From Deltaproteobacteria bacterium (lineage in GTDB: Bacteria > Myxococcota_A > Polyangia > Polyangiales > Houyiibacteriaceae), in NCBI GenBank assembly GCA_019313915.1, contig JAFDAJ010000002.1, forward strand, positions 95,098 to 129,961: 34,864 nucleotides of DNA, read 5' to 3'. Numbering within the stretch: position 1 is the first letter of the stretch; every line of letters starts with the position of its first letter. A program made the translations under genes and the position numbers. Positions 1-34,864 of this stretch are shown one piece after another. A model generated the notes under the pieces. The model worked only from the letters and a program-made list of their open reading frames with translations, was not told the origin of the DNA and ran no database searches.

Positions 1-859
1 CGAGCTCGGGCGCCTGGACGTCGGCCACCATGCCCGATTGAAAGCGACTGATCAGACGTTCCTGCATCTCGGAGATCTGATGGGGGTAGGCGTCGGAGGT
101 GACGACGATCTGCTTGTCGGAGTGATACAGAGCGTTGAACGTGTGGAAGAACTCCTCCTGCGTCTGCTCTCGCCCGGCAAGGAACTGGATGTCGTCCATG
201 AGCAGGACGTCGCATTGCCTCCGGTATCGCTCGCGGAATGTATTGATCTGATGGTTCTGCAACGACCAGATGAACTCGTTGGTGAACTGCTCCGCCGACA
301 CGTAGAGAATTCGCGACCGGGGGTTTCGCTGCATGATCGAGTGGCCGATTGCATTGACCAGGTGGGTCTTGCCGAGGCCCACACCGCCATAAATGAAGAG
401 CGGGTTGTACCGACGACCGGGATCGGAGGCACACGCCACGCTTGCCGCATGCGCGAGCTGATTGGCAGGGCCGACGACGAAGTTCTTGAACCGGTACTTG
501 GGGCTGAGATCGGCGGTTCCGGGAGCCCGCGGCGTCGCGCGCGGCGCACGCGGTGCAGGCGGTGGGTTCGACTCGCGCGCGGCTTGTGCCTTCTCGCGCA
601 GCGTCTCGTCGAGCTCCCAGCGAACCTTCTTCGGTACCGGAGTGTCGCCGGCCGTGGCCTGCAAGGTCTCGAGGATCATGTCGAGGTAGTGCGCTGTGAT
701 CCATTCAGCGAAGAACTGATTTGGAATCCGCAAAACGATTGAATCGCTCTCGACACCACCAAACTGAACGGGTCGGAGCCACGTTTCGAAGTTCTCGTTC
801 GAGAGATGCCCCTTTAGGCTTCCCAACGTCTGTTCCCACACTTGTTCCATTCTCTCCAT
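1..859 (-). CDS. dnaA: Chromosomal replication initiator DnaA (5' part, cut by window edge)
   Basis: The minus strand reads open from an ATG at 859 to the window edge, giving 286 residues without a stop. The first ~70 residues match the DnaA domain I pattern (VWEQTLGSL, FETWLRPVQ). A Pro/Ala/Arg-rich linker spans about 95-115. The AAA+ core then begins with YRFKNFVVG near 122, Walker A GGVGLGKT at 158-165 and Walker B LLMDDIQF at 219-226. The rest of the AAA+ module and the DNA-binding domain IV lie outside the window. DnaA-ATP binds DnaA boxes and opens oriC. A second in-frame ATG at 850 (MEQVWEQ) could be the true start; neither has a clear ribosome binding site. The gene is transcribed away from the 538-base non-coding stretch that follows, which is a usual place for oriC and for dnaA self-control. 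Identity is near certain; only the start is in doubt. Confidence 0.97.
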   Translation of the reverse strand, partial: MERMEQVWEQTLGSLKGHLSNENFETWLRPVQFGGVESDSIVLRIPNQFFAEWITAHYLDMILETLQATAGDTPVPKKVRWELDETLREKAQAARESNPPPAPRAPRATPRAPGTADLSPKYRFKNFVVGPANQLAHAASVACASDPGRRYNPLFIYGGVGLGKTHLVNAIGHSIMQRNPRSRILYVSAEQFTNEFIWSLQNHQINTFRERYRRQCDVLLMDDIQFLAGREQTQEEFFHTFNALYHSDKQIVVTSDAYPHQISEMQERLISRFQSGMVADVQAPEL

Positions 860-1397
860 TACCCCCAAAAAAGGCGCAATCCTGCGGTCACGTCCCCAAA
901 CTATCCACATCTGGTTTGGAACGAGCGATCGATCTACCATCCACCAACATCCGCCGACTCTCGCGAGCGCCGACTGGTGTCATTCGTGTGAAGGGCGCCG
1001 AAACTAGCAGCGACTTTCAGAAGCGTCTACGGGGATCGACAAACAAATTTCTAACCGCTTGTGATCGCGAACGATTCGCATGCAGTTTTTTTGACAGACA
1101 CGCGCGCTGCTTTACGTGTTGTTGCTTCCCTATCGCCAAGACGTTGTGATCATTCCGAAATACAGCCTGTTATCGTTCGTGCAACATTCGACCCGTTTTC
1201 GCTCCCGATTCGTCCACAGGTGTTGTTAGTTTTTGAGTGGCTGGTTTGCGTGCGAACACTATGACTCGCGCAACGCATCCACAACTTATCCACGCACAAC
1301 TCACTACGTTTCCGTTTTGTTTCACGCCAACGCTCCAGTGGGGTCGACAATTTGGAAGGGTGATCCATCGCTGTTAGCTTCCCGGGGAGTATTACCC
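860..1397. other. Candidate replication origin (oriC) in the dnaA upstream region
   Basis: This 538-base stretch has no convincing gene. It lies between the dnaA start and a divergent outer-membrane gene. It holds 9-mers close to the DnaA box TTATCCACA: CTATCCACA at 901-909 (one mismatch), TTATCCACG at 1286-1294 (one mismatch), GCATCCACA at 1275-1283 (two) and TCGTCCACA at 1210-1218 (two). Two of these sit 11 bases apart. T-rich runs occur around 1086-1093 and 1229-1234, though no long AT-rich unwinding element is obvious. Base composition is visibly more AT-rich than the flanking genes. It could instead be only the dnaA promoter with autoregulatory boxes. Confidence 0.5.
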
Positions 1398-2345
1398 ATG
1401 GGGGGAAAACGAGTTTTATGGGCGACCGCGATCGTCGGCCTATTGATGATGTTATGTCCAGCGCAGGTCGCTTTGGGGCAGCAGGCGCCGTCGGGTGTCG
1501 GCGATTTCGCTGACCCGGCGACCGTGCCGACCGAGGACACACTCGACACGACCTACGGGCTGGGCATGGGAGCGGGCGCCCGAGCGGGTGCAGTCGGGGT
1601 CTCCGCTCTCGCCTACAACACCTCCAACATGGCGGCCGTGTCGACCTATGACATCGAGGCGTTCTCCCAGATCATCCCTGGCAGCAAGAGCAGCGGCGGA
1701 ACGTACTGGACCATCGGTAGCTCGATCAGCGACTCGACCACCAGCAAGAAGATCGCCATGGGCACCAGCTTTCGTGGGGTGTTCAGCGGGGAGAACAGGC
1801 GATACAGCGGCTGGGACTGGCGCTCGGGCATCGGGATTCAAGCGGTTCCGCAGCTCGGCCTCGGTTTCGCCTTCCGCTGGGCGAAGCTGAAAGCAGACCG
1901 CTTCGAGGGGCAGCGGCTCGGCCCGTCGTTCGACGGCATCACAATGGACGCTTCACTGACGATCACGCCGATCCCGTGGCTCCGACTTTCCGGACTTGGT
2001 TACAACCTCATCAAGACCCACTCGGTGCTTGCTCCACAGATGGCCGGAGGCAGCGTGAGCCTCGCGCCCGTCGAGAGCTTCAGCATCGGTGGCGACATGC
2101 TGTGGGACTTCACCACGTTCCGCTCGACCAAGCTGATTGCCGGCGCTGGAGTGAGCTATACCGCCGGCGAACTGGTTCCGCTGCGCTTGGGGTATCGGCG
2201 GGATCAGGGCCGCAATCTCAACCAAATCACGGCCAGCGCGGGCTTTAGCAAGGGCAAGGTAGGCACAGACGTGGCGTTGCGGCAGGATATCGGCGGTCGC
2301 AAGGAAACCTACCTCATCATCATGTTCCGCTACGTCGTACAGTAG
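1398..2345 (+). CDS. Exported, probably outer-membrane beta-barrel protein of unknown function
   Basis: The 315-residue product starts with a clear signal peptide (MGGKRVLWATAIVGLLMMLC, cleavage probably after ALG near 27). The mature part alternates short polar and hydrophobic stretches rich in Gly, Ser, aromatic residues and Arg, and ends in FRYVVQ, which suits an outer-membrane barrel. The segment GMGAGARAGAVGVSALAYNTSN near 50-70 resembles the N-terminal region of FadL/PorV-like barrels, but I cannot assign a family. The open frame continues upstream to 1233; the ATG at 1398 was chosen because it gives the signal peptide and has GGGGAG at 1384-1389, eight bases upstream. It reads away from dnaA and converges on the SDR gene with a 31-base gap. 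Function is not known. Confidence 0.8.
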   Translation: MGGKRVLWATAIVGLLMMLCPAQVALGQQAPSGVGDFADPATVPTEDTLDTTYGLGMGAGARAGAVGVSALAYNTSNMAAVSTYDIEAFSQIIPGSKSSGGTYWTIGSSISDSTTSKKIAMGTSFRGVFSGENRRYSGWDWRSGIGIQAVPQLGLGFAFRWAKLKADRFEGQRLGPSFDGITMDASLTITPIPWLRLSGLGYNLIKTHSVLAPQMAGGSVSLAPVESFSIGGDMLWDFTTFRSTKLIAGAGVSYTAGELVPLRLGYRRDQGRNLNQITASAGFSKGKVGTDVALRQDIGGRKETYLIIMFRYVVQ

Positions 2346-2376
2346 GCGCGGTCGCGTCCACTTCTTGTTGCGTCTT

Positions 2377-3171
2377 CTATTTCTTGCGCCGCGTCAGCCC
2401 AAAGTGGATGACGCCTGGCATGTGGCGCCCCGCAAACGCGCCGACCTTGCCGTGGCCGGTGAACGTATGTTCACGCTTCCGCTTCGCGATCGCGTCGACC
2501 ATCACGCGCGCCGCTCGATCGGCCGGCCACATGAGGTTCTTCGGGCGACGGTCTTTGCGTGCGGCATCGTAGCGGCCCTGATTGTCGACTTGGGCAATCT
2601 CGCTCTCGATGTAGCCTGGGTGAATCGTCGTGCAGGTCACTCCGCTGCCGTGGAGCTCGACTGCGAGCGCCTGTCCGATGGCACGTACCGCGTACTTCGA
2701 TGCAGAGTATGCACCGACACCCGGCGTTGACATCATCGACGCCACGCTGCCGACGAGGGCCAGGCGCCCCTTGCGTTCACGCAGATGTGGGATCGCGTAC
2801 CGTGCAGTCATCGCCGTGCCGATCACGTTGACGTCGAGTTGGCGACGCCAGTCGGCAGCCGAGAGCTTCTCAATACGCCCCGCCACGGAAAATCCGGCAT
2901 TGGCGACGGCAACATCGAGACCACCAAACGTCCGAACGACCTTTCGAACGGCTTCGGCCACCGATGCCTCGTCGGTGACGTCGCATCGAACGCCCAACGC
3001 CTTGACGCCACGCGCCTCGAGCTCCTGCACCACCTCTTGAAGCCGGTCCTCGCGTCGTCCTGATACCGCCACGGCGGCGCCTTCGTCTGCGAAGGCAAGC
3101 GCTAGCGCGCGGCCGATCCCGCTGCCCCCACCCGTGATCCAAACCACCTTGTTGTCGAAACGCTTGGCCAT
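2377..3171 (-). CDS. Short-chain dehydrogenase/reductase (SDR) family oxidoreductase
   Basis: The 264-residue protein has the classical SDR layout. The nucleotide-binding TGGGSGIG is at 13-20, NAG at 91-93, the structural Asn at 115 (DVNVIG), catalytic Ser 142 (GSVAS), and the catalytic pair Tyr 155 and Lys 159 (YSASK). HPGYIES follows at 184-190. SGRR at 37-40 after the second strand, with basic residues, favours NADP(H) over NAD(H). The substrate cannot be read from sequence; SDRs of this layout act on hydroxyl or keto groups of lipids, sugars and small metabolites. It lies 50 bases downstream of the RND permease on the same strand and may be the last gene of that transcript. The C-terminal end is basic (RRKK). 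Confidence 0.9.
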   Translation of the reverse strand: MAKRFDNKVVWITGGGSGIGRALALAFADEGAAVAVSGRREDRLQEVVQELEARGVKALGVRCDVTDEASVAEAVRKVVRTFGGLDVAVANAGFSVAGRIEKLSAADWRRQLDVNVIGTAMTARYAIPHLRERKGRLALVGSVASMMSTPGVGAYSASKYAVRAIGQALAVELHGSGVTCTTIHPGYIESEIAQVDNQGRYDAARKDRRPKNLMWPADRAARVMVDAIAKRKREHTFTGHGKVGAFAGRHMPGVIHFGLTRRKK

Positions 3172-3221
3172 TGTGTGCGCCTAGCAGCTCCCCGAGCGGG
3201 CTGCCATGAGCGAGGGTCCCG

Positions 3222-6200
3222 CTACTCCGCGGTCCTGTCTGTCGGCTCGTCAGCGGTTGCGGCGCCCGGGTCCGTGATCCAACGGGTCATCGGCGCAAAC
3301 CAACCCGACACGCGCGCCGCCAGGTCCACGTCGAGCCGGTACAGGCACGGCACCACCAATAAAGTAAGCAGCGTCGAGAAGGTCAGACCGTAGACGATCA
3401 CCTGCGCCATCGGTGCAAGGTGCGGAAGGCTTTCGGTTGCAAGCGATAGGGGAAAAAGCCCGGCAATGGTGGTGACGCTAGTCAAGAAGATCGGCCGGAG
3501 TCGGAGCTTCCCGGACTCGACGATTGCTTCATCGAGCCCCATCCCGCGGTCTCGCCGTTTATTGATGAAGTCGACGAGCACCAACGAATCGTTGACCACG
3601 ATTCCAGTCAGCCCGACGACACCGACGAGCGCGATCAACCCGATCGCCTTGGGACTGAGGAGAAATCCGCCCGTCACACCGATGAACGACAACGGAATCG
3701 CTGCCATCACGACCAAGGGCTGCGAGAAGCTCTGAAACTGCGTGGCCAGAATCGTGTAGATCAGCAGCATCGCGACGACGAACGCGCGAAAGAGCGAATC
3801 GACAGATTCCTTCGTCTCCTCGAACTGCCCGCCATATTCGAACCGGATATCAGGGTTGGCCGCCTCCAGAGACGCGAGCTTCTTCTGCAGCCTCGCATTC
3901 ACTTCTCCGCTATTGGTCAACTCTTCGTCGATGCCTGAAAGCACGCTGACGACCCGCTTTTGCTGATAGCGCCGGATCACACCAGGACCCCGGCCATACG
4001 AGACGTCCGCAATTTCTCGGATCGCCACCTCGTCGCCGTTGGGTGCGATTAGTTGCAAGGAGGCGATGCGGGTCGGGTCCTGCTGCACGTCCTCTCGTAG
4101 TTGCACGACGATGTCGATTTCGTCGTCTCCCTCCCGCAGAGTCGACGCCGGAGTTGCGCCGAACGCGCTCCGCAGCCATCTGCTGACCATCTCGGGCGTG
4201 AACCCATGAAGCGCCGCGCGTTCCTCGTCCACCTTGATTTGAATCTCTTGCTTGCCGAGCTCGTAGTCGTGGTTCGAGTTGCGCGTTCCGGGGGTGTTGC
4301 GAACCTCGGCGAGTACTTGCTCAGAAAGCTCGACGAGGCGTTCATAGTCTTCCCCCCGTATGCGCACGGCGATGGGTGCACCGCGCGGTGGGCCGGGCCT
4401 CACCTCGACGACCTCGAGTCGCGCCGGCCCCACGACGTCGTCATAGAGCCCGCTGACTTGGGTCACCAAATCGCGGCCGCCGTGGAGGCTGCTGCGTTCG
4501 CCCGCTGGCACGACGAACACGGTGACCATGCCCATGTGATCACCGGAGCTGATCCCCATGTCGGTCCGCGCCATCCCGCGCACGGCGACTGTCGCTTCCA
4601 CGTCGGGATTGTCGAGCTCGAGGATCCGCGCTTCGAGCGTAGCCAAGAGTGCTTCGGTTTCCTCCTTGGATGCATCGGTCGGCATACGGATGCGAACGTC
4701 GAACATGTCCGGATCGCCCTCCGTAAAGAGAATGATGTCTTTGGCCGAGAACGCAGCGGCGACCATGACGGCGCACAGGCCGTAGGCGCTCACGACGATG
4801 GTGGCCCGGTGCTGTAGCGACCAGCGGAGCACGCGTTCGTAGCCGTCCATGATGCGGGCGCTCGCACGCTGCAGCCGTGTTTTGGGAGGCCCGGACTCAT
4901 GGGTCTTGAGACGGGAAAGCTTGCCAAAATCCGACATGTGGCTTGGCAGGATGAACATCGCCTCGACCAGCGATGCGGCGAGCGATGCGACGACCACCTT
5001 TGGAATGATCGCAAAGAAGTCCCCGAGAACGCCTTCCATGAGGAGCAAAGGCAAGAACGCGGCCCAGCTGGTCAGCGTCGACGCCACGACTGGCCAAAAG
5101 ACTTCCTGGGTACCGATGACGGCAGCCTTTCGCCGCGACATCCCCTCTTCCATGTGCCGGTAGATGTTCTCGATGATGATGATCGCGTCGTCGACGACCA
5201 CGCCCAAGCACAGGATCAACGCCAGGAGCGACATCATGTTGATCGTGATGCCCATCATGTGCATGGCGATGAGCGCGCCTGCGAAAGCGACCGGAAGCCC
5301 AACCGCGGCCATCATGGCGTTGCGCGCGCCGATCGCGACCCAGAGGAGCAGCAGCACCAACAACAGTCCCACAGCGGCGTTCGTGTAAAGCGTGCCGAGG
5401 GAGTGCTCGACCTCAGTGGCGGCGTCGCCAAACAAATCGACGGTCACTCCCGGCGGAAGCGTCGGGCGCAACCGATCGACCAAGGCGTGCACCTCTTCGC
5501 TGATCCGCACGCTATCGGCTTGCTCTTCCTTTCGAACGGTCAGCACGATTGCCGGCTCACCACTTACACGTCCGCTGAATTTACCGGCCGCAAATGTGTC
5601 TCTCACCTCGGCTACATCGCGTACGCGCACCGAGCCTCCGTGGGCGTCTGGCCGAATCACGACATTGCCCAGCTCGTCCACGTTGTTGACCCGGGTCATC
5701 CCGCGCACCAGCCGGGTATCGCCATGTCCTTTGGTCGTCCCCGCTGGCACGTTGGCCGCGCGGAACCGAAGGGACTCGGTGACGGTGGTGAGGGAGAGCT
5801 GATACGCGGCGAGGCGGTCCGGATCGACATCGACCCGGAATTCCCGGTCCCGAATTCCATTGCGCCACGTGCCCGACACCCCAGGTAGGCGGTCGACTCG
5901 GTCGGCCAGGTCCTTGCCGACCTGACGCAGCACGACTTCGGGGACCTCACCGCGGATCGCAATCGCGATCGTCGGGAAGTCGACCTTCACTTCACGCACG
6001 ACCGGGCGCTCCGCATCGAGGGGTAAGTCGTCGATGCGATTGATCTCGTTTGAGACTTCCATCATCGCGCTTGCGGTGTCGTCGATGTCGACGTCCGCAT
6101 CGAACTTGAAGCTCACGTAGGAGACGCCCTCTTTGGACGCGCTCCAGATCTTTTCGATGTTGTCGACATCGCCAACGGCGTTTTCGACCGGGATCGTGAC

Positions 6201-6386
6201 GAGCTGTTCGATCTCCTCAGGTGAGGCACCCACGTACACCGTGGTGACGTTGCCCCAGCTCGTGGGCATCGTCGGCAACGACTCCCGGTGCATGACACTC
6301 ATCACCAACGCGCCGATCACCACTGCCGAGATCGCCACGAGATTGACGAGCACGGGTTGGCGGACTGCGAAGGCTGGGATGCTCAT
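3222..6386 (-). CDS. RND family efflux permease (AcrB/HAE-1-like)
   Basis: The 1054-residue length, a first membrane helix just after the start (residues ~12-30), two large periplasmic loops and two helix bundles fit an inner-membrane RND pump driven by the proton gradient. Helix 4 carries GVVVDDAIIIIENIYRHMEE near residue 395-412; the two aspartates match the proton-relay pair of AcrB. The second half has the matching GIVVNDSLVLVDFINKRR segment and RLRPIFLTSVTTIAGLFPL. The start overlaps the adaptor stop by four bases (ATGA), showing translational coupling with the adaptor gene. No outer-membrane channel gene is present in the window, so a TolC-type partner must be encoded elsewhere. Substrate is unknown. 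The N-terminal stretch ESLPTMPTSWGNVTTVYVGA differs from the usual 'P..DLP.V.V' of drug pumps only in detail. Confidence 0.96.
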   Translation of the reverse strand: MSIPAFAVRQPVLVNLVAISAVVIGALVMSVMHRESLPTMPTSWGNVTTVYVGASPEEIEQLVTIPVENAVGDVDNIEKIWSASKEGVSYVSFKFDADVDIDDTASAMMEVSNEINRIDDLPLDAERPVVREVKVDFPTIAIAIRGEVPEVVLRQVGKDLADRVDRLPGVSGTWRNGIRDREFRVDVDPDRLAAYQLSLTTVTESLRFRAANVPAGTTKGHGDTRLVRGMTRVNNVDELGNVVIRPDAHGGSVRVRDVAEVRDTFAAGKFSGRVSGEPAIVLTVRKEEQADSVRISEEVHALVDRLRPTLPPGVTVDLFGDAATEVEHSLGTLYTNAAVGLLLVLLLLWVAIGARNAMMAAVGLPVAFAGALIAMHMMGITINMMSLLALILCLGVVVDDAIIIIENIYRHMEEGMSRRKAAVIGTQEVFWPVVASTLTSWAAFLPLLLMEGVLGDFFAIIPKVVVASLAASLVEAMFILPSHMSDFGKLSRLKTHESGPPKTRLQRASARIMDGYERVLRWSLQHRATIVVSAYGLCAVMVAAAFSAKDIILFTEGDPDMFDVRIRMPTDASKEETEALLATLEARILELDNPDVEATVAVRGMARTDMGISSGDHMGMVTVFVVPAGERSSLHGGRDLVTQVSGLYDDVVGPARLEVVEVRPGPPRGAPIAVRIRGEDYERLVELSEQVLAEVRNTPGTRNSNHDYELGKQEIQIKVDEERAALHGFTPEMVSRWLRSAFGATPASTLREGDDEIDIVVQLREDVQQDPTRIASLQLIAPNGDEVAIREIADVSYGRGPGVIRRYQQKRVVSVLSGIDEELTNSGEVNARLQKKLASLEAANPDIRFEYGGQFEETKESVDSLFRAFVVAMLLIYTILATQFQSFSQPLVVMAAIPLSFIGVTGGFLLSPKAIGLIALVGVVGLTGIVVNDSLVLVDFINKRRDRGMGLDEAIVESGKLRLRPIFLTSVTTIAGLFPLSLATESLPHLAPMAQVIVYGLTFSTLLTLLVVPCLYRLDVDLAARVSGWFAPMTRWITDPGAATADEPTDRTAE

Positions 6387-7486
6387 GGCTCGCTGGTTTG
6401 TTCTGCAGGCGATGCGGTGGCCGACGCGACTGGCACCACCCGGACTTTCGACCCGTCGACGACTCGGGTTACGCCCTTGATCACCACTGTTTCGCCAGGC
6501 TCGATACCGTCCACGACCTCGGCAAAACCAGCACGAACAGCGCCGAGCTCAATCGCCCGGCGGTGGGCCAGCCCGTCCTCGATGACGTACACGTGTTGGC
6601 TGCCGAAGCGTTCAAAGACTCCCTCCAAGGGCACCTGAATCACCCTCTTCGGCTCACCGGTTTCGACCACGAACTTGGCTACCAGACCCGGGCGCAGCCG
6701 CCCGCCGTGGTCGTCGAGCTCGATCTCGACGGGCAGGCGCCGGGTACGTGGATCGATGACCTCGCCCACGCGGACGACCCTGCCGCCGAATACTTCTCCC
6801 GGACGCGCATAGACGGAGATGAGCGCTGTCCGGCCGACGGTGACGTCGATTGCTTCGCGCGGGTCGAGCAGGACCCGGGCCTTTAGCAAGCTCGTGTCGG
6901 CCAACACGAGCAATGGGCTTCCGGGAGCAAGGTACTCGCCGAGCTCGACCGTTCGCTCGACGACCGTTCCGCCAAACGGGGCGCGGACGATTGCTTCGGT
7001 GAGACCACGTCGAGCGAGTCGAGCCTCGGCCCGCGCGGCGTCCCGACCGGCGGACGCGAGGCGCACCGCATCCTCGGCATCGTCCAAGCGTTGCTCCGGC
7101 AGGCCTCCGGTTTGTACGAGCTTCTTGGTGCGAGCCTGCTCGCGCTTGGCCTGATTCAGCCGCGCCTCACTTTGGGCAACCGCAGCGTTGGCCGCCTGTG
7201 CCGCCGAGGCCGGGCGTCCCACGTCGAGACGCAAGAGAACCTGCCCTTCTTGGACGCGGTCGCCGGCCTCGACCAACACGTCGACAACCCGGCCCGCCGT
7301 TTCTGACCGCATGTTCGACTGCCGGTTGGCGAGGATCTCGGCGGTTGCGGTCGAGGTTGGCGTCATGGCCTCTGCCTCGATGGTCGCCGCATGCACTGGT
7401 GGCGGAGGAGCCTCGGTCGCCGCCGGCGCAGTCTCCGCGCAACCAGCCGCCGCGGCTCCCAAGCACAAAGAGAGCAGAAAGCGCAT
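6383..7486 (-). CDS. RND efflux periplasmic adaptor (membrane fusion protein), lipoprotein
   Basis: Read from the ATG at 7486, the 367-residue protein begins with MRFLLSLCLGAAAAGC, a lipoprotein signal with the lipidated Cys at 16, so it should be anchored in the inner membrane facing the periplasm. Residues ~55-95 (SETAGRVVDVLVEAGDRVQEG) form the first half of the barrel-sandwich/lipoyl domain. An alpha-helical hairpin rich in Ala, Gln and Arg spans ~95-150. The second lipoyl half (VRAPFGGTVVERTVELGEYL) and beta-barrel follow. This is the standard order for HlyD/AcrA-type adaptors that link an RND permease to an outer-membrane channel. The frame is open upstream to an ATG at 7543; the shorter start is preferred because it places the signal correctly, though neither start has a strong ribosome binding site. 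It overlaps the permease start by four bases. Confidence 0.93.
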   Translation of the reverse strand: MRFLLSLCLGAAAAGCAETAPAATEAPPPPVHAATIEAEAMTPTSTATAEILANRQSNMRSETAGRVVDVLVEAGDRVQEGQVLLRLDVGRPASAAQAANAAVAQSEARLNQAKREQARTKKLVQTGGLPEQRLDDAEDAVRLASAGRDAARAEARLARRGLTEAIVRAPFGGTVVERTVELGEYLAPGSPLLVLADTSLLKARVLLDPREAIDVTVGRTALISVYARPGEVFGGRVVRVGEVIDPRTRRLPVEIELDDHGGRLRPGLVAKFVVETGEPKRVIQVPLEGVFERFGSQHVYVIEDGLAHRRAIELGAVRAGFAEVVDGIEPGETVVIKGVTRVVDGSKVRVVPVASATASPAEQTSEP

Positions 7487-7577
7487 CGGGAGGCGCGATG
7501 AGGACGAAAAAACCGTCACCAAAGAACCCTGTGTGGGGATCATTGCTTGGGCAAGAAGAAAAACGCTGCAAGCTTGG

Positions 7578-8417
7578 TCAGCGCAACACAGCGTAGGCGT
7601 TGCTGAGGCACGGTTTGTCAGGTCTCTCCTTCGTGGTGACGCCTAGAATCACGCGCTCGCCTTCGTCCCAACCCCGGATGATCAGTGTGTCCCCGGGAAA
7701 AACCGGGTTGCTGAACTGTCCCCGGAGCATGGCCAATGCGCCAGGATCGCCGCCGCCCGCGCTCTTTACAACCGCTCGACCGGCGTAGCCGTAGGTGCAG
7801 AGGCCGTGCAAAATCGGCCGTTCGAAACCCGCCTCGGCAGCGAAGTCCGGGTCGGCATGGAGGGGATTGTAGTCACCGCTCAGGCGGTAAAGGAGCGCCT
7901 GCGCGGGCCCCACCTGGTCGTGGACCTCGAAGTCGGGGTCGCGCTCCGGCGTGGTCACGCGCTCGGTCTTTGGGGGGCGCTCGCCGCCGAAGCGTCCGTC
8001 GTTCCGCAGCAGCAAGGTCACCTCACCGCGAATGATCAGGTCCTCGTTTTCGTCATACGCGTCGATCGAGAACACCGAGATTGCGACTCGTTTTAGATCG
8101 TACAACCCCGCCACTGTGCCCGTGACCCGCAATCGGGCATTCGGACGAAGTGGTTTGAAGACATCGATCTGTTGGCTGTGGTGAACCATCCCCCGCCGGT
8201 CACACCCGATCCGATCGACGAGGGTGTCGAACACTGCGAACGTGGGGATGGTGCAAAACGTGGGGAGCACCTTTGGGCCGCGACCCTCGTAGAGGTAGTC
8301 GAGCTCCGTGTCCGCCGATGCGCCTACCCCAAGCGCGTACATCACGGTGTCGCGCCAGGTGTAGTTGAAGTCGATGGGAGGCGTCTCGTAGCCCAAGCTC
8401 TGTGCATCGATAGCCAT
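7578..8417 (-). CDS. MaoC-like enoyl-CoA hydratase 2 (MFE-2 hydratase type)
   Basis: From the ATG at 8417 the product has 279 residues and a double hot-dog layout. The C-terminal half holds the hydratase-2 signature: GDYNPLHADPDFAAEAGF at 181-198, with Asp 182, Asn 184 and His 187 in the catalytic positions, followed by PILHGLCTYGYAGRAV. The N-terminal half (YALGVGASADTELDYLYEG, then VLPTF) matches the degenerate substrate-binding hot-dog of peroxisomal MFE-2-type (R)-specific hydratases. These hydrate trans-2-enoyl-CoA to (3R)-hydroxyacyl-CoA. An upstream extension to 8627 exists but would cover the divergent phosphofructokinase start, so it was rejected. The gene lies 91 bases upstream of the RND adaptor on the same strand; with the SDR beyond the pump it hints at lipid chemistry, but that link is only inferred. 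Confidence 0.9.
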   Translation of the reverse strand: MAIDAQSLGYETPPIDFNYTWRDTVMYALGVGASADTELDYLYEGRGPKVLPTFCTIPTFAVFDTLVDRIGCDRRGMVHHSQQIDVFKPLRPNARLRVTGTVAGLYDLKRVAISVFSIDAYDENEDLIIRGEVTLLLRNDGRFGGERPPKTERVTTPERDPDFEVHDQVGPAQALLYRLSGDYNPLHADPDFAAEAGFERPILHGLCTYGYAGRAVVKSAGGGDPGALAMLRGQFSNPVFPGDTLIIRGWDEGERVILGVTTKERPDKPCLSNAYAVLR

Positions 8418-8490
8418 CTCGGTGGCCCCGAGTAGAGCGCCTGCCGCGAGGTATGGCAATCCGCCGCCCTGGGGCCTACAGTTCGGCGTG

Positions 8491-9828
8491 GTGAACAGCG
8501 TGAAGCGGGTTGCGATCGTTTTCTCCGGCGGGCCTGCGCCGGCGGCCAACGCGGTGATCTCAGCGGCGGCAATTTCATTTTTGGAGGCGGGAGTGGAGGT
8601 GCTCGGCATCTTCCACGGGTACACCAACCTTCAAGAATACGATCCGGTCACCCATCCAATGCTCGAATTCGAGCACTATCGGTCGCTCGTGCCCGCCGAC
8701 ATTCGTGGCCTCCGCAACAGCCGGGGCGTCATCATCGGAACGGCGCGCGTCAATCCCGGCGCCACCATAGAAGTGCCTTCGGACCTCCTCGATCCCGAGA
8801 AAGCCGACCGTCTCTGCCGGATCCACCACGCCCTGGCCGACCTCGAGGTCGACGCGCTGATCTCGATCGGCGGCGACGACACACTCAAGACGGCGAACTT
8901 CCTGTACGAGTTCCAGCGACACCACGTCGCCGTCGAAAACCGCATCCGTATCGTGCATTTGCCCAAGACCATCGACAACGACTATCGCGGTATCGACTTC
9001 ACCTTTGGTTTCTTCACGGCGGTCGACGTGATGGCCAAAGAGCTCTTGAATCTGCGAGCTGATTGCATCGCAACCAGCGGGTACTTCATCGTCGAGACCA
9101 TGGGCCGCAAGGCGGGTTGGCTCTCCTACGGAGTTGCGATTGCCGGCGAAGCCAACATGGTGCTCTCGCCAGAAGACGTTCACGGCGCTCTCGCGATTGA
9201 AGAGAAATGCGTCGACCCGATCACCGGCGAAGAGACAACGGAGCGGCGACTTTCGGTCACGGCGCTCGTCGATCGCATCGTGGATGTCATGCTCGAACGC
9301 GAGACGCGCGACCAGTACTACGGCACGGTCGTGCTCGCCGAAGGCCTATCCGAGTTGCTCCCGGAAAACGCACTGGTTGGGATGCCCCGGGACGAGCACG
9401 GGCACATCCGTCTCAGCGCGTTTGACCTCGCTAGAATGGTTTCGGACCGCGTGCAGACGCGATACGAGGAGCGCACGGGCCGCCGCAAGAAAGTCCGGCA
9501 CATCCAGCTCGGCTACGAGTCGCGTTGCGCCCCGCCGCATGCGTTTGACGTCATGCTCGCAAGCCAGCTCGGCATCGGCGCCTTTCGCGCGCTGGTAGAG
9601 GAACAGCTCGACGGCTACATGGTGAGCGTCAGCGGGCAGCTCGACCTGCACTACGTCGAATTTTCCAAACTGATCAATCCACAGACGCTGCGCACCGAGG
9701 TGCGGTACATCGAAACCGGAAGCGACTTCCATCGGCTCGCGCGCTTCTTGGAAACACGCACCGGCCGGCGCTTTGGGTGGAGTCCGGGTTTGCGTCTGGA
9801 GCCAGAAACCGAAAAGCCTCCGGAGTAA
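8491..9828 (+). CDS. pfp: 6-phosphofructokinase, probably pyrophosphate-dependent
   Basis: The 445-residue product (read from GTG 8491) phosphorylates fructose 6-phosphate to the 1,6-bisphosphate. It carries GGPAPAANAVI at 13-23, the phosphoryl-donor site GGDDT at 127-131, the catalytic loop PKTIDND at 158-164, and MGRKAGW at 204-210. In ATP-dependent enzymes the corresponding positions are usually GGDGS and PGTIDND; Asp in GGDD and Lys in PKTIDND are the known marks of PPi-dependent enzymes, which work reversibly. Length exceeds the ~320 residues of bacterial ATP enzymes and suits the longer PPi clade. The start is uncertain: GTG codons at 8488, 8491 and 8500 all precede VKRVAIVFSGG, and the frame is open to ATG 8422, only 4 bases from the divergent hydratase start. 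The TAA stop lies in the loop of a terminator for rpsU. Confidence 0.9.
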   Translation: MNSVKRVAIVFSGGPAPAANAVISAAAISFLEAGVEVLGIFHGYTNLQEYDPVTHPMLEFEHYRSLVPADIRGLRNSRGVIIGTARVNPGATIEVPSDLLDPEKADRLCRIHHALADLEVDALISIGGDDTLKTANFLYEFQRHHVAVENRIRIVHLPKTIDNDYRGIDFTFGFFTAVDVMAKELLNLRADCIATSGYFIVETMGRKAGWLSYGVAIAGEANMVLSPEDVHGALAIEEKCVDPITGEETTERRLSVTALVDRIVDVMLERETRDQYYGTVVLAEGLSELLPENALVGMPRDEHGHIRLSAFDLARMVSDRVQTRYEERTGRRKKVRHIQLGYESRCAPPHAFDVMLASQLGIGAFRALVEEQLDGYMVSVSGQLDLHYVEFSKLINPQTLRTEVRYIETGSDFHRLARFLETRTGRRFGWSPGLRLEPETEKPPE

Positions 9829-9838
9829 CTCCGAAGGC
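9812..9838 (-). terminator. Rho-independent terminator of rpsU
   Basis: On the minus strand, six bases after the rpsU stop, a ten-base-pair stem (arms 9829-9838 and 9816-9825, one G-T wobble) closes a three-base loop and is followed by TTTT (9812-9815). The loop is the TAA stop codon of the convergent phosphofructokinase gene, so the last codons of that gene form one arm. On the plus strand no T-run follows, so it should act mainly for rpsU. Confidence 0.75.
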
Positions 9839-9844
9839 CTCGTC

Positions 9845-10072
9845 TCAGAACGGACGCTCGCTGATCTGGCGAACACGCTTGCGGCGGCGGCGCGCGGCCT
9901 CGGCGGACTTCTTTCGCTTCTTGATCGACGGCTTCATGTAATGACGGCGGCGCTTGAGCTCACGGAGGATGCCTTCGGTCGCCATTTTGCGCTTGAGGTG
10001 CTTGACCGCACGTTCGAGTCCACGTTCACCGACGTGAACTTCGATAGGCTTACATTGTACGGTCTCAACCAT
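9845..10072 (-). CDS. rpsU: 30S ribosomal protein S21
   Basis: The 75-residue product begins MVETVQCKPIEVHVGERGLE, continues RAVKHLKRKMATEGILRELKRRRHYMKPSIKKRKK and ends in an Arg/Lys-rich tail, the S21 pattern. S21 is a small, very basic protein of the 30S platform near the 3' end of 16S rRNA, where it helps with initiation on mRNAs. The start ATG has GAGGAG (minus strand of 10084-10089) eleven bases upstream. It stands alone, with a 114-base gap upstream from the clpB stop and its own terminator overlapping the end of the convergent phosphofructokinase gene. It is not in the rpsU-dnaG-rpoD arrangement known from enterobacteria. Confidence 0.96.
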   Translation of the reverse strand: MVETVQCKPIEVHVGERGLERAVKHLKRKMATEGILRELKRRRHYMKPSIKKRKKSAEAARRRRKRVRQISERPF

Positions 10073-10186
10073 GAACGCTTTTGCTCCTCTTACGAGCGCC
10101 GGAGGCTTACACAGTGTACACAGCCGTGCAAGGAGGCCTGGTTTTCCCGGGGGCAGCCGGCTTAACAGTTCGTAATTTTTGCCTTA

Positions 10187-12793
10187 TTAGGCGTTGATGC
10201 GGCTTTCGTCCCCGCTGGCAGGGCCTACCCGGCCGAAAACGAGCTTTCCATCGCCCGGCTCGACCCGAATCGAGTCGCCGGCTGCAAAGCGGCCTGCGAG
10301 GATATCCTCTGCCAAACCGTTCTCGAGATAGCGCTGGATCGCGCGCTTGAGTGGCCGGGCGCCGTAGGCTGGGTCGTAGCCGACGTTTGCGAGGAAGTCT
10401 TTCGCCGGGTCGGTGACTTCGAGCCTCAGGTCACGCTCGGCGAGCCGCTTTTCGAAGATACCGAGTTGCACGTCCACGATGCTCCGAAGCTGTGCGCGGT
10501 CGAGCCGATGAAAAATGATCGTCTCATCGAGCCGGTTGAGAAACTCCGGCCGGAACGCGTCGCGCAAGTCTTCCGTGACGGCTTTGCGCATCGATTCCTC
10601 ATCCTCGAGTGCCATGATGTGATGTGACCCGACGTTGGACGTCAAGATGATCACGACGTTTTTGAAGTCGACCGTGCGCCCCTGACCGTCGGTCAATCGA
10701 CCGTCATCGAGCACTTGCAGCAGCACGTTCCACACGTCGGGGTGGGCCTTCTCGACCTCGTCGAAGAGGAGAACGGCATACGGGCGGCGGCGCACCGGCT
10801 CGGTCAGCTGACCCCCCTCTTCGTATCCGACGTATCCAGGAGGCGCGCCAATGAGACGGGCCACGGCGTGCTTTTCCATGTACTCGCTCATGTCGAGCCG
10901 GATCATCGCTTTGTCGTCGTCGAACAGGAACTCGGCGAGCGCCCGTGCGAGCTCCGTCTTACCGACACCGGTGGGCCCGAGGAAGAGGAACGACCCGATC
11001 GGACGATTGGGCTCGCTCAACCCGGCGCGCGACCGCCTCACGGCGTTGGACACTGCCACGACCGCCTCGTCCTGACCGATCACGCGCTCGCGCAAGCGGT
11101 CCTCCATGTGAAGGAGTTTGTCCTTTTCGCCTTCGAGCATCTTGCTCACCGGAATGCCCGTCCACTTGGAGACGATGTCGGCGATGTCTTCGTCGGTGAC
11201 CTCTTCCTTGAGGAACGAAGCGTTTGTCTGTACCTCGGCAAGCTTCTGCTGCGCTTGGGTTACCGCGGCCTCTGCGGCAGGGATTTCGCCGTATTGCAGC
11301 CGAGCGGCCTCCTCGTACTCGGTCGTGCGTTCCGCGCGCTCGAGGTCGAGCCGGAGGCTTTCGACGAGCTCCTTCGTCTCACGAATCTCGGTGATGACCT
11401 CCTTTTCGCGGAGCCACTGCGCGCGCATCGTGTCGCGGTGTTCTTGAAGCTCGGAGAGCTCTTTTTCCAGATCTTCGAGACGCTTCTTGCTCGCGTCGTC
11501 CTTCTCTTTCTTGAGCGCTTGACGCTCGATCTCGAGCTGTGTGACCTTTCGTTCCACGGTGTCGATCGGCGCAGGGAGCGAGTCGATCTCCATCTTCAAC
11601 CGGGACGCCGCCTCGTCGACGAGGTCGATCGCCTTGTCCGGTAAGAAGCGATCGGTGATGTAGCGATGGCTCAACGTCGCGGCCGCTACGATTGCGGAGT
11701 CTTGAATGCGAATACCGTGGTGAATCTCGTAGCGCTCTTTGAGGCCGCGCAGGATGCCGATGGTGTCAGGCACCGAGGGCTCGCCCGCGAAGACCGGCTG
11801 GAACCGCCGCGCGAGCGCCGCGTCCTTTTCGATGCGCTTGCGATACTCGTCGAGCGTGGTCGCGCCAACGCATCGCAGCTCACCGCGCGCCAACGCCGGC
11901 TTGAGCATGTTGCTCGCATCCATCGAACCTTCGGCCGCACCCGCCCCGACTAGCGTGTGGAGCTCGTCGATGAAGAGAATGACCTCGCCTTTCGCCGATT
12001 CGATCTCTTCCAGCACGGCCTTGAGACGTTCCTCGAACTCGCCGCGGTACTTGGAGCCCGCTATCAATGCGGCGAGGTCCAGCGCGAGAAACTTCTTGTT
12101 CTTCAGCCCTTCCGGGACGTCTCCTTGAACGATCCGGTGTGCGATCCCTTCGGCGATTGCGGTCTTGCCGACGCCGGGCTCACCGATGAGCACTGGGTTG
12201 TTCTTGGTGCGGCGAGACAGAACCTGCATCACGCGGCGAATCTCCTCGTCACGCCCAATCACCGGGTCGGTCTTGCCTTGCCGCGCGGCCTCGGTGAGGT
12301 CGTTCGTGTACTTCTCGAGGGCCTGGAACTTCCCTTCGGGATCTGGATCGGTCACCCGTTGGGTCCCACGAACTTCTTGTAGGGCTTGCAGCAGCTTCGC
12401 GCGATCGACGCCCTGTGCTTCGAGCGCCTTCTTCAGTTGGCTGTCGCTGTACGCAGCGAGGAGCACGTGCTCCGCGGATGTGTATTCGTCCTTGAGCGCT
12501 TCGGTTTCTTTCCACGCGCCGTTGAGCACATCACGAAGCCGTGACGAGATGCCGGGTTCTGCGCCGCCGGCGACTTTGGGCATGCGGTCCAGGACCGCGC
12601 CGAGCGCGCGAATCAGGCCCTGCAGGTCGGCGCCTGCCTTCTCGAGAATTGCCGGCGCGAGCCCGCCCGCCTGGGCGAGAAGGTCGAGCAGCAGATGCTC
12701 GGGATACACCTCCGGATTGCCTCGATCCGCCGCGTTTTGCTGGGCGGCAACCAAGGCCTCGCGTGTCTTCGTGGTGAGTCTGTCGAGTCGCAT
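10187..12793 (-). CDS. clpB: ATP-dependent disaggregase ClpB
   Basis: The 868-residue product has the full ClpB order: N-domain ([14 protein letters not shown] to about 145), AAA+ 1 with Walker A GEPGVGKT at 204-211, the coiled-coil middle domain (about 400-520, rich in Glu/Lys/Leu heptads), and AAA+ 2 with Walker A GPTGVGKT near 604 and the substrate-pore segment [13 protein letters not shown]. ClpB hexamers thread aggregated proteins through the pore and hand them to the DnaK system for refolding. The middle domain and the absence of a ClpP-binding loop set it apart from ClpA/ClpC. The frame is open 12 codons further upstream, but MRLDRLT is the standard ClpB start. A CIRCE or sigma-32 heat-shock promoter was not recognised in the 75 bases upstream. 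The gene is monocistronic. Confidence 0.97.
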
Positions 12794-12868
12794 TTCACCG
12801 TAAGTTAAGCACGCCCAAGGGCGCGTCAATAGTTAGACAGCCACCAAGAACAGCGCAATAAGAGTCGG

Positions 12869-13372
12869 GTGCGTCCGACGATTTTCGCCGCCATAGCTAT
12901 CTTGATCATAGCCTCCAGTGTGTCTTGCATGTCTTGCAAGAGCGAATCGGCGCCAACCGGATTCGAGTCCCCCAGCGCCGCAATCGACTCGCTCTTTCGC
13001 TCGTACGGCATCCGGGACATGGCTCAAGACGAGGCACGACGGCGGTTGCAAGCGCGCGAGCGATTCGAGCTCCTCGATGAGCAGCTTTTTCAGAGCTGCT
13101 TTTCAGATTGGCATGGAGAGCACGACCACGCGCTCGGTGGATTCGTGTTCGGGCAGCTCGTCGCGGGCAAAGACGAGCTTCAGATCACGGTCGAGAACGA
13201 CAATGCCCAAGTGCGTGCAGCGTCCGCGTCGCCCGAGCTGAAATCGATCGTTCTCGTCAAGCAGAACGGGGCTTGGAAGATCGACCTCCGCCAGAGCGTC
13301 CCGCCCAAGGTCCGCCAGAGCCTCTACGAGGTGTATCGGCGGGCGCGAAGAGCTGAACGTCAAGCGCTCTAG
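12869..13372 (+). CDS. Putative lipoprotein with NTF2-like features, unknown function
   Basis: The 167-residue product starts at a GTG and opens with a hydrophobic signal (RPTIFAAIAILIIASSVSC) ending in a lipobox-like SVSC, with the lipidated Cys probably at 20. The mature part has a helical, charged segment (residues ~45-85) and then strands ending in VLVKQNGAWKIDLRQSV near 130-147. This phrase is typical of small NTF2-like lipoproteins (DUF4878 type), but the match is by eye only. It ends in a basic helix (RRARRAERQAL). The GTG is chosen because the next ATG (12929) would cut off the signal. It reads away from clpB across a 75-base gap, and converges on the DUF2723 gene with 9 bases between stops. 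Function is unknown. Confidence 0.72.
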   Translation: MRPTIFAAIAILIIASSVSCMSCKSESAPTGFESPSAAIDSLFRSYGIRDMAQDEARRRLQARERFELLDEQLFQSCFSDWHGEHDHALGGFVFGQLVAGKDELQITVENDNAQVRAASASPELKSIVLVKQNGAWKIDLRQSVPPKVRQSLYEVYRRARRAERQAL

Positions 13373-13381
13373 GGGTGGTCG

Positions 13382-15208
13382 TCAACGGATCGTGAACGGC
13401 GCGACGTCGATCGGCTCGCCCGGCGTCGCCTCCTTCAACGTGTCACGCATCATCAGTAGCTCTCGAGCGTGTGGATTCAGAGCCAGGCCTGCCGACACGG
13501 TTCGGAGCGCTGCGTTCGTGTCGCCAACCCCTGCAAAATACAGGGAATCTGCGTAGTGACGCCAGATCAGCTGGGTCTTGGTGTACTCCTCGATCGGCTG
13601 CCCGATGCGCTGGTAGAGGTCACCCCACAGCGCTGCGTGAGTATGCATAGCCCGCGCCTCGTCGGTATCCGTCGTGTCCGCGGTCAGCACCCGATGATAA
13701 AGATGTTCGGGGACCAGGAGGTTCATCATGTCCTGTGTCACCCGCACGTCCATCTCGACGTACACCGGTCGCAGTGCCGCGAGACTTTGGAGCTCCGCAA
13801 CGCTCAGCGTTCCATCGAGCACGTAGCTGCGCAACAGAGGGGTCAGCTCCGGCTCGTTCGTCACGAAGCGATCCACCAGGCTTGGATAGGTGAGCAACGG
13901 CAGCGGGATCATCGTGACGTCGGGCCGATTGAGCTCCTCGGCTTCGCCACCCCAATAGCGAAAGATCGTCTGTGGGTTGTGAACGAGGATGATGGAGCGA
14001 GGGGGCAGTGAGCGACGCAGGCCATCGTCGAACACGTCGGTGTCTACGAAGTTGGCGAGCGTCGATGCCTCTGACGAACGCACGAACTGAAAAGAAGCCG
14101 CCAAGGCGAGGAGCATTGCGAGCGCGGGCGCGAGCTTTTGTCTACTCGGCGCGGCCTCCGCCAATGCGGACAGCAAGACGCCGATCGCGAACACCGCCAG
14201 TATCGCGAGCGCCGCATAGGACAACATGAGATACGCAAGCGCATCGGGGTTGCCGCGAACGAAGCCGAGGGCGGCGCGCCCCAGTGCGTATACGGCCCAT
14301 AGAGTAAGCCAGAAAAGGCCGTATTTTCGCGAGGATTTGACCCGCAGCATGAAATACGCGCCCAGTACGGCAACGACGAGCGTGACCACGTGGAGACCTT
14401 CGCCGGTTGCGAGCAAGACGTCGGCAAATCGCTCACCAAAAGGCGCGACCGCGTCCGGCGACAGACTCTTCTGAAAGGCCTCTGCCGTGATCACCCAAAG
14501 AAAACGCCCGGGAGTCGATGGGTTACCAAGATTGAGAAACGGCTCCCGAAGCGCGCGCAACGGCAGGTAGAGATAAGTCAGCAGACCCGTGGCCAGAAAC
14601 CCCGCCGACCACGCAAGTGGCCTCCACCCCCAGGCTCGCCAGATACCAACCAGCAACCATAGCGACGGAACGACTGCAAGTACGGCGAGGTAATGATGGT
14701 TCGCGAGCGCGAGCCCCAACGCCAACGCGGCATGATAGAGCGGCCGCACATCGCCGTCCGGTCCTGAAAGCGAAACTCGAAGCAATCGCTCCATGGCGAT
14801 ACACAACAACGCCGCCTGCAGCGCGTACACCTCGGGCCGCACAGCTTGAAACCACCAAGCTTGCGTTCCAACGACCCACCAGGTAGCGGCCAACGCGAGG
14901 GGAAACCGCAGCGTATCCCGAATGAGGCCACCGACCTTCAGGGTGGTTTCGAACGCGAAGAACAACGCCACCGCAGCCACTGCGCCGAGAAGCGCGCACA
15001 CGAGGGCGACTCGAAACGACAGCGCCCCAATTGGCGCCAGATTGGCGGCGCCGAGGACGATCGACGCAAGAGGGTGTCCCGGGGGATGAGAAATGCCGAA
15101 GTCCGCAGCCGCAGCCACAAACTCACCCCCGTCAAACCAATGCGCGTATCCCGACGCCGTGCTCACGTAAATGAGAAGCGGAGGAACGCCGGCCAACAGG
15201 CCCTTCAT
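13382..15208 (-). CDS. DUF2723 family multi-pass membrane protein
   Basis: From ATG 15208 the protein has 608 residues. A first membrane helix (GLLAGVPPLLIYVSTAS) is followed by HWFDGGEFVAAAADFGISHPPGHPLASI, the hallmark of DUF2723 (PF11028) proteins, which resemble GT-C glycosyltransferases, with an acidic residue in the first loop. About ten further hydrophobic helices run to residue ~370. The C-terminal ~220 residues are soluble and probably periplasmic, and the last part (YFAGVGDTNAALRTVSAGLALNPHARELL) looks like a tetratricopeptide repeat. Bacterial members have no proven substrate; sugar transfer from a lipid carrier is inferred from fold. Upstream ATGs at 15343 and 15520 exist, but those extensions would run through a long hairpin or the EVE gene start. 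Divergent from the EVE gene. Confidence 0.87.
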   Translation of the reverse strand: MKGLLAGVPPLLIYVSTASGYAHWFDGGEFVAAAADFGISHPPGHPLASIVLGAANLAPIGALSFRVALVCALLGAVAAVALFFAFETTLKVGGLIRDTLRFPLALAATWWVVGTQAWWFQAVRPEVYALQAALLCIAMERLLRVSLSGPDGDVRPLYHAALALGLALANHHYLAVLAVVPSLWLLVGIWRAWGWRPLAWSAGFLATGLLTYLYLPLRALREPFLNLGNPSTPGRFLWVITAEAFQKSLSPDAVAPFGERFADVLLATGEGLHVVTLVVAVLGAYFMLRVKSSRKYGLFWLTLWAVYALGRAALGFVRGNPDALAYLMLSYAALAILAVFAIGVLLSALAEAAPSRQKLAPALAMLLALAASFQFVRSSEASTLANFVDTDVFDDGLRRSLPPRSIILVHNPQTIFRYWGGEAEELNRPDVTMIPLPLLTYPSLVDRFVTNEPELTPLLRSYVLDGTLSVAELQSLAALRPVYVEMDVRVTQDMMNLLVPEHLYHRVLTADTTDTDEARAMHTHAALWGDLYQRIGQPIEEYTKTQLIWRHYADSLYFAGVGDTNAALRTVSAGLALNPHARELLMMRDTLKEATPGEPIDVAPFTIR

Positions 15209-15279
15209 GAGATTCGACCGCAACACCCCGCCATGATCCGATGAGCGCGCCAGCGTGGTCAATCTACGAACAAACCAAA

Positions 15280-15330
15280 CGATTGGAGAACGGCTCGCGA
15301 GCACGTCCGTCGCGAGCCGTTCTCCGATCG
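15280..15330. promoter_or_regulatory. Long perfect hairpin in a divergent promoter region
   Basis: Arms 15285-15300 and 15310-15325 are exact reverse complements (16 bases) around a nine-base loop. Four more outer bases (15280-15283 with 15327-15330) pair after one T-G position, giving 21-base arms. It lies between the DUF2723 start (15208) and the EVE gene start (15353). It lacks a T-run on the plus strand, and the minus strand only has a T-rich tail, so it is not a typical terminator. It could be an operator, an RNA stem in either 5' leader, or a mobile palindrome. The function is not known. Confidence 0.6.
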
Positions 15331-15352
15331 TATGGTGTGCCATAGTCTGCCG

Positions 15353-15838
15353 ATGCCGAAACGCGTGACGAAGTACTGGCTGATGAAGAGTGAGCCGGGG
15401 ACTTACTCCATCGATGATTTGGAGCGCGACCGCACTGAACCGTGGGACGGGGTGCGAAACTACCAAGCTCGAAACTTCATGCGCGAGATGGCCGAGGGTG
15501 ACCTGGCGATTTTCTACCACTCGAGCACGAATCCTCCGGGCGCCGTCGGCGTGTGCCGTGTCAGTCGCGAGGCGTATCCCGACCCGACCCAGTTCGACAA
15601 GAACAGCTCGTACTACGACCCCAAATCCAGGAAGGACGACCCACGTTGGTCACTCGTCGATGTCGAGTTCGCAGAGAAGTTCGCGGAGCCAATTTCGCTC
15701 CAAGCTTTGAAAGAAGATTCGTCCCTGGAGGGCATGCTGGTCACCCAGAAAGGCTCGCGGTTGTCAGTTCAGCCAGTGGACAAGAAGCATTTTAGGCGGT
15801 TGCTGAAAGTGGCCAGGGCGAACACGAAACTGCGCTAG
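15353..15838 (+). CDS. EVE domain protein (Thy28-like)
   Basis: The 161-residue product is a single EVE domain: KYWLMKSEPGTYSIDDL at 7-23, then WDGVRNYQARNFMREMAEGDLAIFYHSS at 31-58, VGVCRVSREAYPD, and WSLVDVEF. EVE domains belong to the PUA-like fold and bind modified bases in DNA or RNA; the stand-alone form is widespread in Proteobacteria and is related to eukaryotic THYN1. The physiological role of the stand-alone form is unsettled. The start is placed at MPKRVTKYW; an ATG 21 bases upstream (15332) is possible but would begin right at the edge of the hairpin. No restriction or defence gene is next to it, so its neighbours give no evidence for a defence role here. Confidence 0.93.
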   Translation: MPKRVTKYWLMKSEPGTYSIDDLERDRTEPWDGVRNYQARNFMREMAEGDLAIFYHSSTNPPGAVGVCRVSREAYPDPTQFDKNSSYYDPKSRKDDPRWSLVDVEFAEKFAEPISLQALKEDSSLEGMLVTQKGSRLSVQPVDKKHFRRLLKVARANTKLR

Positions 15839-15846
15839 GGCCTTCA

Positions 15847-15924
15847 GTGCCAGTGCCAGTGCCAGTGCCAGTGCCAGTGCCAGTGCCAGTGCCAGTGCCA
15901 GTGCCAGTGCCAGTGCCAGTGTCA
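15847..15924. repeat. GTGCCA hexanucleotide tandem array (12 perfect copies plus one variant)
   Basis: Twelve exact head-to-tail copies of GTGCCA run from 15847 to 15918, followed by one GTGTCA copy (15919-15924). The array fills almost the whole 83-base gap between two convergent genes. It starts eight bases after the EVE stop codon. The TCA of the variant unit is, on the minus strand, the TGA stop codon of the metallophosphatase. Such arrays change copy number by slipped-strand replication. Confidence 0.97.
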
Positions 15925-16806
15925 GACCCACTGGTCTTCGGCCTTCACGCCCCCCGCCGTCACCGTCAGCTTCACATGATGTCGCTTCTTCTCTCCGTTC
16001 ATCTGTCGATGACGCGGGACCTCGGCGGCGTTCACGTAGAGCACGCCGTCCTTTTCAACCTGCGCCGGCCGGCGCTTCCCTGACTTCGTCTTTCGGTGCA
16101 TGTGGCCCGCCACCGTTGCGAGGACCTTGCGGCCGTTGCTGTTTGCGTAACGCAACGCCTCTTCGAGATCGTGGTCGCCCCAGTCCTCTTCCTTTCGGCG
16201 GAAGTCGCAGCCCCAGATCGAATCCGCGCGGTCTCCCAAACCCGATGGGCCATTGTGGGAGAGGAAGAGGATCGGCGCGTTGTCGCAGGCGTCGATCAGC
16301 GACTTCAGGCGGGCGATCGATGATTCGATCGAATCGACGCCGTATGCCTCGGCCAAGTAGCGTAGGCAGGCCAGACGCCGGCCTCCGATCGAATGTGGGC
16401 GGCCCACGACGATGTTGAGCGGAACCCCGGCGGGCGTGAGGCGGCGCTGGCTATAGGCGAGGAGCTCGACGGCGCCCAGCGCCCTGTCGAGGCTTCGGCA
16501 GCGTCGGGCTTGACCCTGGCAGAACACATCGCGGAGTCGGTGGGCGCGGGGCGCGATCTCCGCGCCGAGTTGCAATGCGTGCAAACCATCGTGATTGCCC
16601 GGAATGCACATTGCCGGCACGCGAAGCCTTCGAAGTGAACGCGCAACGCGCTGTCCGCGTATCTGCGTATACGCGGCAAGGTCGCCAACGAAAAGCAACA
16701 GATCGTAGCCACTGCCGTTGAAGAACGCGACGTCTTCGTCGTCCCAAAAGAGATGAACATCACCGATTACACCGATCGTGGCCGCTTGCGTGGCACCGCT
16801 GTTCAT
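15922..16806 (-). CDS. Calcineurin-like metallophosphoesterase
   Basis: From ATG 16806 the protein has 294 residues and all metallophosphoesterase motifs in order: GDVH at 15-18, GDLA at 41-44, GNHD at 70-73, LSHNGPSGLG near 205-215 and GHMH near 245. These residues bind two metal ions and activate water to cut phosphoesters. The long distance between GNHD and the SHNG motif, and the SHNGPSGLG phrase itself, recall a family known from cyanobacteria and other phyla (TIGR04168), but I cannot confirm this. No signal peptide is visible, so it should be cytosolic. The frame is open to 16866, overlapping the divergent DUF4234 gene start; the shorter start leaves a 53-base divergent gap. The stop codon lies in the last unit of the GTGCCA array. 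Confidence 0.9.
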   Translation of the reverse strand: MNSGATQAATIGVIGDVHLFWDDEDVAFFNGSGYDLLLFVGDLAAYTQIRGQRVARSLRRLRVPAMCIPGNHDGLHALQLGAEIAPRAHRLRDVFCQGQARRCRSLDRALGAVELLAYSQRRLTPAGVPLNIVVGRPHSIGGRRLACLRYLAEAYGVDSIESSIARLKSLIDACDNAPILFLSHNGPSGLGDRADSIWGCDFRRKEEDWGDHDLEEALRYANSNGRKVLATVAGHMHRKTKSGKRRPAQVEKDGVLYVNAAEVPRHRQMNGEKKRHHVKLTVTAGGVKAEDQWV

Positions 16807-16859
16807 GGGACGAAACTTAGCCGACGTGGAGCAACGCGCGAGCGGGAAGAGACCATGCG

Positions 16860-17282
16860 ATGACACCTCCCATCATCCAGCGCCGTGAACCTGCCTTGGT
16901 GCTGGTTCTCAGCATCGTCACGCTCGGGATCTATCTCCCGTTTTGGTACCACGGCGTCTATGAAGACCTCCAGACACTCGATGGTCGCACGCCGACGGGC
17001 CACGGTTTTTGGCTCGACTTCTTGTTCGTAATCCTCACCTTTGCGATTTACGGCATCTGGGTCGACTATCAAATCTCCCAGCAGATCGCGCAGTTCGAAG
17101 AACGCAACGGACTCGGCCCGGTGCAAGACACGTCGATCATCGCGATCATCCTCGACGTGGCGTCTTACTTTACTGCGTTCTTCACCAACTTCGTCACCAG
17201 TGCGATTCAGCAAGACCAAATCAATCGCATCGTCGAAAAGCTAGAAGCGCGGCTGACGAGTGACGCCGGCGTTCCGGCCTAG
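16860..17282 (+). CDS. DUF4234 domain membrane protein
   Basis: The 140-residue product has the DUF4234 opening: REPALVLVLSIVTLGIYLPFWYHGVYEDLQTL at 9-40, where a short helix with TLGIY is followed by a WY pair. Two further hydrophobic segments follow, FWLDFLFVILTFAIYGIWV near 50-68 and IIAIILDVASYFTAFFTNFV near 93-112. The C-terminal tail QQDQINRIVEKLE is charged and helical. It is a small integral membrane protein of unknown function. It is the first gene of a likely plus-strand unit; the mobA ATG follows only six bases after its stop. Confidence 0.85.
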   Translation: MTPPIIQRREPALVLVLSIVTLGIYLPFWYHGVYEDLQTLDGRTPTGHGFWLDFLFVILTFAIYGIWVDYQISQQIAQFEERNGLGPVQDTSIIAIILDVASYFTAFFTNFVTSAIQQDQINRIVEKLEARLTSDAGVPA

Positions 17283-17288
17283 TTGCAG

Positions 17289-17873
17289 ATGGTGACGCGT
17301 CCCTTGCTTGCGATCTTCGTCGGAGGAAAGTCGCGCCGAATGGGGGAGCACAAGGGGCTCATCCCGGTCCCGGGCGGCGCGGAGCCGATCCTGGAGGCAC
17401 TCGTCCGGCGCGGCCGCGAGGCAGGCTTTGATCCTCTGCTGGTCGGGGAGGCAACGCCCTACGCACATCTTGCCGAGGGTGTCACGCGCATCGAGGACGA
17501 CCCCGTGGGTGTGGGCCCTCTCGCAGGGCTCCAGGCTGCTCTTCGCCACGCGCTGAGCACCGGACGCTCGCGCGTCGTGACGGTCGCTTGCGACATGCCC
17601 TACGTCACAGCGGAAGCACTCCAACAGCTCCGGGACCACAGGAGCAAGGCCGCCATCGTCGCTCCCCGGCGCGGCCCCAATGCCCCCTGGGAGCCCATGC
17701 TCGCGAGCTACGACGCAGCGCGACTCGCCAACACCCTTGCCGAGGCCATCTCTCAAGGCCAGCGTTCGTTTCAGAAACTCTTCGCCTCGGTCGAGATCGA
17801 GGCCCTGCCGCTCACCCCCGCGATGGACCGCGCCCTCCAAGACTGGGACACCCCGGAAGACGTGGCTCGATAG
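17289..17873 (+). CDS. mobA: Molybdenum cofactor guanylyltransferase (MobA-like)
   Basis: The 194-residue nucleotidyltransferase shows the MobA pattern: LLAIFVGGKSRRMGEHKGLIPV at 6-27, with the GG..SRRMG..K nucleotide-binding loop, then DDPVGVGPLAGLQAAL near 70-85 and VACDMPYV at 99-106, whose Asp 102 binds the metal. MobA joins GMP from GTP to Mo-molybdopterin, making the bis-MGD cofactor of DMSO reductase-type enzymes. The loop has VGGKS where the family usually has LAGG.S, which is minor. No other molybdenum cofactor gene is in the window. The ATG at 17289 is six bases after the DUF4234 stop. A TTG six bases earlier would abut that stop. The related nucleotidyltransferases MocA or a sugar-phosphate enzyme are less likely. 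Confidence 0.88.
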   Translation: MVTRPLLAIFVGGKSRRMGEHKGLIPVPGGAEPILEALVRRGREAGFDPLLVGEATPYAHLAEGVTRIEDDPVGVGPLAGLQAALRHALSTGRSRVVTVACDMPYVTAEALQQLRDHRSKAAIVAPRRGPNAPWEPMLASYDAARLANTLAEAISQGQRSFQKLFASVEIEALPLTPAMDRALQDWDTPEDVAR

Positions 17874-17908
17874 GCCTCCACGCGGGCGGCCTGCTACGCT
17901 TCGGCGCG

Positions 17909-19000
17909 ATGACCGAAATCGCCGACGCCCTTCGTGACACGCTGCTCGCCCTCACTCGGATTCCGAGCCCCATCGGTGAGGAAGCGGAGTTGTGCGACCA
18001 CGTCGAGGCTCGCCTGACGCACAGCTTGGGTGCCGACACGATTTCCCGCTTTCATGACAGCCTGATCGTCCATGCGGTGGAGCGAAAGAACGCGCCGCGG
18101 ATCGCCCTCGTTGGCCATCTCGACACCGTGCGCACTGAACACGATGGCCCGCCGCGCGTCGACGGCAACAGGCTCTATGGAGCAGGCGCGGCCGACATGA
18201 AGTCCGGGTTGGCCATCATGATCGAGCTGGTCGAGCGTCTCGATTTAGCCGCACTGCCCTGCGACCTGACCTTGATCTTCTACGAACGTGAGGAAGGCCC
18301 GTTCGACGAGAACCGCCTCGGACCGATCCTCGATGCGTATCCCGCCCTACACGAGCTCGATCTGGCGATTTGCCTCGAGCCGAGCGACAACGAAATGCAA
18401 CTCGGCGCGATGGGTACGATTCACGCGACTCTCACGTTTCTCGGACGCACAGCGCACAGCGCGCGGCCATGGCAAGGTGATAACGCGCTCTACAAGGTGG
18501 CCAGGTTCCTGGCAAAGCTCGAGCAACGCGAGCCGCATGACGTCGATCTCGATGGTCACGTGTTCCGGGAAGTGATGACGCCCACAGTCCTGCACAGCGG
18601 AGGCCCGCGAAACGTCATCCCAGGTCGCGCAGAGCTGAACCTCAACTATCGTTTCGCGCCTGGGCGCACGACCGAACAGGCATTGGCCGAGCTACGCGAG
18701 CTCGTGAGCGACGAGTGCGAGATCGAAGCCACCGATTTGTCGCCAGCCGGGCACCCACATGCGACCGATCTCTACGTCCGGCATCTGGCGACCTGCGGGG
18801 TCAGCGGCGTGCACACCAAGCAAGCCTGGACCGATGTCGCGCGCTTCGACGCGATCGGCGTTCCCGGCGTCAACCTGGGCCCCGGCACGGCGGCCCAGGC
18901 CCACCAACCGAACGAGTACACCGAGCTCGACCACCTGGTCGACGGTTATGCGATCTTCGAGCGCTTCTTCACCAGGAAGGAAGACAGCCCGCTCTACTGA
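17909..19000 (+). CDS. dapE: Succinyl-diaminopimelate desuccinylase (M20 peptidase family)
   Basis: The 363-residue product has the M20 metal-site motifs: GHLDTV at 69-74 (His 70, Asp 72), GAGAADMKSG at 91-100 (bridging Asp 96), and YEREEGP at 125-131 (catalytic Glu 128 and metal ligand Glu 129). The dimerisation domain carries LGRTAHSARPWQGDNAL, and a late NLGPGTAAQAHQPNEYT supplies the last His ligand. The phrases AADMKSGL and AHSARPWQG.NA match the DapE type first defined in Actinobacteria (TIGR01900-like). DapE removes succinate from N-succinyl-LL-diaminopimelate, giving LL-diaminopimelate for lysine and peptidoglycan. The frame is open far upstream, through mobA in another frame; ATG 17909 gives the normal length. 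The gap from mobA is 35 bases, so they may share a transcript. Confidence 0.92.
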   Translation: MTEIADALRDTLLALTRIPSPIGEEAELCDHVEARLTHSLGADTISRFHDSLIVHAVERKNAPRIALVGHLDTVRTEHDGPPRVDGNRLYGAGAADMKSGLAIMIELVERLDLAALPCDLTLIFYEREEGPFDENRLGPILDAYPALHELDLAICLEPSDNEMQLGAMGTIHATLTFLGRTAHSARPWQGDNALYKVARFLAKLEQREPHDVDLDGHVFREVMTPTVLHSGGPRNVIPGRAELNLNYRFAPGRTTEQALAELRELVSDECEIEATDLSPAGHPHATDLYVRHLATCGVSGVHTKQAWTDVARFDAIGVPGVNLGPGTAAQAHQPNEYTELDHLVDGYAIFERFFTRKEDSPLY

Positions 19001-19029
19001 CCGGGCGCGCTACGTCTCGCTACGTCTGG

Positions 19030-19353
19030 TTATTTCTTGCACTCGCCGAAGGCTTTGAACGACCGGGAGGGCGAGTTGTTGCGGACGATCGTTTCGCTCG
19101 TGCCTTTCGGCCCCACGGAGACCGACTGCTTCGGCGAGGGGTCCACGTCGGTCCACACTTGGCATTGCAACGTGAAGTCGCACCGATTGGTGACGATGAC
19201 GATGTGTTTGTACGCAAGTGCGCCGTAGCGAGCCTCGCCGTGGACGCTGTAGCAATTTTTGATGTCATCCCCGCCCTCTTCCTGACCCAGCGCGGGGAGG
19301 GTCGTGGCGAAGACGAAGAGGGCGGCGAACACGAATCTGGCGACAGCTTTCAT
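19030..19353 (-). CDS. Small exported protein with four cysteines, unknown function
   Basis: The 107-residue product starts with a clear signal peptide (MKAVARFVFAALFVFATTLP, cut after ALG at about 23). The mature ~84 residues contain four Cys (near 34, 58, 64 and 105), probably two disulfides, and beta-rich segments (HIVIVTNRCDFTLQCQVWTD, then SVSVGPKGTSETIVRN). This reads like a small immunoglobulin-like or beta-sandwich secreted domain, but I recognise no family. It converges on dapE with a 29-base gap, and its start is 21 bases from the start of the divergent small lipoprotein. Confidence 0.78.
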   Translation of the reverse strand: MKAVARFVFAALFVFATTLPALGQEEGGDDIKNCYSVHGEARYGALAYKHIVIVTNRCDFTLQCQVWTDVDPSPKQSVSVGPKGTSETIVRNNSPSRSFKAFGECKK

Positions 19354-19374
19354 AATGACTCACCTTGTCAGGGA

Positions 19375-19560
19375 ATGAAGACGCACGGCAAGTTATCGCT
19401 ATTCATCCTCTGCGTACTCGCTTGCGGATGCCCCAAGCAACCCCCCGCCGCCGATCCGCCCCCCGAGCCCATCGAGGCCGAAGAAATCAACCCCCAAGCC
19501 GACCTAGAAGCCGCCTGCTACGACGGCGACCCACAAGCCTGCGACGAACTAGGCCACTAG
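19375..19560 (+). CDS. Very small lipoprotein ending in a Sel1-like half repeat
   Basis: Only 61 residues are encoded from ATG 19375. The first 19 (MKTHGKLSLFILCVLACGC) are a lipoprotein signal with LACGC at the end. A proline-rich spacer follows (QPPAADPPPEP). The last ~20 residues, LEAACYDGDPQACDELG, resemble the cysteine-containing Sel1-type repeat of deltaproteobacteria (AC..G....AC..LG) but cover only one unit. AGGGA directly precedes the ATG, which is too close for a normal ribosome binding site. It could be a truncated remnant of a longer Sel1 lipoprotein. It is divergent from the small exported protein. Confidence 0.55.
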   Translation: MKTHGKLSLFILCVLACGCPKQPPAADPPPEPIEAEEINPQADLEAACYDGDPQACDELGH

Positions 19561-19603
19561 CGAAAATCTCTCGCACGCTGGATAGAAGGAAACTAGCCGT
19601 TCC

Positions 19604-19623
19604 AAAAAGGGGACTGTCCCCTT
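19604..19623 (-). terminator. Palindromic terminator after aspS (dispersed AAGGGGAC/GTCCCCTT element)
   Basis: The palindrome has arms 19607-19614 and 19616-19623 around one base. Read on the minus strand it forms an AAGGGG/CCCCTT stem with a five-base loop followed by TTTTT, immediately after the aspS stop (19628). It fits a Rho-independent terminator. The same core recurs at 25157-25177 and, in changed form, at 29600-29618. Confidence 0.65.
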
Positions 19624-19627
19624 CTTG

Positions 19628-21499
19628 CTACTCGAGCGTCTTAATTTTGAGCTCGAGGAGCTGCTCGGGATCGACTCGCGAAGGTGCCGACGTCATCAGG
19701 TCGTTGGCCCTCTGTGTCTTAGGGAACGCGATGACGTCTCGAATCGACTCAGTTTCGGCAGCTAGCATCGCGACGCGATCCATCCCGAACGCGATTCCGC
19801 CATGAGGCGGGGCGCCGTAGGTGAGCGCGTCGAGCAGGAAGCCGAACTTCTCATGGGCTTCTTCGTCGCTCAGGCCGATGACCTCGAAGACCTTCTTCTG
19901 AACTTCCGGGTCGTGGAGACGGATCGAACCGCCGGCGATCTCGAACCCGTTGAGCACGAGGTCGTACCGATAGCAAAGAACATTGCCCGGGTCGCTGCCA
20001 AGCAGCTCGATGCACTCATCGTGCGGGCGCGTGAAGACGTGGTGCGCCGCTTCCCAGCGCTTCTTCTCTTCGTTGCGCTCGAACAAAGGTGGGTCGATGA
20101 CCCAGAGGAAATTCCACTCCCCCGCGCTGCCCGTCTCGGGAATCATGCCGAGCTTACGCGCGACGTGCAGACGGAGATTGGCCATCACGGTATGGACCTT
20201 CGCCGTCGGTCCGAACTGGAAGAAGATCAGGTCGCCGTCCTTGGCGTCCACGGCCTCGTTGACCGCCTCGCGGAACTCCGGCGTGACCATCTTGGCGAGC
20301 GGGCTCTGCAGCCAGTTGCCTTCGCCGTCGACCTTGGCGCGCGCCAAGCCCTTCGCGCCCATCTGACGCACGTACTTCTCGAGCGCGTCGAGGTCCTTGC
20401 GTGAGAAGCCGTGACCCGAGGGCACCACCATCGCTTTGACGATTTCCGTAGGAAGGTCGCGACGATACGCGCCCTCGCTGAACTTCTTGGCGATGGGTTC
20501 CAGCATTCCGATGCCACCGCCGCCATGCTCGACGGTCAGGTCGGTGATGTCGACGTGCTCCATCGCGAAGCGCATGTCGGGCTTGTCGTTGCCGAAACGC
20601 TCCATCGACTCCGCATACGGGAGCCGCGGGAACTCGCCACTCGGGAATCGCTCGACCAAGTCGACGCCAAGCACCTCTTTCCAAAGCCGAAATACGAGCC
20701 CCTCGAGGACCTTGAACAAATCGTCCTGATTGATGAACGACATTTCGACGTCGACCTGAGTGAATTCGGGCTGCCGGTCGATGCGCAAGTCTTCGTCGCG
20801 GAAGCAACGAACGATCTGGTAATACTTGTCGTAGCCGGCGCACATCAACAGCTGTTTGTAGAGCTGCGGGCTTTCCGCCAAGGCGTAGAAGTGGCCACCG
20901 TACAGTCGCGAGGGGACGAGGAAATTTCGCGCGCCACCTGGCGTGTACTTCACCATGAACGGTGTCTCGACCTCGACGAAACCACTCTCGTTGAAGTAGT
21001 TGCGTGCCTCGTGGTTGAGCTGGCTCCGCATCATCAAGTTCTTCTGCAGAGGTGCGCGCCGTAGATCGAGATAGCGGTACTCGAGGCGCTTGTCTTCCCC
21101 GGTCGTGATTTGGTCTTCGATCTCGAATGGGGGCGTCTCGGCCTTGTTGAAAATCGTCGCTTCGAGCGCGATGACCTCGATGGCGCCGGTCGCGAGCCGC
21201 GGATTGTGAAGACTCGTGCCGTCGTCCTTCGTGCCACGATCGCGGACTTTGCCTCGAACCCCTAGCACCCACTCCGACCGCGCGCGGTCGGCGGTTTCGA
21301 AAGCCTCTTTGTCCGTGGTCTCGGGGTCGAAGATCACTTGGGTCAGCCCATCGCGGTCACGCAGGTCGATGAAGATGCAACCGCCGTGGTCACGCCGGTT
21401 CTGCACCCAGCCGAAGAGCACAATCTCCTGATCGATGTTCTCTTCTCTCAGTTCACCACAGGAATGCGTACGCTTGAGCTCGTCGATGAAACGGGCCAA
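19628..21499 (-). CDS. aspS: Aspartate--tRNA ligase (probably non-discriminating)
   Basis: The 623-residue class II synthetase starts with an OB-fold anticodon-binding domain (FGWVQNRRDHGGCIFIDLRDR near 29-49). Motif 2 is FRDEDLRIDRQPEFTQVDVEMSF. The bacterial GAD insertion follows (VDITDLTVEHGGGGIGML onward, roughly 310-420), and the C-terminal motif 3 is GGIAFGMDRVAML. It charges tRNA-Asp with aspartate. RRDHGG, with His 38, matches non-discriminating AspRS, whereas Asn-specific-free enzymes usually have RRDLGS here; such enzymes also charge tRNA-Asn, with GatCAB making Asn-tRNA. The start is TTG, supported by AAGGAGG (minus strand of 21506-21512) six bases upstream. Confidence 0.97.
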   Translation of the reverse strand: MARFIDELKRTHSCGELREENIDQEIVLFGWVQNRRDHGGCIFIDLRDRDGLTQVIFDPETTDKEAFETADRARSEWVLGVRGKVRDRGTKDDGTSLHNPRLATGAIEVIALEATIFNKAETPPFEIEDQITTGEDKRLEYRYLDLRRAPLQKNLMMRSQLNHEARNYFNESGFVEVETPFMVKYTPGGARNFLVPSRLYGGHFYALAESPQLYKQLLMCAGYDKYYQIVRCFRDEDLRIDRQPEFTQVDVEMSFINQDDLFKVLEGLVFRLWKEVLGVDLVERFPSGEFPRLPYAESMERFGNDKPDMRFAMEHVDITDLTVEHGGGGIGMLEPIAKKFSEGAYRRDLPTEIVKAMVVPSGHGFSRKDLDALEKYVRQMGAKGLARAKVDGEGNWLQSPLAKMVTPEFREAVNEAVDAKDGDLIFFQFGPTAKVHTVMANLRLHVARKLGMIPETGSAGEWNFLWVIDPPLFERNEEKKRWEAAHHVFTRPHDECIELLGSDPGNVLCYRYDLVLNGFEIAGGSIRLHDPEVQKKVFEVIGLSDEEAHEKFGFLLDALTYGAPPHGGIAFGMDRVAMLAAETESIRDVIAFPKTQRANDLMTSAPSRVDPEQLLELKIKTLE

Positions 21500-21666
21500 T
21501 TTAGGCCTCCTTCAGCCTGGAAATTTCGGGCAGTGCGGGAAGGTAGCCGCCACGCCCCCGGCGTCAAGTACGCACGGATTCCTTCGCAGGTACAGGCAGT
21601 TGCACTCGTGCGGCCGGGCGTAGACAATGCGCCCCGGGGACACTGAACCAGTCGAGTGAGGGAGAT

Positions 21667-22224
21667 ATGGCTGCCGAAGAGATCGAATGCCACGTGTGCG
21701 GCGCGGGCAATCCAAAAGAATCCGAGCGCTGCAGCTCCTGCGGGGCGCGGCTGTCCGAGCTCGCGTCTGAGCTCAGCGAGGCGGAGCTGTACGCCAGACG
21801 GCACCAGCCAGACGGCTTCGAGGTTCGATGGGTCTTCATTTCGTTCGGCCTCTTCCTCGTCATGGCGGCGCTGGCCTTGGCGCTACTGCCACTTGTGGTT
21901 CCCGCATACGACCCACAGGGCTTCGCGGGCATCGTCATCACCATCGTGTTGTGGTTCCTCGGCGCGGCCGCGATCAACTACGTCTCGCCAGGAAAGAACT
22001 TCATCGAACCGCCCGTGGGGGGGTTGCTGGCTGCGATTCCCACCATGACCTTCCTGTCGAGCATCGCCGACGTCTATCAACTTTCCGTCGGCGCCTATGT
22101 ACTCGGGACGATGATGGCGACGATGATGGCGCTGATGGGTGCTTTCGTCGGCAACCTCCTTCGCGCCGATCACGAAGAGCCGCGGCCGCAGAAGAAGCGC
22201 TCGCGCCGGCCCAAGGCCGCCTGA
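21667..22224 (+). CDS. Zinc-ribbon membrane protein, unknown function
   Basis: The 185-residue product begins with a four-Cys zinc ribbon: CHVCG and CSSCG, at about 8-12 and 22-26. A short acidic linker follows, then hydrophobic segments near 55-80 (FISFGLFLVMAALALALLPLVV), 88-108 (IVITIVLWFLGAAAINYVS), 118-130 and 138-165. The C-terminus is basic (PQKKRSRRPKAA), so it should face the cytosol along with the zinc ribbon. No enzyme motif is visible. GAGGGAG lies at 21658-21664 just before ATG 21667. It is divergent from aspS and converges on the outer-membrane lipoprotein with three bases between stops. Confidence 0.8.
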   Translation: MAAEEIECHVCGAGNPKESERCSSCGARLSELASELSEAELYARRHQPDGFEVRWVFISFGLFLVMAALALALLPLVVPAYDPQGFAGIVITIVLWFLGAAAINYVSPGKNFIEPPVGGLLAAIPTMTFLSSIADVYQLSVGAYVLGTMMATMMALMGAFVGNLLRADHEEPRPQKKRSRRPKAA

Positions 22225-22227
22225 TTG

Positions 22228-22956
22228 TCACAGGCGGAGACGAATCCCAAAGCCCGGAATGAGGACGAAGCCGCCGCGATTGAGCGACGCTCCCGCATGA
22301 TCGATGAACCAGTGTTCGTAGGCGGCCGTCAGCTCGATGAGTGCGTGAATCCGCCGCACACCGAGCGCCATCCCGATGACCGGTCCCGCCCGCAGACCCG
22401 CGCCGCTAGCCTTCTGCGTCGATCCGGCGACTTGGAAGTCGCCGAAGACGTATTCTCCGCTGCCGCGCGCGCCGATCCAGATCTCGTACACGCCGCCGAT
22501 CTCGACCCCGTATACGAACGGAACCTCGAATCCCACACGGCCGCCGCTTCCGGACTGATCGCGGTCGGGAATCCAGCCGCCATAGGGCGCGAGCCCCACC
22601 ACCAGGGCTGATCGAGTCGTTCCCTCTTGGAGCACCTTCTCGTAGCGCGCCTCGGCTCGGACCGTCGCGCCCGACACCATGAGGCCGAGGTCCCAGTTCT
22701 CCGCGATTCCATATCGGCCGTACGCCATGGGAACTACGCCGCCCGCGTCGGCGGCGTAGCGGTATTGCGATTCACCCGGATCGAGCACCACCGGGTCCTT
22801 CAAATCGCCGAGGGGCACCCGCGCGGCGCCGCCCAGGCCGAAGTCGGTTCGGTTCTTAGGTGTCGTCGAAGCGCCGCTCATGGCTGGAACCGCCGTCGCG
22901 CAGCCGCCCATGGCTCCAAGCGACGCAAGCACTAGAGCGAGCCGAGTCCACCTCAC
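22228..22956 (-). CDS. Outer-membrane beta-barrel-like lipoprotein
   Basis: The 242-residue product starts at a GTG with MRWTRLALVLASLGAMGGC, a lipoprotein signal with the Cys at 19. The mature part alternates aromatic and small residues (NWDLGLMVSGATVRAEARYE, VGFEVPFVYGVEIGGVYEIW, GEYVFGDFQVAG) and ends LIPGFGIRLRL, suggesting eight or more beta strands of an outer-membrane barrel. I recognise no family. Its GTG overlaps the rimO TGA stop by four bases (GTGA), so translation is likely coupled to rimO. Function is unknown. Confidence 0.78.
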   Translation of the reverse strand: MRWTRLALVLASLGAMGGCATAVPAMSGASTTPKNRTDFGLGGAARVPLGDLKDPVVLDPGESQYRYAADAGGVVPMAYGRYGIAENWDLGLMVSGATVRAEARYEKVLQEGTTRSALVVGLAPYGGWIPDRDQSGSGGRVGFEVPFVYGVEIGGVYEIWIGARGSGEYVFGDFQVAGSTQKASGAGLRAGPVIGMALGVRRIHALIELTAAYEHWFIDHAGASLNRGGFVLIPGFGIRLRL

Positions 22957-24359
22957 GGTAGCGTTCGTAGCTTAACTTTGGGTTTTCGGGGATCTTTTGC
23001 GCCGGGGGGCGCATCGCGCTCGCCCGCTGCGTCGATGAAGTCGCCCATCAGGTCGTAGTCCGCGGCGTCGGTGACCAGAACTCGCCGGATCTCGCCGGCC
23101 TGCGCGGTTCCGTTCGCCAGGTAGACGCTCCCGTCGACCTCGGGCGCCTGGCCCCACCACCGGCCCTGCAGCAGCCATTCGCTTTCGTCGCTGACACCTT
23201 CCACTAGCACGTCGAGCTCCGTGCCGACCCGCAGGTCCAGGCGCCCTCGACTGATCGGTCGCTGAATGTCCATCAGCTCCGCGTGCCGCGCTTCGGCGAC
23301 CGCCGCGTCCACCGCGCCCGGCATCTCACCGCTCCGCGTGCCGTCCTCCGGCGAGTAGAGAAACACGCCGACGTGATCCAGCTCGGCCCATTCGACGAAC
23401 TTGCGAAGCTCGTCGAAGTCTTGGTCCGATTCGCCGGGGTGTCCGACGATGAACGTGCTTCGAAACACGAGGTCGGGGATTGCGCGCCGCAGCCGTTCGA
23501 CCACCTCGTACATTCGGTCGCCGCCGTGACCGCGCCGCATCGCGCGCAGCATGTTGTCCGACGCGTGTTGAAGCGGCATGTCGATGTAGGGGAGCACCTT
23601 GTCGTGCTGAGAGAGCACCTCGACCAACGGGTCGGTGAGCTTCTCGGGGTAGAGGTAATGCGCCCTCACCCAGCGAATTCCGCCCACGTCCCCCAGCGCC
23701 GCCAGCAGCTCAGCCAACGACTCTCGCTCCGGAAGGTCCCGGCCATACGCAATCGTGTCTTGGCTGATCAGGTTCAGCTCGACCACTCCCGCAGCGGAGA
23801 GGCGTTCGGCCTCGCGGACCAAGTCCGTGATGGTTCGGGATCGCTGCTTGCCACGGAACGACGGGATCGCGCAGAAGCTGCACTCGCGGTTACAGCCTTC
23901 GGCGATCTTCACGTACGCCCGGTGGGTTTCCCCGGTGAGGACGCGCGGATCGTCCGCGCGCATCGTGTAGTGCGCCGGGTTCCCGACGAGCATCCGATCG
24001 CTTACCCCGCCGAGGACCCGTTTCAGCTTCAACATGTCGCTCGACCCGAGGAAATGATCGACCTCGGGAAGGTCGCTGGCGAGCTCCTCGGGGTAGCGCT
24101 GCGAGAGGCAGCCCGTGACCACCAGTTTGTCGCAGGTGCCGCTTTCTTTGTGGGCGGTCATCTCCAGAATCGCGTTGATCGACTCCTCTTTGGCCGGGCC
24201 GATGAAGCCGCAGGTATTGATGACGATCACCTCGGCCTCGGCGGCGTCCTGCACCACCTGGAAGCCGGACTGGTCGCTCACCCCGAGCATGACCTCCGTG
24301 TCGACGCGATTCTTCGCGCAGCCGAGCGACACGAAATGAATGGTTCGGGGCTCCCCCAT
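22953..24359 (-). CDS. rimO: Ribosomal protein S12 methylthiotransferase RimO
   Basis: The 468-residue protein has the methylthiotransferase order. An N-terminal UPF0004 domain starts with HFVSLGCAKNRVDTEVMLG at 8-26, with further Fe-S Cys at INTCGF (~49) and VVTGCL (~83). The radical SAM core holds CNRECSFCAIPSFRGKQRSR (CX3CX2C) near 155-175, and a C-terminal TRAM domain spans about 370-440 (LDLRVGTELDVLVEG). The SLGCAKN..D phrase is that of RimO rather than MiaB. RimO adds a methylthio group to Asp 88 of ribosomal protein S12 (E. coli numbering). The C-terminal tail is Pro/Lys-rich. Downstream translation runs into the outer-membrane lipoprotein by a four-base overlap. Confidence 0.95.
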   Translation of the reverse strand: MGEPRTIHFVSLGCAKNRVDTEVMLGVSDQSGFQVVQDAAEAEVIVINTCGFIGPAKEESINAILEMTAHKESGTCDKLVVTGCLSQRYPEELASDLPEVDHFLGSSDMLKLKRVLGGVSDRMLVGNPAHYTMRADDPRVLTGETHRAYVKIAEGCNRECSFCAIPSFRGKQRSRTITDLVREAERLSAAGVVELNLISQDTIAYGRDLPERESLAELLAALGDVGGIRWVRAHYLYPEKLTDPLVEVLSQHDKVLPYIDMPLQHASDNMLRAMRRGHGGDRMYEVVERLRRAIPDLVFRSTFIVGHPGESDQDFDELRKFVEWAELDHVGVFLYSPEDGTRSGEMPGAVDAAVAEARHAELMDIQRPISRGRLDLRVGTELDVLVEGVSDESEWLLQGRWWGQAPEVDGSVYLANGTAQAGEIRRVLVTDAADYDLMGDFIDAAGERDAPPGAKDPRKPKVKLRTLP

Positions 24360-24434
24360 CCGGCTTGATTACTGGGTAATTTGCCGGCCGGCTACCCGGC
24401 TGCCAGGGACTCAGGGCCCGGATTCCGGCTCAAT

Positions 24435-24511
24435 TTGCCTCCCCCGCAGATTGCCGTATAAGGGCCGCCTCGTGCGGACCGGGCAAAAGTCCAGGGATTT
24501 CGCACCAGGAG
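24435..24511 (+). promoter_or_regulatory. Promoter and ribosome binding site of rpsD
   Basis: TTGCCT at 24435-24440 and TATAAG at 24457-24462, spaced by 16 bases, form a good sigma-70-type promoter. A leader of about 50 bases follows, with AGGAG at 24507-24511 nine bases before the rpsD ATG. So rpsD is transcribed on its own, outside any S13-S11-S4-alpha operon. Confidence 0.6.
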
Positions 24512-24520
24512 CCTTTATAG

Positions 24521-25141
24521 ATGTCTCGATACACAGGACCGCGGGTAAAGCGCATGCGAGCGCTCGGCATCGACCTGCCCGGCCTTTCGCGCAAGAGCAT
24601 GTGGAATCGTCCATATCCCCCCGGCGTCCATGGACCGAAGTCGGCGCGTCGCCGCAAGGTGAGCGACTTCAAGAAGCAGCTCCTCGAAAAGCAGAAGCTG
24701 CGATTCAACTACGGCCTCAACGAAGGCCAGTTCCGACGGCTCTACCGCGAAGCGGTGCACAGCAAGGATCCGTCCGGTGACAAGCTCGTCGAGTTCCTCG
24801 AGCGTCGCCTCGACAACTTCGTCTTCCGCGCCGGCTTTGCGCCGACGATCCCCGCGGCCCGTCAACTCGTCTGCCACGGTCATTTCCTCGTCAACGGCAA
24901 GCGCCTCGACATCCCGTCGTACCGGGTACGTGAAGGCGACGTCGTGAGTCTCCGCGAACGCAGCCAGAGCCTAGCCGCAGTCGCTGCCGCCCTCGAGGAC
25001 GTGCGCATCGCTCGCCCCGAATGGGTCGAGTTCGACGAGAGTAAAACGATCGCCACGGTCAAGGGCCTCCCCAAAGTAGACTCGGTCCCCTTTGCCCTCG
25101 AAATCGACCTAGTCATCGAGTACTACTCGAAGCGCCTGTAG
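24521..25141 (+). CDS. rpsD: 30S ribosomal protein S4
   Basis: The 206-residue protein has the full S4 pattern: MSRYTGPRVKRMRALGIDLPG, then PYPPGVHGPKSARRRKVSDFKKQLLEKQKLRFNYG in the N-terminal domain, and the S4 RNA-binding domain at about 96-160 (RRLDNFVFRAGFAPTIPAARQLVCHGHFLVNGKRLDIPSY). It ends in EIDLVIEYYSKRL as usual. S4 is a primary 16S rRNA binder and assembly initiator. The N-terminal zinc cysteines of the C+ form are missing, so this is a C- form. It is a solo gene behind its own promoter; in many bacteria rpsD sits next to rpsK and rpoA. It may be the only copy, or a second one. Confidence 0.96.
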   Translation: MSRYTGPRVKRMRALGIDLPGLSRKSMWNRPYPPGVHGPKSARRRKVSDFKKQLLEKQKLRFNYGLNEGQFRRLYREAVHSKDPSGDKLVEFLERRLDNFVFRAGFAPTIPAARQLVCHGHFLVNGKRLDIPSYRVREGDVVSLRERSQSLAAVAAALEDVRIARPEWVEFDESKTIATVKGLPKVDSVPFALEIDLVIEYYSKRL

Positions 25142-25156
25142 GCGGACTTAACCCCT

Positions 25157-25177
25157 CCAAAAAGGGGACTGCCCCCC
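25157..25177. repeat. Second copy of the AAAAAGGGGACTG palindromic element
   Basis: CCAAAAAGGGGACTG repeats the sequence seen at 19602-19616 exactly, but the following arm is degraded (CCCCCC instead of TCCCCTT). CCCCT at 25152-25156 can pair with AGGGG at 25163-25167 as an alternative hairpin. No T-run follows on the plus strand, so it is a poor terminator for rpsD. Confidence 0.6.
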
Positions 25178-25263
25178 AGGCGCTCCCGTGGGGGCGGCGG
25201 AGTGGGGATGAAGGGCCCATACTCTGCGATAACCACGACGCTCCGTCGACGTACGTCCACCTC

Positions 25264-25950
25264 ATGCAAGACGTCGCTGTCATCATTCCCGCTCTGAACG
25301 AGGAAGCGGCGCTACCCCTCGTCCTCCGCGAAATCCCCCGCCCCCCAGTTCGCCGCATCATCGTCGCCGACAACGGCTCCACCGATCGCACCGCTGAAGT
25401 AGCGCGCGAAAACGGGGCTGAGGTCGTCCACGAGCCCGAACGCGGTTACGGCGCAGCTTGCCTGAAAGCCCTCGCGCATCTCGCAGCCAACCCACCCGAC
25501 ATCGTCGTCTTCCTCGACGGCGACTACAGCGACCACCCCGACGAGCTTCCGTCGCTGATCGACCCAATCCTCGCCGGCGATGCCGACATGGTGATCGGCT
25601 CGCGCGCACGTGGCCGACGTGACCAGGGCGCACTCAGCCCGCAACAACAGGTCGGCAACACCATCGCCTGCACCGCGCTTCGCCTCCTCTACGGCGTCAG
25701 CTACACGGACCTCGGGCCCTTTCGCGCAATCCGCTGGGAGACTTTGCAGGCTCTCCAGATGCAGGACCGCAACTACGGTTGGACGGTCGAGATGCAGATC
25801 AAGGCCGCGCAGCGAGGCGTCGCCTATGGCGAAGTGCCGGTCTCGTACCGGCAGCGCATCGGCGTCTCTAAAGTTAGCGGCACCTTCCGAGGTTCGGTGG
25901 GTGCGGGCGTTAAGATCCTCTGGCTGCTAGGTCGCTACGCATGGAGCTAG
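25264..25950 (+). CDS. Glycosyltransferase family 2 protein
   Basis: The 228-residue single-domain GT-A enzyme starts VAVIIPALNEEAALPLVLRE (4-23). RRIIVADNGSTDRT follows at 30-43, where the Asp binds the nucleotide. ERGYGAACLKAL and the metal-binding VVFLDGDYSDHPDELP (DGD near 82) come next, then GSRARG and DLGPFRAIRWETL. The pattern is that of dolichyl-phosphate-mannose-synthase-like transferases that move a sugar to a lipid or small acceptor; the C-terminal end (VKILWLLGRYAW) is hydrophobic and may touch the membrane. The exact donor and acceptor cannot be read. The last ten bases overlap the next transferase gene, so the two are very likely translated together. Confidence 0.92.
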   Translation: MQDVAVIIPALNEEAALPLVLREIPRPPVRRIIVADNGSTDRTAEVARENGAEVVHEPERGYGAACLKALAHLAANPPDIVVFLDGDYSDHPDELPSLIDPILAGDADMVIGSRARGRRDQGALSPQQQVGNTIACTALRLLYGVSYTDLGPFRAIRWETLQALQMQDRNYGWTVEMQIKAAQRGVAYGEVPVSYRQRIGVSKVSGTFRGSVGAGVKILWLLGRYAWS

Positions 25951-26612
25951 CGCAACTGGTCGTGTTTGCGCGACCGCCTACTGCAGGCACGGTGAAAACA
26001 CGGCTTGCGGGCCTCTTCGGAGAGCGCGGCGCGGCCGAGCTCTACGAAGCGTTCGTCGAGGATACGCTTCGTCTGTGCTTGCGCATTCGCGCGGCGGGGC
26101 GCCTCGATGTGGCGCTTTGGTCAGCCGGTCCGGACGACGAGCGGGTATCCGAATGGGCGGGCCGCCTGGGCGCAACTGCCCACTTGCAGCCGCCAGGCGA
26201 CCTCGGGGTGAAGCTTGCCGCCGCCTTTGACGAAGGGCTTCGGCATTACCAACGCGTGTTGATCATCGGAAGTGATGCGCCGACCCTCCCGATCGAGCTC
26301 ATCGGCGCCGCGTTCGATTCACTCGAAAACGCCCCGATCGTGCTTGGCCCGGCGAATGACGGAGGTTACTACGCGGTCGGCGCGTCGCATTCCGTGCGGC
26401 CCAGCTTCGAGGGGGTTCGCTGGTCCACCGCCCACGCCTTCGGGGACACCGTGAGGGCCAACGCTCAACGGGTCGTCGCAACGATTGCCCCTTGGTACGA
26501 CATCGACGAGCCGGAAGACCTCGCAGTCCTCAGGGCGCATCTTTCCCTGGATCCCGCGGCAGCACCGGCCACCGCGCGTCGCCTACGCGAGCTTGCCCGG
26601 GCTCAAAGGTAG
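25941..26612 (+). CDS. TIGR04282-type (DUF2064) glycosyltransferase/nucleotidyltransferase-like protein
   Basis: The 223-residue product opens with LVVFARPPTAGTVKTRLA at 6-23, the typical K.P..G.VKTRL nucleotide-binding phrase of DUF2064 proteins. VLIIGSDAPTLPIELI near 90-105 and VLGPANDGGYYAVG near 133-146 follow. This family, annotated in databases as TIGR04282 transferases, often sits next to a family 2 glycosyltransferase, as here; some members are linked to arsenosugar formation, but no radical SAM or arsenic gene is nearby, so that label should not be taken over. The start overlaps the upstream transferase gene by ten bases, and the end overlaps the convergent cardiolipin synthase by ten bases. 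Confidence 0.88.
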   Translation: MELAQLVVFARPPTAGTVKTRLAGLFGERGAAELYEAFVEDTLRLCLRIRAAGRLDVALWSAGPDDERVSEWAGRLGATAHLQPPGDLGVKLAAAFDEGLRHYQRVLIIGSDAPTLPIELIGAAFDSLENAPIVLGPANDGGYYAVGASHSVRPSFEGVRWSTAHAFGDTVRANAQRVVATIAPWYDIDEPEDLAVLRAHLSLDPAAAPATARRLRELARAQR

Positions 26613-28063
26613 GGGGTCATCAGCCTAGCGGTCCCGTCGCGGGCCTTTTGAAATATCGAACGGGCTTCGAGCTCCTCGGAGGTCAGCAAACGGGCGTCCC
26701 GCAGCCGGTGACGCACGTGATCTTCGAGGCTGGCCCCGAGCTCCTCGTCGTAACACTCGATGTTGAACTCGAAGTTCAAACGCAAGCTCCGCGGATCCCA
26801 GTTTGAGGAACCGATCGAAGACCAGTACCCGTCGACGACGAACAGCTTCGAATGATCGAACGGTGGCGGCGAAAGCCACAGTCGAATGCCATCGCGAAGC
26901 ACTTGGCGATAGTGACCCCACATTGCCCAACGAACGACAGGCAGGTTCGCCACCTCCGGAACGATGATGTCCACCTCGACTCCGCGTTGCGCGGCGAGGT
27001 GAAGCGACTTCATCAGCACCCTGTCAGGCAGGAAATACGGAGTCATGATTCGGATCGATCGCCGCGCGGAGCCAATCGCCGCGAGAAACACCCAATGAAG
27101 CTTGTCGATGTCCCGGTCCGGGCCGTCCGTTATGCCCCGCGCGAGAGTCTCCCCCTCGGGTTCTAGCTCCGGGAACCAGAGACCGCCTTGGAGCTTCTCG
27201 CCGGTCGTAAAGGCCCAATCTCTCGCAAATACTTCTTGAAGCTGTGCCACCACGGGGCCGGCGACGCCAAAGTGCAAGTCCTTGGTTGGATGCTTCGGAT
27301 TGGACGCCAACATCGAGCCCTGTCGGATATTCATGCCGCCGGTAAACGCCACATGTCCGTCGACCACCAGGATCTTGCAATGGTTCCTCAGGTTGAAGTG
27401 CGCGAAGGAGCGGGGCAGCAAGGCGGGCAGAAACTTTGCCACCGGCACGCCTCGTTTCTTCAAGACGCGATGGATCCGCGGCCGCCCGTAGCGTGTTCCC
27501 ACGTCGTCGATCAACACGCGAACTTCGACGCCGCGCCCCCGTGCATCCGCAAGCGCTTCGACAAACGCGCCACCGACGCCCGTAGCTTCGAAGATGTAGC
27601 TCATGAACGAGATCGATTCGCGCGCGCTTCGAATCGCTTCGAGCATGGCCGGATAGGCTTCATCGCCATCGACGAGACGGTCCACGCGGTTGCCCACCAA
27701 CAAGGGGCGCTGCGTGACGTTGCCTACGACTCGCGCGAGCTCGATGAGACGCGCGCGATCGCTCCCGAGCTCCCGGTCCAGGTCGGCAGGCGAACGGGGC
27801 GCCGCGTCGAGCGGAACACTGAACTGTGTCGCGCCAGACTTGAGCACCTTCGCGCGCCGTTGGATCCGATTGATCCCCAGGAACACGTAGAGAATCGCGC
27901 CCACAAAAGGGACGAGCCAAATCAGCCCCACCCAGGCCGTGGCCGCCCGCGTGTCGTCCTTATGCAGAATCACGTGCGAGGATGCAGCAAGCGCGATCAG
28001 CAGGTCGAGCACGACGCCCAGCGCGGGCGCGATATCCTGCAGTTGCTGCCAGTCGACCCACAT
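26603..28063 (-). CDS. cls: Cardiolipin synthase (phospholipase D family)
   Basis: The 486-residue protein has two N-terminal membrane helices (about 14-33 and 42-62, the second with TAAWVGLIWLVPFVGAILYV-like sequence as in bacterial Cls). Two phospholipase D HKD motifs follow, HCKILVVDGHVAFTGGMN near 225-242 and HSKLFVVDGYWSSIGSSNWD near 405-424. The pair of HxKxxxxD sites forms one catalytic centre. Cls condenses two phosphatidylglycerol molecules to cardiolipin and glycerol at the inner membrane. It is divergent from the cyclic-nucleotide regulator, with a 77-base gap, and its 3' end overlaps the DUF2064 gene by ten bases. Confidence 0.94.
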   Translation of the reverse strand: MWVDWQQLQDIAPALGVVLDLLIALAASSHVILHKDDTRAATAWVGLIWLVPFVGAILYVFLGINRIQRRAKVLKSGATQFSVPLDAAPRSPADLDRELGSDRARLIELARVVGNVTQRPLLVGNRVDRLVDGDEAYPAMLEAIRSARESISFMSYIFEATGVGGAFVEALADARGRGVEVRVLIDDVGTRYGRPRIHRVLKKRGVPVAKFLPALLPRSFAHFNLRNHCKILVVDGHVAFTGGMNIRQGSMLASNPKHPTKDLHFGVAGPVVAQLQEVFARDWAFTTGEKLQGGLWFPELEPEGETLARGITDGPDRDIDKLHWVFLAAIGSARRSIRIMTPYFLPDRVLMKSLHLAAQRGVEVDIIVPEVANLPVVRWAMWGHYRQVLRDGIRLWLSPPPFDHSKLFVVDGYWSSIGSSNWDPRSLRLNFEFNIECYDEELGASLEDHVRHRLRDARLLTSEELEARSIFQKARDGTARLMTPYL

Positions 28064-28140
28064 CGAAGCCCGAACGCCAGATTACGGCGTAACACTCTGG
28101 CGGTCGACTTCCGAGCGGGCTACATTGTCGGAGGCGGGGC

Positions 28141-28767
28141 ATGACGGATCGGTCTTTGGCTGACAGATTTGGAGTTCGTCTCTCAGGGGGCACGACGGTG
28201 TTTCGTCAGGGAGACCCTGGTGGCTCCATGTACGTCATTCGCGCGGGCAAGGTCCGCGTCCTGAAAGAATCTCACGGCCGCCAGCGGGTGGTGACGACTC
28301 TCGGTCCCGGTGACTTCTTCGGTGAGATGGCCGTCGTCACGGGTCAGCCTCGCTCGGCCACAGCCGAGGTCATCGAGGACGCAGAGCTGCTCAAGATCCC
28401 TGCCGACAAGCTTCAAGAGATGGTGTCCGGCGCTGGAGAGGTCGCGATTCGCCTGATTCGACACCTCGCCGAACGCCTCGAAAATGCAAACCGATTCATC
28501 GACGTTCTACTCGAAGACGACATTACTGCTCGCGTCGTTCTGGAGCTGCAGGACATGATTCAAAGCGCCGAAGGCTCAACCGCACCCGACATCACCGACA
28601 AGGAGCTGGCGCTCAAGCTGGGGGTCGACAAGAACGACGTTCGCGGTGCGCTCCGACGCCTTACACGCGTCGGCGTGCTCGAAGTCTCCGCCGGTTTCGT
28701 GCTGATCAAAGACAACGCGCGGCTCGAGGAGTTCCTCGAGTTCATTCGCAATTCGAGGGAGTCCTGA
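28141..28767 (+). CDS. Crp/Fnr-type regulator with cyclic nucleotide-binding domain
   Basis: The 208-residue protein has a cyclic nucleotide-binding beta-roll (residues ~10-100) with the phosphate-binding cassette FGEMAVVTGQPRSATA at 60-75; Gly 61, Glu 62, Arg 71 and Ser 72 fit the residues that hold the cyclic phosphate in CRP. The long dimer helix spans about 100-140. The winged helix-turn-helix (ITDKELALKLGVDKNDVRGALRRL at 151-174) is C-terminal. In the dimer helix, the T127/S128 pair of E. coli CRP that reads adenine appears as Ala 116 and Asn 117, so base preference may differ from CRP (alignment by eye). The stop overlaps the start of the downstream class II phosphodiesterase gene by one base, so sensor and phosphodiesterase are probably made together. 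Confidence 0.92.
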   Translation: MTDRSLADRFGVRLSGGTTVFRQGDPGGSMYVIRAGKVRVLKESHGRQRVVTTLGPGDFFGEMAVVTGQPRSATAEVIEDAELLKIPADKLQEMVSGAGEVAIRLIRHLAERLENANRFIDVLLEDDITARVVLELQDMIQSAEGSTAPDITDKELALKLGVDKNDVRGALRRLTRVGVLEVSAGFVLIKDNARLEEFLEFIRNSRES

Positions 28768-29534
28768 TGCAGCTCCGCGTGCTCGGTTGCCACGGCGGCG
28801 AAACGCCAAAGCATCGAACGTCGAGCTTTCTCGTCGGTGATGAGGTCGCGATCGACGCTGGAGCCATCACGAGCTCGCTCTCTTTGCGCGAGCAGGAACG
28901 CATTCGTTCGGTCCTAGTGAGTCATCCACACATGGATCACATTCGCGATCTCGCCACGCTCGCCGACAACCGTTGTCAGCAAGGCGGTTCGACGCTCGAC
29001 ATCGTGGGGGTCCCCGCCACCATCGAGGCGCTGCGGAGGCATTTCTTCAACGACGTCATCTGGCCCGACTTCACCCAAATCGATGCCAAGGACGGTCCGA
29101 CTGTGCGGTTCGTCGAATTGCAGCCCAATCAGTCGGCCGATGTGGATGGCTACCAAGTCACGCCGGTCATGGTCAATCACACCGTGGACACGTCCGCATT
29201 CATCATCCGTCAAAACGCCACGAGTATCGTCTACGGTGGAGACACAGGACCGACCGAGGAGCTTTGGACGCACATCAACGCACTTGATGATCTTCAAGCG
29301 CTGCTGATGGAAGTTTCATTCCCGAACGATGAAGCCGACCTCGCGTACAAGTCCCGGCATCTCACTCCGGACACACTCTCGTCCGAGCTAGGCAAGCTCA
29401 CGCAAAGCGACGAGCTTCCGATCCTGCTCTATCACATAAAGCCGACATTCGAGGCCAGAGTGCTGCGAGAACTCGCGCACGTGAGCGGACGGAACCTCCA
29501 AGTTCTCCAGCTGCAAGACGAATTCCTCCTCTAA
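28767..29534 (+). CDS. Class II 3',5'-cyclic-nucleotide phosphodiesterase (metallo-beta-lactamase fold)
   Basis: The 255-residue protein has the metallo-hydrolase metal residues: HPHMDH at 53-58, His 138 (VNHTVDTSAFII), Asp 159 (VYGGDTGPTEEL), and His 223 (LYHIKPTF). The SHPHMDHIRDLATLADN phrase and the later NHTVDTSAF follow the class II cyclic-nucleotide phosphodiesterase family (PF02112; yeast Pde1 and bacterial relatives), rather than ribonuclease Z. It would open cAMP or cGMP to the 5'-monophosphate. There is no signal peptide. Overlapping by TGATG with the Crp-type gene, it should tune the signal its neighbour reads. Ribonuclease Z-like activity cannot be fully ruled out from motifs alone. 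Confidence 0.85.
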   Translation: MQLRVLGCHGGETPKHRTSSFLVGDEVAIDAGAITSSLSLREQERIRSVLVSHPHMDHIRDLATLADNRCQQGGSTLDIVGVPATIEALRRHFFNDVIWPDFTQIDAKDGPTVRFVELQPNQSADVDGYQVTPVMVNHTVDTSAFIIRQNATSIVYGGDTGPTEELWTHINALDDLQALLMEVSFPNDEADLAYKSRHLTPDTLSSELGKLTQSDELPILLYHIKPTFEARVLRELAHVSGRNLQVLQLQDEFLL

Positions 29535-29599
29535 CTGCGTTCTAGACTTGGCTCGATCGACCGTACCGGGTATCTTCAAAGAGTGAGTGGCGTTGCCCC

Positions 29600-29618
29600 A
29601 AAAAGGAGTCCCCTTTTT
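29600..29618. repeat. Third, diverged copy of the AAAAAGG...CC palindromic element
   Basis: CCAAAAAGGAGTCCCCTTTTT resembles the elements at 19602 and 25157. Arms AAAAAGG (29600-29606) and CCTTTTT (29612-29618) pair around a five-base loop, with A-run and T-run on both sides, so it may act as a weak bidirectional terminator 65 bases after the phosphodiesterase gene. Confidence 0.5.
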
Positions 29619-29647
29619 GCGATGCGACTGCTTTTTGCGATGCGACT
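29613..29647. repeat. 17-base tandem direct repeat
   Basis: CTTTTTGCGATGCGACT occurs exactly at 29613-29629 and 29631-29647, one base apart (18-base period). A degenerate third unit (TGACGCGACT) follows at 29654-29663. It starts within the third palindromic element, so the two features overlap. Confidence 0.9.
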
Positions 29648-29705
29648 TCGTTGTGACGCGACTTACCATGGGCGACGGTTGGGTAGATTGCCCCGCATTG
29701 GTGCG

Positions 29706-29970
29706 AAGTCCGAAGGGACACTCGTTGCCGTGAAACGGCCCGCGATATCCGCGGGTCTAACCACCAAGGAACGCTCCGCGTGGTCTGGGCATGGTGCCCA
29801 GAGACCCAAGAGCGCCGGCATTGCCGGGGGAGGAATGCGCATATGGACAGCAATTCTAGAATCGGACTCTCATCGGAGGTTCGGGCGAGTTAGCCCCTAG
29901 GCAAACTCCCCCCCTTGGTGGGAGTCCTGATCCAAAAGGGCCGGCGCCGTTGGTGGCGCTGGCCCTTTTT
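29706..29970 (+). ncRNA. Candidate structured non-coding RNA ending in a strong terminator
   Basis: No gene is convincing in 29535-29985. Several short hairpins follow each other on the plus strand: GTCC/GGAC (29708-29719), GCCGT/ACGGC (29727-29739), CCCGCG/CGCGGG (29739-29755), ACCAC/GTGGT with an inner GGA/TCC (29760-29784), TCTGGGC/GCCCAGA (29784-29802), CCGGC/GCCGG (29815-29827) and GGACTC/GAGTCC at long range (near 29864 and 29922). The series ends at the terminator. It is not recognisable as 6S, tmRNA, RNase P RNA or SRP RNA by eye. It may be a 3' UTR, an RNA of an unknown family, or simply GC-rich DNA with chance stems. The strand is uncertain. Confidence 0.35.
29938..29970. terminator. 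Strong bidirectional Rho-independent terminator
   Basis: Arms 29938-29948 and 29955-29965 pair over 11 bases (one mismatch) around a six-base loop, with TTTTT at 29966-29970 on the plus strand and AAAA at 29934-29937, which reads TTTT on the minus strand. It can end both the plus-strand transcript and that of the ABA4-like gene, which stops at 29986. Confidence 0.85.
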
Positions 29971-29985
29971 CATTTGGCGCTCGCC

Positions 29986-30432
29986 CTACTGGTCGCCGGC
30001 TTCGTCGTACTCGAGAACTCGTTTGGCGAAGAACCGCACGAGCACGTAGAGCAGAAGGCCGACCGGGCCGACCATCAGCGTCACGATGAGGCACGGAACG
30101 ACCATGAGATGTGGGATGCCCCGCCGTTGCGCATCGCGCGCCTCCCAGGCACCCACGAAGAGGTCGAAGATCAGGTAGTGAATCCAACCGGCGACGACGA
30201 TGTGCGGCGTTGAGAAGCCGACCATCACACCGTAGAGCGAGCTGAACGCCATGCCCTCCGGCGGCGGCGCATAGCCGAACAACAGGTAGGCGTATATCGG
30301 TGTGAGCAGCAGAACAACGACCGGGCCGTGCACCAATCGCTGCGTCCAAGACCATCGCGGCGCGACCATCAACAGGAGCCAGAACGGAATCACCGCGTAG
30401 TTGGCGGCTTTGAATAGGCTTTCGAGCGGCAT
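29986..30432 (-). CDS. ABA4-like (DUF4281) membrane protein
   Basis: The 148-residue product starts MPLESLFKAANYAVIPFWLL, matching the DUF4281 opening in which an Asn-Tyr-Ala is followed by a hydrophobic helix and APRW near 23-26. Four hydrophobic helices follow (about 12-30, 38-58, 80-100 and 112-140). The segment IHYLIFDLFVGAWEARDAQR near 84-103, with an acidic FDLFVG turn, is typical of the family. The plant member ABA4 is needed for neoxanthin formation; bacterial members have no settled role. The frame is open to 30540, but the chosen ATG has AAGGA nearby and keeps the start off the promoter palindromes. It is divergent from the copper monooxygenase-like gene. Confidence 0.85.
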   Translation of the reverse strand: MPLESLFKAANYAVIPFWLLLMVAPRWSWTQRLVHGPVVVLLLTPIYAYLLFGYAPPPEGMAFSSLYGVMVGFSTPHIVVAGWIHYLIFDLFVGAWEARDAQRRGIPHLMVVPCLIVTLMVGPVGLLLYVLVRFFAKRVLEYDEAGDQ

Positions 30433-30480
30433 CGCGTATCCTTCAGTCGGGGCACCACACTTGCGCGGACCCTTGCTGTC

Positions 30481-30507
30481 CGTCAATTGAATGAGAGTCA
30501 ATTGACG
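30481..30507. promoter_or_regulatory. Paired TCAATTGA palindromes, candidate operator
   Basis: CGTCAATTG (30481-30489) and CAATTGACG (30499-30507) form an exact nine-base inverted repeat with a nine-base spacer. Each arm contains TCAATTGA, itself a palindrome, so GTCAATTGA is also repeated directly with a 15-base period. It lies between the ABA4-like start (30432) and the first copper monooxygenase-like start (30549). It has the form of a dimeric regulator binding site; the regulator is unknown. Confidence 0.6.
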
Positions 30508-30548
30508 CAGTGTCGGCCCATCTCTACAACTACGGGACAATAAAGTTA

Positions 30549-32306
30549 ATGCCGAAGCTCATTCCACAGCTACTTATCTTCAGCGCCGCCTCAGCGTTCC
30601 TCCTGGCCGCGTGCAGCGGTTCCGACTCGAACGGCGGCACCGCCCCCAAGGATTGCAACTACGCCAATACGTACGACGCGATTCAAGCGACGGTGTTCGA
30701 GGCCAACGGCTGCACGGCGAGCGCGTGTCACGGCGAGACGCTCAGCGGGGGTCTCGATCTCCGTGCCGACGCTTCGTTTGATGCTCTGGTCCGGCAACCG
30801 AGCACGATCGATCCTTCGACCGAGCGTGTCTTTCCCGGCGACCAAGGGCGCAGTCTTCTGTACGGCAAGCTAGCCGCGGCGACCGAAGGCACCGACCTCG
30901 GCGACCTCGGTCAGTCGATGCCGATCAACCTGGATCCCCTGAGCGCCGATCAACTCGAGGCCATGCGACTCTGGATACGGGCGGGTGCACCAGCGGATTC
31001 GATCGTCGGCGGAACGCTCGAGCTTCTCGGTTGCGACGGTACGTTCGACCCGGATCCCAACAAGATCAACCCCCTTCCGCCTCCCGCTGCAGACGAAGGT
31101 TTGCAGTTCTATGCGGGTGGGTGGGCGATCGATGCCGAGGCTGAAGACGAGGTCTGCTTTGCCTCTTACTACGACTTCACCGACCAGGTCCCCCCGGAAT
31201 ACCAAGTCGACTGCGATGAGTACGGCGAAGGCCGAAAGTGTTTTGCGTTTCGCCGCAACGAGCTCGCCCAAGACGGCCAGTCGCACCACAGCATCATCAC
31301 CATCTACACGCCCGACTCCGACCCGAATGGTGGCAACTGGGGGCCCTGGGCGTGTTTGGGTGGCGACAAAGCCGGCGAGAGCTGCGACCCGATGGTGGCC
31401 AATGGCTGCGGTCCGCGCAGCCAATGTACGACTCCGGCGGTCACCGCAGTCGCGTGTGTCGGATATCCCCACGCGCCGCCGGACTTCGGTCTGGGACCGG
31501 GCGGCGGTTCGACCGGGAGCCAGGTGGGGCTCTCCGGAGCGCAGGAGTCGACGTTCATCGACGACCCGCCAGTCGGTGTGTATTCGGTGCTGCCGCTCAA
31601 GGGCTTCGTCTCTTGGAACAGCCATGGGTTCAACCTCACCAAGAAGGCGACCTCGATCGAGCAATGGGTGAACCTCACCTTTGCGCCCGAATCGGAGCGT
31701 AGCTGGCTGCGCCGCCAGATCTTCGAAGCCGGCGAAATCTTCGCCATGAGCCCGGTTGCTCCCTTCGCCAAACGTGAGGTGTGCATGACCTGGACACTGC
31801 CGCGGTACTCGGAGTTGCTGTCGCTCAGCTCACACATGCATGCTCACGGCGAGCTCTTCCGGATTTGGTTGCCGCCCAACGAACCGTGCGCGGGGGCCAA
31901 CAACTGTCTTCCGCCGCAGACCGAGGCCGACTACCTGAGTCGGCTCTACGACGATCCGCTTTATACCTACTACGACCCTCCGAACAGCTACCCCGCGGCT
32001 GACGCAGCCGGCCGCACGTTCAAGGCTTGTGCGGTCTACGACAACGGCGCCGACAATCCTCTCGAGGTCAAGCGTGAGTCCACTAAACCCAATACGCCGG
32101 CATGCGATTTCTTCTTTGGCTTCTGCGGCTGCGACGCCATCGAACGCGCTTGCTTAGGCGGCGACAGTCAAGGAGAGCTCTGCGACGGCGATGACTCGCT
32201 CTGTGGCGAGGGCGGCACCTGCGACGCATGCCCGCTCGTAGGCGGCGTGACCACGGCGGACGAGATGTTCATCCCGCTGGGATCGTACTATGTGCAAGAA
32301 CCTTAA
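30549..32306 (+). CDS. Lipoprotein with heme-c-like N-terminus and type II copper monooxygenase-like domain (paralogue 1)
   Basis: The 585-residue product starts with a lipoprotein signal (LLAAC; lipidated Cys 22). Residues ~36-160 resemble a cytochrome c: CTASACH at 55-61 is a CX4CH heme motif, followed by GLDL and by SMPINL with Met 124 as a likely distal ligand. From ~185 the sequence has the ligand pattern of type II copper, ascorbate-dependent monooxygenases (peptidylglycine hydroxylase/dopamine hydroxylase): SHHS with His 246-247, NSHGFN with His 359, SSHMHAHG with His 429 and 431, YDNGADNP, and TTADEMFIPLGSYY with Met 573. Two cysteine modules (268-293 and 535-561, C.GG...G..C...C...C) are inserted. 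It should sit in the outer membrane or inner-membrane outer face. The ATG at 30549 was chosen for the signal peptide. Confidence 0.82.
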   Translation: MPKLIPQLLIFSAASAFLLAACSGSDSNGGTAPKDCNYANTYDAIQATVFEANGCTASACHGETLSGGLDLRADASFDALVRQPSTIDPSTERVFPGDQGRSLLYGKLAAATEGTDLGDLGQSMPINLDPLSADQLEAMRLWIRAGAPADSIVGGTLELLGCDGTFDPDPNKINPLPPPAADEGLQFYAGGWAIDAEAEDEVCFASYYDFTDQVPPEYQVDCDEYGEGRKCFAFRRNELAQDGQSHHSIITIYTPDSDPNGGNWGPWACLGGDKAGESCDPMVANGCGPRSQCTTPAVTAVACVGYPHAPPDFGLGPGGGSTGSQVGLSGAQESTFIDDPPVGVYSVLPLKGFVSWNSHGFNLTKKATSIEQWVNLTFAPESERSWLRRQIFEAGEIFAMSPVAPFAKREVCMTWTLPRYSELLSLSSHMHAHGELFRIWLPPNEPCAGANNCLPPQTEADYLSRLYDDPLYTYYDPPNSYPAADAAGRTFKACAVYDNGADNPLEVKRESTKPNTPACDFFFGFCGCDAIERACLGGDSQGELCDGDDSLCGEGGTCDACPLVGGVTTADEMFIPLGSYYVQEP

Positions 32307-32436
32307 TCCTAAGGGCCAATAAATGGTGCTTAAAGGTTATCAAGCTGAGTACATCTCACATTTTGTACTTGCACTGATAGCCCAATCAGAAACAATCCGG
32401 CCCTAACTTACGCTAAAACCCCGTTTGGAGTGACTA

Positions 32437-34254
32437 ATGAAACCCGTTCAATACGCGATCGCAGCCTTCGCTGCGTTGTTCATCGCGGCATGTGGAGCCG
32501 ACGGCTCGGGCGGCACCGCGCAGAAGTGCGATGCCGACAGCACATTCGCTCAGGTTCAGCAGCAGATCTTCGAGGCGCGAGGATGCACTGCTTCGGCCTG
32601 TCACGGTGAAGCCGCGAACGCCGGGCTCGACCTTCGACCCGAGAGTGCGTACGCGAGCCTGATCAACGTCGATGCGACGACAGGCGACTTCAAGCGCGTC
32701 TTTCCCGCCGAGCAGGACCTCAGCATTCTCTACCTCAAAGTGGCGGCGAACGTGAACGCGCCGAGCCTAAGCGAGATGGGTATCTCCGGGGCCACGATGC
32801 CAATCGGGGGCAGCGCCTTGAGCGAGCAGGATCTCGGCTTGCTGCGCGCATGGATCCGGGGTGGCGCTCCGGAGACCGATATTGTGGACGGCTCCGAGGA
32901 GTTCGCTTCTTGTGATCTGCAGGGCGATGTTGCGCCGAACAAGATTCAACCGCTTGCGCCCCCCGCGGCCGGCAAAGGGGTTCAGTTCTACTCGGGCGGC
33001 TGGGATGTCCCGGCCGAGCAGGAAGGCGAGGTTTGCTTCGTCACCTACTACGACTACTCCGACCGCGTCCCGGAAGAGTTCAGGCTTCCATGCGGCGAGA
33101 CCCAAGGTGGCTCGGGCCGGGAGTGCTTTTCGTTCAACAACGTCTTACTAGCGATGGATCCCCAGTCTCACCACAGCATCGTCGAGTTCTACGTTCCGCC
33201 CGACGATAGCCCCGAGCAGTGGGATCCGATGGACGAGTCCTGGAAGAACTGGGCCTGCCTGGGCGGGGCAAACGCCGGCGTGACTTGCACCCCGGGAAGC
33301 GACGAATGCGGTGAGCGCAGTCAGTGCGCCACCACTCCCGAGGTCACCGTCGCCTGCATCAGCTACGACAACGCTCCTGACGAAATGGGCACCGCGGCGG
33401 GTCTTTTCGGCCGTGCCGAGGTGAGGATCAACCTGGCCACCGCACAGGAGGCCGCCTTCGTCGAAGACTATCCGCCGGACGTCTACTCGCTCATGCCCGT
33501 CAAGGGTTTTGTCGTGTGGGACAGTCACGCGTTCAACCTCACGACGCAAGACACCTCGCTCGAGCAATGGATGAACCTCGAGTTCGCCCCCGCGGAGGAG
33601 TCAGTCTTTCTACGCAAACAGATCTTCGATGCGCGCGACATCTTCGGCATGGGGCAGATCGATGCCTTCACTTCGAAGGAGGTCTGCACGACCTACACGA
33701 TTCCGCAGCATGGCCAGCTGCTCACGCTGAGCTCGCACACGCATCGCTTTGGTAAGAAGTGGCGTACCTGGTACCCACCGAACGAGCCCTGTGACCCCGG
33801 ACCAGACTGTCAGCCCGAGGAACGCGAGCCGGATTACACGAGCTTCGACTACGCGGACCCCCTCTATCAACGGTTCACCGGTGACGGGATTCTCTCGTTT
33901 GACAGCGATACCGTGGAGGAGCGCACATTCAAGTACTGCGCCGTCTTTGACAACGGAGAGAACAACCCTTCGGAAGTTCGCCGGGAGTCACTCAAGCCAG
34001 AGGCAGAGACCTGCGACTTCGTAGATGGCATTGCTCCTTTCGCGGAGGCCGCCGGTTTCAAGATCTTCACGTGCGGCTGTGTTCCTGAGGAGCGCTCCTG
34101 CTTCGGCGGTCCCGACCAGGGCATGGCCTGCAACGGCGATGACATGGTCTGCGGTGAAGGTGGCATTTGCGACGCGTGCCCGGCTGGCGGCGGCGTCACG
34201 ACTGAAGAGGAAATGTTCATTCTCCTTGGGTCGTATTACGTCAAGACGCCGTGA
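32437..34254 (+). CDS. Lipoprotein with heme-c-like N-terminus and type II copper monooxygenase-like domain (paralogue 2)
   Basis: The 605-residue product is a paralogue of the preceding protein over its whole length. Lipobox IAAC has Cys 19. CTASACH at 50-56 is again CX4CH, and MPIGG has Met 121. The copper-ligand pattern is SHHS with His 245-246, DSHAFN with His 364, SSHTHRFGKKW with His 434 and 436, FDNGENNP, and TTEEEMFILLGSYY with Met 593. HTHRFGKKW is closer to the HTHHLGKVV of peptidylglycine hydroxylase than the matching stretch of paralogue 1. The same cysteine modules occur at 272-297 and 555-581. GGAG (32427-32430) is six bases before the ATG. The 130-base gap from paralogue 1 is AT-rich for this window and might hold a promoter, so co-transcription is open. 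Substrate is unknown. Confidence 0.83.
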   Translation: MKPVQYAIAAFAALFIAACGADGSGGTAQKCDADSTFAQVQQQIFEARGCTASACHGEAANAGLDLRPESAYASLINVDATTGDFKRVFPAEQDLSILYLKVAANVNAPSLSEMGISGATMPIGGSALSEQDLGLLRAWIRGGAPETDIVDGSEEFASCDLQGDVAPNKIQPLAPPAAGKGVQFYSGGWDVPAEQEGEVCFVTYYDYSDRVPEEFRLPCGETQGGSGRECFSFNNVLLAMDPQSHHSIVEFYVPPDDSPEQWDPMDESWKNWACLGGANAGVTCTPGSDECGERSQCATTPEVTVACISYDNAPDEMGTAAGLFGRAEVRINLATAQEAAFVEDYPPDVYSLMPVKGFVVWDSHAFNLTTQDTSLEQWMNLEFAPAEESVFLRKQIFDARDIFGMGQIDAFTSKEVCTTYTIPQHGQLLTLSSHTHRFGKKWRTWYPPNEPCDPGPDCQPEEREPDYTSFDYADPLYQRFTGDGILSFDSDTVEERTFKYCAVFDNGENNPSEVRRESLKPEAETCDFVDGIAPFAEAAGFKIFTCGCVPEERSCFGGPDQGMACNGDDMVCGEGGICDACPAGGGVTTEEEMFILLGSYYVKTP

Positions 34255-34313
34255 CTGTAATAGTACTGTAAACAAACTGGCCCATTCTGTGGCGGTGAGC
34301 TACATCGCCGACG

Positions 34314-34841
34314 ATGGCTCGGTACAACGCCTACAATTCCGAATGTCTTCTCTTCTCATTCAAAGACGGGCTCTTGGCCCGGCTTGCTCACGACTTGAAG
34401 TTGCAGGTCGAGCGGTTTTCGATCGAGGTCGACGACACGACTCATCAGATCAAAGCCACGTTCGATCCGAGCAGCATCCAAGTCGTTTGTGCTCAAGCCG
34501 ACGGACGCGACGACCCGTCGACGCTGAGCAAGGGCGACAAGAAGAAAATCCACGACAACGTCACCAAGGACGTGCTGCGAACGCGCAAGCACCCCGAGAT
34601 TCGCTTCGATTCGACCAACGTCGTGGAACGCGGCGAGGGGTTCGCGGTCGAAGGGACGCTTCAGCTGTACGGCAAGTCCCGCAGCATCCAGACCAGCGTC
34701 CGAGCCACGGGCGGTCGATGGGTGGCCGAGTTGAAGCTCCATCAGCCGGATTTCGGGATCAAGCCCTTTACGGCGGCACTTGGAGCCTTGAAGGTGAAGC
34801 CCGACGTGCTGGTTCGGGTCAGCGTTCCGCAACAGAGCTAG
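34314..34841 (+). CDS. YceI-domain protein
   Basis: The 175-residue product is a YceI-like beta-barrel: FKDGLLARLAHDLKLQVERFSIEVD near 16-40 (the A..HDL segment), an acidic strand region, DDPSTLSKGDKKKIHDNVTKDVLRTRKHPEIRFDST near 65-100, and GTLQLYGKSRSIQTSV near 112-127. YceI proteins are lipocalin-like and bind isoprenoid or amphiphilic molecules. Unlike E. coli YceI it has no signal peptide, so it should stay in the cytosol. It follows paralogue 2 by 59 bases on the same strand. A link to the monooxygenases, for example an isoprenoid substrate, would be a guess. ACTGTAA is repeated in the gap (34254-34260 and 34265-34271). Confidence 0.87.
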   Translation: MARYNAYNSECLLFSFKDGLLARLAHDLKLQVERFSIEVDDTTHQIKATFDPSSIQVVCAQADGRDDPSTLSKGDKKKIHDNVTKDVLRTRKHPEIRFDSTNVVERGEGFAVEGTLQLYGKSRSIQTSVRATGGRWVAELKLHQPDFGIKPFTAALGALKVKPDVLVRVSVPQQS

Positions 34842-34864
34842 TCAGGCGCAGCGCGCGAACGTAT

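Follow-up and report, generated by a model that had tools for sequence, protein, structure and literature searches.

Peptidylglycine hydroxylase (PHM) and dopamine hydroxylase (DBH) are textbook cases of ascorbate dependence, and in animals copper enzymes of this type produce noradrenaline and amidated peptide hormones. The copper ligands of human DBH are His262/His263, His333, His412/His414, and Met487, and its N-terminal DOMON domain, which shares its fold with the cytochrome domain of cellobiose dehydrogenase and has no heme ligands, was proposed to be regulatory (PMC4846438). This cytochrome-fold, heme-less domain is an open puzzle (PMC4846438), and the proteins described here form a bacterial branch with an apparently working cytochrome c in that place. 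No description of bacterial PHM-like or cytochrome-fused monooxygenases was found in the open-licence papers searched, which does not prove that none exists.

The window, meaning the whole stretch of DNA that was analysed (34,864 nucleotides), contains two adjacent genes, cyt-PHM-A and cyt-PHM-B, whose products are full-length paralogues with 50% pairwise identity. An alternative in-frame start of cyt-PHM-A is the GTG at 30510. The genes and their neighbours are as follows.

29986..30540, minus strand: ABA4-like membrane protein, divergent neighbour kept across the genus (gene calls and genus cluster)
30549..32306, plus strand: cyt-PHM-A, lipoprotein of 585 aa with an N-terminal CX4CH cytochrome c-like domain and a type II copper monooxygenase-like core (ORF and homologues)
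32437..34254, plus strand: cyt-PHM-B, paralogous lipoprotein of 605 aa with the same architecture (ORF, homologues, and model)
34314..34841, plus strand: YceI-like gene immediately 3' of cyt-PHM-B, kept in the genus cluster (gene calls and genus cluster)

Orthologues of cyt-PHM-A were found at the matching location throughout the genus, and the same genus-conserved cluster encodes a second copper-monooxygenase subfamily (PHM3-like). Beyond the genus, no recurrent pathway was seen among 120 gene neighbours, with any family occurring at most three times. The sequence-only reading had described adjacent full-length paralogues with a lipobox, CTASACH, MP, and the pattern HH, H, HxH, EM, and every one of these elements was located in both genes. 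All motifs below lie on the plus strand.

30612..30614, plus strand: lipobox Cys22 of cyt-PHM-A, LAAC (sequence)
30711..30731, plus strand: putative heme motif CTASACH of cyt-PHM-A, residues 55-61 (Cys/Cys/His invariant in 91 homologues)
30918..30923, plus strand: MP of cyt-PHM-A, with Met124 as putative distal heme ligand (homologue alignment)
31284..31289, plus strand: HH of cyt-PHM-A (246-247), predicted CuH ligands (alignment to PF03712 fusions and PHM/DBH)
31623..31625, plus strand: H359 of cyt-PHM-A, predicted third CuH ligand (homologues and PF03712 fusions)
31833..31841, plus strand: HMH of cyt-PHM-A (429-431), predicted CuM ligands (homologues and PF03712 fusions)
32262..32267, plus strand: EM of cyt-PHM-A (572-573), with Met573 as predicted third CuM ligand (homologues)
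32491..32493, plus strand: lipobox Cys19 of cyt-PHM-B, IAAC (sequence)
32584..32604, plus strand: putative heme motif CTASACH of cyt-PHM-B, residues 50-56 (homologue alignment)
32797..32802, plus strand: MP of cyt-PHM-B, with Met121 as putative distal heme ligand (homologue alignment)
33169..33174, plus strand: HH of cyt-PHM-B (245-246), predicted CuH ligands (homologues and PF03712 fusions)
33256..33327, plus strand: Cys-rich insert 1 of cyt-PHM-B (C274-C297), not in PHM (conserved Cys columns)
33526..33528, plus strand: H364 of cyt-PHM-B, predicted third CuH ligand (homologues and PF03712 fusions)
33736..33744, plus strand: HTH of cyt-PHM-B (434-436), predicted CuM ligands (homologues and PF03712 fusions)
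34078..34179, plus strand: Cys-rich insert 2 of cyt-PHM-B (C548-C581), between HxH and Met593 (conserved Cys columns)
34210..34215, plus strand: EM of cyt-PHM-B (592-593), with Met593 as predicted third CuM ligand (homologues and model)

The homologue set comprised 91 full-length sequences from Myxococcota, Binatia, Halieaceae, and other MAGs. Both heme-motif Cys, all five copper His and, in cyt-PHM-B numbering, His56, Met121, and Pro122 were invariant in all 91 sequences, while the copper Met was kept in 90, the lone exception being a gap. With the ligand pattern conserved to this degree, the motifs lie far beyond chance. The heme-motif spacing was CX4CH in 88 homologues and CX2CH in the other three, so the canonical CXXCH is not the family norm, and the change from CX4CH to CX2CH occurred at least twice within the family with the MP retained. 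Several of the long N-terminal extensions in some relatives are apparently real and surface-related (DUF4214, DUF4215); others are apparently GC-rich open frame 5' of the true start.

Searching Pfam, NCBIfam, and the PDB directly with the sequences of cyt-PHM-A and cyt-PHM-B yielded nothing usable; PF03712-positive relatives, used as intermediates, were the sole route to homology with known families. Neither protein, nor any of 13 aligned members, matched PF01082 or PF03712 at the Pfam cut-off, and no PF03712 match above the cut-off was found in the source genome. In profile-profile comparison with PF03712-positive CXXCH fusions, the two domains together gave an E value of 1.1e-15, and the N and C halves gave 3e-13 and 3e-5, respectively, with reversed controls at 0.25-0.32. 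These fusions in turn matched DBH (1e-40), PHM (8e-38), and bc1 cytochrome c subunits (2e-7) in the PDB.

The AlphaFold (AF2) model of cyt-PHM-B had a pLDDT of 90.7, and its probability-1.00 Foldseek matches in the PDB, among the matches listed, were all DBH or PHM. Its core, model residues 169-605, is a two-domain jelly roll that scored a VIA Z of 17.2 against human DBH (PDB 4zel, over 276 residues) and 12.3-16.9 against PHM, with the next fold at 7.9. The copper ligands follow the order HH, H, HxH, M, and their equivalence with those of PHM/DBH was drawn through the PF03712 fusions. Model and alignment together thus support the assignment of the C-terminal two thirds to the PHM/DBH fold with a complete copper-ligand set, and the copper monooxygenase-like domain proposed from the sequence alone was borne out in its fold and its invariant ligands.

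After the copper Met, the segment reads EMFILLGSYY in cyt-PHM-B and EMFIPLGSYY in cyt-PHM-A, where PHM has EMCNLYIMYY; the residue directly following Met is Phe in 90 of the 91 homologues and a gap in the remaining one. The Cys found there in PHM, DBH, and the PF03712 fusions is a trait common to them and does not itself bind copper. Because these residues differ from PHM, there is no ground to expect a peptidylglycine substrate. The replacement of EMC by EMF, the ILLGSYY stretch in place of NLYIMYY, the large inserts, and the lack of a known substrate could also mean that the core is not a monooxygenase here but serves to bind or store copper, or works as a peroxygenase or oxidase in which the cytochrome serves only for priming or electron flow is reversed. 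We regard this as unlikely, as all six ligands at the two copper sites persist through deep divergence, and a storage protein would be under no need to preserve the CuH/CuM split. Some genomes carry large numbers of cyt-PHM paralogues, which look like enzymes with different substrates and in this respect also argue for a monooxygenase core.

The N-terminal half of the alignment is homologous to CXXCH cytochrome c domains (E 3e-13 against 0.32 for the reversed control), which together with the invariant Cys, His, and Met upholds the cytochrome-like segment of the sequence-only reading and supports its homology to class-I-like cytochrome c domains. Modelled alone, the domain had a pLDDT of 90.9 and the order helix, CX4CH, helix, MP, helix, which fits class I cytochrome c as weaker evidence, and Foldseek and VIA searches with this isolated model gave no cytochrome c match in the PDB. 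The structural comparison that had been suggested matched the copper core to PHM/DBH and gave no match to cytochrome c for the isolated N-terminal domain. The suggested profile searches were similarly divided: PF01082 and PF03712 stayed below the cut-off, and the N-terminal domains had weak PSCyt1, cbb3, and Cytochrom_C matches, with PF07635 (PSCyt1) weakly matching 34 of 65 domains (E up to 1, best 2e-4) and not P0002.

The missing PDB cytochrome match, the departure from CXXCH spacing, and the richness of these proteins in other conserved, probably disulfide-bonded Cys would be in line with a segment that holds no heme, its Cys pair forming a disulfide in a structural or binding module of cytochrome descent. 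This reading appears very unlikely to us, given that the His and the MP Met are as invariant as the Cys and that the MP was kept through the changes to CX2CH. Moreover, CX4CH is a heme-c motif elsewhere: mass spectrometry showed heme c held by CXXXXCH in MmcA (PMC11024163), and the motif is proven in tetraheme c3 (PMC10454114). The repeated change to CX2CH within the family makes it most likely that CX4CH is a variant heme motif. A profile search of the source genome found three cytochrome c assembly genes of PF01578 and did not find ResB, the pattern expected of a Ccm-type system.

The pairing of the two domains had been thought unusual, which does not hold for Myxococcota: 71 of 141 genomes encode PF03712 proteins, and the majority of those proteins examined have an N-terminal CXXCH domain. 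What is new in this analysis is that, judged by motifs and homology, the pairing exists in both orders, since the PHM3-like sister family carries a CX4CH domain at the C-terminus in eight loci elsewhere. A CX4CH domain also lies at the C-terminus of a PQQ dehydrogenase-like (PQQ-propeller) protein encoded beside three cyt-PHM genes in locus L079; the best PDB match of this protein is quinohemoprotein alcohol dehydrogenase (1kb0). The sequences further suggest that CX4CH may act as the heme motif of many envelope proteins with a single heme, which profile libraries overlook.

The idea that the attached heme domain feeds electrons to the core gains support from the fusions in both orders. It competes with the view that the domain binds heme c for docking, for sensing O2 or redox state, or for regulation, while a diffusible donor reduces the copper core as in PHM, for which the DOMON domain of DBH, in the same N-terminal place, without heme ligands, and proposed as regulatory, is a precedent (PMC4846438). 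PHM3, the third copper monooxygenase-like protein of the genus cluster, which has the copper ligands and no heme domain, points the same way and indicates that the fused heme is dispensable for some members. Nevertheless, we consider a non-donor module improbable: the heme ligands are invariant in the cyt-PHM family, the same CX4CH domain is fused to two copper-monooxygenase subfamilies, at one end or the other, and it recurs on the PQQ dehydrogenase-like protein, a setting in which an electron-transfer cytochrome is the known arrangement.

We therefore favour, as the likely reading of sequence and model, that both genes encode envelope lipoproteins acting as self-reducing type II copper monooxygenases with a built-in cytochrome c. 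The analysis shows the domain architecture and the lipobox, the invariance of the ligands, the fold of the core, the homology of both halves to the CXXCH-cytochrome/PF03712 fusions, the fusion in both orders, and the conserved gene cluster. Counting against it are the isolated N-terminal domain without a Foldseek cytochrome, the failure of both proteins to reach a Pfam cut-off, the Cys-rich inserts, EMF instead of EMC, and PHM3 without a heme domain. Heme attachment, copper binding, the direction of electron flow, oxygenase activity, and a substrate are what this reading predicts. In cyt-PHM-B, the N-terminal domain (about residues 27-160) would be a c-type cytochrome resembling class I, with its heme motif lengthened to CX4CH and the MP Met as distal ligand, most likely passing single electrons from the periplasmic respiratory pool to CuH and so replacing ascorbate, the reductant of the animal enzymes. 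The PHM/DBH-type core (about residues 170-605) would hold CuH on HH and H and CuM on HxH and Met, and CuM would activate O2 and hydroxylate a C-H bond of some substrate.

The analysis suggests that bacteria may power a PHM/DBH-type, oxygen-using enzyme through a built-in cytochrome and not vitamin C. The odds slightly favour a broad, previously undescribed bacterial class of type II copper monooxygenases that do without ascorbate, with the cytochrome N-terminal (CX2CH/CX4CH) or C-terminal (CX4CH), tied to the periplasmic respiratory chain for C-H hydroxylation at the envelope, and represented by numerous paralogues in single genomes of Binatia-type bacteria. The cyt-PHM proteins offer a directly testable system for ascorbate-free electron delivery to CuH and a candidate for C-H hydroxylation driven by the cell's own electron transport.

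Compared with known systems, cyt-PHM shares with human DBH the catalytic-core fold, the ligand order, and the possession of an extra N-terminal domain, which in DBH has the cytochrome-like DOMON fold; whereas DBH combines a heme-less DOMON with ascorbate and has EMC, cyt-PHM has a c-type cytochrome-like domain, a lipobox, Cys-rich inserts, and EMF. PHM agrees in core fold and HH/H/HxH/M order but has no heme domain, and the cyt-PHM core is longer through its large Cys-rich inserts. Quinohemoprotein alcohol dehydrogenase (PDB 1kb0) likewise joins a redox enzyme to a cytochrome c, although its PQQ propeller is unrelated to the cyt-PHM catalytic domain. The Planctomycete cytochrome C domain (PF07635, PSCyt1) has the N-terminal CXnCH and the later MP, with CXXCH in place of CX4CH. 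PHM3-like lipoproteins (L156:76-1065, L044:10811-12010) have a homologous core with the ligand set HH, H, HYH, EMC; unlike cyt-PHM, they have no heme domain within the genus and carry CX4CH C-terminally in the eight other loci. The Myxococcota PF03712 proteins with N-terminal CXXCH (e.g., L126, L128, L132) have the same domain order with both halves homologous, and differ in that they have CXXCH, EMC, and a Pfam-recognised core, whereas cyt-PHM has CX4CH, EMF, two Cys-rich inserts, and no Pfam match.

The two adjacent genes cyt-PHM-A and cyt-PHM-B (hereafter A and B) encode lipoproteins that are paralogous over their full length, with 50% identity:

30549-32306, + strand: A, ORF of 585 aa
32437-34254, + strand: B, ORF of 605 aa

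Both ORFs contain a lipobox (Cys22 in A, Cys19 in B), CTASACH, MP, HH, H, HxH, and EMF, arranged as the sequence-only reading had described as far as EM. Neither protein had a match over any Pfam or NCBIfam cut-off or a usable PDB match by sequence. Two similar Cys-rich inserts with the pattern C.GG...G..C.....CG..C are encoded at different places in the copper core of B (window 33256-33327 and 34078-34179).

B was modelled using AlphaFold2 with a 65-row alignment (pLDDT 90.7, pTM 0.88). In the Foldseek comparison with the PDB, human dopamine β-hydroxylase (DBH) was the top match (E 2e-9), followed by entries of peptidylglycine α-hydroxylating monooxygenase (PHM), and all listed matches with a probability of 1.00 were DBH or PHM. 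With VIA-align, Z was 17.2 against DBH (276 residues at rmsd 3.7) and 12.3-16.9 against PHM (model residues 169-605), and the next fold, PNGase F, reached 7.9. At the level of a predicted structure, these values bear out the copper monooxygenase fold proposed earlier for this core. The ligand residues were assigned through alignment. The HH, H, and HxH motifs of the cyt-PHM family aligned with those of the PF03712-positive Myxococcota proteins, which in turn aligned with DBH (E 1e-40) and PHM (E 8e-38) and contained the same motifs as well as DEMC. The ligands of DBH are His262, His263, His333, His412, His414, and Met487 (PMC4846438). Cyt-PHM would be expected to bind copper at the equivalent CuH (HH and H) and CuM (HxH and Met) sites.

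The N half of cyt-PHM matched the CXXCH cytochrome c domain of the PF03712 fusions (E 3e-13) and the C half matched their core (E 3e-5), compared with 0.25-0.32 for reversed controls and 0.18-0.45 for crossed halves. The fusion profile also matched bc1 cytochrome c subunits (2e-7) and cytochromes c6 and c551. Among 65 N domains, 34 had a weak PSCyt1 match, nine a cbb3-type match, and six a Cytochrom_C match. In a model of the domain alone (pLDDT 90.9), CX4CH lies between the first and second helices and MP between the second and third, but Foldseek matched no cytochrome in the PDB with this model, so its cytochrome fold stays putative. CX4CH is known to hold heme c, since MmcA peptides with this motif carry the +615 Da heme mass (PMC11024163), and tetraheme c3 contains it twice (PMC10454114). 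Three PF01578 assembly genes are present in the genome and ResB is absent, which fits a Ccm-type system. The N-terminal domain is predicted to be loaded with heme. CX4CH-type domains, with CX3-5CH and MP, were also found in many proteins outside the family.

In 91 full-length homologues, C50, C55, H56, M121, P122, H245, H246, H364, H434, and H436 (B numbering) were invariant, and M593 was kept in 90, the remaining one having a gap. Of these homologues, 88 have CX4CH as the heme motif, and three (L074, L076, and L118) have CX2CH. Because L118 belongs to a different clade from L074 and L076, the change in spacing took place on at least two occasions, with retention of MP. Among 97 related genomes, most members of the window's genus have the full-length family, usually in this tandem arrangement, and two further genomes of the order contain distant relatives. 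The A and B clades comprise the same set of genus members; therefore, the duplication predates these species. A public-genome scan gave 116 relatives across Myxococcota, Binatia, Halieaceae, one Spirochaeta MAG, and other MAGs. Strong expansion with no obvious shared pathway was seen in JAUIFY (Co_bin.122, about ten copies among the best 80 matches), VGTG, VGTK, and JAJCZO, each with several to about ten paralogues. Contigs L079 and L092 are titled as a Klebsiella pneumoniae MAG (LH-02apr19-159), which is probably wrong, as the proteins cluster with those of Binatia and deltaproteobacterial MAGs. Two relatives have extra surface-type modules (L070:7275-9629, DUF4214; L076:3700-6321, DUF4215 and a weak PEP-CTERM-like tail), which points to an extracellular location.

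The genus cluster comprises an ABA4-like gene (- strand), followed by A, B, YceI, and a small lipoprotein; in many of the genomes it also includes PHM3, a third copper monooxygenase-like protein. The window's contig stops just after YceI. Its genome has two PHM3-type proteins, both with HH, H, HYH, and EMC and, as elsewhere in the genus, without a heme domain:

L156:76-1065, contig C285: PHM3-type protein at the contig start, followed by YchF as in relatives
L157:8627-9625, contig C424: PHM3-type protein

One copy probably completes the window's cluster on the next contig. PHM3 proteins matched PF03712 cores with E 7e-15. Upstream of the cluster, a GT2 glycosyltransferase beside a TIGR04282-type (arsenosugar-associated) gene (25264-26612) is also conserved in the genus.

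PF03712 proteins occurred in 71 of 141 Myxococcota genomes, and CXXCH preceded HH in 20 of about 23 readable loci among those examined, with invariant heme and copper motifs in these 20. The pairing, initially considered unusual, can be read from Pfam matches in many Myxococcota and is therefore not unique to the window. The order is reversed relative to A and B in L114:18-1622 and seven Myxococcota loci (L170, L172, L174, L175, L176, L177, and L180), where a PHM3-type core is followed by a CX4CH domain that contains MP and ends in a WI helix. The presence of the same cytochrome domain at either end of copper-monooxygenase cores argues for a functional connection between domain and core. No description of the pairing was found in the open-licence papers searched; the new elements are a CX4CH branch that Pfam does not recognize, the conserved gene cluster of this branch, and the occurrence of the fusion in both domain orders.

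Most likely, the cytochrome domain would draw on the periplasmic respiratory pool for electrons to reduce CuH in place of ascorbate, and CuM would activate O2 and hydroxylate a substrate at the envelope. YceI-like proteins bind isoprenoid-type lipids and plant ABA4 has a role in carotenoid metabolism, so that these neighbours are weak hints to the substrate. Compared with PHM and DBH, cyt-PHM has EMF in place of EMC and the two Cys-rich inserts (~274-297 and ~548-581 of B), which those enzymes lack, and the residues after the copper Met differ from PHM; therefore, a peptidylglycine substrate is not expected. In L079:3378-11768, three tandem cyt-PHM genes precede a PQQ-propeller gene whose top PDB match is quinohemoprotein alcohol dehydrogenase, a weak hint that the neighbour might oxidize the hydroxylated product. 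This propeller protein is one of the many carriers of the CX4CH domain outside cyt-PHM, and has it at the C-terminus, the same place as the cytochrome c of quinohemoproteins.
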